Assembly (NCBI GenBank): GCA_017428325.1
Contig: JAFRRA010000002.1
Location: 62,001 to 126,000, forward strand
From: Bacteroidales bacterium
Lineage (GTDB): Bacteria > Bacteroidota > Bacteroidia > Bacteroidales > UBA932
Length of the DNA stretch: 64,000 nucleotides
Direction: 5' to 3'
In this document: in pieces, positions 1 to 64,000 of the stretch
How positions within the stretch are numbered: position 1 is the first letter of the stretch
Layout: every line of letters starts with the position of its first letter
Notes under the pieces: generated by a model
Database searches by the model: none
Seen by the model: the letters and a program-made list of their open reading frames with translations, nothing else
What the model was told of the DNA's origin: nothing
Program-made: the position numbers and the translations under genes

Positions 1-2530
1 CCTTTATCATTTTTTCCAGTGGCTCCACAAAGCGGTCTATGTTGCCCGCTCCGAAGGTCACCAGAAGGTCAATCTTCCCTTCATCCAGTCTCTTCTTGAT
101 TTCGTCAAGGAGCTCCTCTTTGGTTATCAGCACTTTGTCGCTGAGGCTCATCTTGTTGAAAATCAATTCAGAGCTCACTCCTTCTATCGGCAGTTCTCTG
201 GCAGGGTAGATGTCCAGCAATATGGTGCTGTCCGAGGTGCTCAGGGCCTGGGCGAACCCGTCTGCCAGATCTCTGGTCCTGGTGTAGAGGTGAGGCTGGA
301 AGACGGCGGTCAGTTTCCTTGTCGGGAAGGCTTCCCTGAGGGAACTGATTGTAGTTGCAATCTCTTGAGGATGATGTGCATAGTCGTCTATGTACACAAC
401 TTCAGGAGTATTCACGTGTATATCCATGCGCCTCTGGACTCCCCGGAAGGAGGCGAGGGCTTTCTTCAGGCTCTCCTTGTCCACTCCGGCAAGAAGCGCG
501 ACAGAAGAGGCGGCTACAGCGTTCTCTATGTTCACCCAACCCGGTACTCCTACGGTGCAGCCTTCCACGTTACCGATCTCCGGAGGGCAGTTGAGGGTGA
601 AGCGGAACATTCCTGTCTCCTTGCCCTCTTGCTTTATAGACTCTATGTCAGATGCATAGAAGTCCGGTGCCTTGCCTTCCGAAGCCTTGAACGCATAGGT
701 CAGTATCTTGGCTTTCACATTTGAAGTGTCCAGGATGATTCCCTGTTTTACTATGAGGTATCCGTCCGCGTCAACCTGTGAGGCGAACTTTGCGTAGGCC
801 TCCCTCATGTTCTCAACCGTTCCGTAGATATCCAGATGGTCCGGATCTGTGGCTGTAACCACAGCGATGTGAGGGAACAGCTGGTGGAAAGAACGGTCAA
901 ACTCGTCCGCTTCCGCCACAACCGTATCATTTGCAGCAAGAAGGAGGTTGCTTCCGTAATTCTTGGAGATTCCTCCCAGGAAGGCGTTGCATCCCTTGCC
1001 GCTGCTCTGGATTATGTGGGCAAGCAGGGTGCTGGTGGTGGTCTTGCCGTGGCTACCGCTTATTGCCAGGCAGGTTTTTCCCTCGGCGATGTGGCCGAGT
1101 GCGCGGCTCCTCTTTATTACCTTGTAGCCCTTTGCGTTTACGGAGACAAGTTCCTGCATGTCTGCCGGTATGGCAGGGGTGTAGATAACCAGGGTGTTGT
1201 CCTTGTCCTGAGGAATCATGGAAGGATTGTCCTCGTAGTGGACTGCAATGCCCTCGCTTTCCAGGGCCTTTGTCAAAGGGCTAGGGGTACGGTCGTATCC
1301 GCTCACGCTGCATCCGCGGCTTTTGTAATATCTTGCCAGGGCGCTCATTCCGATTCCGCCTATGCCGATGAAGTACACATTCTTTGGCTCTGAAGGTTTT
1401 GCGTTAAAGGTCTTTCCCTTGCAGAGTTTCAGGCACTCGTCCGCGATTTCCTTTCCGGCATCCGGCTTGGCAAGCTTAAGTATGTTCTCTTCCAGGGCGG
1501 CTATCCTGGCACTATCCGTTATCAAGGCCTCTACGGTGTCCATAAGTTTCTCCTCTGCCTCGACATCCTTGACAATCATAGCGGCGTCCTTGTTTACAAG
1601 GCTCATCGCATTGTGTGTCTGATGGTCTTCGGCGACATTAGGGCTAGGGACGAAGATTGTGCATTTGCCGGCTACGCAAAGCTCCGATATGGTGCCGGCT
1701 CCGGCACGGCTGACAACGATGTCGGCAGCGGCGTAGGCAAGGTCCATCCTGCTAATGAAATCAGTACAACAGACACACTCATGAGGGGTAGATTTCAAAA
1801 ACTCGTCTATCTCTTTCTTATAGACCTTGCCACACTGCCAGATAACCTGGAATCCCTTTATGCGGTTTTCCAGTATAGCTTTCTTCATACAGTTGTTCAG
1901 AGTACGGCATCCCAGGCTTCCGCCGACTACGAAGACAGTTTTTTTCTGCGGGTCGAGATTGTAGAAACGTATGCCTTCTTCCTTCATTTCAGGAGTGCAG
2001 CGTACAATTTCCTTGCGGATAGGGTTGCCTGTCAGAAGGATCCTGTCCTTAGGGAAGAAACGTTCCATATTGTCGTAAGCCACGCAAATCTTGGCGGCTT
2101 TTGATGCGTTTTTGCGGTTGACGATTCCGGCAAAGGAATTCTGTTCCTGAAGCAATACCGGAACCTTCAGGGCTGCGGCTGCGGAAACTACGGCAGCAGA
2201 GGCATATCCGCCGACTCCGACCACGAAGTCCGGCTTGAATTCCTTCACGATCTTCTTTGCCAGGCGGCGGCATTTCAGATAGTCTCTGGCTACGCCGATG
2301 TTGGACAGAGAGTATAACGGTCTGTGTAGTCCCCTTGCAGGGATGCCTTTGATCGGATATCCGGCTGCCGGGACTTTCTCCATTTCCATCCGTCCGCTTG
2401 CTCCCACAAAGAGGATCTCTGCATCCGGGACCTGGGCCTTGATGGAATTGGCTATAGAGATGGCCGGGAATATGTGCCCGCCGGTTCCTCCTCCGCTAAC
2501 AATGACTTTCAAATTATTCATTTCATTCAT
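1..2530 (-). CDS. murG/murC: MurG-MurC fusion protein (lipid II GlcNAc-transferase / UDP-MurNAc:L-alanine ligase), C-terminus cut by window edge
   Basis: One open frame of 843 codons. Residues 1 to about 375 are a MurG glycosyltransferase: the glycine-rich GGGTGGH loop is at residues 13-19 and a typical MurG C-terminal region containing PSPNVAEDHQT follows. MurG adds GlcNAc to lipid I at the inner face of the membrane. After a short linker around residues 372-383 the frame goes straight into MurC: the Rossmann motif FIGIGGIGMSA begins near residue 387, the ATP loop GSHGKTTT is at 492-499, and the central and C-terminal ligase domains run to the edge. MurC adds L-Ala to UDP-MurNAc in the cytoplasm. 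The normal MurC end (GAGNIDR region) is reached, so only a few residues are missing. I read every codon from 2530 to 1 and found no stop. The start may be 2530 or the in-frame ATG at 2521. It is last in the visible dcw operon, 31 bp after ftsW. No ATG lies near the MurC start; a GTG at 1378 is the only nearby internal candidate. Confidence 0.93.
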   Translation of the reverse strand, partial: MNEMNNLKVIVSGGGTGGHIFPAISIANSIKAQVPDAEILFVGASGRMEMEKVPAAGYPIKGIPARGLHRPLYSLSNIGVARDYLKCRRLAKKIVKEFKPDFVVGVGGYASAAVVSAAAALKVPVLLQEQNSFAGIVNRKNASKAAKICVAYDNMERFFPKDRILLTGNPIRKEIVRCTPEMKEEGIRFYNLDPQKKTVFVVGGSLGCRTLNNCMKKAILENRIKGFQVIWQCGKVYKKEIDEFLKSTPHECVCCTDFISRMDLAYAAADIVVSRAGAGTISELCVAGKCTIFVPSPNVAEDHQTHNAMSLVNKDAAMIVKDVEAEEKLMDTVEALITDSARIAALEENILKLAKPDAGKEIADECLKLCKGKTFNAKPSEPKNVYFIGIGGIGMSALARYYKSRGCSVSGYDRTPSPLTKALESEGIAVHYEDNPSMIPQDKDNTLVIYTPAIPADMQELVSVNAKGYKVIKRSRALGHIAEGKTCLAISGSHGKTTTSTLLAHIIQSSGKGCNAFLGGISKNYGSNLLLAANDTVVAEADEFDRSFHQLFPHIAVVTATDPDHLDIYGTVENMREAYAKFASQVDADGYLIVKQGIILDTSNVKAKILTYAFKASEGKAPDFYASDIESIKQEGKETGMFRFTLNCPPEIGNVEGCTVGVPGWVNIENAVAASSVALLAGVDKESLKKALASFRGVQRRMDIHVNTPEVVYIDDYAHHPQEIATTISSLREAFPTRKLTAVFQPHLYTRTRDLADGFAQALSTSDSTILLDIYPARELPIEGVSSELIFNKMSLSDKVLITKEELLDEIKKRLDEGKIDLLVTFGAGNIDRFVEPLEKMIK

Positions 2531-2561
2531 AATTTTCAATTCCTTTTCTGTCCTCTTTTTT

Positions 2562-3986
2562 TTAAGTCAGCTCGTCTTCTTCGCGGCCGAGCTGGTCCGC
2601 ATATCTTTGTTTCAGGTATTCGTCCCTTTCTTCCTGTGTCATGGCGTCTTGCTTAAGCTGCTCGGCCATGGCCTCTTTTCTTTCCTCTTCCTTCTTGCGC
2701 TCGCGTTCAAGGCGCTTCTGCTCCCTTTCCAGGCGTTCCTTTTCCAGTATCATAGCCTCAGCGTCTTCCTTGGTCCTGGAAATAGACAGTATGATTCCGA
2801 AGGCGCAGCTGATAATCACAAAGGAGGTTCCTCCCAGGCTTATCAGCGGAAGCGTGTGCCCGGTTACAGGGAATATGCCCACGTTCACCAGTATGTGGAG
2901 CATTGCCTGCACAAGTATCACGGCTCCAAGTCCGCCCGCCGTAACGGCAGAGAAGACAGTGCGGCATCCCTTGACTATCAGCACACATCGGTAGAAGAAC
3001 CATACATACAGCATCATTACCAGGAGGCCTCCCCAGAGTCCGTACTCTTCAATAATGATGGAGTAGATATAGTCTGAGTAAGGGTGTGGCAGTACATATC
3101 GCTGAGTACTCTTGCCCGGTCCTTTTCCAATAAGGCCTCCTTCCTTTACGGCTATCTGCGCCATATCCGCCTGAAGGGTCTCGTCCGCCAGCCTCTGCTG
3201 CTCCCTCTTGCTCAATGTGCTTACATCCACTGCGTCTTCGCTGCTGAAGAACCTGTTGAACCTCTCGATGGCAGTATCCATCCTAGGGAAGATTCCGCGG
3301 TGCTCTGAAGTGAACGGCTTGCTAACGAGATGCAGCAGTATCAGCAGTATGACTCCCGCCGCCCCGAGTCCTATGGTCTTAAGCAGGTAGGACGGTTTTA
3401 TGCCGGCAAGGAAGAGCACTATGAAACATATCAGCGCCAGATAGAGGGCTGCGGATACGCTTCCTACAAGTACCAGCACGATGCAGACTCCGATAGGGGC
3501 GATAATCTTTATCAGGAAGTTCTTGTAGGTGTCTATCTTCATTATTTCCAAAGCCCTTGCAAGGTAGAGCACTATGGCGATCTTGGCGAACTCTGTAGGC
3601 TGGAACTGTATTCCTCCAATCGACAGCCATCTCTGGGCGTCGTTTGTCTTTACTCCGATGGCCAATGTAAGTACAAGCAGGACAATGGCAAGGAGAAGAC
3701 TCAGCATGGAGAACATCCTGTACCATTTTGGAGGGACCTTGTAGCATATGAACAGGGCGGCGATTCCCAGTACCACAAACCTTATCTGCTTCATCAGGAT
3801 GCCAAAGTTCGTGCTGCCCTTCATATAGGCGAGCGAACTGCTGGCCGAATATATGAGGGCAATGGAAATGAGACTCAGAAGGAAGAAAATGGCCCAGATG
3901 ACCTTGTCTCCGTGGAGACGGCTCATCACCTCTTCCTGAGCTTCCTGCTTTGCGCCGTTCTTTATGTCCTTTTCGATGTCTGCCAT
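2562..3986 (-). CDS. ftsW: FtsW, SEDS-family septal peptidoglycan glycosyltransferase, with a long charged C-terminal tail
   Basis: A 474-residue polytopic membrane protein of the SEDS family (FtsW/RodA/SpoVE). FtsW polymerises lipid II at the division septum together with the FtsI transpeptidase. The sequence has about ten hydrophobic segments and the family signatures FQPTEFAKIA (near residue 132) and a late HTLPLISLGG stretch (near 375). Its position between murD and murG is the standard dcw order, which favours FtsW over RodA. Unusual is the tail from about residue 403 to 474, some 70 residues rich in Glu, Lys and Arg with heptad-like spacing. It is probably a cytoplasmic coiled coil and could contact other divisome proteins, which is inference. 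It lies 23 bp after murD. Confidence 0.95.
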   Translation of the reverse strand: MADIEKDIKNGAKQEAQEEVMSRLHGDKVIWAIFFLLSLISIALIYSASSSLAYMKGSTNFGILMKQIRFVVLGIAALFICYKVPPKWYRMFSMLSLLLAIVLLVLTLAIGVKTNDAQRWLSIGGIQFQPTEFAKIAIVLYLARALEIMKIDTYKNFLIKIIAPIGVCIVLVLVGSVSAALYLALICFIVLFLAGIKPSYLLKTIGLGAAGVILLILLHLVSKPFTSEHRGIFPRMDTAIERFNRFFSSEDAVDVSTLSKREQQRLADETLQADMAQIAVKEGGLIGKGPGKSTQRYVLPHPYSDYIYSIIIEEYGLWGGLLVMMLYVWFFYRCVLIVKGCRTVFSAVTAGGLGAVILVQAMLHILVNVGIFPVTGHTLPLISLGGTSFVIISCAFGIILSISRTKEDAEAMILEKERLEREQKRLERERKKEEERKEAMAEQLKQDAMTQEERDEYLKQRYADQLGREEDELT

Positions 3987-4009
3987 TGCTGACTTTCTGT
4001 CTCCGATAA

Positions 4010-5350
4010 TTATAATTCCCTTACAGCCTTCTTGAACTGGTCTCCGCGATCCTCATAGCTCTTAAACAGGTCGAAGCTGGCGCAGCAAGGGCTGAGGAGG
4101 ACGGTGTCTCCAGGGACAGCGTTCTCGTAAGCTGCCTTTACCGCGTCTTTTGCGCTGGTCACGTCTATGATCTTGTCCACCTTGTCCGCAAAGCACTCGT
4201 GAAGTTTCTCGTTGTGCAGTCCCATGCAGATGAGAACCTTGACTTTGTCCTTGACGAACTTGTAGAGAGGGCTGTAGTCGTTGCCCTTGTCCTTGCCGCC
4301 GGCAATCCATACTACAGGAGTCTTCATGCTTTCCAGTGCGTACCAGGCGGAATCCACGTTCGTCGCCTTGGAATCGTTGATATACATAACGCCCTTGATG
4401 GAGAGCACTTTCTCAAGCCTGTGCTCAACTCCCTGGAAGTTCATCAGCGATTCGCGTATTACCTTGTTGTCTATATTCACGGCCTTTGCGGCAATGGCTG
4501 CGGCCATGGAGTTATAGACATTGTGCTTGCCCTGCAGAGCAAGTTCCTTCAGGTACATGGAGTACTCGTCGTCCTCGTAGCGGACAAACAGGCGGTCTTC
4601 GTCTATGAATGCGCCCTGGTCCACCTTCTTCTTCTGGGTGAACGGGAGTTTCTTGGCGGTTAGCACTATACGGTCCAGTTCCTTTGCGGTGATAGGGTCG
4701 TCCGCGCAGAACACGAAGCACTCCCTGTCCGTAAGGTTCTGGACGATGCGGAACTTGGCGTCCACATAATTCTGCATTTTGAACTGGTAGCGGTCCAGGT
4801 GGTCCGGGGTAATGTTTGTCAGGATCGCTATGTCTGCCTTGAAGGCGTACATTCCGTCCAGCTGGAAGCTGCTGAGTTCTATCACGTAGTAGTCGTATTT
4901 CTCTGTGGCTACCTGATAGGCGTAGCTCTTGCCGATGTTGCCGGCAAGTCCCACGTTCAGCCCGGCGTTCTTGAGCATATAGTAGATAAGGGACGTGGTG
5001 GTGGTCTTGCCGTTGCTTCCGGTTATGCAGATCTTCTTTGCACGGTCATATCTTCCCGCAAACTCTATCTCGGAGATTACCGGTATGCGGTATTCCCTGA
5101 TGGTCTGCACCATAGGGTTCTCCTCCGGAATGCCCGGGCTCTTTACGACCTCGTCTGCACAGAGGATCTTTTCCTCGGTGTGGCCTCCTTCTTCGTATTC
5201 GATCTGGAATTTGGAGAGCGTCTGCTTGTATTGCGGCTTAATTGTTCCGGCATCGCTGAGGAAAACGTCAAAGCCCTTGACCTTTGCAAGGACGGCGCTT
5301 CCCACTCCGCTTTCTCCTCCTCCAAGTACTACAATTCTTTTCTTTCCCAT
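4010..5350 (-). CDS. murD: UDP-N-acetylmuramoyl-L-alanine:D-glutamate ligase
   Basis: MurD adds D-glutamate to UDP-MurNAc-L-Ala in the cytoplasm using ATP. The 446 residues show the Mur ligase plan: an N-terminal Rossmann-like start (VVLGGGESGVGSA), the ATP-binding loop GSNGKTTTT near residue 110, the Mur-ligase NITPDHLDRY motif near 180, and a C-terminal domain with the LSPCCASFDLF signature typical of MurD. The length matches the family. It is in the dcw operon, 15 bp after mraY and 23 bp before ftsW. Confidence 0.97.
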   Translation of the reverse strand: MGKKRIVVLGGGESGVGSAVLAKVKGFDVFLSDAGTIKPQYKQTLSKFQIEYEEGGHTEEKILCADEVVKSPGIPEENPMVQTIREYRIPVISEIEFAGRYDRAKKICITGSNGKTTTTSLIYYMLKNAGLNVGLAGNIGKSYAYQVATEKYDYYVIELSSFQLDGMYAFKADIAILTNITPDHLDRYQFKMQNYVDAKFRIVQNLTDRECFVFCADDPITAKELDRIVLTAKKLPFTQKKKVDQGAFIDEDRLFVRYEDDEYSMYLKELALQGKHNVYNSMAAAIAAKAVNIDNKVIRESLMNFQGVEHRLEKVLSIKGVMYINDSKATNVDSAWYALESMKTPVVWIAGGKDKGNDYSPLYKFVKDKVKVLICMGLHNEKLHECFADKVDKIIDVTSAKDAVKAAYENAVPGDTVLLSPCCASFDLFKSYEDRGDQFKKAVREL

Positions 5351-5365
5351 ATCTGCTTATATGTC

Positions 5366-6646
5366 TTATCTAATCTTCAATGTTATTACTGAGAGTATTC
5401 CGAGCACGATGGTGATGATCCAGAAGCGGACGGTGATCTTTGCCTCAGGGGTGATGTGGTGCGGCCACTGGATGAGGGCGTCCGGATTCTCTTTCTGGAA
5501 GTGATGGTGCAGCGGGCTCATTCTGAACACTCTGACTCCTTCTCCCTTTTTCTTCTTGGTATATTTGAAGTAATATCTCTGTATCAGTACGCTGAGGCTT
5601 TCCACGAAGAAGATGCCGCAGAAAATAGGGATGAGGAACTCTTTCCTTATCATGATGGCGGCCACTCCGATTATTCCTCCAATGGCCAGCGATCCTGTGT
5701 CTCCCATAAATACCTGGGCAGGGAAGGTGTTGTACCACAGGAAGCCTATGAGCGCTCCCACGAATGCGGCCATGAAAATCACGATCTCTCCCGTGTTCGG
5801 GATATACATTATGTTAAGATAGTCTGCAAAGACCGCGTTGCCGCTCAGATAGGCGAGTATCGCCACGGTAGACCCGACTATGGCCGACGTGCCCGTGGCA
5901 AGGCCGTCCATTCCGTCCGTCAGGTTAGTTCCGTTGGATACAGCAATCACTATGAAAGTGATGATCAGCACATAGATGACATTGGTCGCCCAGTCCCTGA
6001 AACGGCCTTCTCCAGGAGCCAGCCAGGAATACTTGAACTCGTTGTGCTTGAGGAACGGGATGGTGGTGGTACGGCTCTTTACATCGCGATAATAAATGAC
6101 CTTCTCGTCTCCGACACCGCTGACAACCTCTTTCTGCTCTCCGGCGTGAGGAGTGTCGCTGTAAAGACGGATTACGTTCTGCTTGCTGACCAGCAGGGTC
6201 ACTCCCACTACGATTCCTACAGCCAGCTGGCCGTAAATCTTGTATTTCTCCTTGAGTCCTTCCTTGTTCTTCTTGAAGACCTTTATGGAATCATCCTTGA
6301 ATCCGATATATCCCAGGCAGATGGTGGTGAAGATAAGCAGCAGCACGTAAACGCTGTTGAGCTTGCAGAACAGGAGAACTGGAATGAGTATGCTCAGCAG
6401 GATAATGAGTCCTCCCATGGTAGGTGTGCCTTTCTTTGCCAGCTGCCCTTCGAGTCCGAGGTCACGTATTGTCTCGCCGATCTGCTTGGCCTGAAGGCGG
6501 CGTATGATCTTCGGACCGATCCAGAAGGCTATAATCAGCGCCAGAATGACGCAGGCTGAACCTCTGAACGTAATGTAATTCATCAGGTTAGCTCCAGGGA
6601 TATCCCATCCCATGCTCTCGAACCATTTGAAAAGATGATATAACAT
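5366..6646 (-). CDS. mraY: Phospho-N-acetylmuramoyl-pentapeptide transferase
   Basis: MraY transfers phospho-MurNAc-pentapeptide to undecaprenyl phosphate, making lipid I in the inner membrane. At 426 residues it is longer than the roughly 360 of proteobacterial MraY. The extra length is an insert around residues 165-220 (GVGDEKVIYYRDVK region), which fits my recollection of the Bacteroidota form. Visible family signatures are the TPTMGG loop near residue 75, NLTDGMDGLA near 240, the GDTGSLA catalytic-aspartate loop, and the MSPLHHHFQ motif near the C-terminus. Multiple membrane segments are clear. It follows murE by 15 bp. Confidence 0.97.
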   Translation of the reverse strand: MLYHLFKWFESMGWDIPGANLMNYITFRGSACVILALIIAFWIGPKIIRRLQAKQIGETIRDLGLEGQLAKKGTPTMGGLIILLSILIPVLLFCKLNSVYVLLLIFTTICLGYIGFKDDSIKVFKKNKEGLKEKYKIYGQLAVGIVVGVTLLVSKQNVIRLYSDTPHAGEQKEVVSGVGDEKVIYYRDVKSRTTTIPFLKHNEFKYSWLAPGEGRFRDWATNVIYVLIITFIVIAVSNGTNLTDGMDGLATGTSAIVGSTVAILAYLSGNAVFADYLNIMYIPNTGEIVIFMAAFVGALIGFLWYNTFPAQVFMGDTGSLAIGGIIGVAAIMIRKEFLIPIFCGIFFVESLSVLIQRYYFKYTKKKKGEGVRVFRMSPLHHHFQKENPDALIQWPHHITPEAKITVRFWIITIVLGILSVITLKIR

Positions 6647-6661
6647 AATCTTCCTGTTTCT

Positions 6662-8194
6662 TTATTGTCTGCCGTACTCTCTCAGCCTGAAGGCTTCCCT
6701 TACGGTCTCCTTGTCGTCCATGTGGCGCTTTTCAGTGCCTATTATCTGATAGTCCTCGTGTCCTTTTCCGGCAACCAGGATAATGGAACCCGGAACAGCG
6801 GTCATGACCGCATTCTGTATAGCCTGGATGCGGTCCGGAATGAACTTGGCCTTCAATACGGAATCGGCATCCATTCCGGCCTTGATGTTGTCTATTATAG
6901 CCATCGGGTCTTCCGTCCTCGGATTGTCGCTTGTGACGAAGATCCGGTCTGCATACATGCCGGCTATCGCTCCCATCTCAGGGCGCTTGGTCTTGTCGCG
7001 GTCTCCTCCGCAACCGAACACGCAAATGAGGTCTCCCTTAGGTTTCAGCGCCTTGAGGGTCTTGAGCACGTTCTCCAGAGCGTCTGGAGTATGGGCATAG
7101 TCCACGGCGGCGATGATGTCGTCATCTCCCCTGAAATACTCCAGCCTTCCGTTCACGCTGCGCAGCGTGCTCATCGTCTTGACCACTTCGTCGTGCGGGG
7201 CGCCGAGAAGGATGGCCGTTCCGTAGATTGCGGTAAGGTTCTCCGCATTATATTCCCCGATGAAGTTGCACCAGACTTCAGTACCGTTGATATTCAGCTG
7301 CATTCCGTCTATGCTCTGCTCGATTATCCTGGTCTTGAAGTCAGCCACGTTGCGGGTGGAATAAGTGTGTACCTGAGCCCTGGTGCTCTGCACCATATAT
7401 TCCCCGTTGCGGTCGTCTATGTTGGTCAGGGCGAATGCATCCGGCTCGAGACTGTCGAAGAACTTTTTCTTGCAGTTGCGGTAATTCTCGAAAGTCTTGT
7501 GGTAGTCCAGATGGTCGTGGGTAAGGTTGGTGAAAATTCCGCCGGCAAACTTCACGCCCGTAATCCTCTCCTGGTCAATGGCGTGGGAGCTTACTTCCAT
7601 AAAGCAGTAGGAGCATCCCTCGCTGACCATCTGGTCCAGGAGCTTGTTTAGTTCCAGCGGCCCCGGAGTCGTGTTGATTGTCGGGTATTTTGTGTCACCG
7701 ACATAGTTGGCGATGGTGCTCAGCAGTCCGCACTTGTGGCCAAGGGCGGTGAAGGTGTTGTACAGGAGGGTCGCGATGGAAGTCTTTCCGTTGGTTCCCG
7801 TTACACCGATTAGCTTGAGCTTTGAGGAAGGGTTGCTGAAGTTGTTTACGGCGATCTTGGCTTCGGCCTCGCGGCTGCTCTTTACCACAACATATACCAC
7901 GAGGTCACGGTCTCCTCTCCTGATAGGTGCTTCCTCGTCTTCCGGGATATTCTCGCATACAATGTACTGGGCTCCTCTCTCGATGGCGTCGCGGACATAC
8001 TTCCCGCCGTCAGCGGTTGCGCCTTTGACTGCTATGAAGAGGCTTCCGCGGGTGCATTTACGGGAATCCGCCGTTATGCTTCTGACATCGTTGCTGCTGA
8101 CAACGCTGAACATGGCGGTGTCCGGGGAGATTTCTTCCTTTCCCTGGAATTCCCTTATAATCCTTATTCCCTTCAGTAGTTGACCTAATCTCAT
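6662..8194 (-). CDS. murE: UDP-N-acetylmuramoyl-tripeptide synthetase (meso-diaminopimelate adding)
   Basis: MurE adds the third stem residue to UDP-MurNAc-L-Ala-D-Glu. The 510-residue protein has the N-terminal substrate domain with ITADSRK, the ATP loop GVTGTNGKTS near residue 130, the LTHDHLDYH motif, and the specificity motif DNPR (in TSDNPRTEDP near residue 425). DNPR marks ligases that select meso-diaminopimelate rather than lysine, so this organism should have DAP-type peptidoglycan. It is preceded by ftsI with a 22-bp gap. Confidence 0.97.
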   Translation of the reverse strand: MRLGQLLKGIRIIREFQGKEEISPDTAMFSVVSSNDVRSITADSRKCTRGSLFIAVKGATADGGKYVRDAIERGAQYIVCENIPEDEEAPIRRGDRDLVVYVVVKSSREAEAKIAVNNFSNPSSKLKLIGVTGTNGKTSIATLLYNTFTALGHKCGLLSTIANYVGDTKYPTINTTPGPLELNKLLDQMVSEGCSYCFMEVSSHAIDQERITGVKFAGGIFTNLTHDHLDYHKTFENYRNCKKKFFDSLEPDAFALTNIDDRNGEYMVQSTRAQVHTYSTRNVADFKTRIIEQSIDGMQLNINGTEVWCNFIGEYNAENLTAIYGTAILLGAPHDEVVKTMSTLRSVNGRLEYFRGDDDIIAAVDYAHTPDALENVLKTLKALKPKGDLICVFGCGGDRDKTKRPEMGAIAGMYADRIFVTSDNPRTEDPMAIIDNIKAGMDADSVLKAKFIPDRIQAIQNAVMTAVPGSIILVAGKGHEDYQIIGTEKRHMDDKETVREAFRLREYGRQ

Positions 8195-8216
8195 CGTTTT
8201 CTGTATTGCTGTGTTT

Positions 8217-10343
8217 CTAGTTGCCCAATGTCAGTCTTACAACCTGTCCTTTCTCTACCGCAGAGCCTGGTGCAGGACTCTGTTCCTTTACTCTTCCGTG
8301 ACCGGTGAATTCCACTTTAAATCCCTGGTTCTCGAGGATGTAAAGTGCATCCTTGAGGCCCATTCCCTTTACGCTGGCAAGGGAGTCGCGGTCCAGGGTT
8401 ATGCTTTCTGCAGACACGGCGTTGGTGTCTGACGAGAAGGAAACCCATCTGTTGTCCGCTATCGCCGAGACTATATCCCTGCTGTTGGTGGAAGGGATGT
8501 TCTTCAGCACGGTCTTGCTTGGCGCGCCCATACCGGCGGCTATACTCGGGTTGCTCTTTTTATTGCTTTTCTGGCTTCCGTCCAGTTTCTCGTTCCAGTG
8601 AGGGGTGTTGGCGTATATGAACCTCGCGATCTTGAGGAAAGGAGGTCCTGCCAGTGTGGCTCCGTAGAAGTTGCCGGCAGTCTTTCCTGAGTAGAGGACC
8701 ACGATAACGCTGTATTCCGGGTTTTCGCTCGGGAAGAATCCGCAGAATGTAGCCTGGTATCTCCTGAGTCCGCCTTTTTCGTAACCGCCACCCTCAAACG
8801 CGATTCTGGCTGTTCCTGTCTTGCCGCTGATGTGGAAAGGTTCCTTGTTCATCATCTTTCCGGTTCCGTCTGTGACAACTGCCCTGAGCGCCTCCCTTGC
8901 CAGTTCCGCGGTCTTCTTGCTGCAGATGGAGCCGCTTATTTCCTGTGGCTTGAACTTCTTTACAACCTTGCCGTCCTTCTCGTACCCTTCTATGAAATAA
9001 GGCTTCATCATCCTTCCGTCATTGGCTATGGCGTTGTAGAATGTGAGGGTGTGGAGCGGGGTGATCAGAAGTCCGTAGCCGAAGCCCATGGACGCCAGCA
9101 GTCCAGGTCCCCAGATAGGATCGTCCGGAGAATGGATTACGGCGTTGCCCTCTCCCTGGATATCCAGCCTGAATTTCTCTCCGAGCTTCATGTTCTGGAT
9201 CCTGTTCACGAATTCCTTCGGGTTCTTCTCGTAGTTTCTGGTTGCTATCTTGGCAAAGCAGACGTTGGACGAGTGGGCGAAGGCTCCCTTGAGGGTCTGG
9301 ACTCCCACAGCGTGGCTGTCTGAAACCTTCTGCCCCATATAGGTCCAGGTTCCGGCTCCTCCGTCCACGATAGATTCCAGCGTTTCCTTGCCGTCTTCCA
9401 GAACCGCCACCAGAGTGACGAGCTTCAGCACGCTGCCCGGCTCGGTTGCCTGGCCCACGGCATAGTTCAGAGACTCGTCAAAGCCTCCCTTGCCGTCGTT
9501 CTTGAGGTTGGCGATGGCGCGGATGGCTCCCGTACGCCTTTCCATAACCACGGCGGTCGCTCCCTCAACATTGTAGCCCTTTCCGAGCTGCTCCTTAAGT
9601 GCGTCTTCCACGGCTTCCTGGAGGTCGATGTCCAGCGTTGTGCGGATACTGTAGCCGTCTTCCGGAGCCACATTCTGCTCGGAATTGATAGGAACCCATT
9701 CTCCGCCCGTGAGCCTCTGGTAGGTCTGCTTTCCAGGTCTTCCTTTCAGATAATAGTCCCAACTACCTTCAATACCCACACCCACGCCAAGGGTGTTGAT
9801 GAAGCCGATGGTCCTGTAGGCGGTACGCCCGTAAGGGTTCTTGCGGCGGTATTCTTCCTCAACTATGATTCCTCCGCTGTTTCCGCCCTTTGAAAAGAGA
9901 GGGAACTGCTTGACCTGGGCCAGCTCGGAATAGTCCAGAAGGCGGTTGTTGACCTTGAGATATCTCTTCCCTTTTTCCCTTCCGTCCGTTATCAGTTTCT
10001 TGTACTGGGCTGCGGTCTTGTCCTTGTAGAAGTCTGCCAGGGACTTGGTAAGGCCATCTATGTACTTGTCGAAAGTATCCTTCTCGCTGACCGTGCAGTC
10101 CATGTAGATCTTGTAGTACGGGATGCTGCTTGCCAGAAGCCTTCCGTCCTTGGCCAGGATGTCTCCCCTGATTGGCTCTGTCTCAATTACCCTGTATGCA
10201 ATCTTGTCTCCGGACTTGATGTCTTTCTTGAAGAACTGGACAACGATGATCCGGATGACGACCATAGCGGCTATCAGCATTATTATCTGATAGACCCTGG
10301 ACGAGCGCTTGAATATGAGTTTATATCTTTCTGTCGTTTCCAT
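8217..10343 (-). CDS. ftsI: Septal peptidoglycan transpeptidase FtsI (PBP3) with C-terminal PASTA domain
   Basis: Class B penicillin-binding protein that cross-links septal peptidoglycan in the periplasm together with FtsW. An N-terminal membrane anchor at about residues 18-37 is followed by a dimerisation domain and the transpeptidase domain. The active-site motifs are all present: SVLK with Ser304 and Lys307, SSN at 358-360, and KTG at 508-510. The last 50-60 residues form a PASTA domain, ending in VEKGQVVRLTLGN. I chose the ATG at 10343 (METTERYK, 708 residues). An upstream in-frame start at 10382 would overlap ftsL and adds a poorly conserved stretch. Confidence 0.96.
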   Translation of the reverse strand: METTERYKLIFKRSSRVYQIIMLIAAMVVIRIIVVQFFKKDIKSGDKIAYRVIETEPIRGDILAKDGRLLASSIPYYKIYMDCTVSEKDTFDKYIDGLTKSLADFYKDKTAAQYKKLITDGREKGKRYLKVNNRLLDYSELAQVKQFPLFSKGGNSGGIIVEEEYRRKNPYGRTAYRTIGFINTLGVGVGIEGSWDYYLKGRPGKQTYQRLTGGEWVPINSEQNVAPEDGYSIRTTLDIDLQEAVEDALKEQLGKGYNVEGATAVVMERRTGAIRAIANLKNDGKGGFDESLNYAVGQATEPGSVLKLVTLVAVLEDGKETLESIVDGGAGTWTYMGQKVSDSHAVGVQTLKGAFAHSSNVCFAKIATRNYEKNPKEFVNRIQNMKLGEKFRLDIQGEGNAVIHSPDDPIWGPGLLASMGFGYGLLITPLHTLTFYNAIANDGRMMKPYFIEGYEKDGKVVKKFKPQEISGSICSKKTAELAREALRAVVTDGTGKMMNKEPFHISGKTGTARIAFEGGGYEKGGLRRYQATFCGFFPSENPEYSVIVVLYSGKTAGNFYGATLAGPPFLKIARFIYANTPHWNEKLDGSQKSNKKSNPSIAAGMGAPSKTVLKNIPSTNSRDIVSAIADNRWVSFSSDTNAVSAESITLDRDSLASVKGMGLKDALYILENQGFKVEFTGHGRVKEQSPAPGSAVEKGQVVRLTLGN

Positions 10344-10356
10344 ACCGTCCCTCCTT

Positions 10357-10704
10357 TCAGAACCCTTCGTTTGCAGAATCATATTCTTTTACCCTGAATG
10401 CCGGCTCGGTAGGATCCTTCAGCGTGGATCCGCTTTGCTGCAGGCGGAGTTTTATCTCGCTTCTGCTGCTCTGGGCCTGAAGTTTGGCTTCCTTGCTGGT
10501 GTAATCCGCCTTCAGGTTCTTCAGCTCCCTGGCATTGCGGCTACTGGCCTTCTGGGTGTTTATCACGGCAAGGTTCAGGGTGATGTAAAGGAAGATGAGC
10601 ACAAAGATGTAGAGGATGAACACCCACTGGCCGGCAAGTTGCCTGCGTGTGAGGAACTGTCCGCCCAAAAGGTCATTCTTTATGTCGAATCTTCTCTTTG
10701 CCAT
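10357..10704 (-). CDS. FtsL-like divisome protein, Bacteroidota type
   Basis: A 115-residue bitopic membrane protein: a short basic cytoplasmic start, one transmembrane segment at about residues 27-47, and a polar periplasmic helix rich in Lys, Gln and Ala likely to form a coiled coil. FtsL recruits FtsI and FtsW to the septum together with FtsB and FtsQ. Identification rests on size, topology and the gap between rsmH (2 bp) and ftsI (13 bp), which is where ftsL always sits. Sequence similarity to proteobacterial FtsL is not expected to be visible. Confidence 0.85.
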   Translation of the reverse strand: MAKRRFDIKNDLLGGQFLTRRQLAGQWVFILYIFVLIFLYITLNLAVINTQKASSRNARELKNLKADYTSKEAKLQAQSSRSEIKLRLQQSGSTLKDPTEPAFRVKEYDSANEGF

Positions 10705-10706
10705 TC

Positions 10707-11579
10707 TCAGCTTCTTGTTCTTTCTCCATAACGGAGTTTGGCGCTGCGGCTCCTTCCGTTGCCTTCAATTTCCTCCCCGGACGGGAGAACCGGTTTTCGC
10801 GTGAGGATCTCAAAGGTTCCGTCGTCTTTCCCTTTCCGGAAGAAGTTCTTCACTATCCTGTCTTCCAGGGAGTGGTAGGTTATCACACTTAGCCTGCCCT
10901 TGTCTGACAGCACCCGGGTGCATCCTTCCAGCAGGTCTTCCAGCGCCCTCATCTCTCCATTCACCTCTATCCTCAGCGACTGGAACACTTTTCCGAGAAA
11001 CTTCCTCTCTGTCTGGGAGTTGAAGAATCTTTCCAGTGCGTCCCTGAGGTCCTGTGTGGTTGATATCCTTTGTTTTGTCCTGGCTGAAACTATCGCTGAG
11101 GCGACTTTTCCCGCCGCATCCACCTCTCCGTAATCCCTCAGCACCCTTACCAGGTCTTCAGCCGTGTAGGTGTTCACCACCTGTGCCGCATCCAGATCCG
11201 CCAAAGTGTTCATCCTCATATCCAGCGGTGAATCAAACCTGTATGAGAAGCCCCTCTCCGCAGTATCGAACTGATGGGAAGAGACCCCAAGGTCTGCAAT
11301 CACCCCGTCAACCATCCCCACGCCAAGATATCTGATATAGTTCTCCAGAAACCGGAAATTGCTCCGTATCTTTGTAATCCTCTTGTCTTCAGGTACATTT
11401 GCAAGCGCGTCCTCATCCTGGTCAAACACTATCAGCCGCCCCTTCTGTCCAAGTCTTGCCAGGATTTCCCTGCTGTGGCCACCGCCTCCGAAAGTTACAT
11501 CTACATAGACACCGTCCATTCTGCCCTCTATTCCCAAAGCATCCACGCTCTCGGTCAGCAGTACGCTCCTGTGGTACAT
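10707..11579 (-). CDS. rsmH: 16S rRNA (cytosine-1402-N4)-methyltransferase
   Basis: RsmH (MraW) methylates N4 of C1402 in the ribosomal decoding centre using S-adenosylmethionine. The 290-residue protein opens with the typical HRSVLLTESVDAL, has the SAM-binding loop VDVTFGGGGHSREIL near residue 30, the DLGVSSHQFD motif near residue 100, and the C-terminal ITYHSLEDRIVK motif followed by the basic tail. Length and location right after mraZ (4-bp gap) are typical. Confidence 0.97.
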   Translation of the reverse strand: MYHRSVLLTESVDALGIEGRMDGVYVDVTFGGGGHSREILARLGQKGRLIVFDQDEDALANVPEDKRITKIRSNFRFLENYIRYLGVGMVDGVIADLGVSSHQFDTAERGFSYRFDSPLDMRMNTLADLDAAQVVNTYTAEDLVRVLRDYGEVDAAGKVASAIVSARTKQRISTTQDLRDALERFFNSQTERKFLGKVFQSLRIEVNGEMRALEDLLEGCTRVLSDKGRLSVITYHSLEDRIVKNFFRKGKDDGTFEILTRKPVLPSGEEIEGNGRSRSAKLRYGERTRS

Positions 11580-11583
11580 AGGC

Positions 11584-12039
11584 TTATCCTAAGAGTTTCT
11601 CTGTCAGTGAAGTAAAGTCTTCCTCACTCATCCTGCCCACACCGAAGTTCTCCTTAGCCCAAATCTCGATCTTGAAATCGTTGCCTGAGAATACGATATC
11701 CTTTCCCACTCCAATCTTGGCCAGAAGGTTCTTCGGTATTATTATTCTTCCAACTTTCTGGTCCAGAGTCACCAGTGCACGGTCCATCATATACTCGCGA
11801 TACCAGGCAGCGTCTTCCTTCCTGAAGAGGTTAAGACGGCTGCGGACCTGCTCAGACTCCTGGTCCCACTGCTCGTAAGTAAACATATTCAGGCAGTTGG
11901 CAAACAGATCCTTCTTGATCACGAAGGAAACCTCTCCGTCACCGGAGTGCTTTCCAACGATGTTCTTGAAGGCTGCAGGAACCACCACTCTGCCCTTGTC
12001 GTCCAGCTTGGCTTCGTATTCTCCTATGAATTTTACCAT
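11584..12039 (-). CDS. mraZ: MraZ transcriptional regulator of the dcw cluster
   Basis: MraZ is an AbrB-like DNA-binding protein that controls the dcw operon and itself. The 151-residue sequence has two copies of the MraZ domain: the first opens with GEYEAKLDDKGRVVVP, the second contains TLDQKVGRIIIPKNL, both with the DxxGR-type signature (DDKGR; DQKVGR). The length is normal. It is the first gene of the operon and has three GTGGR operator repeats just upstream (12092-12116), which supports autoregulation. Confidence 0.96.
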   Translation of the reverse strand: MVKFIGEYEAKLDDKGRVVVPAAFKNIVGKHSGDGEVSFVIKKDLFANCLNMFTYEQWDQESEQVRSRLNLFRKEDAAWYREYMMDRALVTLDQKVGRIIIPKNLLAKIGVGKDIVFSGNDFKIEIWAKENFGVGRMSEEDFTSLTEKLLG

Positions 12040-12073
12040 TTTCTTGTCTCTTAGGGGCTTTTGTACCCGATGG

Positions 12074-12116
12074 CAAAATTAGAAATTCTTTCCCACTTTT
12101 TCCCACATTATTCCAC
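12074..12116 (-). promoter_or_regulatory. mraZ promoter -7 element with three MraZ operator boxes
   Basis: Reading the minus strand, GTGGA (12116-12112), GTGGG (12106-12102) and GTGGG (12096-12092) lie exactly 10 bp apart, so they are on the same face of the helix. MraZ of other bacteria binds GTGGG-type direct repeats spaced 10 bp apart. Eleven bases further downstream is TAATTTTG (12081-12074), a perfect Bacteroidota -7 element TAnnTTTG. The boxes therefore cover the -33 region, as expected for repression by MraZ. A clear TTG -33 element is not seen. Confidence 0.82.
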
Positions 12117-12146
12117 TTTTGTTCCAAAAAGTTATCAACAATTAAA

Positions 12147-12173
12147 GCCCCATCTCTGTTCAAAAGATGGGGC
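12147..12173 (-). terminator. Rho-independent terminator after lptB
   Basis: A perfect 9-bp inverted repeat, GCCCCATCT with AGATGGGGC, encloses a 9-base loop. On the minus strand it is followed by TTTAATTG, a short U-tract. It lies between lptB and the mraZ promoter and would separate the dnaX-lptB transcript from the dcw operon. Confidence 0.65.
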
Positions 12174-12244
12174 GATGCGGTAAATCGCTATGCAAATGCG
12201 GATTTAGGTGCGCAAGCGGGACTGCGCTTTGAGCCTTGCGGAGG

Positions 12245-12997
12245 CTATTCGTCCTCTCTTACGCTGAGCTTGGCCTTGCGGAGGTCGAAGTTGCTTCCGA
12301 GGTACTTCTTCCTTGCGTCCGGATTGGCTGCAAGTTCCTCCGGAGTGCCGCTGTAGAGGATTTTTCCTTCAAACAGCAGGTAGGCTCTGTCCGTTATGGC
12401 GAGTGTCTCGTGGACGTTGTGGTCCGTGATTATGATTCCGATATTCTTCTTCTTGAGCTTGGCAATGATGTGCTGGATGTCTTCCACTGCAATCGGGTCC
12501 ACACCGGCGAACGGCTCGTCCAGAAGTATGAACTTAGGGTTGATGGCCAGCGCTCTGGCTATCTCGCACCTTCTTCTCTCTCCTCCTGAGAGCTGGATTC
12601 CGTAGCTCTTCCTCACTTTCTGGAGGGTGAATTCCTCGATGAGCTGCTCAAGGCGGTCCTTGCGTTCTGCCGCCGGAATATCGCTGAGCTCCATTACGGC
12701 GTTTATGTTGTCCTCCACGCTGAGCTTGCGGAATACGGACGCTTCCTGTGCGAGGTATCCAAGGCCTTTCTGGGCTCGGCGATACATTGGCAGGCTGGTT
12801 ATTTCCTCTTCATCCAGGAAGATCTTTCCGCCGTTCGGCTTGACAAGTCCGGTAACCATATAGAAACTGGTGGTCTTGCCGGCTCCGTTAGGCCCCAGAA
12901 GTCCCACGATTTCTCCCTGCTCCACATCGTAGGAGACATTGTTGACCACGGTTCTCGGACCGTATTTCTTAACAAGGTTTTCGCAACGTAAACGCAT
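12245..12997 (-). CDS. lptB: LPS export ABC transporter ATPase LptB
   Basis: The cytoplasmic ATPase of the LptB2FGC complex, which extracts lipopolysaccharide from the inner membrane and drives it to the outer membrane. The 250 residues carry Walker [10 protein letters not shown] near residue 35, a Q-loop [11 protein letters not shown] that is characteristic of LptB, signature LSGGERRR near residue 135, Walker [13 protein letters not shown], and the H-loop ITDHNV followed by the LptB-type C-terminal SGTPEEL region. It follows dnaX with a 1-bp gap, so the two are very likely co-transcribed. Confidence 0.96.
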
Positions 12998-12998
12998 A

Positions 12999-15038
12999 TT
13001 ACTTGAGTTCTGCGCCCATATCTTTCTTCAGCTGGGCAAATTCCGGGTTGTTTTCTGTGAGGTATCTGTCCTTGTCCTGAGGCATATACATCTTCTTGAC
13101 GATATCTTCCCTGCTCTTTATCCTGACGGCCAGCTTGACATCCTCGTTCTGGAGTGCTTTCCTCAAAAAGTTTGCCATCTGGGCTCCCGTCTGCTGTTCG
13201 ATCCAGGCTTTCTGGCTGGAGTTGCTGACTGCAAACGCCACGGTATCCGTTCCTTCTTCCAGGACAGGGTGGGCTTCCTTGAGCATTGCTATGAAGCGGA
13301 CAAGTTTAGGGCTCTTCTGCTCGTACATTGCCACCATCTTGCTCCAGGCTGCGTCTACGGCTTCCTGGGTTACTGGTTTTCCGGTTGACGGACCCATGAA
13401 GTCCAGAGGTTTCTTTTCTGCAGCCTCTTCCTGCTTTTTCTCGTTCATCAGGCTGCTGATGCTTATGCCATGGGCAAATGCTGGGGTAGGCTCTGGTTTT
13501 GGCTCAGCGACAGGTGCTGGCTCAGGCTCTGCAGCGGTTTCTGCCGTTTGCGCTACGCTCGGGCCTTGCGGCTGATCCTCGCTCATGCGCTGCACAGCAG
13601 AATCCTCTGCCTTCTCAGGTTCTGCTTGGGCTTCTGCAGGTTTTTCCGGTTCACTGAACAGTGATACAGGCTCTTCTGCCTTTTCTATCTGTGCAGGTTT
13701 TTCAGGCTCAGCGACAGGTTCTGGCTCTGCTGGTTCTGGCTCGGCAGCGGTTTCTGCCGTTTGCGCTACGCTCGGGCCTTGCGGCTGATCCTCGCTCATG
13801 CGCTGTACAGCAGGACTTGCTGCCTGTTCTGATTCTGCAGGTGCCTCTGCAGGTTCAGCTGATTTTACAGGTTCTGGCTGTGCAGGTTTTACAGGCTCTG
13901 GTGCTGGTTCTGCCTTCTCTGGTGCAGGGGCAGGTCTGGCGGCTGGTTCCACAAGCTGGCTTATGCGTACGAGCATGAATTCCACGAGCAGGCGCTGATT
14001 GTTGCTGCGGGCATAGTCTCCCTCGCACTTTTCCGTGGCGGCCAGGGCCTTGAAGAGGAACTTCAAAGGGCATCTCTGGCTTTGCTGGCGGTATTTGACT
14101 TCCAGTTCAGGAGAAACTTCCAGCAGTTTTGCCGAGGCGGTTTCCTTGCAGATAAGCAGGTTGCGCAAATGGTTGCCAAGCCCTCCCACAAAGTACAGGG
14201 CGTTGAATCCCTTGGAAAGGACCTCGTCAAACAATACAAGCGAATCGGCGAATTTTCCATCCAGGGAATTGTCTATGAGCTTGAAATAATAGTCGTAATC
14301 CAGAACGTTCAGGTTCTTTATGACGGAAGCGTAATCCACTGTATTCCCGCAATATGCCACCACCTGGTCGAAGAGCGTCAGGGCGTCTCTCATTGCCCCG
14401 TCCGCCTTTTCGGCAATAACGTGGAGCGACCCGTCATCTATCTGTACTTCTTCCTTGGCGGCTATCATCTTGAGGTTCTTGACGATATCCGGAATGGAAA
14501 TGCGGTTGAAGTCATAGACCTGGCATCGGCTGAGGATGGTAGGGATTATCTTGTGCTTTTCTGTAGTGGCAAGGATGAAGATAGCGTGCTGAGGCGGTTC
14601 CTCCAGTGTCTTGAGGAAGGCGTTGAATGCACTGGTGGAGAGCATATGGACCTCGTCTATGATGTAGACGCTGTACTTTCCGATCTGAGGAGGAATCATC
14701 ACTTTCTCCGTCAGGGCGCGGATATCGTCCACGGAGTTGTTGGAGGCGGCATCCAGTTCGTGGATGCAGTAGGAACGTCCCTCCTCAAAGGATTTGCAGC
14801 TCTCGCACTGACCGCAAGGCTCCATATCCTCGCCCGGGTTCATGCAGTTGATGATCTTGGCGAATATCCTGGCTGTGGTGGTCTTGCCAACTCCCCTTGG
14901 TCCGCAGAAAAGATATGCGTGTGCCAGCTGGCCCCTCTTGATGGAGTTCTTGAGGGTTGTGGCTATGCTGTCCTGACCGATAAGAGTCCCGAATGTTGCG
15001 GGACGGTATTTCCTTGCCGATACAATGAATTTTTCCAT
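12999..15038 (-). CDS. dnaX: DNA polymerase III subunits gamma and tau
   Basis: DnaX is the ATPase of the replicative clamp loader. From the chosen ATG at 15038 ([13 protein letters not shown]) it has 679 residues. Walker A GPRGVGKT is at residues 46-53, zinc-ligand cysteines are at 65, 75, 78 and 81, the DEVHMLS Walker B follows, and sensor-1 LATTEKHK comes next. A Pro/Glu/Ala-rich linker spans roughly residues 380-545 and contains an in-frame duplication (see repeat at 13531-13813). A C-terminal tau-like domain closes the protein. An upstream in-frame ATG at 15089 would add a non-conserved extension. A -7 like element TAAATTTG at 15051-15044 lies only a few bases from the chosen start, so the mRNA could be nearly leaderless. 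Confidence 0.95.
13531..13813. repeat. Two 70-bp direct repeat copies inside the dnaX linker
   Basis: Copies at 13531-13600 and 13744-13813 match at 69 of 70 bases; the first 62 are identical. The period is 213 bp (71 codons), so the reading frame is kept. Each copy encodes a segment containing [17 protein letters not shown] in the acidic, proline-rich linker of DnaX. The composition of the copies (many GC-rich codons and several CpG) differs from the monotonous Glu-Pro-Ala codons around them. Confidence 0.9.
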
Positions 15039-15043
15039 AGCCA

Positions 15044-15081
15044 CAAATTTAGGAAAAAACCGATAATTATTTCTAATTTTG
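15044..15081. promoter_or_regulatory. Divergent -7 elements for dnaX and the M16 peptidase gene
   Basis: Plus strand: TAATTTTG at 15074-15081, 37 bases before the M16 peptidase ATG. Minus strand: TAAATTTG at 15051-15044, 5 bases before the dnaX ATG. Both match TAnnTTTG, the Bacteroidota -7 element. Neither has a clean TTTG at the usual -33 distance, so these are calls from one element each. Confidence 0.45.
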
Positions 15082-15118
15082 CCGTCCATTAAAAGAAGTA
15101 TCACCATATACCCTTCAG

Positions 15119-16393
15119 ATGAAGAAAGATTCGTTGCTGTTCGCTTTCACAAAGACTAATTCTCCAGTAGCATATTGCATATTGAGCATAGGAATGGGAA
15201 CCCGGGACGAAGATCCCAAGTTCAACGGTCTGGCGCACCTTACGGAGCATATGCTCTTCAAGGGCACGCCCAACCGCTCGTCGGTGAACATAGCCAGTTA
15301 CCTCGAGAAGGTGGGCGGAGACCTTAACGCCTTCACCACCAAGGAGAGGATAGTGCTGTATTCCACCACGTTGAAGGAAGATATCAAGAAGGCTGCCGGC
15401 CTGGTTTTCGAGGTGGCTTTCGCCTCGTCTTTTCCGCTGGAAGAGCTCAAGAAGGAGAAGGAAGTTGTCTATGACGAAATCATAACCTACCAGGATTCCC
15501 CGTCTGAACTGCTGTTCGACAATTTTGAGGGAGAGCTCTTTGAAGGAACTCCTCTGGGTTATTCCATACTCGGCGACAGGAAAACCCTGGAACCCGTCAC
15601 TCCTGTAATACTCAAGAATAACCGCGACAGGTTTTTCCGTCCTTCCAACATGACCCTTTCCGTTGCCGGAAACTTTGAGGAGAAAGAGATTATGGAGATC
15701 CTGCAGAAGGAACTGGAAAAATGGAGCCCGGGTGCAACCCTTTGCACTTCTTACGGAAAGCTTCCTGCTACAAGCCGTCAGTTCGCACTCAAGAGGCTGG
15801 ATGGAGAAGGGGAGAATAAAGCCATGTTCATAGAGGGCAAGAAATTCGACAGATGCGAGGACCGCAAGCTTCGCCAGGCCCACTGCATAGTTGGATGCAC
15901 GGCATTTTCTTATTACGAGAGAAGGAAGAGGGCGGCTCTGTCGTTGATTACCAATATGCTCGGAGGACCGGCCTCCAATTCCCGCCTGAGTCTGTCGCTG
16001 AGGGAAAAGCATGCGCTTGTATATCACATAGATGCAAGCGTGGTTTCCTATAAGGATACAGGCATTTTCTGTATCTACTTCGGCTGCGACAAGAAATATC
16101 TGGACAAGTGCATGCGCCTTATGTGGAAGGAACTCCAGAGGTTTGTGGAAGAGCCGCTTACCCCAAGGGTTCTGGCGGCTGCTAAGAAACAGATGATAGG
16201 CCAGCTCTCAATTTCCGGAGACAATGCTGAGGCACGAAGCCTTACCATCGGAAAGAGCCTGCTCCTTACCGGAAACGTTACTTCCATAGAGCAGATCCGC
16301 TCTGAGATAGAGAACGTTACATCCGAAGATATCCTTGAAGTTTCCCGCCAGATTCTGCGCAGGGACCGCATGAGCCGCCTGGTATTCTATTAG
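15119..16393 (+). CDS. M16 family zinc metallopeptidase (insulinase/processing-peptidase type)
   Basis: A 424-residue pitrilysin-family peptidase. The inverted zinc motif HLTEH is at residues 40-44, and the distal zinc ligand Glu is near residue 120 (EVVYDE), the spacing expected for HxxEH-x(75-76)-E. A second, inactive M16 half with the usual SLSLREKHALVYHIDA segment follows. There is no signal peptide, so a cytoplasmic location is likely. M16 peptidases of this size degrade short peptides or presequences; the substrate cannot be told. It is followed after 3 bp by an O-methyltransferase gene. Confidence 0.92.
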   Translation: MKKDSLLFAFTKTNSPVAYCILSIGMGTRDEDPKFNGLAHLTEHMLFKGTPNRSSVNIASYLEKVGGDLNAFTTKERIVLYSTTLKEDIKKAAGLVFEVAFASSFPLEELKKEKEVVYDEIITYQDSPSELLFDNFEGELFEGTPLGYSILGDRKTLEPVTPVILKNNRDRFFRPSNMTLSVAGNFEEKEIMEILQKELEKWSPGATLCTSYGKLPATSRQFALKRLDGEGENKAMFIEGKKFDRCEDRKLRQAHCIVGCTAFSYYERRKRAALSLITNMLGGPASNSRLSLSLREKHALVYHIDASVVSYKDTGIFCIYFGCDKKYLDKCMRLMWKELQRFVEEPLTPRVLAAAKKQMIGQLSISGDNAEARSLTIGKSLLLTGNVTSIEQIRSEIENVTSEDILEVSRQILRRDRMSRLVFY

Positions 16394-16396
16394 CGT

Positions 16397-17035
16397 ATGG
16401 AAAAACTGTTGTCCGCATTAAACTGGATAGAGAGGCAGACTCACACCCGCACCAACCACGCACAAATGCTGGTAGGGCGTGAGGAAGGCCTGTATCTCAG
16501 GGATTTTGTCGTGCGGAACAATTGCAAGCGAGTGCTTGAAATAGGATCTTTCACAGGTTATTCCCTTGCCTGCCTGGCAGATGGAGTCCGCTCAGCCTCC
16601 GGACTTGTCACAAGAAACAAAGATGTGTTTGTTGATGCCATCGAGATAAACAGGGAGCTGGACTATATCATCGAAGAGGGGCTTCAGAGGGCGGGAGTTT
16701 CTGAACTGGTAAAGGTTTTCTTCGGCGATGCGGTTGAGTTGCTGTCTGAAAAAAGGGCAGGGGCGGATAACGGAATCGCTGAGGAATATGACCTTGTCTT
16801 CATAGATGCAGACAAGAGGCAGTATCCTCAGTATTATGAGCTTACGCTGCCTCTTGTAAAGCAGGGGGGATATATCCTTGCAGATAACGTTACCTGGTAC
16901 GGAAGGACGGAAGACCATAAGGATGCCAAGAGCGGGGGCATTGCCTCTTTCAACGCCATGGTTGAATCAGACAGCCGTGTGGAAAGCCATTTTGTGGACA
17001 TCAGGGACGGCCTTCTTGTCATCCGCCGCAAATAG
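16397..17035 (+). CDS. SAM-dependent O-methyltransferase (family 3, catechol/caffeoyl-CoA type)
   Basis: A 212-residue class I methyltransferase. SAM-binding motif I is LEIGSFTGYS at residues 47-56, followed by DAIEINRE, DLVFIDADKRQY near residue 133 (metal and SAM contact) and LADNVTWYG near residue 155 (metal-binding Asp-Asn). These match the family of divalent-metal-dependent O-methyltransferases (PF01596). The methyl acceptor is unknown. It is in an operon with the M16 peptidase gene (3-bp gap). Confidence 0.9.
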   Translation: MEKLLSALNWIERQTHTRTNHAQMLVGREEGLYLRDFVVRNNCKRVLEIGSFTGYSLACLADGVRSASGLVTRNKDVFVDAIEINRELDYIIEEGLQRAGVSELVKVFFGDAVELLSEKRAGADNGIAEEYDLVFIDADKRQYPQYYELTLPLVKQGGYILADNVTWYGRTEDHKDAKSGGIASFNAMVESDSRVESHFVDIRDGLLVIRRK

Positions 17036-17046
17036 GACTTTTTTCC

Positions 17047-17054
17047 TATATTTG
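17047..17054 (+). promoter_or_regulatory. -7 promoter element before the lipoprotein operon
   Basis: TATATTTG matches TAnnTTTG exactly and lies 41 bp before the ATG at 17096, in a short AT-rich gap after the methyltransferase stop. No -33 TTTG is found at the normal distance. Confidence 0.45.
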
Positions 17055-17095
17055 TAGAACAAGACATTATCAACTTAAACTAACACTATTCTATT

Positions 17096-17599
17096 ATGAA
17101 AAAATTGTTCTTTTTGGCTATTGCTGCAGTTGCATTTGCAGCATGCGGCGGCGGAAACGGCGGTTCCAGTTCAAAGGTTGAACCTCTCAAGGATGGAGTG
17201 ACATTCGAGTGCGACAACTACACAGTTATGGTTCCTACCGGAATGGAGGAGACCTTCAGGTACGGAGATGTCTTGAATTTGAAAACTGCAGACGGTGATG
17301 TCAAATTCGTGATCAACTACTTTACCGGAGGTCCTACAAAGAGCCAGCTCAAGACTACGGGAGATGGACTCAAGGGTATGGTTCACGCACTGGACCAGAA
17401 CTGCAAGAGCGAAGAGCCTAAGGTTGACGGCAATATGGTAACCCTCAAGACCATAACCGAGGGCAATGTCAGGATGGACTTCACTTATCTGAAGGAAGAC
17501 AGGATTGGCGTAACCGGAAACTTCGAGTTCCCTGAAAGCCAGGCTGCCGAGTGGGAAGGCAAATTCCTCCCTATCCTTAAGACCGTTGTATTTAAATAA
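17096..17599 (+). CDS. Predicted lipoprotein, unknown function
   Basis: A 167-residue protein with a signal peptide ending in a lipobox FAAC (Cys17) followed by a Gly/Ser-rich tether, so it should be lipid-anchored in the envelope. The remainder is a compact mixed alpha/beta sequence without a motif I recognise. Its stop overlaps the start of the next gene in TAATG, indicating translational coupling. Together with the next two genes it forms a three-gene operon behind the TATATTTG element at 17047. Confidence 0.85.
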   Translation: MKKLFFLAIAAVAFAACGGGNGGSSSKVEPLKDGVTFECDNYTVMVPTGMEETFRYGDVLNLKTADGDVKFVINYFTGGPTKSQLKTTGDGLKGMVHALDQNCKSEEPKVDGNMVTLKTITEGNVRMDFTYLKEDRIGVTGNFEFPESQAAEWEGKFLPILKTVVFK

Positions 17600-18282
17600 T
17601 GAGACGGCTTTTATTTTCTGCGACAGCTGTCCTTCTTGTTGTCCTTGGCGTTTCCTCCTGCAAGTATTTCAAGGTGGGGGAGACTTCCGTTGTGCCTTTG
17701 ATAGAAGATACTACGGCCACCCTGCTCCAGGCCTGGAATATGGCATATCCTGAAGGCTGGATGGAGGAGGAGGAATCTCCAACCATAAAGTATCTCTTCT
17801 ACGACATTGACAAGGACGGGCTGAACGAGCTTTTCATAAGCCGCGGCCCATGGTCCATGGCGGTGTTCACCTTTGCTGGAGACAGCCTTAACTGCCTGTC
17901 TTACAAGTGGCACGACAGGATGGGCTACGAGGTGGTGGAAGGAGGATACCTGCTGGAATTCTTCGAGACTTACGAGAACCAGTTCAACAGGGAGCAGAAT
18001 TGGATATTCTACCGTCTGGAAGGCAGCAAGCCTGTGGATTCCGGATGGTTCACGGAAACTTTCACAGGCAATGAGGCGGACAATGTTTTTGATTCTGACG
18101 TTACTCTGAGGCTTGCAGATTCAACGGCAGTTGCGCAGCGTCCTTTCGATTTCAAGTTACCGGATTACCGGGTCGTTGAAAGGGAAGAATATGTCAAGCA
18201 CACTCCGTCCGAGGAGGTTGCAGCGGAATCCATTCTGATTGATGATCTTCCTGGCTGGAAAGAAGTTACCATAGCTGAATGA
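17599..18282 (+). CDS. Predicted lipoprotein with a calcium-loop-like motif
   Basis: A 227-residue protein with a signal peptide and lipobox (Cys21, VSSC). Around residues 69-77 is DIDKDGLNE, which follows the D-x-D-x-D-G-x-x-E calcium loop of EF-hand or FG-GAP/VCBS-type repeats, set in a YDIDKDG context common in secreted proteins that read out calcium-stabilised folds. No other family is recognisable. It is translationally coupled on both sides: TAATG with the upstream lipoprotein and ATGA with the downstream CAT-like gene. Confidence 0.82.
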   Translation: MRRLLFSATAVLLVVLGVSSCKYFKVGETSVVPLIEDTTATLLQAWNMAYPEGWMEEEESPTIKYLFYDIDKDGLNELFISRGPWSMAVFTFAGDSLNCLSYKWHDRMGYEVVEGGYLLEFFETYENQFNREQNWIFYRLEGSKPVDSGWFTETFTGNEADNVFDSDVTLRLADSTAVAQRPFDFKLPDYRVVEREEYVKHTPSEEVAAESILIDDLPGWKEVTIAE

Positions 18283-18899
18283 GAACCGAGGTAGATCCTA
18301 AAACAACAAAAAGGGCAAGGGCGTTCGAGATGTGGATGACCTCTCCTATGCCTATGGTCACCCTCTTCAAGACTTATGACGTGAGCCGTCTTGTCAGGTA
18401 CTGCAAAAGGAAGGGCTATAAGTTCAATATGGCTCTGTGCTGGTGCCTTTGCAAGGCGGCTGGCGGCATAGAAGAGTTCTATACGGTGCCGGAGCAGGGG
18501 AAGCTGTTCCGTTACGACCGCCTTGCCGTGAATGTGGTTGTGGATACTGCCGACGGGGGCATCAGCCTCTGCGATGTGCCTTACAGCGGAGATATCTCAA
18601 AGTTCAACGATGATTATCTGAATCTTACCGGAAAAACGAGGGATGCCTGCAGCGACCAGCTTTTGGGATCTGAGTATGCCATATTGGGCACGTCCACTAT
18701 TCTGGAGACTGAACTGGATGGCATAATCAACCAGTATTCCGGAAGGTGGAACAACCCGTTCATAGCCTGGGGCAGGTATCGCAGAAAAGGACTTTTCAAG
18801 ACGGAACTGAAGCTTTCCATGCAGTTCCATCACTCCCAGATGGATGGTGCCCATGCGGCAAAATATCTGGAGATACTGCAGAAAACAATAGCGTTATAG
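18279..18899 (+). CDS. Chloramphenicol-acetyltransferase-like acyltransferase
   Basis: A 206-residue protein of the CAT fold (PF00302). The catalytic motif HHxxxDG is present as HHSQMDG at residues 184-190, with His185 the expected general base and Asp189 the structural partner. The N-terminal half shows the family pattern TLFKTYDVSRLV and FNMALCWC. CAT-like proteins of this type are common in chromosomes of gut Bacteroidota and often have unknown acyl acceptors; coupling to two lipoprotein genes argues against a mobile resistance cassette. A resistance role is not excluded by sequence alone. Confidence 0.85.
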   Translation: MRTEVDPKTTKRARAFEMWMTSPMPMVTLFKTYDVSRLVRYCKRKGYKFNMALCWCLCKAAGGIEEFYTVPEQGKLFRYDRLAVNVVVDTADGGISLCDVPYSGDISKFNDDYLNLTGKTRDACSDQLLGSEYAILGTSTILETELDGIINQYSGRWNNPFIAWGRYRRKGLFKTELKLSMQFHHSQMDGAHAAKYLEILQKTIAL

Positions 18900-18911
18900 A
18901 TGCATTTTCTA

Positions 18912-18942
18912 TTGGATTTTTGCGGAATTTAATTTAACTTTG
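18912..18942 (+). promoter_or_regulatory. Bacteroidota promoter for the DUF805 gene
   Basis: TTG at 18912-18914, then 20 bases, then TAACTTTG at 18935-18942 (TAnnTTTG). Spacing and both elements match the Bacteroidota consensus. Transcription would begin near 18949, leaving a leader of about 64 bases to the ATG at 19013. Confidence 0.7.
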
Positions 18943-19012
18943 TGAAGATTGAAAAACCAACTTATCCGGAAACTATTTCAATTATTTAATAACAACCTAA
19001 AAATCAACAATT

Positions 19013-19537
19013 ATGGCAAACGCACTTCCTCAATTGGATTTTATGCAGGCATTAAAGCTTGCCTGGAGCCGTGTTAAAGAGACAACAGGACGTTCACGCA
19101 GATCAGAGTTCTGGTGGGCAATGCTGGTACTCTGTGTAGGTGGCGGTATTGTAGGAGCTATCCTCAGGCAGATCCCTTATCTCGGATTCTGGCTCTATCT
19201 CATCGTTTACATTGGCATTCTGGTAATTTCACTGCCATTGTTCATGCGCCGTATGCATGATGTAGGCAAGGGAGACGGCCTTGTTAAGGCTTATGCCGTT
19301 ATTTTCGCCTGCTATCTTCTCGTTATGTTCCTGACCTGGCTGTTCTGGCACATTGGTTGGGCAGCAACTTTCATCACCGGATTCCTGACAATCCTTGTTT
19401 CCCTGGCATTGGCAGTAATCGGAATCATCCTGATCGTTAACTGCGCACAGGACGGAAAGCCTGAGACTAACGAGTGGGGTCCATCTCCTAAGTATGTAGA
19501 CGGACCGGCAGCTCCTGAGACTCCAGCTCAGCAGTAA
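19013..19537 (+). CDS. DUF805 family inner-membrane protein
   Basis: A 174-residue protein of the DUF805 family (PF05656). The family pattern is visible: GRSRRSEFWW before the first membrane segment, then MRRMHDVGKGDG between segments two and three. Four hydrophobic segments lie between residues 35 and 145, followed by a Pro/Ala-rich tail. Function is unknown; the family occurs near stress and envelope genes in many bacteria. It is monocistronic, with its own promoter (18912) and a strong terminator (19553). Confidence 0.9.
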   Translation: MANALPQLDFMQALKLAWSRVKETTGRSRRSEFWWAMLVLCVGGGIVGAILRQIPYLGFWLYLIVYIGILVISLPLFMRRMHDVGKGDGLVKAYAVIFACYLLVMFLTWLFWHIGWAATFITGFLTILVSLALAVIGIILIVNCAQDGKPETNEWGPSPKYVDGPAAPETPAQQ

Positions 19538-19552
19538 TAATCCGCAAGAGGA

Positions 19553-19592
19553 GAAAAAAAGAGGATGGCCAACCGGTCATCCTTCTTTTTTT
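19553..19592. terminator. Bidirectional rho-independent terminator
   Basis: AAAAAAAGAGGATG and CATCCTTCTTTTTTT form an inverted repeat with a short CG-rich loop, A-rich on the left and T-rich on the right, so it can work on both strands. It lies between the convergent DUF805 and glycosyltransferase genes. Confidence 0.85.
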
Positions 19593-19604
19593 TGTACCCT
19601 TTTG

Positions 19605-20321
19605 TCAGATCTTGTCCATCCCCTTGGTGAACTTTATCCAGTAGTACTTCAGGGGATTCTTGTACTTGAGCTGTTTCCACGGACGGCTCTGGTGAGGACG
19701 ATGGATAACCGGCAGGGTGGTGAACACATAGTTCTTCAGTCCGCTGTCCAGGGCTTCGTGAGAGATGGTAACGTCGTACCAGTTCTTTGTCGGGTCCAGG
19801 GTGTTGAAATCAAATGCTTTCAGAAGGGCCGGGGTAAGGAGGGAGCAGCAGAAACTGCAGTGCTTCTTTGAGTCTATAACCTGGTTTTCCTTTCCGAGCA
19901 TATGCTTGTAAGGGTAGTTGATCACACCGGCGTCATCCACGGTAACGGAGGCTGCAATGGCGCAGTCCGGCCTCTGCAGGGCTCCATCCACAAGGCCTTG
20001 AAGAGTATCCTTGCGTACGGTAACGTCACTTTCCACAATCAGAAGACCGGCGTCAGCCTCAAGAGCCTCCTTCTGTGAAGTCTGGAGGACAAGGAGATAG
20101 TTCGGCGACGGATGGTCAGTAATGTCTTTCAGGTTTACAAGACGGAAACCGTATTCCTTTGACGCTTTCTCCAGTTTTTCTGTATTCTCGTCCGTGGAGA
20201 AATCATTGAAGATGGTATAAGTGTGAGGGAAGGCCATCTCTGAAGACTGGATGGCCTTTATCGTTTCCATCGTGGATTCTATGGAATCTTTAACAGGTGT
20301 AATTATATGGACCAGTTTCAT
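19605..20321 (-). CDS. Glycosyltransferase family 2-like protein
   Basis: A 238-residue GT-A fold protein. The nucleotide-binding start is VHIITPVKDS, the ribose-contacting segment NDFSTDENT is near residue 39, and the metal-binding acidic triad is ESD at 97-99 inside LLIVESDVTV. The C-terminal half carries a Cys pair (FCCSLL) and NWYDVTISHEAL. It has no signal peptide or clear membrane anchor. The sugar donor and acceptor are unknown. It is 3 bp downstream of the zinc-ribbon membrane protein gene. Confidence 0.82.
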   Translation of the reverse strand: MKLVHIITPVKDSIESTMETIKAIQSSEMAFPHTYTIFNDFSTDENTEKLEKASKEYGFRLVNLKDITDHPSPNYLLVLQTSQKEALEADAGLLIVESDVTVRKDTLQGLVDGALQRPDCAIAASVTVDDAGVINYPYKHMLGKENQVIDSKKHCSFCCSLLTPALLKAFDFNTLDPTKNWYDVTISHEALDSGLKNYVFTTLPVIHRPHQSRPWKQLKYKNPLKYYWIKFTKGMDKI

Positions 20322-20324
20322 CTC

Positions 20325-20870
20325 CTACATATTTGCAAGGCCCTGCTTTATGGCTCCCATAAATCCTCCGGTTATCAGTACGATAACAAGAAGTCCCAGA
20401 AGTGAAAGAATAAGTCCGGCAATAGCCATTCCTCTAGGAACCTTGAAGACACCTATGAAAGAGAAAATCAGTCCGAGAAGCCAGACCAGCCAGCCTAAGA
20501 ACGGAATCCATCCCAGGAAAATTGATAATAGAGCCAGGATGAAGCCTGTTATACCCAGACCATTGGTCTTGCGTGGCTCTTCCACATAATAAGGCTGCTG
20601 ATAAGGTGGCTGCTGCTGGGCATATTGCTGCTGTGGCGGTTGCTGGTAATTAGGCTGCTGCTGTGTATATTGCTGCTGGTAGTTTGGCTGTTGCCCCTGC
20701 CAGTTCTGCTGAGGTGGTGGAGGTGGCGGGGGAGGGGTCTGCTGGGCAGACGGGCCTTCCTGCTGTGCAGGCTGGGGATTCTCCAGCCACTTGCCGCAGT
20801 ATTTGCATTTGATTGCGGCGGCGTTTATTACCTGTCCGCAGAACGGGCATTGCTTGGTCAGTTCTTCCAT
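20325..20870 (-). CDS. Zinc-ribbon membrane protein with a Pro/Gln-rich linker
   Basis: A 181-residue protein in three parts. Residues 8-25 form a zinc ribbon (Cys8, Cys11, Cys22, Cys25) like the zinc-ribbon domains at the N-termini of many small membrane proteins. Residues 32-95 are low complexity, rich in Pro, Gln and Tyr. Residues 100-175 hold two to three membrane segments with a GLGITGFILALLS pattern as in the DUF4190 family. The function is unknown; the linker probably holds the cytoplasmic ribbon away from the membrane. Confidence 0.85.
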   Translation of the reverse strand: MEELTKQCPFCGQVINAAAIKCKYCGKWLENPQPAQQEGPSAQQTPPPPPPPPQQNWQGQQPNYQQQYTQQQPNYQQPPQQQYAQQQPPYQQPYYVEEPRKTNGLGITGFILALLSIFLGWIPFLGWLVWLLGLIFSFIGVFKVPRGMAIAGLILSLLGLLVIVLITGGFMGAIKQGLANM

Positions 20871-20885
20871 ATCGTTGAATGATTT

Positions 20886-21452
20886 CTAATAATTGCTTAG
20901 AGCTTCTGCACTCTTTTGGTATCTGACGGCGGCCTTGTAGGCTCCTTCAGGTTTCGGAATATCGCAGTCCAGAAGTATGTCGTCGCCCGGGTTTGGCGGG
21001 CAGATACTCCTTATAAGCTTTCCGTTTTCCCAGTAGTACCGGTATTCGTATTCTTTGCCGTCATATCCCATGACCCTGTAGAAGTAAAACTCCGGATTGC
21101 CGGTATCGGGGTCAAAGAGGATTTCGAGCAAGTATTCTCTCGGGGCGACATTCCATTTGCTGCGGACAAAGAATACATTGCGGTCAAAGGACCATTCGTC
21201 ATCGAGTCCCATAGAGTAGTAGATCACGGTATTTACCTTGTGAGGTCCGCTTCCGCTCCACATCTCCAGGATATTCAAAGTGGTGCTGTTTACAAAGATA
21301 TTGTCGTAATAGTCTCCTACGGCCTTGACCTTTTCCATCGCGGTAGCGTAATCCTTACGGATTTTGGCTATGGCCTGATCTGTCTTTTGGGCCTTGAGTC
21401 CTGCCGGGGCCAGAATCAGCGCGGCAAGGACGGCCAGCAATGTCTTTTTCAT
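20886..21452 (-). CDS. Secreted protein, paralogue of the adjacent upstream gene
   Basis: A 188-residue protein with a cleavable signal peptide (ALILAPAGLKA-Q). It shares with its upstream neighbour the pattern KIRxxYAxAM, then MWSGSGPH, a DEEWS-like DDEWSFDRN, EILFDPDTGNPE, and a late RYYWENGKLI. This is clear evidence of tandem duplication. No known family is recognised. The ATG at 21452 is chosen; it lies 2 bp after the stop of the upstream paralogue. Both are probably co-expressed with the transglutaminase-like gene. Confidence 0.85.
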   Translation of the reverse strand: MKKTLLAVLAALILAPAGLKAQKTDQAIAKIRKDYATAMEKVKAVGDYYDNIFVNSTTLNILEMWSGSGPHKVNTVIYYSMGLDDEWSFDRNVFFVRSKWNVAPREYLLEILFDPDTGNPEFYFYRVMGYDGKEYEYRYYWENGKLIRSICPPNPGDDILLDCDIPKPEGAYKAAVRYQKSAEALSNY

Positions 21453-21454
21453 AA

Positions 21455-22042
21455 TCAATAGTTCCAGAGGTTATTCATCGTGGCGATCTGGAAGATCATC
21501 TTTGCCCTGGAGAGAGCCTCTTCCGGACTTGGGATGTAATCCTCTTCAGCCTGCTGGGTGTTGTTTATAAGAGTCTTGAGCAGTTTCCCGTCCCAGAAAT
21601 AGTAGCGGCATTCCACGGTCTTGTCGTGGTAGTCCGTATTCTTGGAGTGGAAGAATACCGGCTGGCAATGCTCGGGATCACCGTCATCCGGGTCATACCA
21701 GAGGATTTCGTAGTAGTATTTCTGGCTGCCGATATTGTATGAATAGCGGGCGAATCTAGGGAATCTCAGGATTTCGGATTCTTCTTCGCTGAGGTCAAGG
21801 CCGAAGAAAATCTCCATTTTTCCATTGTGCTGTCCGCTTCCCGGCCACATTTCGTCTGAGGTTATGACAATCTTGTCCTTTGCCGGATATTCAGGGTCTG
21901 ACCTCATCTCCAGCATCTTCATTGCACCGGCGTATTCCTCGCGGATTTTTGCCAACTGCTTTTCTTTGCTGTTCTGGGCTCCGGCGTTCAGCGGAAGGAG
22001 CATAATCGCCATAAGGGCGAGAACTAAATATCTGTTTTTCAT
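21455..22042 (-). CDS. Secreted protein, paralogue of the adjacent downstream gene
   Basis: A 195-residue protein with a signal peptide (LLPLNAGA-Q). It has the same block order as its neighbour: KIREEYAGAMKM, EMWPGSGQH, EILWYDPDDGDPE, CRYYFWDGKLLK. The acidic DPDDGDPE segment may bind a cation, which is inference. The shared MWxGSGxH and DPDxGxPE blocks may define an undescribed periplasmic family. It sits 25 bp downstream of the transglutaminase-like lipoprotein gene. Confidence 0.85.
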   Translation of the reverse strand: MKNRYLVLALMAIMLLPLNAGAQNSKEKQLAKIREEYAGAMKMLEMRSDPEYPAKDKIVITSDEMWPGSGQHNGKMEIFFGLDLSEEESEILRFPRFARYSYNIGSQKYYYEILWYDPDDGDPEHCQPVFFHSKNTDYHDKTVECRYYFWDGKLLKTLINNTQQAEEDYIPSPEEALSRAKMIFQIATMNNLWNY

Positions 22043-22067
22043 GGTATTATGTTTTTGCTATAGTTTC

Positions 22068-23792
22068 CTATTGGTTGTAGTCCACGTCCATCCAGCATTT
22101 CCAGCCTCCGTTAAGAATGTTTCCGCCTCTCCACTCGGCCTCTCCCATCTGGAAGTCAACCTCGTCATAGTGAGGGTAGATCTTTGCCGGGTAGAGCGGT
22201 GCCCAGAGGCCGTATTCGTCGTTGACAATGAACCTGTAGGCATCCAGTCCGCGGCTGAAGAAATATTTAAGCATCTGCTGGTCATTTGTCAGTGCAGAAG
22301 TTGTATCCGCCTTGTCGCGGTCTCCTCCGCTGTAGCCGAAGCTCTGATCCACAGGAACCCAGCCGACGCCTTCGTAGTAAACCTCTGCCCAGTCGTGCAG
22401 GTTCACGTGGCCCGGATGAACCATCCATCCGCTCTGCCAGCGTGCAGGAACGCCCTCATAGCGTGCCATTGTCATAAACAGCAATGATACCTGTCCGCAA
22501 TCTCCGTGCCCGTTTTTAAGGACGTACATAGGGATGTTCGGAATGGTGGAGTAGTCTCTTGCTCCGGCCCAAGGGATGTTCTCGGTAATCCAGCTCCAAA
22601 TCCTCTTGACCTTCTCGTAAGGTTCGGTTGCTCCGCCCACAAGACTGTCTGCAAGGGTCTTGATCTTGTCTGTAAAGACAATGTGCCTCTCCCTTTCCGC
22701 CGTGTAGGTCTTGTAGATCAGCGATGTGGTGTCATACGGCTTAATCTGCTCTTCAAGGTTTGCAAAGTACTGGTTGTAGGAAGTGTAGCTGAGGTCATAA
22801 CCAGCCTTGAGCGTATCCTTTCCGTTGGAAACCATCTCGAAGTATATGCTCCTTCTTGCTGCATCCGGTGAAGAGATTATGTAGCCGTCTGCCATATATG
22901 CGCCCTCATTTCCCTTTATATGCCTTCCGTCCTCAAAGAACCTGGTGGCAAGGGTTCCGTCAGTTGCTGCAGACGGGTAGCCCAGGCTTTCCTTCCTGGT
23001 TACCTTGGTGTTAAGTCCCCGGAACTTGAATACCGGCCTGACTTCCGGGAGTTCCAGATCCCTGTAATCGGAGTTGTAGCCTATGAAAACTCTCTTGAGT
23101 TCAATGTCCTTCTGCCTTTCCTTTTCCTTAGGGTATGGAAGCCACATCCTAACGACCTCTCCCGCAGGCACTGCGTCAGGCATGACCCTCATAAGGACGT
23201 GTACTGTCATCTTTACAGGATCCACAAAGGAACTTACGCGTATGTCCTTGCTCCATACCTGCTGGAAGCAGGCATCTGAGATAACCTTTGGAAGATAGTC
23301 TTTCAGGAAATCTCCCGTGGTTCCTGTCTCCGGACCGTCTATTGCCTCGCGGGCTGCGACGCAAACCGGGTCTACGAGGAACAGGTTGCCCGGACCCTTG
23401 CGGAAATAGCGCCTTACCCCGTCTATTGTCTTACATTCCAGGGCTCCGGTCTGTCTCCAGAGTTCCATCTGTGCCTCAGTAACGTTAGGAATATACTTTT
23501 GAATGTATTCCATAACCTCGGCCTCGTTCTTGTTGAATTCGGACAGGATCCTGTTCATCTTGTCCTTCTCGAAGTTTATCAGATACTTGTCCGATTCAGA
23601 CAGGAAATCGCACTTGAGGGCTTCGGAAAGAATCTGGTTTGCCCTTTTGAAGTTGCCATCTTCTATGAGATTGTCCAGGGTCTCCTCATCCAGTTTCGGA
23701 GACATCTGCGGGGCTTTTGAAGTACAGAATGATGCAATGATTGCCGCCGCAATGATGGCTGTGGCGGACAGCAGTTTGGAGTAGGTTTTCAT
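22068..23792 (-). CDS. Transglutaminase-like lipoprotein
   Basis: A 574-residue protein. The signal peptide ends in a lipobox SFC (Cys23), so it is likely lipid-anchored. The C-terminal half is a transglutaminase/protease-like domain (PF01841) with the catalytic triad Cys432 in GHGDCGQ, His466 in NLHDWAEV, and Asp482 in WVPVDQSFG. The N-terminal half, residues 35-330, is not recognised. Such domains in bacteria are usually peptidases or amide hydrolases rather than cross-linkers. The ATG at 23792 (MKTYSKLL) is chosen over an upstream alternative because it gives a clean signal peptide. Confidence 0.88.
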   Translation of the reverse strand: MKTYSKLLSATAIIAAAIIASFCTSKAPQMSPKLDEETLDNLIEDGNFKRANQILSEALKCDFLSESDKYLINFEKDKMNRILSEFNKNEAEVMEYIQKYIPNVTEAQMELWRQTGALECKTIDGVRRYFRKGPGNLFLVDPVCVAAREAIDGPETGTTGDFLKDYLPKVISDACFQQVWSKDIRVSSFVDPVKMTVHVLMRVMPDAVPAGEVVRMWLPYPKEKERQKDIELKRVFIGYNSDYRDLELPEVRPVFKFRGLNTKVTRKESLGYPSAATDGTLATRFFEDGRHIKGNEGAYMADGYIISSPDAARRSIYFEMVSNGKDTLKAGYDLSYTSYNQYFANLEEQIKPYDTTSLIYKTYTAERERHIVFTDKIKTLADSLVGGATEPYEKVKRIWSWITENIPWAGARDYSTIPNIPMYVLKNGHGDCGQVSLLFMTMARYEGVPARWQSGWMVHPGHVNLHDWAEVYYEGVGWVPVDQSFGYSGGDRDKADTTSALTNDQQMLKYFFSRGLDAYRFIVNDEYGLWAPLYPAKIYPHYDEVDFQMGEAEWRGGNILNGGWKCWMDVDYNQ

Positions 23793-23825
23793 ATCAAGGT
23801 TGTTTTGTTTTCTTTTCGGCAGTAA

Positions 23826-23833
23826 CAAATATA
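23826..23833 (-). promoter_or_regulatory. -7 element before the transglutaminase-like gene
   Basis: On the minus strand TATATTTG lies 33 bp before the ATG at 23792 and directly after the efp terminator, consistent with a new transcription unit. No clear -33 element is seen because the terminator stem occupies that region. Confidence 0.5.
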
Positions 23834-23835
23834 AT

Positions 23836-23863
23836 AAAAGCGAGTGAAAAAATCACTCGCTTT
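23836..23863 (-). terminator. Rho-independent terminator after efp
   Basis: A 10-bp stem, AAAGCGAGTG with CACTCGCTTT, closes on a T-rich loop and is followed on the minus strand by further T residues. It lies 28 bp after the efp stop. Confidence 0.8.
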
Positions 23864-23891
23864 CATCAATTCCTCAAGTCTGGCAGGTTGT

Positions 23892-24461
23892 CTAGCCCTT
23901 GACTCTCTCTCCGTAGGTACGGTCCTCGACCTTTACGCTGATCTTCTCTCCGTTCTGGATGAAGAGCGGAACCATGATCTTTGCGCCGGTTTCCAGAGTA
24001 GCTTCCTTGAGAGCGTTTGTAGAGGCGGTGTTGCCCTTTACTGCAGGCTCGGTGTAGGTTACCTCGAGCTCAACGAATGACGGAAGTTCGCAGGTGAGGA
24101 TTTCCTCGTGGTCTGCCCATACCATCATCTCGACATTCTGTCCCTCTTTCATAAGGTCTGCGTTCTCTACAAAGTCCTTGTCCAGGTGAACCTGCTCGTA
24201 GGTCTCGCGGTGCATGAAGTTGTAACCGCTCTCGTCTGCGTACAGATACTGGTAAGGTCTCCTCTCTACAGAAACGAGGTCTATTCTTTCTCCGGCTCCG
24301 TATGTGTGCTCCAGAAGCTTTCCGGTCTGGAGATCCTTGAATTTCGTTCTTACGATCGTGTTTCCTTTGCCAGGTTTAACATGCTGGAAATAAACCAGCT
24401 GGCAAGGATGGTCGTTGAAAAGGAAGAAAATTCCGTTCTTAAAATCTGCTGTAGTTGCCAT
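23892..24461 (-). CDS. efp: Translation elongation factor P
   Basis: EF-P relieves ribosomes stalled on consecutive prolines. The 189-residue protein has the three-domain EF-P layout: an N-terminal KOW-like domain with the KPGKG loop (Lys32 at the tip, the position modified in other bacteria), a central OB domain, and a C-terminal OB domain that normally ends in a GERVKG-type tail, as here. Length is typical. It overlaps the 3' end of ispH by 23 bp and has its own promoter-like element inside ispH. Confidence 0.97.
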   Translation of the reverse strand: MATTADFKNGIFFLFNDHPCQLVYFQHVKPGKGNTIVRTKFKDLQTGKLLEHTYGAGERIDLVSVERRPYQYLYADESGYNFMHRETYEQVHLDKDFVENADLMKEGQNVEMMVWADHEEILTCELPSFVELEVTYTEPAVKGNTASTNALKEATLETGAKIMVPLFIQNGEKISVKVEDRTYGERVKG

Positions 24462-25341
24462 AAAAAATACTGTAAAATTTGCCGCAAATATAACTTTTTA
24501 GCCTGATTTTTAAAAATCTGGCCGTGGAGGTGAGCTGCCACTTCGGGGTGGATGTGGCGCCGCAGACTCCGATGCTGTCTCCGCTCTTGAACCATCCTCT
24601 GTCTATCTGGCTCAGCGATTGGATATTGTATGAACGCGGATTGTTTTTCCTGCAAAGTTCGTAGAGCACCTTGCCGTTGGAGGAATCTTTTCCGCTCACG
24701 AAGATTATGACATCGTGGCTTTGGGCAAAGGCGCTCAGGCGGGAATGCCTCTGGGCTACCTGGCGGCATATGGTGTTGTGGATGGTGAGTTTGGACTTGT
24801 CTTCCATCCTCTCCCTGATCATGTCGCAAACCTGGGCATATTCCACCGGATCCTTGGTTGTCTGGGAAAAGATGCTGACCGGTCTGGTGAAATCCACCTT
24901 GTCTATCTGGCCTATGTTTTCCACGACAACGGCTCTTCCCTCAGCCCTTCCTACCAGTCCGTTCACTTCCGCGTGCCCGATCTTGCCGAAGATGACAATC
25001 TGGCCTTTGGTATCCGCAATCTTCTTCTGAAGCTGAAGCACCACAGGGCAGGTGCAGTCTATAAGTTCAATGTTCCGTTCCTTTGCCAGGGCGTAAGTGG
25101 ACGGCGGCTCGCCGTGGGCGCGGATCAGGACGGTCGTGTCGCTGAGGCGGCTCATCCGATCCTTGTCTATCACGTGCAATCCCTTCTTTTCCAGACGGTC
25201 CAGCTCGGAGTTGTTGTGGACTATGGCGCCGAGGGTGTACAGTTCGCTCTGCTTGCTGAGGTTTTCCTCGGCAGTCTTGATGGCTCTGACGACACCGTTG
25301 CAGAAACCGGAATCCTTGTCTATTTCTACTCTTGTTTTCAT
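24439..25341 (-). CDS. ispH: 4-hydroxy-3-methylbut-2-enyl diphosphate reductase
   Basis: IspH is the last enzyme of the MEP isoprenoid pathway and reduces HMBPP with a [4Fe-4S] cluster. The three cluster ligands are Cys14 (GFCNGV), Cys98 (DCTCPVV) and Cys192 (NTICRQVAQR). The conserved AHGEPP, GHAEVNG and GVCGATSTPKW segments are also present. The protein has 300 residues; after STPKW, where homologues usually end within about 15 residues, there is a longer basic and aromatic tail. This tail is encoded across the efp promoter region, and the gene ends 23 bp inside efp. The tail may be a neutral C-terminal extension. Confidence 0.95.
   Translation of the reverse strand: MKTRVEIDKDSGFCNGVVRAIKTAEENLSKQSELYTLGAIVHNNSELDRLEKKGLHVIDKDRMSRLSDTTVLIRAHGEPPSTYALAKERNIELIDCTCPVVLQLQKKIADTKGQIVIFGKIGHAEVNGLVGRAEGRAVVVENIGQIDKVDFTRPVSIFSQTTKDPVEYAQVCDMIRERMEDKSKLTIHNTICRQVAQRHSRLSAFAQSHDVIIFVSGKDSSNGKVLYELCRKNNPRSYNIQSLSQIDRGWFKSGDSIGVCGATSTPKWQLTSTARFLKIRLKSYICGKFYSIFYGNYSRF
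24485..24492 (-). promoter_or_regulatory. -7 element for efp within the end of ispH
   Basis: On the minus strand TATATTTG lies 23 bp before the efp ATG and is part of the last ispH codons. It fits TAnnTTTG. Upstream T- and A-rich sequence could serve as -33 but has no TTTG. Confidence 0.5.
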
Positions 25342-25375
25342 CTTGGGTGGCGGACACTGATATCTCCACCGTCTG

Positions 25376-25411
25376 CAAAGATACTTTTATTGCTCCATTT
25401 TTGTAAATTTG
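25376..25411. promoter_or_regulatory. Divergent -7 elements for ispH and cmk
   Basis: Minus strand TATCTTTG at 25383-25376 precedes ispH by 34 bp. Plus strand TAAATTTG at 25404-25411 precedes cmk by 21 bp. Both match TAnnTTTG; the -33 elements are not clear. Confidence 0.5.
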
Positions 25412-25432
25412 TAGACTCAAAAGAGAATTTCT

Positions 25433-26146
25433 ATGGCAAGCGGAAGAATCATTATCGCGATAGACGGTTACTCGTCTACAGGAAAAAGCACCTTTGCCAA
25501 ACTGGTTGCCAAAGGGCTGGGCTACATCTATGCGGACAGCGGCGCGCTTTACAGGGCCGTAACCTATTTTGCCTACACTAACGGCTTCATCGACGACAGG
25601 GGAAACATAGACAAGGAAAACCTCCAGAAAGTGCTTCCTAAGGTGGAGATAACCTTCCGCACCAACAAGAAGGGCGACAGCCAGACATACCTCAACGGCG
25701 CCAACATAGAGAAATTCATACGCCAGTCCACTGTTTCGGGATATGTGAGCCCGATTGCCGAGATACCTTTCGTAAGGGATTTCGTGAACGTGATGCTCAG
25801 GCGTATGGGACAGGACAAGGGTCTGGTTATGGACGGCAGGGATATAGGAACAGCCGTTTTCCCGAATGCTGAACTGAAGATATTCATGACTGCCAGCGAG
25901 CAGGTCAGGGCGATGCGCCGCTTCAAGGAACTTCAGGCCAAGGGAGAGAAGGATACGTTTGAAAGCGTGCTGGAGAATCTCAGGAAGAGAGATTACATAG
26001 ATTCCCACAGGGAGAAGGATCCACTGACCAAGGCCAAGGATGCCATTGAACTGGACAACAGCAGCATGAGTCTGGAAGACGAGATAGACTGGCTGAACAA
26101 TATTCTGCTTCCTAACTTCAATCTCAAGGTAGAGCTTTCAGACTAG
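25433..26146 (+). CDS. cmk: Cytidylate kinase
   Basis: Phosphorylates CMP and dCMP using ATP. The 237-residue protein has the P-loop AIDGYSSTGKST at residues 9-20, YADSGALYRA for nucleotide binding, MDGRDIGTAVFP near residue 134, and RRFKELQAKGE in the lid. This order is specific to cytidylate kinase. Length is usual for the bacterial form. Confidence 0.96.
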   Translation: MASGRIIIAIDGYSSTGKSTFAKLVAKGLGYIYADSGALYRAVTYFAYTNGFIDDRGNIDKENLQKVLPKVEITFRTNKKGDSQTYLNGANIEKFIRQSTVSGYVSPIAEIPFVRDFVNVMLRRMGQDKGLVMDGRDIGTAVFPNAELKIFMTASEQVRAMRRFKELQAKGEKDTFESVLENLRKRDYIDSHREKDPLTKAKDAIELDNSSMSLEDEIDWLNNILLPNFNLKVELSD

Positions 26147-26168
26147 CCTGAAACAGCAAGATTTTGTT

Positions 26169-27341
26169 ATGAAGATACTTATCATAGACGACGAGAAGAG
26201 CATAAGACTGGCTCTGAAGGATATACTCGAGGACGAAGGGTATGAGGTCTCTCTGGCCGAGGACGGCAAGAAGGGTCTCGAGATGGCGACAGCAGAACGT
26301 TTCGACGTGATTTTCTGCGACATAAAGATGCCGGGAATGGACGGCATAGAAGTGTTGGAGAAGATGATATCCGAGGGAGTGGAGAGCGCCATCGTGATGA
26401 TTTCCGGACACGGGGACATAGACACGGCTGTCAAATGCATCAAGTGCGGAGCCTATGATTTTGTGTCTAAGCCACTGGACCTTAACAGAATCCTGATTAC
26501 CGTAAAGAACGCTTCCGACCACAAGGAAGTGGTTCAGGAGAACAAGACTCTCAAGAAGAAGGTTGCCGCTTCGTCTTCTGTGCCTGAGATTGTGGGACAG
26601 TCCAAGGCCATAATGCAAGTCAAGGAAATGATAGACCGCGTAGCTCCGACAGACGCGAGGGTACTTGTCACTGGATCTAACGGAACAGGTAAGGAACTGG
26701 TGGCCAGATGGCTGCACGAAAAGAGCAACAGGGCAAAGATGCCTTTTATCGAAGTCAACTGCGCGGCAATCCCAAGCGAACTCATAGAGAGCGAGCTCTT
26801 CGGTCACGAGAAAGGAAGTTTCACCTCTGCGATCAAGCAGCACAAGGGAAAATTCGAGCAGGCGGATGGCGGAACCCTCTTCCTGGACGAAATCGGGGAC
26901 ATGAGCCTCTCAGCCCAGGCAAAAGTTCTGAGAGTCCTTCAGGAGAACAAGCTCACAAGGGTCGGAAGCGACAAGGATATCAATGTGAATGTGCGTGTGG
27001 TGGCCGCCACCAATAAGAACATTCCGGAAGAAATTGAAAAGGGAACTTTCCGCGAGGACCTCTACCATCGCCTGAGCGTGATTGTGATAAGGGTTCCGGC
27101 GCTTTCAGAGAGGAAAGACGACATTCCTCTGCTGGTGGAGCATTTCATAGATGAGATTTCCAAGGAAAGCGGAATGGGGAAACGTACAATAAACAAAGAC
27201 GCCCTGGACGAACTGAAGAAACATTCCTGGACCGGAAATATCCGTGAACTCAGAAATGTAGTGGAGCGCCTTATGATTTTGGGCGGTAATCCAATCTCTA
27301 AGTCAGACGTAGCGGCATTCGCGTCTCCGATGTTCAGATAG
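26169..27341 (+). CDS. NtrX/NtrC-family response regulator lacking the DNA-binding domain
   Basis: A 390-residue protein: receiver domain (residues 1-115, phospho-acceptor Asp51, acidic pair Asp7-Asp8, Lys101) and AAA+ domain (about 140-370) with Walker A GSNGTGKE at 169-176 and Walker B LFLDE at 237-241. Two features differ from standard sigma-54 activators. The GAFTGA loop that touches sigma-54 is replaced by GSFTSA (216-221). The protein ends just after the AAA+ domain (SKSDVAAFASPMFR), with no Fis-type helix-turn-helix. The space downstream is occupied by an opposite-strand gene, so a frameshifted DNA-binding domain is not hidden there. It is likely partnered with the NtrY-like kinase at 28357. 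Whether it works through sigma-54 is unclear. Confidence 0.9.
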   Translation: MKILIIDDEKSIRLALKDILEDEGYEVSLAEDGKKGLEMATAERFDVIFCDIKMPGMDGIEVLEKMISEGVESAIVMISGHGDIDTAVKCIKCGAYDFVSKPLDLNRILITVKNASDHKEVVQENKTLKKKVAASSSVPEIVGQSKAIMQVKEMIDRVAPTDARVLVTGSNGTGKELVARWLHEKSNRAKMPFIEVNCAAIPSELIESELFGHEKGSFTSAIKQHKGKFEQADGGTLFLDEIGDMSLSAQAKVLRVLQENKLTRVGSDKDINVNVRVVAATNKNIPEEIEKGTFREDLYHRLSVIVIRVPALSERKDDIPLLVEHFIDEISKESGMGKRTINKDALDELKKHSWTGNIRELRNVVERLMILGGNPISKSDVAAFASPMFR

Positions 27342-27771
27342 AAGACCTTTCTATCCTTATTCTCAATATCTGCGGTGTGTCCGGACTTGTCCTTACCAGA
27401 AGGACTACTCTCAGGTTTTCAGAACCTGTGCTGAGGGTTCCGATCGCGTATTTCATCGGAGGGTTTCCGCTCTTGTGAATGATGACAAAGGATTTTGGAG
27501 TATACTGTGAGAAGAAATTCTTCATTATCTGTGTTGCCTGGGCCTGGGAACATTCTGTCGGATTTCCGAATATGTCTATCTCCAGATTCTTTGCAAACCA
27601 GGCGGACAGCTTTTCCGCGTCACCCTTCTGGATGTACTTGGCAATAGGGATGAAGACATCACCTCCCTGGCTTTGGGCCTGTGTTCTGAAAGGGCAGACG
27701 AAAACCAGCAGCACTGCACACAGCAGAGCCGCCGCCGTCATCCTCAAAGGAAAGATACGTCCTGTTGCCAT
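27334..27771 (-). CDS. DUF4783-family secreted protein
   Basis: A 145-residue protein with a signal peptide (ending TQA-Q). The mature part, starting near DVFIPIAKYIQKGDAEKLSAWFA and continuing with LEIDIFG and CSQAQATQIMKNFF, matches my recollection of the Bacteroidota family DUF4783, a small NTF2-like periplasmic fold. Function unknown. It is convergent with the regulator gene and overlaps its last 8 bp. A second in-frame ATG at 27741 also gives a signal peptide. Confidence 0.8.
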   Translation of the reverse strand: MATGRIFPLRMTAAALLCAVLLVFVCPFRTQAQSQGGDVFIPIAKYIQKGDAEKLSAWFAKNLEIDIFGNPTECSQAQATQIMKNFFSQYTPKSFVIIHKSGNPPMKYAIGTLSTGSENLRVVLLVRTSPDTPQILRIRIERSSI

Positions 27772-27838
27772 CTTTTAGGATAGTGGGTGAACTACTGAAA
27801 AAACAACAAAAATCAAGCCATTTTTGGCTCTTTTGTGC

Positions 27839-27846
27839 TAAATTTG
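27839..27846 (+). promoter_or_regulatory. -7 element before rlmH
   Basis: TAAATTTG lies 19 bp before the rlmH ATG. It is an exact TAnnTTTG match in the gap between the divergent DUF4783 and rlmH genes. No well-spaced -33 element. Confidence 0.45.
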
Positions 27847-27864
27847 CAAGAAGGCTTTTTTGTA

Positions 27865-28353
27865 ATGAAGATTAAGCTGATTTGTGTAGGCAAGACAGAT
27901 TTCTCCTTCGTGGAAGAGGGAATGGATCTTTATGCCTCCAGGCTTAAGCATTACTGCAAGTTCTCGGTTGTCTGCATCCCGGCCCTGAAAGGGGCCTCGT
28001 CGCTGAGCAAGGAGCAGATTAAGGAGAAAGAGGGGGAGCTGATACTCAAGGAGATCGGGGCTGTGAAGGGGAAAGTTTCCGGAAAGAAGGTGGTGCTGCT
28101 GGATGAAAGGGGAGAGAGCCTTTCTTCCGAGGCCTGGGCGGCGAAATTGGAGAGGGATCTGGCAGGGGAGAAGGAAGTGTGCTTTGTAATTGGCGGGGCA
28201 TACGGCTTTTCCCAGGCAGTGTATGATGCCGCGGCCGGCTTGCTCTCGCTTTCCAGGATGACGTTCTCCCACCAGATTGTGCGGCTTATTTTCCTGGAGC
28301 AGCTTTACCGGGCAATGACTATAATGAAAGGGGAACCTTACCACCACGCATAG
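27865..28353 (+). CDS. rlmH: 23S rRNA (pseudouridine-1915-N3)-methyltransferase
   Basis: RlmH methylates pseudouridine 1915 of 23S rRNA and is a SPOUT-class (knotted) methyltransferase. The protein has 162 residues from the ATG at 27865 (MKIKLICVGK). Conserved elements are VVLLDERGESLSSEAWA, CFVIGGAYGFSQ and the C-terminal LIFLEQLYRAMTIMKGEPYHH. The length is typical. It is followed after 3 bp by the kinase gene. Confidence 0.96.
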   Translation: MKIKLICVGKTDFSFVEEGMDLYASRLKHYCKFSVVCIPALKGASSLSKEQIKEKEGELILKEIGAVKGKVSGKKVVLLDERGESLSSEAWAAKLERDLAGEKEVCFVIGGAYGFSQAVYDAAAGLLSLSRMTFSHQIVRLIFLEQLYRAMTIMKGEPYHHA

Positions 28354-28356
28354 GAA

Positions 28357-31300
28357 ATGAAGGAGGTATTCGGATTCATAAGACGCAATCTTCTGCCGCT
28401 GGCCGTTCTGGGAGTGGCGGTGTGCCTTGTCTTGAGTTTCCTCCAGAGCGGCGGCAAGGATGACCTTTCTTCCGAGGCCCGCAGTCTCCAGGACAATATC
28501 CGGAAAAGGGAAGCCCTTCTGGACGAATATGCCTATCAGGCTCTGGACCAGCCGGCGGACAAGTGGCTGGATATAAAGGACCTTCCGGAGGATATGGTCA
28601 TTTACCGTTACCTTTCGGACACTCTGCAGAGCTGGGTGCACCAGTTCCCGTTTGCCAACGACGACCTCAGGGAAAGTTCAATCTATCAGATATACCGTTC
28701 AGAGCATTATCTGGAAGGACAGAGCCGCTTCCTTTACCCGTTTTCCTACCTCTCCGGAAAGGAGCAGTATGTCAATATAGGAAGCAGCTGGTATGTTATA
28801 AAGAGTTATGTCAAGGACGGGATCCGGGTCATAGCCGGATTGCTTGTCAAGACAGACAAGAAGGTGGCTGACGCTCTTGGGATGAGCGTGTTCAATCCCG
28901 CGCTGGGAATATCAGAGGATATGGATATCCAGCCGGTAACCTTCGAAAGCTGCGGAGAGGAGATCCTTGGCGGAGACAATGAGCTGCTGTTCATACTCCA
29001 GAAGGACGTTACGGTGGGCAAGGTTTCCGCCGTGAGCCCTTTCACCTGGTTGGCCCTGGCCTTTGCCACCCTGGCCCTGTTCCATTATCTGCACCGCCGC
29101 CGCACCCTTGGAAGGCTGGCGGTCAATCTTTTGGGCCTTACTGTGCTTTGGGTGATCAGTTTCCGTCTTGCCGGCAGGAGCGCTTACTCTTCTTCATTTT
29201 TCTCGCCGACTGTCTATGCTGATTCCGGACTGTTCTCCTCCATAGGCAACCTCCTGCTCAACAATCTGTACGTGAGCCTGCTGGTACTGGGCTTCTACAT
29301 GCTCAGGACATATTACATAGACAGCCTGCGCCACCGTACGGGCTGGAAGAAATGGGTCGGAGTAGTTCTTCTTTGCGCCATACCGGTTGTACTTTTCATT
29401 TACATAAATTATACTCTGAGGAGCCTTGTGGCCAATTCCTCCATCAATATGGAGCTTTTCAAGGTGACGGAAATCTCCCTGAACACAGTTCTCTGTTACC
29501 TTTCCTACGCCCTGCTGTTCCTGATGCTGATGTTCAGCCTGCAGCTCATCGCGTCGCTGATGAAAATGAGAAGGCAGAGAAGCCTTCTGTCTATACGCAA
29601 CACCCTGCTGTATACCATACTGATCTCCCTTTACACCCTGCTGACGGTTACGTCGCTGAGCTCCGGTAAAGAGAAGGAGTGGAGCCGGCTTATGGCCAAC
29701 CGTATTTCCGTGGAAAGGGATCTGGGGCTGGAGCTGGAACTGAGGGAGGTGGAGCAGAAGCTGTGGGACGACCCGATTTCCACCACGTTGCTGTCTGCCC
29801 CTCAGGAGAATCTCCCGATGCTGGAGATGAGGTTCAGCGAGCTTTATTTCCAGTCCATAAAGCAGAAATATCTTATCAACCTTTCCGTCTGCCGTCCCAG
29901 CGAGTCTATCCAGATCGGGCAGATGGTAGTTAACTGCCTGGAGTACTACAAGGCCAAGATGGCCCAGTACGATGCCGTTCCGATAGCGGACGGAAGCTCG
30001 TTCTATTATCTGAGCAATTTCAACGGGCAGGTTGGCTATCTGGGGCTGTTCCCGTATCTTACGGAGAGCGGGGCCGTGAACCTCTTCATAGAGATCACCG
30101 CAAGATACGAGGAGGGGAAAGCCGGCTATCCGGACAGTTTCTCGGATTATCAGCCGGATGATTTCAATATTCCTCAGCTTTACTCGTACGCCAAGTATCA
30201 CGACGGGCGCCTGGTCCTTTTCCGCGGAAGGTATGACTACCCTATGTACGAGAAGGAGTTTGACAAGCCTACGACTCTCAAAGACGGCTATCTGCACAGG
30301 GTAAACAAGGTAACTGACAACAACACGGTGGTTATCAGCCGTCAGGAGCTCAACCTCTTCCCATACATAGTTTCCCTTTCCTATCTGGTTCTGTTCTTCC
30401 TGCTGTTCTTTCTGGCGGTAATCAGGATACGCAAAGCAAGAAGACGCGCCGCCGCGGCCCTGAAGAGAAGCCACAAGTCCTGGGGAAGAAGGCTGAATTT
30501 CCTTATCTCGGTTGTGGTTACAGCCTCGCTTCTTGCCGTGACCGTGGGCAGCGTATGGTATAGTGTAAGATACTATAAGCTGAACAGCCGTCTGCAGATG
30601 GAGGAGAAAATCCAGACCGTGGGCAAGACCCTGTCCTCGTATTTCACATACGTGCAGGACTATACGGATGTGAACTCGTCCGAGCTGGTGAGCGTGATGG
30701 ACCGCCTGGCTAACGACACCCATGCGGATATCAACCTCTACGACCCTTCAGGAAAAATAATCCGTTCCACCAAGATGGATCTCTTCCAGAAATACATCCT
30801 TTCATCCAGGATGAACCCTAAGGCCTATTCCGACGTGGTGGTGGGACAGAGGAGCCAGATTTTCAACAAGGAGAAGATAGGTTCATACAGTTACTATTCC
30901 CTTTATTCTCCGATTTACAACCATAACGGAAAGCTTGTCGCCATTGCGGACATTCCGTATTTCACCAAGGGAGGAGACCTGAACGGAGACCTTTCATATG
31001 TTGTAGCCACCATAATCAATATCAGTATCATCCTGTTCATCATCGCGCTCTTCCTGTCCAGACTGCTGTTCTCCAGGGTGACAAGGCCGCTCAGCGACCT
31101 CAGTGCCAAGATGAAATCGATGGATGTGTCCAGCGCTCCGGAGCATATCACCTACAAGAGCAACGACGAGCTGGGCCTGCTGGTGGACGCCTATAACAAG
31201 ATGGTGGACGACGTGGCGGAGAGCACCCGCAAGATGGCGGCTGCAGAGAGGGAGAAGGCCTGGAGCGATATGGCCCGCAGGATTGCGCACGAGATAAAGA

Positions 31301-31965
31301 ACCCTCTGACTCCAATGAAACTCAGCATCCAGAGGATAATGATGCTCAAGCAGAAAAACGCTCCGGGCTGGGAGGAGAAACTTGACGCCATTTCCGCTTC
31401 CATGCTGGAGCAGATAGAGATACTGTCAAACACCGCAAGCGAATTCAGCAGCTACGCCAAGTTCTATGTCGAGGAATTGTCTGTCTTTAACCTGTACGAT
31501 GTAATCAGGCAGCAGAAGGATTTGTTTGACAACAACGAGAACATAAGGATTTCGTTCAGCCACGACAGCGAAAACTGCCTGGTCAATGCCCGCAGGGAGC
31601 AGATCGTGAGGGTTCTCAGCAATCTGATCTCCAATGCCGTGCAGGAACTTGGCAATTCCGAGGACAAGGGATTCATCACCCTAAGCCTTGTGCGGGACGG
31701 AGACTTCTGGAAAGTGAGTGTGGATGACAACGGAAGCGGTGTCAGCGAGGAGAACCTGAAGAGTCTCTTCCAGCCAAACTTCACAACCAAGAGCAGCGGT
31801 AACGGTCTCGGTCTGGCTATATCCAAGAACATTATAGAGCAGAGCGGCGGAAAGATCTGGTACACCCGCAGCGAGCTGGGAGGAGCCTGCTTCTCCTTCA
31901 CCCTTCCTGTTTACAGGCAGGATAGCGCAGAAAATCAAATCGTTGAAGATAACAATAACCAATAA
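28357..31965 (+). CDS. Very large NtrY-like membrane histidine kinase
   Basis: A 1,202-residue sensor kinase. N-terminal half: one membrane segment near residue 12-28, a periplasmic sensor region, then a cluster of about seven membrane helices (residues 225-440). A second extracytoplasmic region (about 455-665), a helix near 670-690, a third helix near 715-735, another periplasmic region and a helix near 890-910 follow. Then comes a HAMP domain (RVTRPLSDLSAKM), the phospho-acceptor His978 in RIAHEIKNPLTPMKLSIQR, N-box SNLISNAVQEL, and G-boxes VDDNGSG and GNGLGLAI. The H-box matches NtrY-type kinases. It probably phosphorylates the HTH-less regulator at 26169, which is inference from proximity and family. 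Follows rlmH by 3 bp. Confidence 0.92.
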   Translation: MKEVFGFIRRNLLPLAVLGVAVCLVLSFLQSGGKDDLSSEARSLQDNIRKREALLDEYAYQALDQPADKWLDIKDLPEDMVIYRYLSDTLQSWVHQFPFANDDLRESSIYQIYRSEHYLEGQSRFLYPFSYLSGKEQYVNIGSSWYVIKSYVKDGIRVIAGLLVKTDKKVADALGMSVFNPALGISEDMDIQPVTFESCGEEILGGDNELLFILQKDVTVGKVSAVSPFTWLALAFATLALFHYLHRRRTLGRLAVNLLGLTVLWVISFRLAGRSAYSSSFFSPTVYADSGLFSSIGNLLLNNLYVSLLVLGFYMLRTYYIDSLRHRTGWKKWVGVVLLCAIPVVLFIYINYTLRSLVANSSINMELFKVTEISLNTVLCYLSYALLFLMLMFSLQLIASLMKMRRQRSLLSIRNTLLYTILISLYTLLTVTSLSSGKEKEWSRLMANRISVERDLGLELELREVEQKLWDDPISTTLLSAPQENLPMLEMRFSELYFQSIKQKYLINLSVCRPSESIQIGQMVVNCLEYYKAKMAQYDAVPIADGSSFYYLSNFNGQVGYLGLFPYLTESGAVNLFIEITARYEEGKAGYPDSFSDYQPDDFNIPQLYSYAKYHDGRLVLFRGRYDYPMYEKEFDKPTTLKDGYLHRVNKVTDNNTVVISRQELNLFPYIVSLSYLVLFFLLFFLAVIRIRKARRRAAAALKRSHKSWGRRLNFLISVVVTASLLAVTVGSVWYSVRYYKLNSRLQMEEKIQTVGKTLSSYFTYVQDYTDVNSSELVSVMDRLANDTHADINLYDPSGKIIRSTKMDLFQKYILSSRMNPKAYSDVVVGQRSQIFNKEKIGSYSYYSLYSPIYNHNGKLVAIADIPYFTKGGDLNGDLSYVVATIINISIILFIIALFLSRLLFSRVTRPLSDLSAKMKSMDVSSAPEHITYKSNDELGLLVDAYNKMVDDVAESTRKMAAAEREKAWSDMARRIAHEIKNPLTPMKLSIQRIMMLKQKNAPGWEEKLDAISASMLEQIEILSNTASEFSSYAKFYVEELSVFNLYDVIRQQKDLFDNNENIRISFSHDSENCLVNARREQIVRVLSNLISNAVQELGNSEDKGFITLSLVRDGDFWKVSVDDNGSGVSEENLKSLFQPNFTTKSSGNGLGLAISKNIIEQSGGKIWYTRSELGGACFSFTLPVYRQDSAENQIVEDNNNQ

Positions 31966-31971
31966 TATACT

Positions 31972-33258
31972 ATGGCAAAATATAATTTCGACAAGGAGCT
32001 CAACCGCAAGGGTACAAGCTGTATCAAATGGGATATGACCGAATCCATCTGGGGAAGGAAGAATCTTCTGCCGATGTGGATTGCGGATATGGACTTTGCA
32101 ACTCCGAAATTCTTTACTGACGCTCTCATAAAGAGGGTGGACGGCGGCGTGCTTGGATACGGATGCCGCCCGCAGAAGTGGTACGACGCTATCATAGCCT
32201 GGTTTAAGGACCGTTATGACTGGACCATCACCAAGGACCAGCTGGGCTTTGTTCCGGGAATAGTTGTCGGGATCGCCCACGCTCTGAGGTGCTTCACAAA
32301 ACCAGGAGACAAGGTTCTCATTTTTCCTCCTGTCTATTTCCCGTTCGCCAACCAGATTGCTTACGCACGATGCAGGCAGGTGGACTGCCCGCTGATTATC
32401 AAAGAGAGGAAAGACGGGGAGGATTTCGATATAGACTGGGCTCTTCTTGAAAAGAAGATAAAGGGCTGCAAGGCAATGATCCTCTGCAATCCCCACAATC
32501 CGGGAGGAAGAGTGTGGACCAGAGCTGAACTCCGGAGGATAGCCAGAATCTGCCTGGAGAACAAAGTCTTTGTCATCAGCGACGAAATTCACTGCGACCT
32601 TAGTTTCAAGGGACACATACCGTTTGCCACCGTCAACGCAAAGCAGGCCAGGAATACCGTTACCTTCCATGCACCGAGCAAGACCTTCAACTGCGCGGGA
32701 GTGGGAGCCAGCGAATGGATCATCACAGACAAGGCCCTTCACGACAAGTTTGCCGCATACCTCAGGGGCGGAGAGTTTGACGCCGGCCATTACGATTCCT
32801 TCATGCCGTCCTCCATTTTCTACTCTGAAAAGGGTAAGGAGTGGCTCTCACAGGCAATGGCTTACATAAAGGGCAATATAGACTATGTGGAGAAGTTCCT
32901 CCGCGACAATTTCACGGCCCAGACCATTGAGCTAAGCGGAAAGGTTATCCGCACGGAGAACGAAAAAGGAGAAACCGAGGAATATGCCGAGGCCAGGATC
33001 GGAAGCAAGCAGCTGATCAAGATGATAAGACCTGAGGCATCCTTCCTCATTTTCCTTGATTTCAGGAATCTGGCCCTGCCTCAGAAAGAACTTGTGGACT
33101 TGCTGGTAGACAAGGCTCATCTGGCCCTGAACGACGGAGCTATGTTCGGCGCCGGCGGAGAAGGCTTCATGCGCCTTAATGTAGGTTGCCCGAGAAAGAC
33201 TCTGGAAAGGGCGATGAACCAGCTCAAGGCAGCTTTCTGCAAGAAATACAAGTTGTAG
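31972..33258 (+). CDS. PatB/MalY-like PLP-dependent C-S lyase or aminotransferase
   Basis: A 428-residue fold-type I PLP enzyme. Conserved elements of the MalY/PatB family are the N-terminal LLPMWIADMDFATP, ILCNPHNPGGRVW, ISDEIHCDLSF, and the PLP-lysine motif APSKTFNCAG. MalY/PatB proteins are cystathionine beta-lyases or aminotransferases with C-S lyase activity, so roles in cysteine/methionine metabolism or sulfide release are possible. About 40 extra residues around 325-345 (RTENEKGETEEYAEA) look like a charged loop insert. It begins 6 bp after the kinase stop. Confidence 0.9.
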   Translation: MAKYNFDKELNRKGTSCIKWDMTESIWGRKNLLPMWIADMDFATPKFFTDALIKRVDGGVLGYGCRPQKWYDAIIAWFKDRYDWTITKDQLGFVPGIVVGIAHALRCFTKPGDKVLIFPPVYFPFANQIAYARCRQVDCPLIIKERKDGEDFDIDWALLEKKIKGCKAMILCNPHNPGGRVWTRAELRRIARICLENKVFVISDEIHCDLSFKGHIPFATVNAKQARNTVTFHAPSKTFNCAGVGASEWIITDKALHDKFAAYLRGGEFDAGHYDSFMPSSIFYSEKGKEWLSQAMAYIKGNIDYVEKFLRDNFTAQTIELSGKVIRTENEKGETEEYAEARIGSKQLIKMIRPEASFLIFLDFRNLALPQKELVDLLVDKAHLALNDGAMFGAGGEGFMRLNVGCPRKTLERAMNQLKAAFCKKYKL

Positions 33259-33302
33259 GAAAATTGCTATATTTGCAACCCGTTTCAGAATAGAACGGGA
33301 AT

Positions 33303-33376
33303 CGGGATGTGGCGCAGTTGGCTAGCGCACTACGTTCGGGACGTAGGGGTCGTCCGTTCGAGCCGGATCATCCCGA
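33303..33376 (+). tRNA. tRNA-Pro (anticodon CGG)
   Basis: A 74-base cloverleaf. Acceptor stem CGGGATG pairs with CATCCCG, followed by discriminator A. The anticodon arm is CTACG-TTCGGGA-CGTAG, so the loop reads anticodon CGG. The T arm is present as GTCCG-TTCGAGC-CGGAT (the outer pair is a G-T). CCA is not encoded (ACAAA follows). A C at position 1 is normal for bacterial tRNA-Pro. Confidence 0.95.
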
Positions 33377-33378
33377 CA

Positions 33379-33409
33379 AAAAAATGCAGGCTAAATGCCT
33401 GCATTTTTT
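33379..33409. terminator. Bidirectional terminator after tRNA-Pro and susD
   Basis: AAAAAATGCAGGC and GCCTGCATTTTTT form a perfect inverted repeat with a 5-base loop. The A and T tracts make it functional on both strands: for the tRNA (plus) and the susCD operon (minus). Confidence 0.88.
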
Positions 33410-33438
33410 GTCAAAGCTCACCCCCTGCGCCTCAGTTG

Positions 33439-34917
33439 CTAATATCCTGGGTTCTGGATGAGGATGTCCTTTCCGGTTGCGTTGATTTCATCCAGGTCGA
33501 TAGGAAGGATGCAGCGGAAGAATGTCCTGTCGATGCTGGAAGCCCTGTTCGGGTGAGGAAGTTCTCCCTCGCCTCCGGCAATGATGTCGTTGAACTCGAT
33601 GGTCTGGTTGTTACGGATCCTGTCCCAGAATCTGAGGCCTTCTCCGTAGCACTCCTTGCTCTTTTCATTGAGAATCATGTCGAGGGTAATAGTAGAGCTT
33701 GTAGGCTCTGCCAGGCCAGGAGACCTCTTGGATATTTCCTTAAGGTAATTGGCTGCGGTGCCCTTGTCTCCGTTGTGGAATGCTGCCTCTGCTGCAATCA
33801 GATAAATCTCAGAGAGTCTGCAGAGTTTTACATTCACGGCGGAAGGAGCTGCCTTGCCGTCTCCCTTTCTTGCCAGACCGCCTACATACTTGTAGCAGGA
33901 ACCGAGTCTTCCCGGAACCTTGCCTGCGTCAGCAAGTTCATCCTCGTCCATCACACCCCAGCGGATGTCCGTAGGGTCTTCGTTCATCCTGTCCAGCCAG
34001 AAGTCGCTTGCTACAAAGTAGCCTGTAGCCCTGGTGTTTACAGGGTCTCCGCTTCTAACCATCATGATGCCGAGTGAACCTATTCCAAGGTCTGCCTCCT
34101 CGTCATTGACAGCAAATTCAATGATGGACTCGTCGCCCCACTGCTTTGCCCATGATCCAACCCAGTTGGCGTTGCTGTACAGCTTGTACGGGCCGTCCAT
34201 AATCTCCTTGCAGAGAGAAAGGGCAGTGTTCCACTGCTGCATGTGCATTGCCATTCTTGCCTGGATGGCAAGGTTTCCGTAGTAGTTGATGAAGCCGTTC
34301 TTCTTGCTCTTGCCGATGGTCTTTGCACCGGTTGTCAAGTCTGAAAGGGCCTGTTTGTAAACCTCCTCAACGGTGCTGCGAGGAATTCTTGCGGTAGAAT
34401 TGAGCTCGAGTACGATAGGAACTGCCAGAGCGCTCTTGTCGTATGCATAGTCTCTTCCGTAGAGTCTTGCAAGGTCGAAATAGAGCATGCCCCTCAGGGT
34501 ATAGAGCTGGCCTTCGATATCGTCGTAGTCAGATGATTCTCCCTTAACCTTTGAAATGGCTTCCAGGGTACTGTTAATCTGGGCGATGCATTTGTATCCA
34601 ACCGTCCAGAAGCCGGAGTATGTTCCGGAAGTTGGCGTATGGCCGAAAGTATAAAGTCCGTCATAGCCTCGTCCGTTGGATACAACGGTGAAATCGCCAC
34701 CCTTGGCATCTCCGTAGAGGAAAAAGTTCCTTCCGTAGAAACTTCCGGAAAGCATCTGTCTCATGAGGCCGTTAAGAGCTACCTGAGCATCGGCTACGGA
34801 GTTAATGGAAGACTCCGAGTCGAGGCTGTTCGTTGGTTTCATGTCCAGGAACTTGTTGCAGCCGGCAACAGAAGCAAGACACAAAACAGAAAGTAATATA
34901 GCGTATAACTTTTTCAT
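33439..34917 (-). CDS. susD: SusD/RagB-like surface glycan-binding lipoprotein (pair 1)
   Basis: A 492-residue SusD-family lipoprotein: signal peptide with lipobox VAGC (Cys20), then the CNKFLDMKPTNS start seen in this family, the TPR-like SusD helices (YFDLARLYGRDY), and a C-terminal RagB/SusD domain ending in NPGY. It is expected on the outer surface, capping the SusC channel at 34936. The substrate is unknown. The ATG at 34917 is chosen. The two SusD proteins of the window share the ends but are otherwise diverged. Confidence 0.94.
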   Translation of the reverse strand: MKKLYAILLSVLCLASVAGCNKFLDMKPTNSLDSESSINSVADAQVALNGLMRQMLSGSFYGRNFFLYGDAKGGDFTVVSNGRGYDGLYTFGHTPTSGTYSGFWTVGYKCIAQINSTLEAISKVKGESSDYDDIEGQLYTLRGMLYFDLARLYGRDYAYDKSALAVPIVLELNSTARIPRSTVEEVYKQALSDLTTGAKTIGKSKKNGFINYYGNLAIQARMAMHMQQWNTALSLCKEIMDGPYKLYSNANWVGSWAKQWGDESIIEFAVNDEEADLGIGSLGIMMVRSGDPVNTRATGYFVASDFWLDRMNEDPTDIRWGVMDEDELADAGKVPGRLGSCYKYVGGLARKGDGKAAPSAVNVKLCRLSEIYLIAAEAAFHNGDKGTAANYLKEISKRSPGLAEPTSSTITLDMILNEKSKECYGEGLRFWDRIRNNQTIEFNDIIAGGEGELPHPNRASSIDRTFFRCILPIDLDEINATGKDILIQNPGY

Positions 34918-34935
34918 ATTCAAGTGGTTTTTAAA

Positions 34936-37900
34936 TTAGAAACTGAATTCAACACCAAATGTGTAAGTCTTGCTGAATGGAGTTTCCCATCCTCTAGTGC
35001 CATACTGGTTAACTTCAGGATCAACTTCTTTCCATGCTGCAAAAGTCAGCAGGTTGGTTCCGCTGAAGAATACTCTTGCATTCGACATCTTGATCTTGTT
35101 GATCCAGTTCTTAGGAAGATTGTAGCTCAAAGTGATGGTCTTGAGTCTGAGGAAGTTTCCGTTGTAAAGGAAACGGGAGCTCTTCTGCATTGCGTCTGTC
35201 AGGTCCAAACCGCTGATTCTTGGAACTCTGGTATTGTCGCCAGGTTCTCTCCACCTGTGCTTTGCCACATAAGCGCTTCTGGTTCTGGTCCAGTAGTAAC
35301 CGTCGTCGTTGACATCTTTCTCTGCACCGTCGTAGAACTTGGCGCCGAGCTTGTAGATGAAGTTCAGACTGAGGGTTATGCCCTTCCAGCTAACATTGGT
35401 ATTGATACCTCCGTAAACCTTTGGAGTGGCTTTTCCTATAATCTTATCCTCAACCATGTCATAATCATAGTGGGAAACTTTGCCTTTATACATAAAGTAT
35501 CCATCGGCTTCCAGATCAGATGTAAGAGTTGTAATAGGGTTTCCGGAGGCATCAACCAGGTTGGCAACCCAAACCTGCTTTCCGTTTTCAGGATTAACTC
35601 CTGCCCATTCCTTTCCGTAGAATGCCAGGGTGGACTCGCCTTCGCGATAGATATATTTTGCCCTGTCATCGTCTCCGGTAGGGTCAAACCAGATAATGTC
35701 TTCTCCGTCGTAGAGTTTCTTGACCTCAGACTTGAGGAAGGATGCTGTCAGTCCTACATCCCACTTCCAGTCCTTGTTGCGGACAATGTCTCCGCCGAGT
35801 TCAATCTCCCAACCTCTGTTGTTGATCTTTCCGATATTCCTCAGAGTTGAAGAGAAACCTGTGGCGGTCGGCAGCGGAACGTCCTGGAGCAGGTTCTTGG
35901 AATCTCTTGTGAACCACTCGATTGTTCCGTAGAATCTCTGGTCAAACAGACCGAACTCCAATGCCAGGTTGGTGGTGTAGTTGGTCTCCCAGGTAAGGTC
36001 TGCGTCGCCGATGCTGGAAAGGATGCTTCCAGGATTGGACATATACTTGCTGGTAACGGTGGAAAGGCTTCTCCAGCCGTAATTGTTGGTTGGAAGGGTT
36101 CCGTTGACACCGTAGGAAGCCCTGAGCCTGAGGTTGGAGATCCAGGCGGCGTTATCCTTGATGAAGGCCTCGTTGGAGATTCTCCAGCTACCGGCTACGG
36201 ACCAGAAGTTACCCCAGCGGTTTTCCTTGCCGAGCTTGGAGGAACCGTCGCGGCGGAAAGATGCGGAAGCATAGTACTTGTTGTCGTAGTTGTACTCAAC
36301 CCTGCTGAGAACGGATGCTATAGAATAGCCCCAGTTGTATGCGTTGGCGTCCTTAGTTCCGGCAACAGCCACAACATCCATTGAACCTGGCAGGAAGGTA
36401 CCGGAAGCCCTGATGAACTCGGTCTTATTCTTCTCGGCCTCGAAACCTGCGAGGAAGCTTAAGTTATGCTTCTCGGCGATGGTAGTGTTATAGTTGAGGG
36501 TGGTGGAAGAAACAATCTTGGAGTAGTTGGTGCTCATCTCGTGAACGGCACCGTCTGTGCTGCTTCCGTTGAAGTGCTCTGCATTTACATAGTAGTGATC
36601 CTTGTTCTCCGTATTGTCATATGAGAATACGGTCTTCAGATCCAGACCCGGAAGGATGTGTGCGGTTGCAGTTTCCGATGCCTGTACCTTGAAGGTCCTT
36701 GCCGAGTTGTCCCACAGTTTCCTGTAGTACAGTGAGTTGTAGCAGTAGGAGTTGAAGACTTTGTAAGGCTCGTTAGGATCATCGTAGTAATATGGCCAGT
36801 AGAACTGGAAGAGCATGTTCCTGGTTGCCATGAAGTGGTTGCCCCTCATGTTTCTGGTATCGTTGTAACCTACGGTCTTGGTCTTACCGATGTTAACATT
36901 GGTCATCAGTTCGAAGAACTTGCCGACCTTCTGGTTAAGGTTTATACGTCCGGAAATACGGTTGAAGTTATTGTCCAGTGCGCGTCCCTTGTCTCTTGTG
37001 TAGGAGATTGAGGAGTAGTAGGTGGCTTGGTCGTTACCGCCGCTTACTGCAATGTCATAAGTCTGGTAAACACCAGTTGAGAAGAGAGCCTTCTCCCAAT
37101 CGTAGTACTTGCCCAGACGAGCCTCAGCGCCATCAACGACGCCGATGTTAAGTTTAGCGTAACGGCCTGTACCGTCAGAAGTGATAACGTAACCGTGATT
37201 CTTCCATCTGGCAGCAGTGTTAATCTGTCCAAGAGCATATTTGTTTGCACCGGCCTCGTCAGTTCCGCGTCCACCTTCGCTCTTAGGTGTGATTGAGTAA
37301 TCGTAGAACACCTCGTATTCCAGAGCAGCCTGGTCTTCTGCGGAAGCAACCTCATAGTTCTTGGTTGCCCAGGAAGGAGACAGGGAAACGGAAGCCTTGA
37401 AGCTTACTACAGGTTTTCCAACCTTTCCTCTCTTGGTGGTGATCACAACGACTCCATTTGCTGCTCTTGATCCGTAGAGTGCGGATGCTGCGGCGTCCTT
37501 CAAGACGGTGATACTCTCGATATCATCCGGGTTGAGGGTACTCATGACGTTGTTGGTGTTATAGTTGTAATCGGACATCTGGCCGATGTTACCCTGGATT
37601 ACAGGAACACCGTCGATTACGTAGAGAGGCTCGGTGGATGCGTTCATGGAGCCGATACCCCTGATGTGGATGGTGGTGGTGGATCCGGCCTGTCCTGAAC
37701 CCTGGGTTACCTGCAGACCTGCAACCTTACCGTTGAGGGCGTTCTCGAAGGATGTTGTAGGAACGTCCTTGATAGCGTCGTTCCTCACAACCGAGGCGGC
37801 ACCGGTATAGGTACCTTTCTTTGCCGTACCGTATGCAACGACTATGGTTTCGTCCAGGCTCATTGCATCAGAGCTCAAAACAGCGTTCACAACGCCCTTG

Positions 37901-38160
37901 TTTCCTACCGGAACTTCCAGAGTGGTGTATCCGATAGACGAGAAGACAAGTGTTGCATTGGCGGGAACGTTAGCAAGCGAATACCTTCCGTTCTCGTCTG
38001 TAAAGGTTCCGGTCTTAAGACCTTTCACGAGCACGTTAGTACCCGGGATAGGAAGACCGTCATCCTTTGCCGTTACGGTACCGGATACCGTAATCTTTCC
38101 CTGCGCGTACACCATAATGCCCGCACAAAGAAGACAAATTAGTAACAGGAATCTTTTCAT
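34936..38160 (-). CDS. susC: SusC/RagA-like TonB-dependent outer-membrane transporter (pair 1)
   Basis: A 1,074-residue outer-membrane importer. After a signal peptide (YAQ) comes the carboxypeptidase-regulatory-like domain (residues 22-95, VSGTVTAKDDGLPIPGTNV), a TonB-box-like segment LDETIVVAYG, the plug domain with LYVIDGVPV and the SusC motif RGIGSMNAS, then the large barrel ending in aromatic VEFSF. It pairs with the SusD lipoprotein 18 bp downstream. It likely imports an oligosaccharide or peptide across the outer membrane with energy from TonB. Confidence 0.95.
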   Translation of the reverse strand: MKRFLLLICLLCAGIMVYAQGKITVSGTVTAKDDGLPIPGTNVLVKGLKTGTFTDENGRYSLANVPANATLVFSSIGYTTLEVPVGNKGVVNAVLSSDAMSLDETIVVAYGTAKKGTYTGAASVVRNDAIKDVPTTSFENALNGKVAGLQVTQGSGQAGSTTTIHIRGIGSMNASTEPLYVIDGVPVIQGNIGQMSDYNYNTNNVMSTLNPDDIESITVLKDAAASALYGSRAANGVVVITTKRGKVGKPVVSFKASVSLSPSWATKNYEVASAEDQAALEYEVFYDYSITPKSEGGRGTDEAGANKYALGQINTAARWKNHGYVITSDGTGRYAKLNIGVVDGAEARLGKYYDWEKALFSTGVYQTYDIAVSGGNDQATYYSSISYTRDKGRALDNNFNRISGRINLNQKVGKFFELMTNVNIGKTKTVGYNDTRNMRGNHFMATRNMLFQFYWPYYYDDPNEPYKVFNSYCYNSLYYRKLWDNSARTFKVQASETATAHILPGLDLKTVFSYDNTENKDHYYVNAEHFNGSSTDGAVHEMSTNYSKIVSSTTLNYNTTIAEKHNLSFLAGFEAEKNKTEFIRASGTFLPGSMDVVAVAGTKDANAYNWGYSIASVLSRVEYNYDNKYYASASFRRDGSSKLGKENRWGNFWSVAGSWRISNEAFIKDNAAWISNLRLRASYGVNGTLPTNNYGWRSLSTVTSKYMSNPGSILSSIGDADLTWETNYTTNLALEFGLFDQRFYGTIEWFTRDSKNLLQDVPLPTATGFSSTLRNIGKINNRGWEIELGGDIVRNKDWKWDVGLTASFLKSEVKKLYDGEDIIWFDPTGDDDRAKYIYREGESTLAFYGKEWAGVNPENGKQVWVANLVDASGNPITTLTSDLEADGYFMYKGKVSHYDYDMVEDKIIGKATPKVYGGINTNVSWKGITLSLNFIYKLGAKFYDGAEKDVNDDGYYWTRTRSAYVAKHRWREPGDNTRVPRISGLDLTDAMQKSSRFLYNGNFLRLKTITLSYNLPKNWINKIKMSNARVFFSGTNLLTFAAWKEVDPEVNQYGTRGWETPFSKTYTFGVEFSF

Positions 38161-38228
38161 AGGTTAATATGATTGGTTAATAAAGAGATTAAAGTGTTCA
38201 CATAAAGAAACTTGCAAATAATCATTCA

Positions 38229-38260
38229 TAAAGTTACAAAATAAAAACCAACCATCCAAA
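38229..38260 (-). promoter_or_regulatory. Promoter-like site for susCD pair 1
   Basis: Minus strand: TTTG (38260-38257), 20 bases, then TAACTTTA (38236-38229), one mismatch from TAnnTTTG at the last base. This gives a leader of about 60 bases to the susC ATG. Confidence 0.5.
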
Positions 38261-38297
38261 TCAGATAAAGACAAACTTTCATGAGCATATTATTTAT

Positions 38298-38305
38298 TAT
38301 ATTTG
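38298..38305 (+). promoter_or_regulatory. -7 element before the serine hydrolase gene
   Basis: TATATTTG, an exact TAnnTTTG match, lies 45 bp before the chosen ATG at 38351. It is in the 190-bp gap divergent from susC. Confidence 0.5.
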
Positions 38306-38350
38306 TGTTATACTGATAAAATAAATAGTTACGGCTTTTTCCTATCATTT

Positions 38351-39607
38351 ATGAACAAACATTTTTTTCCCTCATGGGCAGTGGCAGCATTGTTTTTCCT
38401 TTTTCTTGCCAGTTCTTGTGGACAATTATTAAAGCAAGAAAAACACACTACACCAATTAATAAGGAGACATTGTATTCCGATGGCATAGACAAAGGCATT
38501 GAAACAATAATGAAAGACTTGGATGTCATCGGTCTTGGAGTGGCTGTCGTTCGTGGCAATGAAATCATTTATAAGAATAGTTGGGGGCTTAAAGACAGGG
38601 AAAGAAACATCCCCCTTTCAAATGATGATCTCTTTAGGATTGCATCAATATCAAAGTCTTTTACTGCCACCTCAATTTTGCAGTTGGCAGAGAAAGGGTT
38701 CATTGACTTGAATGCAGATGTTTCGGATCTTGTGGGCTTCAAGGTGAGAAATCCATATTTCCCGGAAGTTGTGATTACCCCGTATATGCTGCTTTCCCAT
38801 ACATCTTCTCTCAACGACAAGCAAGGATACTTCAGTATGGATATCCTTAACCCTGCAACAAATCCGGACTGGGCTAAATGTTACTGCGAATACAGACCTG
38901 GTACAAGATACAGATACTGTAATATGAATTACAACACTCTTGGAACCATATTGGAAAGAGTCAGCAGGATAAGGTTTGACCAGTATGTCGTGGGCAATGT
39001 ACTCAAGCCTCTCGGTATTGATTACGGCGGTTACTGGGTGGAGAGCTTGGACAGCACAAAACTCGTAACCCTTTACGAGAAAGACAGTACTGGCACTTGG
39101 CAACCTCAGCCGGAAGCCTATGCTCCTCGTAGGGAAGATATTGCAAACTACAAGATGGGTTATTCCGCCCCAATTTTCTCGCCGACAGGGGGTATGAAGC
39201 TAAATCCGGAAGGACTTGCAAAGGTTATGCAAATGCATATGGGACTCGGCACTTCTCCTAACGGCGTTAAAATCCTTTCCGCCGAGAGTTCTCTTCTTAT
39301 GCAAAGCAGATTTACCGAAATTCCAGATACGGCACCTGGATTGAACCCTGCCTTTTACGGTTTTGCGCTCTGGAATAACCGTGATTTAATTGAAGGTAAA
39401 ACAATGGTTGGCCATACCGGAGGTGCTTGGGGTGCACTAACTCTTATGACCTGGAACAAGGAGCGTACCTGGGGCGTAGTCGTTATGACAAACGGATGCA
39501 TTGAGCAGGAGGGAGAGGAGAAGGAAAAAGGATTCCAGTGCGTTTTCTACAGAGTTGCAAACTGTTTGTATCAGAATCTTATAAAGGGAACAGAGGCAGA
39601 TATCTAA
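38351..39607 (+). CDS. Serine beta-lactamase/D,D-peptidase-fold lipoprotein
   Basis: A 418-residue class C beta-lactamase-fold protein (PF00144). Signal peptide with lipobox ASSC (Cys23). Catalytic SxxK is SISK at 99-102; the YxN motif is YCN; the third motif is HTG (in VGHTGGAWG) instead of KTG, which is common in this family among esterases and peptidases. It is probably a D-aminopeptidase, D,D-peptidase or esterase anchored in the envelope, not necessarily a lactamase. Its gene sits between two susCD pairs on the opposite strand and is followed by a GHL10 gene. Base composition is AT-richer than the neighbouring housekeeping genes. ATG 38351 was chosen for the signal peptide. Confidence 0.88.
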   Translation: MNKHFFPSWAVAALFFLFLASSCGQLLKQEKHTTPINKETLYSDGIDKGIETIMKDLDVIGLGVAVVRGNEIIYKNSWGLKDRERNIPLSNDDLFRIASISKSFTATSILQLAEKGFIDLNADVSDLVGFKVRNPYFPEVVITPYMLLSHTSSLNDKQGYFSMDILNPATNPDWAKCYCEYRPGTRYRYCNMNYNTLGTILERVSRIRFDQYVVGNVLKPLGIDYGGYWVESLDSTKLVTLYEKDSTGTWQPQPEAYAPRREDIANYKMGYSAPIFSPTGGMKLNPEGLAKVMQMHMGLGTSPNGVKILSAESSLLMQSRFTEIPDTAPGLNPAFYGFALWNNRDLIEGKTMVGHTGGAWGALTLMTWNKERTWGVVVMTNGCIEQEGEEKEKGFQCVFYRVANCLYQNLIKGTEADI

Positions 39608-39646
39608 TTGGTAATTATTTCGTTGATTTTTAACTTTTTCCATGAA

Positions 39647-41257
39647 ATGAACAGCTTAACCTCAAAGACAACTGTCTTAGCATCTCTGATTCTTCTTTTT
39701 TCTTGTTTGCAGGCTTTGTCTCAAGGCAATGGACAAAAGGTTTTCAATCCGGAAACAGACAGCATAAGCCTTGTCCATGAGTTTCGAGGAGCGTGGCTTA
39801 CAACGGTAAAGGGATATGACTGGCCCAAAGGTATCACGATTAACCTTTCCCGTCTTCCTGGAGAAAATGGAGGCCAGTACAGGCGGAGAGTCAGGATGCA
39901 GCGGGATTCCCAACAGACGGCTCTTGTAAATGTCATTAGACAAATACATGAGACAGGTTGCAATGTCGTTATTCTGCAGCTGTGCTGCAACTCTGAAGTC
40001 TTTTACAAATCGGACATACTACCATGGGACCATAACCTTACTGGTGTGCAGGGTGAGGACCCTGGCTATGATCCGCTTCAATTGGCTATTGAAACAGCGC
40101 ATAGCTTAGGGATGCAGATTCATGGCTGGTTCAATCCGATGAGAGTCGGTTTTGTAACCAATGAACGCACACCGGATCATCTTTGCTTCAGGCATCCGGA
40201 AAGGGTTCAGACTTACGGCAATGTAATGTATTGGGATCCTGGCAATCCGGAGGTTATCAGTTACTTGTATGAACTCATATATGAGGTTATGAGTAAATAT
40301 GATCTGGATGGAGCCCATATCGATGATTTTTTCTATCCTGCAGGCTTGAGAGACAAGGATATGATTCCGATACTGAAAGACAGTCTGCAAAAGGCATCTT
40401 CAGAAGAGGAAAAGAAATCCCTGGAAGAGAAAATTGCGAAACTGGATGATGGAAAGATATGGGATGACAGCGAATTATTTTCTCTTTATGGCAACGGTCT
40501 TGATTTAGCCCAGTGGAGGGAGAGCAATGTAAACAAGATAATTTCTGCGATGTATAAAGCTGTTCACGATGCGAAACCGGATGCCGTATTCGGAGTTTCT
40601 CCCCGGGGACGTATAGAACACACCAAAAGACTTTATGCGGATCCAAGATGGTGGATACAGGAAAAGACAATTGATTACCTCGCTCCCCAGATTTATTGGA
40701 CTCATAGCGACAAGGAAAATCCTTTCTATCCTGTTCTCTACACTTGGGAGAAGCTTATGGATGGGGTTCCCGCCCTGCCCGGTCTTGCATCTTATCTTTA
40801 TGGGAAGGAAGGTTTCGAATCTATGGGGGAATACCACAAACAGGTTGATGAAAGCCGTCAGGCACCATTTGTATGTGGAAATATCTGGTTTTCTTCTTCG
40901 GATATGTTTCCGGATTCATTTACAGGCTATGCCAGAGAAAAAATTTACCCTTACCGGAGTTTGGTTCCAATCCTTGGAACTTCAACTTTTCCGGCACCAA
41001 AACCTCCTGTTTTAAGGTATTTTTCCGGTGGGTTGAAATGGAATAGGGTTCCTGATGCTGACAGTTATGCAGTTTATAAATTGGAAGAACCGATTGTAAT
41101 TGGACAACAGAAAGAAAAATTGACATGGAAAGCCAACCTGATACTAGTTACTGATCAGAATAGGATCAAGAATGTTCCTGCAGGAAATTATATAGTTGTT
41201 TCCAGACGAGGGAAGATGATTTCTTCCCCGAGCAACGTGGTTTGCATTGAGAATTGA
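39647..41257 (+). CDS. GHL10 (DUF187) family glycoside-hydrolase-like protein
   Basis: A 536-residue protein of the YngK/DUF187 glycosyl-hydrolase-like family (PF02638). It has a signal peptide near residues 1-26 with a possible lipobox LFSC, then the family start FRGAWLTTVKGYDWP, the (beta/alpha)8 barrel segments QLCCNSEVFYKS, HGWFNPMRVGF, and the acid-rich site DGAHIDDFFYP. Conserved FGVSPRGRIE and LAPQIYWTH follow. A C-terminal Ig/FN3-like region closes it (from KPPVLRYFSGG). The substrate is not known; the neighbouring serine hydrolase and SusCD genes suggest breakdown of an envelope or dietary polymer. ATG 39647 is chosen. AT-rich codon use like the preceding gene. Confidence 0.86.
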   Translation: MNSLTSKTTVLASLILLFSCLQALSQGNGQKVFNPETDSISLVHEFRGAWLTTVKGYDWPKGITINLSRLPGENGGQYRRRVRMQRDSQQTALVNVIRQIHETGCNVVILQLCCNSEVFYKSDILPWDHNLTGVQGEDPGYDPLQLAIETAHSLGMQIHGWFNPMRVGFVTNERTPDHLCFRHPERVQTYGNVMYWDPGNPEVISYLYELIYEVMSKYDLDGAHIDDFFYPAGLRDKDMIPILKDSLQKASSEEEKKSLEEKIAKLDDGKIWDDSELFSLYGNGLDLAQWRESNVNKIISAMYKAVHDAKPDAVFGVSPRGRIEHTKRLYADPRWWIQEKTIDYLAPQIYWTHSDKENPFYPVLYTWEKLMDGVPALPGLASYLYGKEGFESMGEYHKQVDESRQAPFVCGNIWFSSSDMFPDSFTGYAREKIYPYRSLVPILGTSTFPAPKPPVLRYFSGGLKWNRVPDADSYAVYKLEEPIVIGQQKEKLTWKANLILVTDQNRIKNVPAGNYIVVSRRGKMISSPSNVVCIEN

Positions 41258-41291
41258 CGTTCTGGTTTTGCCAACGGAATAAAGAAAATAA

Positions 41292-41325
41292 AAAAAAGAG
41301 TGGCTGAATTTCAGCCACTCTTTTT
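41292..41325. terminator. Bidirectional terminator between GHL10 and susD2
   Basis: AAAAAGAGTGGCTGA and TCAGCCACTCTTTTT form a perfect inverted repeat around a 3-4 base loop, with A/T tracts on both sides. Confidence 0.88.
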
Positions 41326-41341
41326 AATTGCAGATCATGTA

Positions 41342-42784
41342 CTAGTAACCTGGATTCTGCTGCAGTTCGGGATAGATAACCCTTTCCTCGTCTGAGATAG
41401 GAAGAGCAACCCTGTCATTAGACCAAGTCAGGACCTGAGGGTGAGACTCGTGGGGGTCAGTAGCATCTCTAGTGTATGAGCCGTTGCGTCTCATAACATC
41501 AAAGAAGCGGTCTCCCTCGCCGATGAGTTCTTTCATTCTCTGAATCTCAATGTTCTCCATTGTGGCAGCGATGGAAGTTACGGTAGGATCGGCTCTCTGT
41601 GCAACCTTCAGAAGCAAGCTTGCTGCATCGCCCTTTCCTGAGTTCATACCGGCTTCGGCTGCAATCAGGTAAGCCTCTGCAAGACGCATAATCCTAGGAT
41701 TGTTAAGGAAAGCGGTGAAACCGGTGTTTCCAGGGAACTTCCTAAGCCAGTACTCTCCAGTCTTCTTGAATCCGGTAACAGGATCGTCATAGTCAATCCA
41801 ATTTATACGGATATCCTGAGGAGTGAGAGTAAAGAGCTGTCTCCACTTTCTAGTAGGGATTACACTGGCTCCGGTATTGGCAGTGCCAAACCACAGATTG
41901 TAATAGAATGAGCCCTGGAAGCCGTTATCACTGTCGATTGGAGACTGGAGGTTAACCAGGCCTTCCAGAATCGACTCGTCGTTTCCTTCTTCAGCCCAAG
42001 AATCAATGAACTCATCTCTTGGAATCAGAGAGTAAGGACCATTGTTGATGACATCCTTTGCTGCGGTGTAGGCAGTCTCGTTATCTCCCTTGTAGAGAGC
42101 AACCTTTGCCTGCAGGAACCTTGCTGCCCAGTAGTTAAAGTGGCCTGTGTTTTTGTTCTTGGAAAGAAGAGGAAGAGCGGTTGCCAAGTCTTTTTCAATC
42201 TGGGTGTAAGTCTCGGCGACGGTGCTTCTAGGAAGTCTTGCCTCTGATGGAGAAACAGGCTCTGTAATCAGAACTGCTCCCAAAGAGGCTCCGCTATCGA
42301 ATTTGTAAGGCTTTCCATAAAGTCTTGCAAGATCAAAATAGCAAAGAGCTCTTACAGCATATGCCTGTCCGATATAGTCGTCCTTGATGGCCTGCTTATC
42401 AGAAGGAACCTCAAGAGCATCGATGTTCTTGATAATTGAATTAGCCCTGTTTATTGTTGTGTAATTGTTTCTCCACAGAGAGAAGTATGAGTTCTGGGCA
42501 GAACCGTAATCGTAAGAATAAACTATGTAGCCCGTTCCGCTGAGTTCTCTTGGATAGAGCAGGTCGCCTCTCATGTCGCCCATCATAATCATATAGCTGC
42601 CATACATTGTGTAATACTTGAGCAATGTATACATACCGTTGACGGCTACTCCAGCATCCTCTATGGTTGCAAGAGCATTCTCGGCTACGACGGAGTCAGT
42701 AGGAGTCTTGTCCAGGAATCCCTTGCAGTTAGTAAGGGAAATTGTCAGGACAGCAACGAGTATTATGCTTAATATCTTTTTCAT
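41342..42784 (-). CDS. susD: SusD/RagB-like surface lipoprotein (pair 2)
   Basis: A 480-residue SusD-family lipoprotein with lipobox LTNC (Cys20). It shows the KGFLDKTPTDSVV start, ALCYFDLARLYGKPY, and a C-terminal RagB domain ending QNPGY. It is the partner of the SusC at 42804 (19-bp gap) and caps its channel on the cell surface. The ligand is unknown. Confidence 0.94.
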   Translation of the reverse strand: MKKILSIILVAVLTISLTNCKGFLDKTPTDSVVAENALATIEDAGVAVNGMYTLLKYYTMYGSYMIMMGDMRGDLLYPRELSGTGYIVYSYDYGSAQNSYFSLWRNNYTTINRANSIIKNIDALEVPSDKQAIKDDYIGQAYAVRALCYFDLARLYGKPYKFDSGASLGAVLITEPVSPSEARLPRSTVAETYTQIEKDLATALPLLSKNKNTGHFNYWAARFLQAKVALYKGDNETAYTAAKDVINNGPYSLIPRDEFIDSWAEEGNDESILEGLVNLQSPIDSDNGFQGSFYYNLWFGTANTGASVIPTRKWRQLFTLTPQDIRINWIDYDDPVTGFKKTGEYWLRKFPGNTGFTAFLNNPRIMRLAEAYLIAAEAGMNSGKGDAASLLLKVAQRADPTVTSIAATMENIEIQRMKELIGEGDRFFDVMRRNGSYTRDATDPHESHPQVLTWSNDRVALPISDEERVIYPELQQNPGY

Positions 42785-42803
42785 ATCTGTATAATCTTAA
42801 TGG

Positions 42804-45800
42804 TTAGAAACTTACCTCGACACCGAATGACCAGGTCCTCAGAGCCGGCATACCATATTCGTAAATACCGTTGGACTGGAGTTCAGGTTCGATTTCGCAC
42901 TTGGATATAGTCAAAAGGTTTGCACCTGACAGATATACACGGGCATTGCGGAGAGTTAACTTCTGAACAAAGGCCCTTGGGAGATTGTAAGAAATGGTAA
43001 GGTTCTTCAGTCTTGCGAAGTCACCTCTTACGAGCATACGTGAAGAGTTGTAGTAACCTCCCTGGTTGTTTCCCAAGTAACGCATAGGAACATCGGTGTT
43101 CTGATTCTCAGGAGTCCAAGGATTAAGCTGTGTCTTCATGATAGGCTGAGCGAAGGTTCTATAACCATCGGTTGCAACATTATCCTGACAAGAGTTAAGA
43201 AGATAATGACCGAACTTGTAGTTCCAGGCCATGCTTACGCTGAGGTCTTTCCAACGGAAGTTTGCATTGAAACCTCCGAAGAACTTAGGCATAGCCCTCT
43301 TGCCTTCAACAACCATGGATTTACCGTTGTTTCTGGTAGATGGGGTGTAATCATAGCCATCATAAGGCATCTTCTCTCCAGCCTTTACAACGGTACCATC
43401 TCTTAAGATAATGTCATTGGATAAAGTTTCTCCCTTTGAATAGAAGACTCCTCTTGCATACATTGGCCATCCTGGTTTAACACCGTTGAGATCGCTTCCG
43501 GTCTTGTTGATTCCAAGATAGGTTCTTGTATACCACTGATAGTAGTTATAACCCTTCTTCCAGTAGAACCATCCCCAATTAGGATCTACCATAGCCTCAT
43601 CATCGGTAGAAAGCTTCAGAATCTCGTTGTGAACGCGGGTCCAGTTGGCTCCTACGCTCAGTTCCATATCCTGCTTCTTGATAATGTCTACGTTAACTGA
43701 AACTTCCCAACCGCGGTTAACCATACTACCCTTGTTCATAAGGGTAGAGCCGAATCCGGTGGTTGAGGCTACAGAAGCATCGAGGAGCAGGTCTGTGGTC
43801 TTTCTGTTGAAGTATTCAACGGAGAGCGTGTATCTGTCGAATAATGTTGCATCGAGACCGATGTTCCAGTTCTTGTTCTTCTCCCAGGTCAGGTCGGTGT
43901 TGGCGATGTTGCCAGGGTAGCTGGCTCCATCTGATCCATAATAGCCGTAGTCATATACGGACATATAGCCGAACAGGTCTGAAGGAAGGGTACCGGAAGT
44001 ACCATATGATCCACGGATCTTACCGTCGTTCAGCCAAGGGAATTCAAGGAATTTCTCCTTTGAGAATCTCCAGGTTCCGGATACGGACCAGAAGTTACCC
44101 CATCTTGTATTTGGAGCAAGTCTTGAGGAACCGTCGCGGCGGAAAGTTCCGGTTAAATAGTACTTGGAATTGAAATCATAGCTTGCACTGCTTAAGAGAG
44201 AGAGCAAACTCTCTTCGTAAGACCATGCATAGCCCTCGTCCAGAGTTGTACCCATGATACTCTCAGTTGCACCCAGGTAGCTGAAGTCGGTCTTTCCGAG
44301 ACGGAGTCCGTTGAACTTCTCCCTTTCAGCCTCCCAGCCAACCATTGCAGATACGTGGTGAACGTCGAACATCTTGTCGAAATTCAGGGTGGTTGAGCTA
44401 ACTACCTTGTTGACGTTGCGGTGCTTGTCTGAAGCATAACCGGTTCCGTAAGCATAGAAGTTAGGGTGTCCGTACAACCAGTTGAACTTATCGTGTACAT
44501 ACAGGTAGTCACTGGCGAGAGTAGACTTAAGTTTCAGGTAGTCGGTGAAAGCAACCTCAGCCCATCCTTTGAGGATTACACGGTGCTGTGTAGCGTCATT
44601 GATCTGATGCTTATATTGTCCAACAGGATTGATTGTGTTGAATCTGGTTGAGAATTCTTCTTCATATAGTTCTCCTGTTGCCTTGTACGCATAAGGCCAT
44701 CTGTCAATCATAACGGCTTTCCAAATAAACATAGGATTGTCTTTAGATGACCAACCGTCCTGATGACCGGTCTGGTACTGCCATGAGTACTGGATAATAC
44801 CGCCGAGTTTAAGCCATTTGTTGAGTTTTGCCTCACCGTTTACTGTTGCCGAAAATCTTCTCAGATAGTCAATTTTAACGACTCCGTGCTGGTCTGTGTA
44901 GGCAACTGATGCGTAGATCTTGCCCTTGTCATTACCACCTGATATGCTGTACTCGTAGTTCTGGCTGATGCCTTTCTGGAACAGAGCCTTCTCCCAGTCC
45001 TTGTAGATGTACTTGTCGTAGTCGAATGCAGGATAGTTTACATCAAGCATACTCTGTACATAAGCGTCTACAGAGCCATAGCTGCTCCATGCGCTAGGGT
45101 TAGCCTCTGCATAGTTGCGGAATGACATCCTCTGCAGAGCCTCGTTCTGGGCGTCATTTACCATTTCCATGTGCTTCTTGTAGGAGAAGTAGGAAACGCT
45201 TGCGTTAGCCTTGAATGTTGAAACGAGATCTCCTTCCTTACCCTTCTTGGTGGTGATCAGGATGACACCATTGGATGCCCTTGATCCGTAAAGGGAAGCG
45301 GCTGCCGCGTCCTTCAGGATTGTGATGGACTCGATGTCGCTAGGGTTGAGGTAGTTCATTGCACTGATGGAAATGTTTCCGGTTCCCCAGTCACCGCTTG
45401 TTGCAGGCACACCGTCGATAACGTAGAGAGGCTTGTTGCTGGCGTTTAAGGAACCATAACCGCGGACGCTGATTTCAACCTCGGAACCAGGCTGTCCTGA
45501 ATAGGACATTGCCTGCACGCCGGCAGCCTTTCCTGCCAGTGCCTGCTCGAAGCTGACAACCGGAACGTCCTTGATCGCGTCTTGCTTTACGACTGCGGCG
45601 GATCCTGAGTAGGAACCCTTCTTTGCAGTACCGTAAGCAACGACGATGGTCTCGTCCAGTCCGATAGCGTCAGATGCCATAACGGCATTTACAACGCTTC
45701 TTCCGTTAACCGGAACTTCCAGTGTCGTATATCCCACTGAAGTGAAGACGAGGGTGGCATTTGCCGGAGCATTGATGGAATACTTACCGTTCTCGTCTGT

Positions 45801-45953
45801 AAAGGAACCTGTACGGGTACCCTTGACCATAACGTTAACGCCAGGGATAGGGCCACCGTCTTCTTTTGAGGTTACCGTACCAGTAACCCTACTTTGAGCA
45901 AACGCCATTGTGGAAATGAGCGCTGCCAAAGCGAATAGTAAGACCTTTTTCAT
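42804..45953 (-). CDS. susC: SusC/RagA-like TonB-dependent transporter (pair 2)
   Basis: A 1,049-residue SusC-family importer. The ATG at 45953 (MKKVLLFAL) gives a signal peptide cleaved at FAQ; an upstream in-frame extension to 46160 is basic and unlikely to be translated. The CarbopepD-regulatory-like domain, the LDETIVVAYG TonB-box-like segment, the plug motif LYVIDGVPA and the final aromatic SFGVEVSF barrel strand are present. The first 150 residues are nearly identical in pattern to SusC pair 1, the barrels differ, so the two pairs probably bind different ligands. Confidence 0.95.
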   Translation of the reverse strand: MKKVLLFALAALISTMAFAQSRVTGTVTSKEDGGPIPGVNVMVKGTRTGSFTDENGKYSINAPANATLVFTSVGYTTLEVPVNGRSVVNAVMASDAIGLDETIVVAYGTAKKGSYSGSAAVVKQDAIKDVPVVSFEQALAGKAAGVQAMSYSGQPGSEVEISVRGYGSLNASNKPLYVIDGVPATSGDWGTGNISISAMNYLNPSDIESITILKDAAAASLYGSRASNGVILITTKKGKEGDLVSTFKANASVSYFSYKKHMEMVNDAQNEALQRMSFRNYAEANPSAWSSYGSVDAYVQSMLDVNYPAFDYDKYIYKDWEKALFQKGISQNYEYSISGGNDKGKIYASVAYTDQHGVVKIDYLRRFSATVNGEAKLNKWLKLGGIIQYSWQYQTGHQDGWSSKDNPMFIWKAVMIDRWPYAYKATGELYEEEFSTRFNTINPVGQYKHQINDATQHRVILKGWAEVAFTDYLKLKSTLASDYLYVHDKFNWLYGHPNFYAYGTGYASDKHRNVNKVVSSTTLNFDKMFDVHHVSAMVGWEAEREKFNGLRLGKTDFSYLGATESIMGTTLDEGYAWSYEESLLSLLSSASYDFNSKYYLTGTFRRDGSSRLAPNTRWGNFWSVSGTWRFSKEKFLEFPWLNDGKIRGSYGTSGTLPSDLFGYMSVYDYGYYGSDGASYPGNIANTDLTWEKNKNWNIGLDATLFDRYTLSVEYFNRKTTDLLLDASVASTTGFGSTLMNKGSMVNRGWEVSVNVDIIKKQDMELSVGANWTRVHNEILKLSTDDEAMVDPNWGWFYWKKGYNYYQWYTRTYLGINKTGSDLNGVKPGWPMYARGVFYSKGETLSNDIILRDGTVVKAGEKMPYDGYDYTPSTRNNGKSMVVEGKRAMPKFFGGFNANFRWKDLSVSMAWNYKFGHYLLNSCQDNVATDGYRTFAQPIMKTQLNPWTPENQNTDVPMRYLGNNQGGYYNSSRMLVRGDFARLKNLTISYNLPRAFVQKLTLRNARVYLSGANLLTISKCEIEPELQSNGIYEYGMPALRTWSFGVEVSF

Positions 45954-45988
45954 TGGATAATTTTTAGTTAGTAAATAGGTTTGCTGTT

Positions 45989-45996
45989 CAAATATA
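45989..45996 (-). promoter_or_regulatory. -7 element for susCD pair 2
   Basis: Minus strand TATATTTG lies 35 bp before the susC ATG, in a 210-bp AT-rich gap after the der terminator. A TTTG occurs 12 bases upstream, which is shorter than the usual spacing. Confidence 0.5.
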
Positions 45997-46115
45997 ATCA
46001 ATATGTAACAAAACTGTAATAAAAAATCGCAACTTTTTTTAATTTTTTTCAACTTTTTTATGCAACGTTTTACTTGGCGATTGCATCGTTCCAAGCGCTT
46101 CAAACGGCATAAAAA

Positions 46116-46144
46116 AGAAGCGGAAGGTCTTTCCTTCCGCTTCT
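46116..46144 (-). terminator. Rho-independent terminator after der
   Basis: A 12-bp stem AGAAGCGGAAGG with CCTTCCGCTTCT and 5-base loop, followed on the minus strand by TTTTTT. It ends the engB-prs-nadE-der operon 20 bp after the der stop. Confidence 0.9.
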
Positions 46145-46163
46145 GAAAACTCTTAGCCAATGC

Positions 46164-47480
46164 TTACTTCTTCTCTTTGAAATAAATGTTTATCGGGCAT
46201 CCTGTGAAGTTGAACCGCTCGCGTAACCTGTTCTCCAGAAAGCGTTTATAAGGATCCTTAATGTACTGCGGGAGGTTGCAGAAGAAGGCGAATGAAGGAA
46301 CCTTGGTAGGGAGCTGGGTGATATATTTTATCTTGACTTCCTTGCCTTTGTACATAGGTGGCTGATGCTCTTCGATTTGCGGCATAAGCGCATCGTTGAG
46401 TTCCTTCCAGTCCACCTTCTGGGAGTAGTTTTTATAGACCTCCATCGCCTTTTCGAGCACATCGTGTATCCTCTGCTTGTTGATTACGGAGGTGAAGACA
46501 ACCGGAACGTCTGTGAAAGGAGCGGTCTTGGCAAGTATGTCCTGGGTGAAGTTCTTCATCGTCATAGTGTCCTTTTCTATAAGGTCCCATTTGTTTACCA
46601 CAATGACGCATCCCTTGCCGTTTTTCTGGATCAGATAGAATATGTTCAGGTCCTGGGCCTGGATTCCTTCCGTTGCGTCTATCATAAGGATGCACACGTC
46701 CGAGTTCTCTATGCTGCGGATGGCTCTCATCACGGAGTAGAATTCCAGGTCTTCGCTCACCTTGGTTTTCTTCCTCATTCCTGCGGTGTCCACCAGAAGG
46801 AAGTCGTAGCCGAACTTGTTGTACCGGGTGGTTATGGAATCCCTGGTTGTGCCTGCCACCGGGGTGACTATGTTCCTTTCCTGTCCGAGCAGGGCGTTAG
46901 TCATCGATGACTTGCCTACGTTAGGCCTGCCCACAATCGTGATTCTCGGAAGATGGGCCAGGTCCTCGCTCTCTTCTTTTGAACCTGTCTTTTCCAGTTC
47001 GGCGACAATGCGGTCCAGAAGGTCTCCGGTTCCTCCGCCGCTGGCTGAGGCTATCACCATAGGGTCGCCGAGACCGAGGGAATGGAACTCGTATGTTCCG
47101 TAAATCTTTTCTCCCGAATCCACCTTGTTGACAGCCAGTATGACCGGCTTGTCGCTGCGCCTGAGTATCTTGGCGATTGACAGGTCGTAGTCCGTTATTC
47201 CAGTTCCCACATCGCAGAGGAAAAGGATGACGTCTGCCTCGTCAATTGCAGACATTACCTGCTTGCGTATCTCGTTCTCGAAAACGTCGTCCGAATTGGT
47301 AGTGTATCCGCCGGTGTCTATGACGGAAAAGGTCTTTCCGCACCACTCGCACTTGCCATAGTGGCGGTCTCTGGTAACGCCCGCCGTCTGGTCCACAATC
47401 GCTCTGCGCTGCCCCACCAGACGGTTGAACAGGGTGGATTTTCCCACGTTAGGACGTCCTACTATAGCTACTATTCCCAT
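46164..47480 (-). CDS. der: Ribosome biogenesis GTPase Der (EngA)
   Basis: A 438-residue double GTPase that assists 50S subunit assembly. It has two G domains in tandem: first P-loop GRPNVGKST at residues 8-16 with DTGGYTT and NKVD, second P-loop GRPNVGKSS near residue 183 with DTAGM and NKWD, then the C-terminal KH-like domain. The length and layout are typical. It lies 4 bp after the small membrane protein gene. Confidence 0.97.
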
Positions 47481-47484
47481 ATTG

Positions 47485-47784
47485 TTATTTCCTTATAAGA
47501 CCCTTCAGGGCGCATTCCTGCTCACAGGCGGAGCATTGCCCGTCGGGTTCTGTCTTTATACGTTTACTGCTTCGTCCGGTTACTTTTATATGGGTGGACT
47601 TGCCCCATATCCTTTCATCCTCCTCCCTCATGCATACGATGCCTCTTTTGCGCATTTCCTTGTTGTGCCCCACTTCCGAGTCCGGGAACCTGCCGTCTTT
47701 CCTGAATATGATGTTGAAGCACAACCCGAACACGCACAGTCCCACCAGGACCACGGAGGCCAGTATTACGGCAAGGGTGTTCAT
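47485..47784 (-). CDS. Small conserved membrane protein with a C-terminal CxxC-C motif
   Basis: A 99-residue protein: one N-terminal membrane segment (residues 3-27), then [19 protein letters not shown], and a C-terminal Cys cluster QCSACEQEC (CxxC plus a third Cys four residues on). I recognise the [14 protein letters not shown] block as conserved in Bacteroidota proteins of similar length, with no assigned function. The cysteines may bind a metal. It is 4 bp upstream of der and 3 bp downstream of nadE. Confidence 0.82.
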
Positions 47785-47787
47785 CGG

Positions 47788-48636
47788 TTACTTGATAAGC
47801 CATTTTTCCCTGTAGACAACAGGGGCGTTGCTTATGTTGAGGATCGGAGGTATCTGATGGATCTTGAAGGCGGACTTGCCGGTAAGGGAGCTGATCCTGT
47901 CCAGAAGCTCTTTGTCGTAGCCTTCTTCCTCCAGCTGGGCATAGGTCTTTCCGCCCTCGTTTACCGCATAGAGGATAGGGTCCAGAAGCTCGTAGTCCGG
48001 AAGGGAATCCGAATCTTTCTGTTCAGGACGGAGTTCCGCGCTCGGAGCCTTGGTAAGGGTGGAAACCGGGATAATCTCGCTCTCGCAGTTTATGTCGTAG
48101 GCAAGCTCGTAGACATCTCCCTTGTAAAGGTCTGCGATGACCATAATCGCTCCGGCCAGGTCTCCGTACAGGGTGCCGTAGCCCGTGCACAGCTCGCTCT
48201 TGTTGGATGTGTTGAGAAGCAGGGCGTTGAACTTGTTGGCATAAGCCATCAGGATGGTTCCCCTTATCCTGGCCTGGAGGTTTTCCTCAGCCACGCTCCA
48301 TTCCCTTCTGTCCTTGAACACATCCTCCAGCCCTTTCATGAACTTGTGGTAGATCTCGGAGATAGGAATTACGTTGTATGTTATTCCCAGATTGTCTGCA
48401 AGGTCCACCGCATCCTGGATGGAGTGCATCGTGGAGAACTCGCTCGGCAGCAGTATGCCGTGAACGTTCTCTTTTCCCAGAGCCTCTACGGCCAACGCTG
48501 CAACCACAGCGGAATCGATGCCGCCGGACAGGCCCAGAACGGCTTTCTGCATATGACAGCCTTCGAAGTAGTCCTGGATGCCTTTAACCAGGCGGGAGCG
48601 GATCTCTCCTATGGTGAATTCTCTGTGGATGAGCAT
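47788..48636 (-). CDS. nadE: NAD+ synthetase
   Basis: NadE converts deamido-NAD to NAD using ATP and ammonia. The 282-residue protein is the synthetase domain alone: PP-loop LSGGIDS at residues 36-42, LPSEFSTMHSIQDA, ARIRGTILMAYAN, LLNTSNKSELCTGY, and DPILYAVNEGG. It lacks the N-terminal glutaminase (nitrilase-like) domain found in the longer form, so it should use free ammonia or a separate amidotransferase. Confidence 0.93.
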   Translation of the reverse strand: MLIHREFTIGEIRSRLVKGIQDYFEGCHMQKAVLGLSGGIDSAVVAALAVEALGKENVHGILLPSEFSTMHSIQDAVDLADNLGITYNVIPISEIYHKFMKGLEDVFKDRREWSVAEENLQARIRGTILMAYANKFNALLLNTSNKSELCTGYGTLYGDLAGAIMVIADLYKGDVYELAYDINCESEIIPVSTLTKAPSAELRPEQKDSDSLPDYELLDPILYAVNEGGKTYAQLEEEGYDKELLDRISSLTGKSAFKIHQIPPILNISNAPVVYREKWLIK

Positions 48637-48662
48637 ATCTGTAAGTTTTGACTTTGATTTTT

Positions 48663-49607
48663 CTAATACATCAGCGTGTTGCCGAAGGACTTGTCCCTGT
48701 AGACCTTGTCAATCACATCGCCGAAGAGTTCGGCAACGGAGATGACCTTGATCTTGCTTGTGTCGGCTCCTTCCGGTGCCCTGAGAGGGATGGTGTCGGT
48801 GACAACCAGTTCCTCAAGAGGGGAGGATGCTATGTGCTCGTAAGCCGCACCTGAGAGTACAGGGTGAGTTGCCAGAGCCCTTACGCTTTTGGCTCCCTTG
48901 TCGATGAGCATGCTGGCGGCCTTGCAGAGGGTGCCGGCGGTGTCTACCATATCGTCGACGATCACGATATTCCTTCCCTCAACTTCTCCGATGGCGGTCA
49001 TTGATCCAACCACATTTGCCCTTTCCCTGCTCTTGTGGCAGATGATCATAGGGCAGCCTACAATCCTGGAGTAGGCGTTAACTCTCTTGGCGCTTCCCAT
49101 ATCAGGGGCGGCGATGCTGAGGTCCTCAAGCTTGAGAGAACGCAGGTAAGGCAGGAATATGGAGCTTGCGTAGATATGGTCAACCGGGAAGTCGAAGAAT
49201 CCCTGGATCTGGTCTGCGTGAAGGTCTGCGGTCATGATCCTGTCGCATCCGGAAGCGGCCAGCAGGTTTGCAACCAGCTTGGCTCCGATAGATACCCTAG
49301 GACGGTCCTTGCGGTCTTGCCTTGCCCATCCGAAATACGGCATCACGGCCACAACCTTGTAGGCTGAGGCTCTCTTTGCCGCGTCAATCATAAGCAGCAG
49401 TTCCATAAGGTTTTCCATTGGCGGGAAGGTGGAGCAGACAATAAACACCGCAACGCCACGCACGCTCTCCAGGTAGATAGGCTGGAATTCCCCGTCGCTG
49501 AAGACCGTAACATCAGATTTGCCAAGTTCCAGATTAAGCGATTTTGAAATGCGCTCAGCCAGGTATCTGGAGTTTCTGGTTGAGAAAATCTTGATTGGAT
49601 GTTCCAT
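48663..49607 (-). CDS. prs: Ribose-phosphate pyrophosphokinase
   Basis: Makes PRPP from ribose-5-phosphate and ATP for nucleotide, His and NAD synthesis. 314 residues; conserved FSDGEFQP, the catalytic MPYFGWARQDRK flexible loop near 90-101, LHADQIQGFFD, and the PRPP-binding VIVDDMVDTAGTL near residue 218. It is placed next to nadE, whose pathway needs PRPP. Confidence 0.97.
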   Translation of the reverse strand: MEHPIKIFSTRNSRYLAERISKSLNLELGKSDVTVFSDGEFQPIYLESVRGVAVFIVCSTFPPMENLMELLLMIDAAKRASAYKVVAVMPYFGWARQDRKDRPRVSIGAKLVANLLAASGCDRIMTADLHADQIQGFFDFPVDHIYASSIFLPYLRSLKLEDLSIAAPDMGSAKRVNAYSRIVGCPMIICHKSRERANVVGSMTAIGEVEGRNIVIVDDMVDTAGTLCKAASMLIDKGAKSVRALATHPVLSGAAYEHIASSPLEELVVTDTIPLRAPEGADTSKIKVISVAELFGDVIDKVYRDKSFGNTLMY

Positions 49608-49617
49608 ATTCTTGCTT

Positions 49618-50244
49618 TTATCTTGTTCTAAATAAGTTCAGTACCTGCTCCATGTAGGCTATTATCTCCTCTTTTCCTGTCCCTTTCTCAGACGAACTGA
49701 CAAAAATCGGGGGAAGCTCCTCCCAATACTCTGACAGTGTTTTCTTTACACTCGCGATATTCTTTTCCAGCTCGCTTTTTCTCGGCTTGTCTGATTTTGT
49801 AAAGATAATGGAAAAAGGAATACCTTCTTCACCCAGAGCCGTAATAAAGTCAAGATCTATCTGCTGGAGGGTGTGTCTGGAGTCCAGCAAAACAAACAGG
49901 GTGGCCAGCTGTTCAGATTCTCCTATGAACTCGTTGTTCATCCGGGCCAGTTCGTCTCTCATCTTGCCGGAAATCTTGGCATAGCCGTATCCCGGCAGGT
50001 CCACCAGGTACCAGCTGTCGTTGATAAGGAAATGATTTATGGAGATTGTCTTGCCTGGAGAAGAGCTTGTGCGGGCCAGTTCCTTGCCCTTGGTTATCTT
50101 CTCGGCTCCGGAGCACAGCATGTTAATCAGGGAAGATTTTCCCACGTTGGAGCGCCCTATGAAGGCGATTTCCGGGAGTCTTTTGCCCGGCCTGCCTTTC
50201 AAGGTGGTGCTGCTTCCTGCGAATGCCGCCTTCTTGATTTTCAT
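49618..50244 (-). CDS. engB: Ribosome-biogenesis GTPase EngB (YsxC/YihA)
   Basis: A 208-residue single-domain GTPase required for 50S maturation. G1 GRSNVGKSSLI near residue 32, G3 DLPGYG near 80, G4 TKSDK near 145, and the C-terminal SSEKGTGKEEI. The ATG at 50244 (MKIKKAAFAGS) is chosen because it lies 12 bp after the expected transcription start and matches the family start. First gene of the engB-prs-nadE-der operon. Confidence 0.96.
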   Translation of the reverse strand: MKIKKAAFAGSSTTLKGRPGKRLPEIAFIGRSNVGKSSLINMLCSGAEKITKGKELARTSSSPGKTISINHFLINDSWYLVDLPGYGYAKISGKMRDELARMNNEFIGESEQLATLFVLLDSRHTLQQIDLDFITALGEEGIPFSIIFTKSDKPRKSELEKNIASVKKTLSEYWEELPPIFVSSSEKGTGKEEIIAYMEQVLNLFRTR

Positions 50245-50254
50245 ACCTGGAATG

Positions 50255-50288
50255 TTTGGCTGCAAATTTAAGTTTTTTCCTATTTTTG
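50255..50288 (+). promoter_or_regulatory. Promoter of the lipoprotein gene, overlapping the engB promoter
   Basis: Plus strand: TTTG (50255-50258), 22 bases, TATTTTTG (50281-50288). It overlaps the engB promoter (50263-50293) on the opposite strand. Confidence 0.6.
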
Positions 50289-50293
50289 CACAA
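50263..50293 (-). promoter_or_regulatory. Promoter of the engB operon
   Basis: Minus strand: TTG (50293-50291), 20 bases, TAAATTTG (50270-50263). Both elements and the spacing fit the Bacteroidota consensus. The predicted start is near 50256, giving a short leader before the engB ATG. Confidence 0.7.
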
Positions 50294-50332
50294 CAAAACA
50301 CGTCCGGAAACCAATATTAATCAATAACAGCA

Positions 50333-50923
50333 ATGAAAAAAGTTTTGACAAAATCCATTTTGTTCTCAGCGATGGTTCTAGGTTTGGCCCTGGCCTCCTG
50401 CACCAGCAAACCTAAAGAGCAGCCGGCTGAACAGCCTGCAAACGCTCCTGACTCCGCCCTTGTAGCCGCTGCCGAGAACAACATCAAGGCACATCAGGAA
50501 GACATCCAGACACTGTGGTATCTGGCTTATGGGGATAAGAAAATCGCCAATTACTCTCTTGCCAACGACTATGTATTTCTCAGCTCCGAGGACGGCAAGG
50601 ATGCATTGCTCCTTTCCTTCTACAAGGATATGAAAGACATCGACAATTTTGATGGTATTCCTGTTACCGAAGGCCAGGAAGTGTCATTCCAGGGAGATGC
50701 GGTTGTAGTTAAGGGTTTCGGCCAGACTACCTATTTCCAGAAGACCGAAAACGAGGGTTTCAAGCAGCTCTTCACCGAGAGCGAGAAAGACGGAAAGAAG
50801 GTCTTTAACGATGATCTCGGCGAGCCTTTCGGCGAGGCTGAGGCACAGGCTTTCATAGAGAACCTCTCCAAGGAAGCCTCTACAAAGCTTTCAGACATCC
50901 TTGTCAAGTGGAAGACCGAATAA
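50333..50923 (+). CDS. Predicted lipoprotein, unknown function
   Basis: A 196-residue protein with a signal peptide and lipobox ASC (Cys23) followed by a Pro/Gln-rich tether (KEQPAEQPANAP). The mature domain starts near ENNIKAHQEDIQTLWYLAY and is alpha/beta-like without a recognised motif. It is single-gene, with a promoter divergent from engB and its own terminator at 50946. Confidence 0.83.
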   Translation: MKKVLTKSILFSAMVLGLALASCTSKPKEQPAEQPANAPDSALVAAAENNIKAHQEDIQTLWYLAYGDKKIANYSLANDYVFLSSEDGKDALLLSFYKDMKDIDNFDGIPVTEGQEVSFQGDAVVVKGFGQTTYFQKTENEGFKQLFTESEKDGKKVFNDDLGEPFGEAEAQAFIENLSKEASTKLSDILVKWKTE

Positions 50924-50945
50924 TTATTCGCAAAACCGCTAAATG

Positions 50946-50977
50946 AAAAGACCGATGCCATGGCACCGGTCTTTTTT
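50946..50977 (+). terminator. Terminator after the lipoprotein gene
   Basis: AAAAGACCG and CGGTCTTTT flank an inner palindrome TGCCATGGCA with one mismatch, followed by TTTCTTT. The left A-tract gives some activity for the opposite strand as well. Confidence 0.78.
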
Positions 50978-50995
50978 CTTTATAGAGACTGTCTG

Positions 50996-51871
50996 TTAAT
51001 ACACATTGATATTGACGGTCTTGTTGTTATTGTTATTCTTAGGCTGAGATTTGGCAGGTGGTGGCAATTGTATCTTTACACTCCATGTCAAATAACTATT
51101 GTCTTTGGACATTTCTCTGAATCTGACAACAGAAACACTTCTTGGGAGAGGTTTGAATTGAACCTTAAATGTCGGATTACCGTGGTAGGCTTGATCGTTC
51201 TGGAAATTCAAAGGCTTTACCGCTTTATATACAGTTTCTGTGTCATCGTCAACCAGCGCCATTTTTGCCGTATTCATTTTCAACGCATTATAATTGCCCA
51301 AATTATAAGTGAAGTGTACGATGGTATACTCGTTGGTCCTTATGACTTTTACAACCCTTATAGATTTATTGTTCGTTGTTTGGCTAGGGTTGTTGTAAGT
51401 CTTTGAAGATCCACCCGAAGACGTCTGCCTGTTAGCGTTTGTCTGTGCGCTTTTCTTCTGTTGGCCATTGACCGGCAACGAAATATTGCTGACGATAAAC
51501 GGATTCTCTACTCCGGCAGCCTCCCTGAATGTCACCCTGGATGTACTTTTCGGCAGAGGAGGGAACTCGATCTTAAATGTTGTATTTCCGCCTTTATACT
51601 TTACTCCCCATTTGAAATTCAAGGCATCCGTGGCCTGGTATTTCTTGCCAGTGGCCTCGTCTTTCAGATAAGGATAAGCGTCAATACAGCTCCAGGCGTT
51701 AGCGCTATTTGAAGTATACTTCAGATAGACTATAGTGGCATCTGAAGTTCTTTCTACCTTGGTTACCTTGACTCTGCTGTCATTTGACTTTTGACTCGGG
51801 TTGTTATAAGTCTGGGCACCCGCAGTCAAAGCCACCAAAAGCAGGGCTGTCAATAAAAGAATCCTTTTCAT
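50996..51871 (-). CDS. Secreted protein with two copies of an unrecognised domain
   Basis: A 291-residue protein with a signal peptide (TAGA-Q). The mature chain contains two homologous domains, about residues 20-130 and 158-275, separated by a Gln/Ser/Asn-rich linker. Each shows TYNNPSQ, VVKVxRT or VTKVERT, a TIVxxxY block, LNF, then FKxxFxPLPxSxS and a VxFRE strand. It ends with PPPA and an Asn-rich tail closing in KTVNIN. It is paralogous to the product at 52491 over the whole length. I do not recognise the domain family; it may be an Ig-like periplasmic domain. Confidence 0.83.
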   Translation of the reverse strand: MKRILLLTALLLVALTAGAQTYNNPSQKSNDSRVKVTKVERTSDATIVYLKYTSNSANAWSCIDAYPYLKDEATGKKYQATDALNFKWGVKYKGGNTTFKIEFPPLPKSTSRVTFREAAGVENPFIVSNISLPVNGQQKKSAQTNANRQTSSGGSSKTYNNPSQTTNNKSIRVVKVIRTNEYTIVHFTYNLGNYNALKMNTAKMALVDDDTETVYKAVKPLNFQNDQAYHGNPTFKVQFKPLPRSVSVVRFREMSKDNSYLTWSVKIQLPPPAKSQPKNNNNNKTVNINVY

Positions 51872-51883
51872 TTAATGTTTTTT

Positions 51884-52456
51884 TTATTTATTGGCTATGA
51901 AATACACGATGTACCACTTGTCTTTCTCGTAACCAGGCATCTGCTTGTCGTCATCAGTATTCTTGCCTTCTCCGGTATATTCGATTTCAACGTCATCTTC
52001 TACAGCCTTTTCACCGACTGTCTTAGTGGCATCAGCTTTCTTCATGAATTCGTTGTAGTCTGCCTCATTGCGGAAAGCGATGGTTCCGTAAGCCACAGAC
52101 TCTGCTGTCAGATGGATGACAATGGCATTGTCGTCATCGGCGGTAATGGCTACCGGATGGCCCTCTTCGTCGAGTTCAACAGTAGCGCCCTTTCCGTAAT
52201 AATACTGGAGGTTGTCGCACTGAGCATCCTTTACTTCCTGCCTGAATGCTTTCAGAGTTTTCAAACCCATAGCATCGAGCAATTCCTGTGGAACAGCTTC
52301 CCAGTCACCGTTAATCAGCGTCACCAGATGTTCAGGGGCAAGGGTTGTTACGGCGTCTTTTGGCTGCTCTACATTCTCTGCCGGTTTTGCCTTGCAGGCG
52401 GAAACCATCACGGCAGCAGCCAATGCGATAATTGAGAAAATTGCAATCTTTTTCAT
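51884..52456 (-). CDS. Predicted lipoprotein, unknown function
   Basis: A 190-residue protein with lipobox VSAC (Cys21). The mature region is acidic with NLQYYYGKGATVELDEEG and a late YEKDKWYIVYFI; no motif is recognised. It lies 12 bp upstream of one two-domain paralogue and 34 bp downstream of the other, so it is probably part of the same envelope operon. Confidence 0.8.
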   Translation of the reverse strand: MKKIAIFSIIALAAAVMVSACKAKPAENVEQPKDAVTTLAPEHLVTLINGDWEAVPQELLDAMGLKTLKAFRQEVKDAQCDNLQYYYGKGATVELDEEGHPVAITADDDNAIVIHLTAESVAYGTIAFRNEADYNEFMKKADATKTVGEKAVEDDVEIEYTGEGKNTDDDKQMPGYEKDKWYIVYFIANK

Positions 52457-52490
52457 GGTCTTTATGTTTAAAATTTCGAATAACTTTCTT

Positions 52491-53444
52491 TTACATGTTG
52501 ATAATCACGGTTTTGTTGCCGCTGTTGTTTTTAGGTTTCGGTTCTGCAGGAGGCGGTAGCTGGATGTTGTAAACTTCCTTCTCATAGCTTTTGAAAGTCA
52601 CTTCCGAAACACTTCTCGGTAGAGGCGGGAATTCGATCTTATATGTATTGGCATTTGGATAATCATAGCTGTCTATGAAATTAAGTGCCTTTCTCGCCTT
52701 GTATTTCTTGTTAGTGTCTTCATCTATCAATTCCACAAACGCGGTATAAACACTACCGCCTTGAGAAATATAGAAGTGAACGACGGTAGATGTTTTTGTC
52801 CTTATGACTTTTGTTACCTTATACCAAGAATTTCTTGGGCGTTGACGCGGGTTAGTGTAGGTGGTCTTTCCGTCTACAGTCTGAATGTTCGGCGATGAAG
52901 TTTTCTTAGCCGTAGTCTGCTTTTTGGCGGTTGTCTTCTGTTTTGTTGCAGTCTGTTTCTTGGCCGTGGTCTGCTTTTTGGCTGTAGTTGCAGTCTGCTT
53001 CTTGGCCGTAGTCTGTTTGCTTTGAGTTGTATTTTGGGTGCTTGCCTTGGTCAATGTTATGTTTTTGATTATCCAAGGGTTCTGGACACCATCAGCCTCC
53101 TTGTACGTTAGTTTGGTAGCGGATGCCGGAAGAGGCGGGAATTTGATTTTAAATGTGATATTTCCCACATATTGTGCACCCCATTTGAAATTCGCCGCTG
53201 CTGTTGCCTTATATTTTTTGCCTGTGGCCTGGTCTGTGAGTGTGGGATAAGCGTCTATCATGCCCGCACTGTTACTTGTCGGAGAAGAATACTTCAGATA
53301 GACCATAGTGTAGTTGGCGAATTTTTCCACCTTGGACACTTTAACAGTCTTGCTGTTGGAACTTTGCGGCGGATTAACGTATGTCTGCGCACTGGAAGCA
53401 AATCCAATGAAGAGCAAGGCTGTCAGCAAAAGAATCCTTTTCAT
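52491..53444 (-). CDS. Secreted two-domain protein with a Lys/Thr/Gln repeat linker
   Basis: A 317-residue paralogue of the protein at 50996. Signal peptide (FASSA-Q), domain 1 (about 20-132), a linker of about 50 residues made of repeats such as AKKQTT, and domain 2 (about 193-300), then the same C-terminal pattern LPPPAEPKPKNN and KTVIIN. The linker is very basic (histone-H1-like) and could bind nucleic acid, LPS or peptidoglycan, which is only inference. Function unknown. Confidence 0.83.
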   Translation of the reverse strand: MKRILLLTALLFIGFASSAQTYVNPPQSSNSKTVKVSKVEKFANYTMVYLKYSSPTSNSAGMIDAYPTLTDQATGKKYKATAAANFKWGAQYVGNITFKIKFPPLPASATKLTYKEADGVQNPWIIKNITLTKASTQNTTQSKQTTAKKQTATTAKKQTTAKKQTATKQKTTAKKQTTAKKTSSPNIQTVDGKTTYTNPRQRPRNSWYKVTKVIRTKTSTVVHFYISQGGSVYTAFVELIDEDTNKKYKARKALNFIDSYDYPNANTYKIEFPPLPRSVSEVTFKSYEKEVYNIQLPPPAEPKPKNNSGNKTVIINM

Positions 53445-53461
53445 AATATTTTTCTATGTTT

Positions 53462-54280
53462 TTACTGTTCAACAATCATAACAAGACGGAAGCCAAGGCT
53501 GCCGAATAAATAACCGGTTGTATATCCGCGATGCGATACCCTGCAGTAAGTGGCCTCATCTGTGCAGAAGTTGCCGCCACGGGTTACCTGTCCTTCGGAA
53601 TTCTCATCCTCTACCTGAGGATTGGTCTGGCTTTCTGCACTGTATGGGGCATAGTCATCGATGCAGAACTCGTCTACATTGCCGCTCATATCGAATAAGC
53701 CAAGTTCGTTTGGAGCCTTGCACTTTACAGGATGGGTTCCGCCCTCTATATCGTTGAACCAGGCAACATCTTCAAGATTGTCGCTTCCTGCATATTTGAA
53801 GCCCTTGCTCTTGTTTCCTCCGCGGGCCGCGAATTCCCACTCGGCCTCAGTAGGCAGGCGGAATGATTTGCCGGTCAGTTCGCTGAGCTTGTCGGCAAAG
53901 AATTCGCAGTCTTCTCTCTCAACGGCTTCAACAGGCAGGTCCTCACCCTCGTTATCTGACGGGTTTTCACCCATAACTGCTTCATACAGAGCCTGGGTTA
54001 CTTCTGTCTCGCCGATGTAGTAGTCATATAGAGTGACCTCGTGAGCCGGTTTCTCGTCGTCCTCGGCATCATCGCCCTGCTCCTCGGTTGCTCCCATAGT
54101 GAATGTGCCGCCCTTAACAAGAATCATGTTGAAAGATACTCCATTGACTGTTAGGGTGACAACGCTGTCCTGAGGTGCCAGTCCAACCTCTTGCTCTTGG
54201 TTTGCAGCGCTGTTTGACTTGCATGACAAGACAGCGCAAGCCATGAGAGCTACAAGAAAATAGTAATGCAAATTTTTCAT
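53462..54280 (-). CDS. FGE-sulfatase (SUMF1) domain lipoprotein
   Basis: A 272-residue protein with lipobox LSC (Cys20). The SUMF1 domain (PF03781) shows VKGGTFTMGATEEQ near residue 54, HEVTLYDYYIGETEVTQ, FRLPTEAEWEFAARGG, NELGLFDMSGNVDEF and a final FGSLGFRLV. It has two cysteines in RGGNFCTDEATYC. Their spacing is 7, not the 5 of human FGE, so a formylglycine role is not supported; SUMF1 domains in Bacteroidota often serve in gliding, surface binding or copper oxygenation. It is 15 bp downstream of the membrane protein gene. Confidence 0.88.
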   Translation of the reverse strand: MKNLHYYFLVALMACAVLSCKSNSAANQEQEVGLAPQDSVVTLTVNGVSFNMILVKGGTFTMGATEEQGDDAEDDEKPAHEVTLYDYYIGETEVTQALYEAVMGENPSDNEGEDLPVEAVEREDCEFFADKLSELTGKSFRLPTEAEWEFAARGGNKSKGFKYAGSDNLEDVAWFNDIEGGTHPVKCKAPNELGLFDMSGNVDEFCIDDYAPYSAESQTNPQVEDENSEGQVTRGGNFCTDEATYCRVSHRGYTTGYLFGSLGFRLVMIVEQ

Positions 54281-54295
54281 ATGAGTTTTAATTTA

Positions 54296-54811
54296 TTATC
54301 TCATCCAACCTTCTACACGGTAGATCTTCTCCACAAGTTTTCTCTCCTGATTTGTAGCAGCGTCCCTGAACCAAACTTCAATTCTGGCGGCGTAATAATC
54401 CTCCCAATCTCCTTCATAGATAGAGAATTGCTGTTTATTCACCAGTTGGGAAAATGAAGCCGTTGAATCGATCTGGACTTTGCTGCGCTCCTGGATTTCC
54501 TTCACGGAAAGCGGAATGTTTTCGGTTGCCTCAAAACACTTCAGGAAAATTTCTCCTGCAGGCAGAGGGCTGTAATAGAAGTCATACTTGTAGATACCGC
54601 CCTGGATATCATTCCACAGGACCAGCCAGGAGCTGAAGTCAAGAGTGTCAACCTCTGGTGTTGAAAGTGAATCAAGGGGCAGGCTGTATTCCAATCCTTC
54701 AGGAATCGGATGGTTTTTACCGAATTTGTCGCTTGATTTTGAGAATAGCAGTATCAACGCAAGAACAACCAAAATCAGGATAACGGGCAGGATGTACCAG
54801 ATTTTTTTCAT
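54296..54811 (-). CDS. Membrane-anchored protein, first gene of the envelope operon
   Basis: A 171-residue protein: a short N-terminal cytoplasmic segment, one membrane helix (residues 4-24), and a periplasmic domain. It ends with VWFRDAATNQERKLVEKIYRVEGWM. No family is recognised. The ATG at 54811 (MKKIWYILPV) is 16 bp from the -7 element and is preferred over an upstream alternative. It starts the five-gene operon that ends at 50996. Confidence 0.8.
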   Translation of the reverse strand: MKKIWYILPVILILVVLALILLFSKSSDKFGKNHPIPEGLEYSLPLDSLSTPEVDTLDFSSWLVLWNDIQGGIYKYDFYYSPLPAGEIFLKCFEATENIPLSVKEIQERSKVQIDSTASFSQLVNKQQFSIYEGDWEDYYAARIEVWFRDAATNQERKLVEKIYRVEGWMR

Positions 54812-54826
54812 TGGAAAAAAGTTTTT

Positions 54827-54857
54827 GCAAGTTACGACTTTTGAGAGGAACGGCAAA
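54827..54857 (-). promoter_or_regulatory. Promoter of the five-gene envelope operon
   Basis: Minus strand: TTTG (54857-54854), 19 bases, TAACTTGC (54834-54827), which matches TAnnTTTG at six of eight positions. Distance to the ATG at 54811 is 15 bp. Confidence 0.5.
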
Positions 54858-54895
54858 AGATTCTTCAATTAATTATTCTTACCTTGCACTTTGTT

Positions 54896-56158
54896 ATGCC
54901 AAACGTATGCCAAGAATACATCACACTTTCAGCCTACCTGGGTCAGGTTAGGGAGGTTATGGAGGAGGCGGACGGTTTCCCGGGATGGGTGGTGTGCGAG
55001 CTGGCGAATGTGAGCTGGAGCCGGGGGCACTGTTATCTGGAACTGGTGGAAACAGATTCCGGCGGTGCTGTGGTTGCCAAGGCCAGGGGAACGATCTGGT
55101 CCTACAGGGCCGCTGCCTTGAGTCTCGCGTTTGAGGACAGTTGCGGGGCTCCGCTGAGGAAGGGAATAAAAGTGATGCTCTATGTCCAGAGCCAGATGAG
55201 CGAACTTTACGGCTTCTCCCTGAATGTGCTGGATCTGGACCCTTCATACACTCTCGGCGATCTGGAGGCCAAGAAACAGGCAACCTTGAAGAGGCTTGCG
55301 GAGGAAGACCTTCTTGAAAGGAACAAGGAACTGGAAGTTCCGGCACTGCCTTACAGGATAGCTGTGGTCAGCGCAGAGGGAGCGGCAGGATACGGAGACT
55401 TTCTCAAGCACCTTTCAGATTGCGGGGTGGAGTTTGAGGTGGTGCTGTTTGAGGCGGCTATGCAGGGAGAAAGCGCTCCTGAGAGTATCGCCGAGGCGTT
55501 TTCCCTGATTGAGGAAAGGGCCGGGGAGTTTGATGCTGTGGCTTTCATAAGGGGTGGCGGAAGCAACCTGGACCTTGCCTGCTTTGACGATTATCTGATA
55601 GCAAGAAGCATAGCCCTGTGCTCGCTTCCGGTTATAAGCGGAATCGGACACGAAAGGGACAACCATATCTGCGACGAGGTGGCAAGCGTGAGGGTGAAGA
55701 CTCCGACCGGTGCGGCCGATTTTATAATAGGGAGGTTCGCCGATGCCTATGAAGCCCTGCAGGATGTTTCAGAAAGGCTGTTTGCCGGAGTGGATGATGC
55801 GCTTTCGGATTGTGAGAATGTTCTGGAAAGGCTTTCCTCCAGATTCTCCTCTTCCCTGAGAGGCTACACTGAAGTCAGGGGAGTAAAACTGACTAACCTC
55901 GGTTTCAGGCTGGAGAAGGCGGCTCTTGGAAATTTGGACGAGAGGCTGCATTATCTGGACAAAGTATTTACTTTGCTGCAGGGAGCGGATCCTTCAAGGA
56001 TATTGGAGAGGGGTTATGGAATAGTTACCATAGACGGACAGAAGGTAACGGACATATCTTCTGTTGCTGAAGGAGTCAGGCTTGTAATTATGATGAAGGA
56101 CGGGAAGGTGAGCCTGACGGCTAAGGATGTTGCAATTGAAAAGAAAACAGAAAAATAA
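54896..56158 (+). CDS. xseA: Exodeoxyribonuclease VII large subunit
   Basis: Catalytic subunit of exonuclease VII, which degrades single-stranded DNA. 420 residues from the ATG at 54896: an OB-fold at the N-terminus (WVVCELANVSWSRGHCYLELVE), then the nuclease domain with FIRGGGSNLDLACFDD near residue 220, and GIGHERDNHICDEVA with VKTPTGAA. A helical C-terminal region binds XseB. The start at 54896 rather than 54884 follows the family pattern. Confidence 0.94.
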   Translation: MPNVCQEYITLSAYLGQVREVMEEADGFPGWVVCELANVSWSRGHCYLELVETDSGGAVVAKARGTIWSYRAAALSLAFEDSCGAPLRKGIKVMLYVQSQMSELYGFSLNVLDLDPSYTLGDLEAKKQATLKRLAEEDLLERNKELEVPALPYRIAVVSAEGAAGYGDFLKHLSDCGVEFEVVLFEAAMQGESAPESIAEAFSLIEERAGEFDAVAFIRGGGSNLDLACFDDYLIARSIALCSLPVISGIGHERDNHICDEVASVRVKTPTGAADFIIGRFADAYEALQDVSERLFAGVDDALSDCENVLERLSSRFSSSLRGYTEVRGVKLTNLGFRLEKAALGNLDERLHYLDKVFTLLQGADPSRILERGYGIVTIDGQKVTDISSVAEGVRLVIMMKDGKVSLTAKDVAIEKKTEK

Positions 56159-56159
56159 T

Positions 56160-56372
56160 ATGGAAGAATTGAAAGAAGACCTTACCTACGAGAAGGCGAT
56201 TGAGGAACTCGAGGCAATAGTGGAGAGGGTGGAGGACAAGGATGCACCGCTGGATAAACTGGAAGAGGATATCAAGAGGGGAATGGCCCTGATAGCATTC
56301 TGCAAGACTCAGCTCAGGGGATACAGGGAGAGAATCTCCGCGATTATGGATGAAAATACGGAAGAGAAATGA
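56160..56372 (+). CDS. xseB: Exodeoxyribonuclease VII small subunit
   Basis: A 70-residue helical protein that binds XseA. Family pattern LTYEKAIEELEAIVERVED followed by APLDKLEEDIKRGMALIAFC. It starts 1 bp after the xseA stop and its stop overlaps the ribF start (ATGA), so all three are coupled. Confidence 0.94.
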   Translation: MEELKEDLTYEKAIEELEAIVERVEDKDAPLDKLEEDIKRGMALIAFCKTQLRGYRERISAIMDENTEEK

Positions 56373-57256
56373 ACGTAGCGACAACTGGATTCTTTGACGG
56401 GGTGCATCTGGGCCATCAGAAAGTGGTCCTGACTGCAAAGCGCATCGCTGAGGAAAAAGGGCAGGAGAGCCAGGTTGTGACTTTCTGGCCGCATCCCCGC
56501 AGCGTCCTGCAGCAGGAGGCGTACGATCTGAGGCTTCTGACTTCGCTTCAGGAAAAGCAGGCTCTGTTCAAGGCTCTGGGGATAGACAGGGTTACCGTGC
56601 TGGAGTTCACAAAGGCGTTCAGCCGCCTTACAACGGAAGAATTCATAAAGGAATATCTTATCGGGCAATGCGGAGTAGGCACACTGGTCATCGGCTATGA
56701 CCACCGCATAGGTCACGACCAGGACAAGAGCCAGCAGACGATGATGGATATCTGCCGCCGCTGCGGGCTGGAGGTCGTAAGGGTGGAGGAGTTCTCGCTC
56801 GACGGACAGGTTCCGTCTTCCACCAAGATACGCCACCTGCTTGAGGGGGGCAAGGTGAAGAGAGCTGCAGCGTTCCTGGGCAGGGAATACGCGCTCAAGG
56901 GAGTGGTTGTGTCAGGAAATCACCTGGGAAGGACCATTGGATTCCCGACCGCGAACCTGAGCCTGTATGATCCTCTCAAGCTGATTCCGGGAAAAGGGGT
57001 CTATGCGGTGACGGTAACTCTGGGGAAGGAGCATTTCAAAGGGATATGCAACATAGGAACCCGTCCTACCGTAAGCCACGGGGAAAGGGTTTCCATAGAG
57101 ACACATATCCTTGATTTTAACGAGGATATCTACGGCCTGGACCTCGGTCTGGAATTTGTGGACAGGATAAGGGACGAGATAAAGTTCCCGGACCTCCAGG
57201 GGCTGAAAGCCCAGCTGGAAAAGGACAAGAGGAACGCTGTAAAATATTTTTTATAA
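56369..57256 (+). CDS. ribF: Bifunctional riboflavin kinase / FAD synthetase
   Basis: A 295-residue RibF that makes FMN and FAD. N-terminal nucleotidyltransferase: FFDGVHLGHQKV near residue 8, FWPHPRSVL, IGYDHRIGHD, VPSSTKIRHLL. C-terminal kinase: GNHLGRTIGFPTANL near 192 and GVYAVTVTL, THILDFNEDIYG. The ATG overlaps the xseB stop. Confidence 0.96.
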   Translation: MNVATTGFFDGVHLGHQKVVLTAKRIAEEKGQESQVVTFWPHPRSVLQQEAYDLRLLTSLQEKQALFKALGIDRVTVLEFTKAFSRLTTEEFIKEYLIGQCGVGTLVIGYDHRIGHDQDKSQQTMMDICRRCGLEVVRVEEFSLDGQVPSSTKIRHLLEGGKVKRAAAFLGREYALKGVVVSGNHLGRTIGFPTANLSLYDPLKLIPGKGVYAVTVTLGKEHFKGICNIGTRPTVSHGERVSIETHILDFNEDIYGLDLGLEFVDRIRDEIKFPDLQGLKAQLEKDKRNAVKYFL

Positions 57257-57304
57257 ATTTGCATTGTAAAACGTGAACGCGAGGAGTCCCTTCCGGGATT
57301 CTTC
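57254..57304 (+). promoter_or_regulatory. greA leader: -7 element and hairpin
   Basis: TAAATTTG at 57254-57261 (overlapping the ribF stop) matches the -7 element. The following leader forms a 10-bp hairpin, GAGGAGTCCC with GGGATTCTTC around TTCC (57281-57304), followed by TTAATTTTT, so it may act as a weak terminator or attenuator between ribF and greA. Confidence 0.45.
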
Positions 57305-57318
57305 TTAATTTTTATGTT

Positions 57319-57792
57319 ATGGCAAAAGTACATTATGTGACAACAGAGGGACTGGAGAAACTCAGGGAGGAGCTCAACGATATGATTTCGGTGCAGAGAC
57401 CGGCCATTTCAAGAGCCATCGCGGAGGCAAGGGACAAGGGAGACCTTTCAGAGAATGCGGAATACGATGCCGCCCGTGAGGCCCAGGGACTTCTGGAACT
57501 CAAAATATCCAAGCTTCAGGATCTTATCGCCAATGCAAAGATCATAGATGAATCCCAGATCAGCACGGAGCAGGTGGGTATGCTCAACAAGGTAACCGTC
57601 AAGAACCTGAAGACAGGGGCCAAGATGGTCTTCACCCTTGTGGGAGAAAGCGAGGCAAATCTTGCCCAGGGCAAGCTGGCAGTCTCCACTCCGATAGGCA
57701 AGGCCCTGTTCGGAAGGAAGAAGGGAGAGGTTGTGGACGTGAACGCCCCTGCCGGAATCATCAAGTTCGAGATACTGGACATTTCACTCTAA
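57319..57792 (+). CDS. greA: Transcription elongation factor GreA
   Basis: GreA rescues backtracked RNA polymerase by stimulating transcript cleavage. The 157-residue protein has the N-terminal coiled coil (EGLEKLREELNDM through ISRAIAEARDKGDLSENAEYDAAREAQ, with the acidic tip DLSENAEYDAA) and the C-terminal FKBP-like domain with NKVTVKNLKTG and TPIGKALFGRKKGE. The length is typical. Confidence 0.97.
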   Translation: MAKVHYVTTEGLEKLREELNDMISVQRPAISRAIAEARDKGDLSENAEYDAAREAQGLLELKISKLQDLIANAKIIDESQISTEQVGMLNKVTVKNLKTGAKMVFTLVGESEANLAQGKLAVSTPIGKALFGRKKGEVVDVNAPAGIIKFEILDISL

Positions 57793-57809
57793 GCACAAAT
57801 CATAAGAAA

Positions 57810-58205
57810 ATGGCATCAATATTTTCAAGGATCATAGCAGGTGAAATCCCTTGCTACAAGATCGCCGAGACAGAAGACTACTTTGCATTCCTGGACATTT
57901 CCCCGGTCCAGATGGGCCATGTCCTGGTAGTCCCTAAGGACGAGAAGGACTACATCTTCGATTATGAGGACGAGTACTATGCCGGCCTGTGGAAGTTTGC
58001 AAAGAAAATCGCCGAGGCCCAGAAGAGAGCCATCCCTTGCCGCAAGATAGGTGTGGCCGTGATAGGCCTTGAGGTGCCTCATGCACACATCCACCTGGTC
58101 CCTATGAACAACGAGGGAGACCTGGATTTCGACGGCGCCAAGAAACTGCACCCGACTCCACAGCAGATGGAGGAGATTGCGGAAAAGATCAGGAAGGAAC
58201 TTTAG
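57810..58205 (+). CDS. HIT family nucleotide-binding protein
   Basis: A 131-residue histidine triad protein. Start IFSRIIAGEIPCYKI is typical of the HINT branch; the triad HAHIH is at residues 91-95, with VPHAHIHLVPMN. HINT proteins hydrolyse adenosine 5'-phosphoramidates or AMP-N-epsilon-lysine. The gene lies 17 bp after greA and 18 bp before the thioredoxin-fold lipoprotein. Confidence 0.94.
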   Translation: MASIFSRIIAGEIPCYKIAETEDYFAFLDISPVQMGHVLVVPKDEKDYIFDYEDEYYAGLWKFAKKIAEAQKRAIPCRKIGVAVIGLEVPHAHIHLVPMNNEGDLDFDGAKKLHPTPQQMEEIAEKIRKEL

Positions 58206-58223
58206 TTTTTTTCAGCGACAGTT

Positions 58224-59366
58224 ATGAGAAAGGTATTATTCCTGGCAGCCGCCCTTCTTTTGGCGGCATGCAGCGGCGACAAGGCGACACTCAAGCTGAA
58301 GGTGGACGGTGCCGCAAACAGGGACGTGGTGCTCAGCCTTCTGAATGTCAGCAAGGTGGAGGTTGTGGACACTCTCAAGACAGATGCCTCCGGAAAGGCT
58401 TCCGCCAAGATAGACCTCCCTTACAAATCTCCGAATTTCTACTATCTGAACTATAACGGGATCCAGATAGCGTCCCTGCTCCTCAGCCCCGGTGACAGAG
58501 TGAAGGTGGAGGCAGACAGCAACGGCAGGAACGTGAAGATTTCCGGCAGCAAGGAGTGTGAACTGCTCCAGGAGGTTGATGCCGCGATTGCCAAGGGACA
58601 GAAGTCTTTTGACTCCCTGAGCGTTCAGCTGATAGCCTGCAATGAAATCGGCGACACTGAAAGCGGAAAGAGGCTCCGCTACGAGCTGGGCAGACTCTAT
58701 GTGGCCCAGAAGCAGGCCGCTGTAAAGCACCTTGTGCAGCATCCTTATTCGTTCACCAACCTGAGGAACCTCTACAGGCAGTTCAACGAGAACTTCCCGC
58801 TGTTCTCGGAGATTACAGACGGTGTCTACTACCGCCAGCTAGCTGATTCCCTGCAGACCCTTTATCCAAACTCTCCGTATGTTGCGGCTCTGGACAACGA
58901 TGCTACAGCTCTGTTCAACGATATGGAACTGTCCTACAGGGTGAAGAACGCCGAGCAGACCAGTTTCCCTGAGATAGCCCTTCCGGACAACAGGGCGAAT
59001 GTGAGGAAACTCACGGAACTTGCAGGCAGGCCGTTCATCCTTCTGTTCTGGGACGCTTCTGACAATACCCAGAAGATGTTCAATGCAGAACTCGAGAAGA
59101 TTTATTCCCAGTTCAGCGGAAGGGGGCTTGAGATCTATTCTGTATGCATTACGACAGACAAGGCTTACTGGAACTCGATCGTGAGCCGCTTTGGATGGAT
59201 AAACGTTTGCGACGGCAAGGGAAACGCGTCTCAAAGCCTTGTACAGTACAACGTTACAAAGCTTCCTGCTCTCTTCCTGTTTAATAAGGACGGAGCGATA
59301 GTGGGAAAAGACATCTTTGACAACAAGGGATTGGTCAAAGCAGTTTCTTCTGTTTGCCTGGAATAA
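58224..59366 (+). CDS. Thioredoxin-fold lipoprotein without the CxxC active site
   Basis: A 380-residue protein with lipobox LAAC (Cys16). N-terminal residues 20-110 resemble the DUF4369 domain found in TlpA-like Bacteroidota proteins. C-terminal residues 245-375 form a thioredoxin fold: FILLFWDASDNTQK where WCxxC is normally found, and the cis-Pro loop KLPALFLF. There is no CxxC in this position, so it cannot act as a standard disulfide oxidoreductase. A structural or binding role is possible. Its end overlaps tsaB, on the opposite strand, by 32 bp. Confidence 0.87.
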   Translation: MRKVLFLAAALLLAACSGDKATLKLKVDGAANRDVVLSLLNVSKVEVVDTLKTDASGKASAKIDLPYKSPNFYYLNYNGIQIASLLLSPGDRVKVEADSNGRNVKISGSKECELLQEVDAAIAKGQKSFDSLSVQLIACNEIGDTESGKRLRYELGRLYVAQKQAAVKHLVQHPYSFTNLRNLYRQFNENFPLFSEITDGVYYRQLADSLQTLYPNSPYVAALDNDATALFNDMELSYRVKNAEQTSFPEIALPDNRANVRKLTELAGRPFILLFWDASDNTQKMFNAELEKIYSQFSGRGLEIYSVCITTDKAYWNSIVSRFGWINVCDGKGNASQSLVQYNVTKLPALFLFNKDGAIVGKDIFDNKGLVKAVSSVCLE

Positions 59367-60039
59367 AATCCTTGAGATAGAAAGGCTGGAAATAAGCCAG
59401 GTCCGCAAACCTTCCTTCTTCCACTGCCTTTGAAGCGTCGGTCCTGAGACCCGAGGCCAACGGTGCCTGGTCCAGGACCGTTGCATTTTCCGGGATACGC
59501 CCGTAAGCCTCTTCCAGAAGCCTGCCGAACTTTGGAGCTCCGTTACCGGCAAAAAGGACCGGTCCTTCTTCTATCAGATTCCTGAAACTTCCGGCATCCA
59601 GAATCCTGGCCTCTGTCTTTTCTTCCTGGCGGCATCCGCCGTCAAATACAGCGGTGTAGACCTCCATCCTTCCGGCGTCAATCATGGGGACTATATGCCT
59701 GAAATCTTTGCCCAGGGTTTCCAGCGCGCAACGGGCTATGACTGCCAGCGTGCTGATTCCTATGAGATTTGTCTTTGCGGCATAAGCTATCCCCTTGGCA
59801 AGGGAAACGCCTATGCGGAGACCCATATAGCTTCCCGGACCTTCACTCACGGCTACTGCCGCAAGGTCCTTGGGAGAAACTCCATTTTCCTTGAGGATTT
59901 CTTCTGTCAGCGGTGCAAGGACGGTATCGTGGCTGCGCCCTATGTGGTATACCTTCTGGGCAATCAGGAGATTACCGTCAGACAGGGCGGCCGAACAGGT
60001 CTCCGTCGCGGATTCTATCAGAAGAATGAATTTGCCCAT
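59335..60039 (-). CDS. tsaB: tRNA threonylcarbamoyladenosine biosynthesis protein TsaB
   Basis: TsaB is a non-catalytic ASKHA-fold partner of TsaD in t6A tRNA modification. 234 residues with ILLIESATETCSAAL at the start, VSEGPGSYMGLRIGVSLAKGIA near residue 66, MIDAGRMEVYTAV and the short C-terminal region. The length fits. Convergent with the upstream gene (32-bp overlap) and 13 bp after the adaptor gene, so it may be co-transcribed with the export genes. Confidence 0.95.
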   Translation of the reverse strand: MGKFILLIESATETCSAALSDGNLLIAQKVYHIGRSHDTVLAPLTEEILKENGVSPKDLAAVAVSEGPGSYMGLRIGVSLAKGIAYAAKTNLIGISTLAVIARCALETLGKDFRHIVPMIDAGRMEVYTAVFDGGCRQEEKTEARILDAGSFRNLIEEGPVLFAGNGAPKFGRLLEEAYGRIPENATVLDQAPLASGLRTDASKAVEEGRFADLAYFQPFYLKDFIPGKQKKLL

Positions 60040-60052
60040 CGCTGAGGAAGAT

Positions 60053-61285
60053 TTATTTCTTTGTCTTGTCAGTGGAGAGTTTCACCTTCGATCCGTCATG
60101 CAGGGTCTTGCTTATGGCGGAGAACGGCCCTGTTACAACCGTGGATGAATCTGAAAGCCCGCCTGTTATCTGGATATGGGTCATATCCTGGAGGCCGGTC
60201 TTTACAGCCACCGGACTTACGGTCTGGCTTTGCGGGTTATAAATGAAGACAAAAGCCTTTCCTTCCGATCCCGTTACCAGGTCTCCCCTTGACGTGATGG
60301 CCGAGATAGGGAGGGCGAGGACATTCTCCGCCTTGCTGGTCTGGATCTGGACAGACGCGCTCATTCCGGGACGGAAAGGAGAAGCGTTCTCTTTCAGGAG
60401 GTCCAGATAGGACTCCGGAGCAATCCTTACCTTGACTTCGAACGTGGTGGCCTGGTCCAGGGATGCTGTGGAAGAACTCTTTGAAGAGTTTGCAACCTCA
60501 GTAACGACACCGTAGAAAGTACGGTCAGTATATGCGTCCACTGTAATCTGTGCGCTGTCTCCAGGATTCAGGCGGATGATATCGTTCTCGTTTACGTCAA
60601 CCAGGACTTCCATCTGCTTGAAGTCCGCAACCCTGAACATTTCCGTTCCGGCCATCTGGCTTGTTCCCACAACCCTTTCTCCAAGTTCAACGCTGAGCTT
60701 GGAGATGATTCCGTCCATAGGGGAATAGATGGTTGTCTTCACGAGGTTTTCCCTTGCTTCCTTGAGACGGGCCTCCGCACTGGAAATGTTATACTTTGCC
60801 CCGTCCAGCTGCTGCTGTGCCACATCCCATTCTGCGCTTGCGCTCTCGTATTCCGCCTTGGAAACAGTCCTCAGCTCGTAGAGCTTGGCGTAACGGTCAT
60901 AGTTCTGCTTTGCCCTCAGGGTCTGTGCCTGCTGCTGCTTGTATGAAGCCCTTGCGGCGTTGACGGAAGCCATGGCCTGGTCTACGGCGGACAGATAGAT
61001 ATCCTGCTTGATCTTGATGATGAGGTCTCCCTTCTTGACCTGATCCCCTTCCTTTACGTGAAGTTCAACGATTTCTCCCGAAACGTCTGGGGAAATCTTG
61101 ACCTCTGTCACAGGCTGGATCTTGCCGTTGGCGGGGATTGTCTCGGTGATGGTCATCCTCTCGATTTTTGAAGCCTCCACTACAGGAGTCTGGTCTCCCT
61201 TGCACATCTTGGATGCCACCATAAGGATTATGATCAGGGCCGCAGCCGCAAGCCACCAGATATTCTTTTTCTTCTTCTTTGCCAT
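60053..61285 (-). CDS. Periplasmic adaptor (membrane fusion protein, MacA/HlyD-like)
   Basis: A 410-residue membrane fusion protein. Basic start and a single N-terminal membrane anchor (about 10-27), then the lipoyl halves (VSGEIVELHVKEGDQVKKG near residue 70 and YSPMDGIISKL near 192), a long alpha hairpin (about 100-180), a beta barrel (VLVDVNENDIIRLNPG) and a membrane-proximal domain. It bridges an inner-membrane pump and TolC. The gap after tolC is 10 bp. The pump it serves is not in the window unless it is the ABC exporter at 63191; MacB-type partners usually lie adjacent and none is seen here. Confidence 0.93.
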   Translation of the reverse strand: MAKKKKKNIWWLAAAALIIILMVASKMCKGDQTPVVEASKIERMTITETIPANGKIQPVTEVKISPDVSGEIVELHVKEGDQVKKGDLIIKIKQDIYLSAVDQAMASVNAARASYKQQQAQTLRAKQNYDRYAKLYELRTVSKAEYESASAEWDVAQQQLDGAKYNISSAEARLKEARENLVKTTIYSPMDGIISKLSVELGERVVGTSQMAGTEMFRVADFKQMEVLVDVNENDIIRLNPGDSAQITVDAYTDRTFYGVVTEVANSSKSSSTASLDQATTFEVKVRIAPESYLDLLKENASPFRPGMSASVQIQTSKAENVLALPISAITSRGDLVTGSEGKAFVFIYNPQSQTVSPVAVKTGLQDMTHIQITGGLSDSSTVVTGPFSAISKTLHDGSKVKLSTDKTKK

Positions 61286-61295
61286 TTTAAAGTGT

Positions 61296-62627
61296 TTATA
61301 AGTTTATGGCCTTGCCTTTGTAGAAATCCAGGATCTTCAACTCGAACAGATACTGGTACTTGGCCTGGTAATAGGCGCTTATCGCCTTGAACAGGTTGGT
61401 CTTGGCGATGTTGTAGTCTGTGGCGTTCATCATCCCCACATTGAATTTGTTCTCTGTATATGTAAAAGATTCCTGTATGCTTCTCATGTTCTCCCTGGCC
61501 GCCTTCATCCTTTCAAGCGCGTTGAAAGCCTCGTTGTAGGCCGTCTGGATCTCCTTGTAGAGAGACTGCTTCTGTACCTCCAGCATAATGGCGGTATTCT
61601 CTGAGGCAAGCCTTGCGTTGCGCGAAGCCATCCTTGCGCTAAGGCCGTTGAAAACAGGGATGCTGAGAGAGAATCCCAAAGACGGGTTCTTGTTATGCTC
61701 GAACTGGGTGAAGAATGCTCCGCTCTGTCCGTCAGTATAATAGGATCCGTATCCTGCCTGGACTGAAAGTGATGGCAGCATCCTTGCCCTGATAGCCTTG
61801 TAATCGTATTTGCTCTTTTCCAGATTATACTCGGCGATCTTGACCTGAGGCAGCTGAAGCGCCTGGGTGTAGATTCCATCCAGCGTGCCTTCCGGCAATA
61901 TGTCTTCGTTGAGCGTGCTGTCCGGAGGAACGATGTCAAAGTTCCTGGCCTCCTCTGCAGGAAGGTCGAGCAGCTGGACAAGTGTCAGGAGGTTTGTCCT
62001 CACATCTGAAGATGCGGATACCAGCTGTGATTTCTCGTTTGCCAGCTGTGCCTGTACTTCCAGAAGGGTACTGTAGGCCTGGCTTCCGGCATCCACCAGC
62101 TTGGCTGTCCTTTCCACCTGTTCCTGAGTGCTGTTGCAGCTCTCGATGGCGCTGCGCTCTATCTCGCGTGACAGCAGTAGCTGGAGATAGGCCCTGGTTA
62201 TCTGGATTGTAATGTCGTTCTTGACTTTCTCCACCTGCTCTCTGGCTATCTCCAGTGAAGTGGCGTTGCTCTTGATGGAATTGAGCTTTGAGAATCCGGA
62301 GAAAATCGTGGCGGAAGCGCTGAGGTTTCCGCTTGTGGACATGCTTCTTTTATTCTTGATTATTTCCAGAGTCTGGAGGTTGACGCTCCTTCCCCAGCTC
62401 ATACTGTGGCTGAGTCCGGCGTTGACGGCTGGAGCAAGGTCCCATTTAGACTGGGTCAGGTTTCCTTCAGCCTGCTCCACGCTTATCTCTTCCATCTTGA
62501 CCTGCAGGTTGTTCTGCCTTGCATACTCAATGCACTGGCTCAGCGTCCAGGGACGTGGACTCTGGGCGTGTGAACTGACGCCTGATGCCAGAATGACGGC
62601 AACTGATATGACCAACAATTTTTTCAT
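61296..62627 (-). CDS. TolC-like outer-membrane efflux channel
   Basis: A 443-residue OEP-family protein with signal peptide (SSHA-Q). It shows the internal duplication of TolC: WTLSQCIEYARQNN and AEGNLTQSKWDLAPAVN, then the repeat at about 240-420 with KIAEYNLEKSKYDYKAIRARMLPSLSV and NKFNVGMMNATDYNIAK. It forms trimeric outer-membrane tunnels that dock to adaptors. It has its own -7 element and precedes the adaptor gene. Confidence 0.94.
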   Translation of the reverse strand: MKKLLVISVAVILASGVSSHAQSPRPWTLSQCIEYARQNNLQVKMEEISVEQAEGNLTQSKWDLAPAVNAGLSHSMSWGRSVNLQTLEIIKNKRSMSTSGNLSASATIFSGFSKLNSIKSNATSLEIAREQVEKVKNDITIQITRAYLQLLLSREIERSAIESCNSTQEQVERTAKLVDAGSQAYSTLLEVQAQLANEKSQLVSASSDVRTNLLTLVQLLDLPAEEARNFDIVPPDSTLNEDILPEGTLDGIYTQALQLPQVKIAEYNLEKSKYDYKAIRARMLPSLSVQAGYGSYYTDGQSGAFFTQFEHNKNPSLGFSLSIPVFNGLSARMASRNARLASENTAIMLEVQKQSLYKEIQTAYNEAFNALERMKAARENMRSIQESFTYTENKFNVGMMNATDYNIAKTNLFKAISAYYQAKYQYLFELKILDFYKGKAINL

Positions 62628-62632
62628 CGGTG

Positions 62633-62640
62633 CAAATATA
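62633..62640 (-). promoter_or_regulatory. -7 element before tolC
   Basis: Minus strand TATATTTG lies 5 bp before the tolC ATG. The predicted leader would be very short or absent. TTTG is found 15 bases upstream, closer than usual. Confidence 0.45.
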
Positions 62641-62672
62641 AAGTTTAAAGTCTAACAAAGGTTGTTTTATAG

Positions 62673-62702
62673 CAAAAAGAGGCTGACACGTAGGCCAGCC
62701 TC
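62673..62702 (-). terminator. Terminator after the peptide genes
   Basis: Minus strand: GAGGCTG, 10-base loop, CAGCCTC, then TTTTTGC. It lies 19 bp after the second peptide gene and before the tolC promoter, so peptide and tolC transcription are separable. Confidence 0.82.
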
Positions 62703-62720
62703 CATCTGAATCCGCAATTC

Positions 62721-62915
62721 TCATCTTGCGTACATCTTCAGGATCTCCACAGGAATGTTCTGTGGATTCTGCCTGTTCTGGATCAAAATCTTTATTGCCC
62801 TTACAAGGGCTCCTATGCCGTAACCCAACGCTTCCATAAAGCGGGATACGTCCGCGTCCTTTCCTCCGAAAACCAGGGTTTGCTCGCTTGCGGAGATTTC
62901 AATGAAACAGTCCAT
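62721..62915 (-). CDS. Double-glycine leader peptide 2 (predicted bacteriocin-like or signal peptide)
   Basis: A 64-residue protein. The first 18 residues end in LVFGG and have the acidic/hydrophobic pattern of a double-glycine leader (ISASEQTLVFGG). Cleavage after GG would release a 46-residue peptide that starts KDADVSRFME and contains the helix ALGYGIGALVRAIKIL with a GxxxG motif (GYGIG). It is 11 bp after peptide 1, which also gives a 46-residue mature part. No similar named peptide is recognised. Alternatively the GG is a chance match; the paired arrangement makes this less likely. Confidence 0.7.
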   Translation of the reverse strand: MDCFIEISASEQTLVFGGKDADVSRFMEALGYGIGALVRAIKILIQNRQNPQNIPVEILKMYAR

Positions 62916-62926
62916 AACTATCCTCC

Positions 62927-63139
62927 TTACCTGGTAGAGAACACGAACAGAGGCTTTCCCTCAAGTCCTTTCTTGTAGCCCTTGTAGAAATCTTCCCCAT
63001 AACTGGTGACGAAGTCTATAACAATACCTATGATCTTCGCGATCTTCCTGATGGTTTCGGGGTTAAGTCCCCCGCATACCGAGAGTTCGTCGTCTCTTGG
63101 CTCGACAAATCCGCTCCCTTTCAATCTCTTTTCTTCCAT
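62927..63139 (-). CDS. Double-glycine leader peptide 1 (predicted bacteriocin-like or signal peptide)
   Basis: A 70-residue protein. The 24-residue leader ends DDELSVCGG, which fits the classic double-glycine pattern with ELS before GG. The predicted mature peptide has 46 residues (starting LNPETIRKI), a hydrophobic core IIGIVIDFV and a C-terminal basic part with GYKKG, a GxxxG motif. It lies 51 bp after the ABC exporter gene, the natural place for its substrate. Peptidases of C39-type ABC exporters cut after GG. Function (bacteriocin or signal) is inferred. Confidence 0.75.
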   Translation of the reverse strand: MEEKRLKGSGFVEPRDDELSVCGGLNPETIRKIAKIIGIVIDFVTSYGEDFYKGYKKGLEGKPLFVFSTR

Positions 63140-63190
63140 ATTGTCAACAGTGTTTTGATTTCCGGCAGACTTGGCGCGCCGGATTCCGCC

Positions 63191-64000
63191 TTATGACCGG
63201 CCAGTCAATTCTATCTTATAGTCGCAGCAGGATGCGATTCTGCTGTCGTGAGTAATGACAATCACACATTTTCCAGATTCTTTCAGAGACTGCATAAGCC
63301 TTATGGAGGAGGCAACCGACTGCCCGTCCATATTGGATGCGGCCTCGTCGAAAATCATGACGTCCGCCCTGGAGTGCAGCATCCTTGCAGTCAGAACCAT
63401 TTGCCTTTCTCCGGAAGAAAGTCTCACTCCCCCTTTACCCAATCCCGATAGCAGTCCTTTATCCAGTCTTTGGATCAGAGGCTCCATACCTGCACGGCGG
63501 CAGGAATCCATAACCCGTTCTATCTCTGAATTAACTATGTAGCTGTCCCTTCTTCCCGGAGACATGGCAATGTTGTCAAAAATGGTGGCATTGAACAGGT
63601 GAGAGTTTTGAGGAACGGCAGATACAATGTTCCTCCAGCAAGTTGAATCTATCAGATTGATGTCAATGCCACCATAGGTGATTTTTCCGCTGTCCGGAAT
63701 GTAATCGCGGAGTATCAGTGAAGCGACTGTGCTCTTCCCGCATCCGTTAGGGCCCAGGATGCCCGTAATGCATCCTTTGCGGAACGTGCAGCTCAGATTG
63801 TCTATCAAGGCCTTTCCTCCGCGATATCTGAAGCAGACATTCTGGAAAACCAGGTCCTTTGGCTCTCCGGCCCGGGCGGTGAAAGTTTCAGCCGGGCCGT
63901 CCGGATTCACGTCGCTGAAGGAAGTTATCCCGTGTATTCTTTCAGAAGCCGTAACGGCCTCGTTCATAAGCGAGTCGAACTGTACCAGGGTGCTTGTCGG
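63191..64000 (-). CDS. ABC exporter, ATP-binding domain and end of the membrane domain (N-terminus outside the window)
   Basis: 269 codons are visible, open to the right edge. The start continues upstream: residues before the ATG at 63967 (LVQFDSL, then NEAVTASERIHGI) are the end of a fused membrane domain, so this is a half-transporter exporter, not a stand-alone ATPase. Walker A GPNGCGKST, Q-loop VPQNSHLF, signature LSSGERQ (variant of LSGGQ), Walker B VMIFDEAASNMD and the switch His in ITHDS are present. Association with two GG-leader genes suggests a peptidase-containing (C39) exporter. A C39 domain would be upstream of the edge and cannot be seen. Confidence 0.85.
   Translation of the reverse strand, partial: PTSTLVQFDSLMNEAVTASERIHGITSFSDVNPDGPAETFTARAGEPKDLVFQNVCFRYRGGKALIDNLSCTFRKGCITGILGPNGCGKSTVASLILRDYIPDSGKITYGGIDINLIDSTCWRNIVSAVPQNSHLFNATIFDNIAMSPGRRDSYIVNSEIERVMDSCRRAGMEPLIQRLDKGLLSGLGKGGVRLSSGERQMVLTARMLHSRADVMIFDEAASNMDGQSVASSIRLMQSLKESGKCVIVITHDSRIASCCDYKIELTGRS

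Follow-up and report, generated by a model that had tools for sequence, protein, structure and literature searches.

Tandem double-glycine leader peptides beside a C39 ABC exporter at a conserved Bacteroidales site: a possible class IIb-like pair

Introduction

Two short genes directly after an ABC exporter gene in a Bacteroidales genome raise the question of what their products are and on which cells they act. Two-peptide systems with Gly-Gly (GG) leaders are best known from Gram-positive bacteria. The class IIb bacteriocins, such as lactococcin G and plantaricin EF/JK, comprise an adjacent pair of helical, cationic peptides with GG leaders and GxxxG motifs, served by a C39 ABC exporter.

The window analysed here is a stretch of 64,000 nucleotides (C1:62001-126000) from an assembly of 1.95 Mb in 7 contigs, 89% complete. 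A sequence-only reading of this window had proposed the layout of a two-peptide bacteriocin or peptide signal. The layout stands, with a tandem GG pair, a C39 exporter and GxxxG motifs, and the name bacteriocin is not established. A literature search over open-licence PMC papers returned none that appears to describe the locus.

Gene content of the locus

Both proposed reading frames were found directly after the exporter gene. On the minus strand, the transcription order is exporter, pepA, pepB, tolC, hlyD and tsaB. Positions 63191..64000 (-) cover the 3' portion of the gene for the C39-peptidase ABC exporter, which as a whole encodes 712 aa and runs on to the equivalent of position 65329. 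The first peptide gene, pepA (62927..63139, -), encodes 70 aa, read as a leader of 24 and a mature part of 46 residues, and pepB (62721..62915, -) follows after 11 nt, encoding 64 aa with a leader of 18 and a mature part of 46. The pepB/tolC gap contains a terminator-like hairpin with a T run, of the intrinsic-terminator type (62670..62703, -), and a -7-like element, TATATTTG (62633..62640, -), just 5' of tolC, marking a possible separate tolC promoter. The TolC-type outer membrane channel (443 aa; 61296..62627, -) scores above the Pfam cut-off for OEP, with a TIGR01844 match below its cut-off, and the HlyD/MacA-type periplasmic adaptor (410 aa; 60053..61285, -) matches TIGR01730 above cut-off and carries HlyD domains. 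The tRNA t6A gene tsaB (59335..60039, -; PF00814) marks the site as a flank outside the system. Beyond the window, 5' of the exporter, the sequence continues with a 59-aa ORF containing a single hydrophobic segment, cvpA (PF02674) and the divergent ileS.

Conservation of the peptide genes

Homologue searches with the peptides returned 13 close relatives and a genus-wide tandem GG pair. The pepA relatives are 84-58% identical and lie in 13 Bacteroidales MAG loci, with a pepB relative present in 13/13 of them. Seven originate from buffalo or yak forestomach, five are RUG genomes, which we take to be from rumen, and one is without a stated source. The order cvpA, exporter, pepA, pepB, tolC, hlyD is common to all 13, followed by tsaB in 12, with L009 showing none. 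Together with 40 diverged and 12 further loci, collected by peptide match or synteny, these relatives and the window form a set of 66 loci, the counts over which are not independent because the loci are related. Locus L096 was excluded as a different locus, with another C39 exporter in genus g9.

In 40/40 diverged loci, pepA is followed by an ORF whose GG stands at leader distance, the pepA frame of two, missed by start choice, having been read separately. In a control using the same search, a GG ORF was found behind pepA in 39/40 loci, the single miss having its start just outside the searched range, versus 44/1000 random positions in the same loci. Pooled dN/dS, computed with our own script over six close species, was 0.093 for mature pepA and 0.135 for mature pepB, with leaders at 0.355 and 0.194, respectively. 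The corresponding values were 0.138 for the exporter, 0.108 for tsaB, 0.064 for tolC, 0.054 for hlyD and 0.178 for the small transmembrane (TM) ORF ahead of the exporter. Poorly conserved short frames had been named as a point that would speak against the peptides; profile matches and dN/dS show the frames to be well conserved. Judged from these ratios, the mature parts are real and under purifying selection, about as strict as that on the exporter and tsaB.

Peptide features

The leaders were described as ending in Gly-Gly, and this pair is invariant in 14/14 close pairs. Across the whole set, GG occurs at residues 12-33 in 66/66 pepA and 66/66 pepB, the latter partly by construction, since pepB was chosen by its GG. 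Locus L103 shows Ala-Gly and then Gly-Gly near the pepA cleavage site. A mature length of exactly 46 residues is correct for both window peptides and was rejected as a family trait, with both mature parts at 46 in only 4/66 loci; it is a trait local to the closest relatives of the window. Mature lengths range over 28-51 residues for pepA and 30-49 for pepB, with the L054 pepB start picked too early in the length and motif computation, giving a false cleavage point.

GxxxG, reported for each window peptide, recurs in 62/66 pepA, near the C-terminus (shuffled mean 15.7, maximum 26), and in 53/66 pepB (shuffled mean 13.1, maximum 22), being missing from 4 and 13 loci, respectively. The mean net charge of the mature parts is +1.4 for pepA and +2.7 for pepB, and amphipathicity exceeds that of 95% of own shuffles in 57/66 pepA and 29/66 pepB. 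AF2 models pepA as one long helix over residues 27-59 (mean pLDDT 68), and pepB as a long helix over residues 20-49 with a short helix at 56-63 (mean pLDDT 65). Each mature part is thus predicted, at modest confidence, to be one long helix.

In agreement with the earlier observation that no toxin family is visible, the window peptides match no family in Pfam or NCBIfam up to E 10, or in PADLOC up to E 1. Viral contigs hold no relative matching the narrow pepA profile and plasmids none of window pepA, and a phage- or plasmid-borne peptide was rejected on these results. Among PDB sequences, pepA has no match; pepB has five, the best being PH0300 (E 2.5e-4), with no passing stretch, and these were taken as chance. 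Weak or leader-type matches came from nine further proteins, among them relatives and two of the small TM ORFs. The pepA of L051 passes the Pfam ComC model (24.0 versus cut-off 20.4; BlpC under cut-off), a match that says little on function because it covers the leader part, residues 1-31. Weak matches also link the L090 relative to lactococcin G-beta (E 0.035) and the L053 relative to VP1 (E 0.17).

Exporter

The proposed layout depended on a C39 peptidase domain at the N-terminus of the exporter. Extending the sequence past position 64000 revealed this domain (PF03412, E 6.2e-24) at C1:126886-127314 of the same genome, with Cys-His-Asp conserved, so an exporter without C39, named as contrary evidence, was not encountered. 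The 712-aa protein carries Peptidase_C39, ABC_membrane and ABC_tran, all over cut-off; a Cys-His-Asp C39 domain, a TM domain and an ATPase thus stand on one chain, as in a C39 peptidase-containing ABC exporter (PCAT). The triad Cys15/His105/Asp121 is conserved, with His and Asp in 66/66 aligned exporters and Cys in 65/66, L056 being clipped there by the alignment and showing the motif on reading. Walker and signature motifs are retained in the aligned exporters. Among solved structures, the closest chains belong to a bacteriocin exporter (4ry2), presumably PCAT1, and to ComA. Against the NCBIfam bacteriocin exporter model TIGR01193 the score was 291.6, below the cut-off of 523.9. The predicted cleavage after GG and export by this C39 exporter are well supported by anatomy.

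Transcription signals and downstream genes

A terminator-like hairpin separates pepB from the next gene in 26/66 loci (0.2 expected), the window and each of its 13 closest relatives among them, and TAnnTTTG occurs within the last 70 nt before the gene after pepB in 38/66 (2.1 expected), both expectations coming from mononucleotide shuffles, which keep base content only. In such loci the exporter unit probably ends before tolC, with tolC having its own start. In other genera, a good part of the loci instead have tolC within 50 nt of pepB. Upstream, a site of the form TTTG-N17-22-[CT]AnnTTTG, whose [CT] variant was selected with the window already in view, stands ahead of where the small TM ORF lies in the window and in each of the 13 closest relatives, and it is present in 16/59 gaps with cvpA upstream versus 0.5 expected. 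When a cassette promoter was sought in the strict two-box TAnnTTTG form, 0/59 of these gaps matched.

Downstream, tolC is present in 60 of the 66 loci and hlyD in 59. In 7/66 the two do not both lie beside the peptides; L048 and L069, two of these, are on contigs that end early, and the L061 contig does not. Four loci (L054, L055, L058 and L062) show a strong terminator-like hairpin after pepB, followed by tsaB, with no tolC or hlyD at the site; their peptides would therefore need another outer-membrane route. After control, neither peptide co-diverges with HlyD (partial r -0.04 for one and -0.05 for the other, both rough values), and for this reason HlyD/TolC may be general pumps. Passage of the peptides out through HlyD/TolC appears likely.

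Distribution, site and inheritance

Of the 66 loci, 59 have cvpA upstream, 61 have divergent ileS and 62 have tsaB downstream. The narrow pepA profile matches 29/39 genus genomes and 71/299 family genomes, and the broad profile 132/299 family genomes, including 37/39 of the genus, spread over 10/25 genera. Of 393 genomes drawn across the order, the broad profile matched 3, all in the own family, and 0/387 outside it (6 of the 393 belong to the family). Diverged pairs can escape the profile: G058 (g21) and G042 (g5) are unmatched, yet two GG peptides follow a C39 exporter there at the same site.

Searches for pepA, pepB and C39 match the identical 37/39 genus genomes, the other two showing none of the three. 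In 37/37 of these carriers, pepB lies within 400 nt of pepA and C39 within 2.6 kb, and 28/37 have no other C39 match. One genus genome without the cassette, G026, is a fragmented assembly with tsaB at a contig end, so its absence may be an assembly gap. The other, G037 (locus L092), retains cvpA-tolC-hlyD-tsaB with a cvpA-tolC gap of 152 nt. The same arrangement without the cassette, with a gap of 137 nt, occurs in G044 (g7; L097), and in G045 (L093) and G059 (L094) cvpA adjoins tsaB. From the shared matches and the cassette-free sites, the cassette seems to be gained and lost as a unit at the cvpA/tsaB site. C39 and TsaB share a contig within about 7 kb in 6/36 genomes checked, namely G020, G113, G047 and G110, chosen as carriers, together with G042 and G058; outside the family, 0/12 genomes checked have C39 near TsaB, 8 of them having a C39 match.

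Mantel correlation with IleS distances reached 0.71 for pepA and 0.68 for pepB over 62 loci, with 0/999 permutations as high, and 0.70 for TsaB over 59 loci. The peptides thus diverge with IleS as TsaB does, a pattern that vertical inheritance gives. By these comparisons, the locus belongs to the core of the genus and is vertically inherited. After control for IleS, TsaB and HlyD, pepA and pepB distances remain correlated (partial r 0.62, n=55), dropping to 0.33 (n=55) with the exporter also controlled, values that are rough because peptide-TsaB controls give 0.56.

A small TM protein as candidate protector

That no recognised immunity gene is visible applies within the window; just past its end lies the one-TM ORF, a candidate. 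In 42/66 loci, the exporter is preceded by an ORF of 45-105 aa that contains a strongly hydrophobic stretch, the single TM segment being called from hydropathy only. In 38 of these loci it lies between cvpA and the exporter, and in L047, L070, L074 and L090 within 500 nt before the exporter, with no cvpA upstream. Reading the gap in the other 24/66 loci (L046 unread, L056 only partly) found none, and no such ORF lies between the flanking genes of G037 and G044, which are without the cassette. The L091 ORF, at 105 aa, is probably unrelated. Family matches are weak: the window ORF gives Bbp19 at E 0.0072 and Sigma_reg_N at E 0.24, and L067 gives MS_channel at E 0.22. The small protein is a candidate immunity or accessory protein and no more. 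Its role as an essential immunity gene is weakened, the ORF not being seen in 24/66 loci that have both peptides.

Proposed function and alternatives

The best reading, to which we assign a probability of roughly 55%, is that pepA and pepB form a class IIb-like pair, active on membranes and processed by a C39 exporter of their own. We infer rather than observe the cleavage, outer-membrane passage, pairing, membrane action and target that this reading involves. The two peptides would be synthesised with GG leaders, which the C39 domain of the adjoining ABC exporter would cut after GG during export, with HlyD/TolC, or another outer-membrane route where these are missing, most likely carrying the peptides outside. 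The helical GxxxG peptides would then act jointly on the membrane of neighbouring cells in class IIb fashion, a joint action suggested by the pairing, the GxxxG motifs and the helices, and the small one-TM protein might serve as protector or accessory.

In the anatomy examined, the locus matches class IIb, save for a sure immunity gene: the adjacent pair, GG leaders, C39 exporter, GxxxG in both peptides, predicted helices and average cationic charge. It differs in its Gram-negative host, in the HlyD/TolC genes beside it, in an immunity gene that is a candidate only, and in belonging to no recognised sequence family, the weak lactococcin G-beta match being confined to one relative. The pair is read here as class IIb-like and is not filed as a bacteriocin. 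Further points against the class IIb reading are the apparent vertical inheritance and purifying selection, unlike typical bacteriocins; a core locus of this kind contrasts with the patchy, exchanged loci usual for such a layout. The loci in which the small TM ORF was not seen, the peptides lacking GxxxG, the loci without both tolC and hlyD beside the peptides, the HlyD partial correlations and the exporter score below the TIGR01193 cut-off also count against it.

These same points raise a tentative proposal, against which the odds still lie, that this is a clade-defining vertical C39 system whose main role would not be warfare, acting in a core peptide dialogue or as a fixed, shared, self-regulating toxin pair. 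According to the available text of the Nostoc HetC paper, Gram-negative C39 exporters probably act beyond toxin export, evidence for which is absent (PMC10986499). If the non-warfare proposal were true, the locus would provide a Gram-negative C39 exporter with likely substrates, testable beyond toxin export; as it stands, it names one such exporter together with its likely substrates. More broadly, a conserved Bacteroidota pair with a full export route at a core site in a ruminant-derived lineage supplies defined peptides for assays of killing or signalling.

A conserved peptide signal, with pepA and/or pepB as exported messengers read by same-species kin and diverging slowly with the species, seems unlikely. 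Presence in 37/39 genus genomes, purifying selection and divergence with IleS suit it, as do the absence of viral relatives for the narrow pepA profile and of plasmid relatives for window pepA. The L051 ComC match also points this way, limited though it is to the leader part, and Nostoc HetC is a proposed exporter of a signalling peptide needed for differentiation, as far as the accessible part of that paper goes (PMC10986499). By eye, however, the block contains no receptor or kinase gene, the set of ECF sigma factor-, FecR-type anti-sigma- and TonB-dependent receptor-like genes (L002:13684-18602, +) lying about 7 kb upstream of the exporter, and two dissimilar helical GxxxG peptides exceed what a signal needs.

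Distinctly improbable is a reading in which the small TM protein confers immunity to a contact-dependent, cell-surface two-peptide toxin on the plan of Caulobacter Cdz. The portion of the Cdz report that was available describes two small secreted proteins, CdzC and CdzD, with a small TM immunity protein, CdzI (PMC5380434), and the present locus resembles this arrangement in its two short peptides with a glycine motif, its type I exporter and its small TM gene. By the same partial description, to which the comparison is limited, the Cdz N-termini resemble RTX secretion signals, unlike the GG leaders here, and CdzI has three predicted TM segments versus one, by hydropathy only, in the present ORF (PMC5380434); the candidate immunity ORF is also not seen in 24/66 loci. 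An envelope or housekeeping role, in which the peptides would modulate their own envelope or pump and not other cells, agrees with the fixed place beside cvpA and tsaB and the low dN/dS, and is the least probable of all, since the cassette is dispensable, with cvpA-tolC-hlyD-tsaB (G037, G044) and cvpA-tsaB (G045, G059) standing without it, and since GG leaders served by a dedicated C39 exporter point to export.

Comparison with other Gram-negative peptide systems

Class II microcins of the colicin V type also carry a GG leader. Their route through a C39 ABC protein, a membrane fusion protein and TolC, as given in the text available of PMC10352776, would be the nearest export model for the class IIb-like pair. 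The likeness lies in the adjacent C39 ABC, HlyD and TolC genes of the window and the cvpA family gene upstream, a CvpA link that may be coincidence because cvpA-tsaB adjacency occurs without the cassette; the differences are the presence of two peptides and, in many loci, a tolC gene with its own promoter-like element.

Bacteroidetocins, in the accessible part of their description, are single peptides with at least 2 Cys and a mature length of 42 aa, encoded beside a TM protein and mostly with a thiol oxidoreductase; the neighbouring TM protein has five TM segments in the first loci, and producers appear to be without an immunity protein (PMC6671954). They share with the present locus the Bacteroidota host, the GG leader, an ABC exporter with a double-glycine peptidase domain and a similar mature size. 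The present locus instead encodes a pair, with at least 2 Cys in the mature part of 0/66 pepA and 0/66 pepB. The neighbours in the window genome are CvpA, the small one-TM ORF, TolC, HlyD and TsaB, with no five-TM protein, and the thioredoxin-like gene lies past tsaB on the other strand. Membership was rejected on Cys count and neighbours, as far as that partial description allows.

Other features of the neighbourhood

The thioredoxin-like gene (58224-59366, +), with a DUF4369 match just below cut-off, and tsaB share 32 nt at their 3' ends, an overlap also present in close relatives. Elsewhere in the window, two near-adjacent genes (50996-51871 and 52491-53444, -) encode secreted-looking paralogues with repeat units (YNNPSQ...KVTKV...VHF). 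Just past the window, L002:10770-11753 (+) encodes a long Lys/Ala/Pro repeat of the KKVVAKAPAKK type, followed by a C-terminal part that looks DksA/TraR-like.
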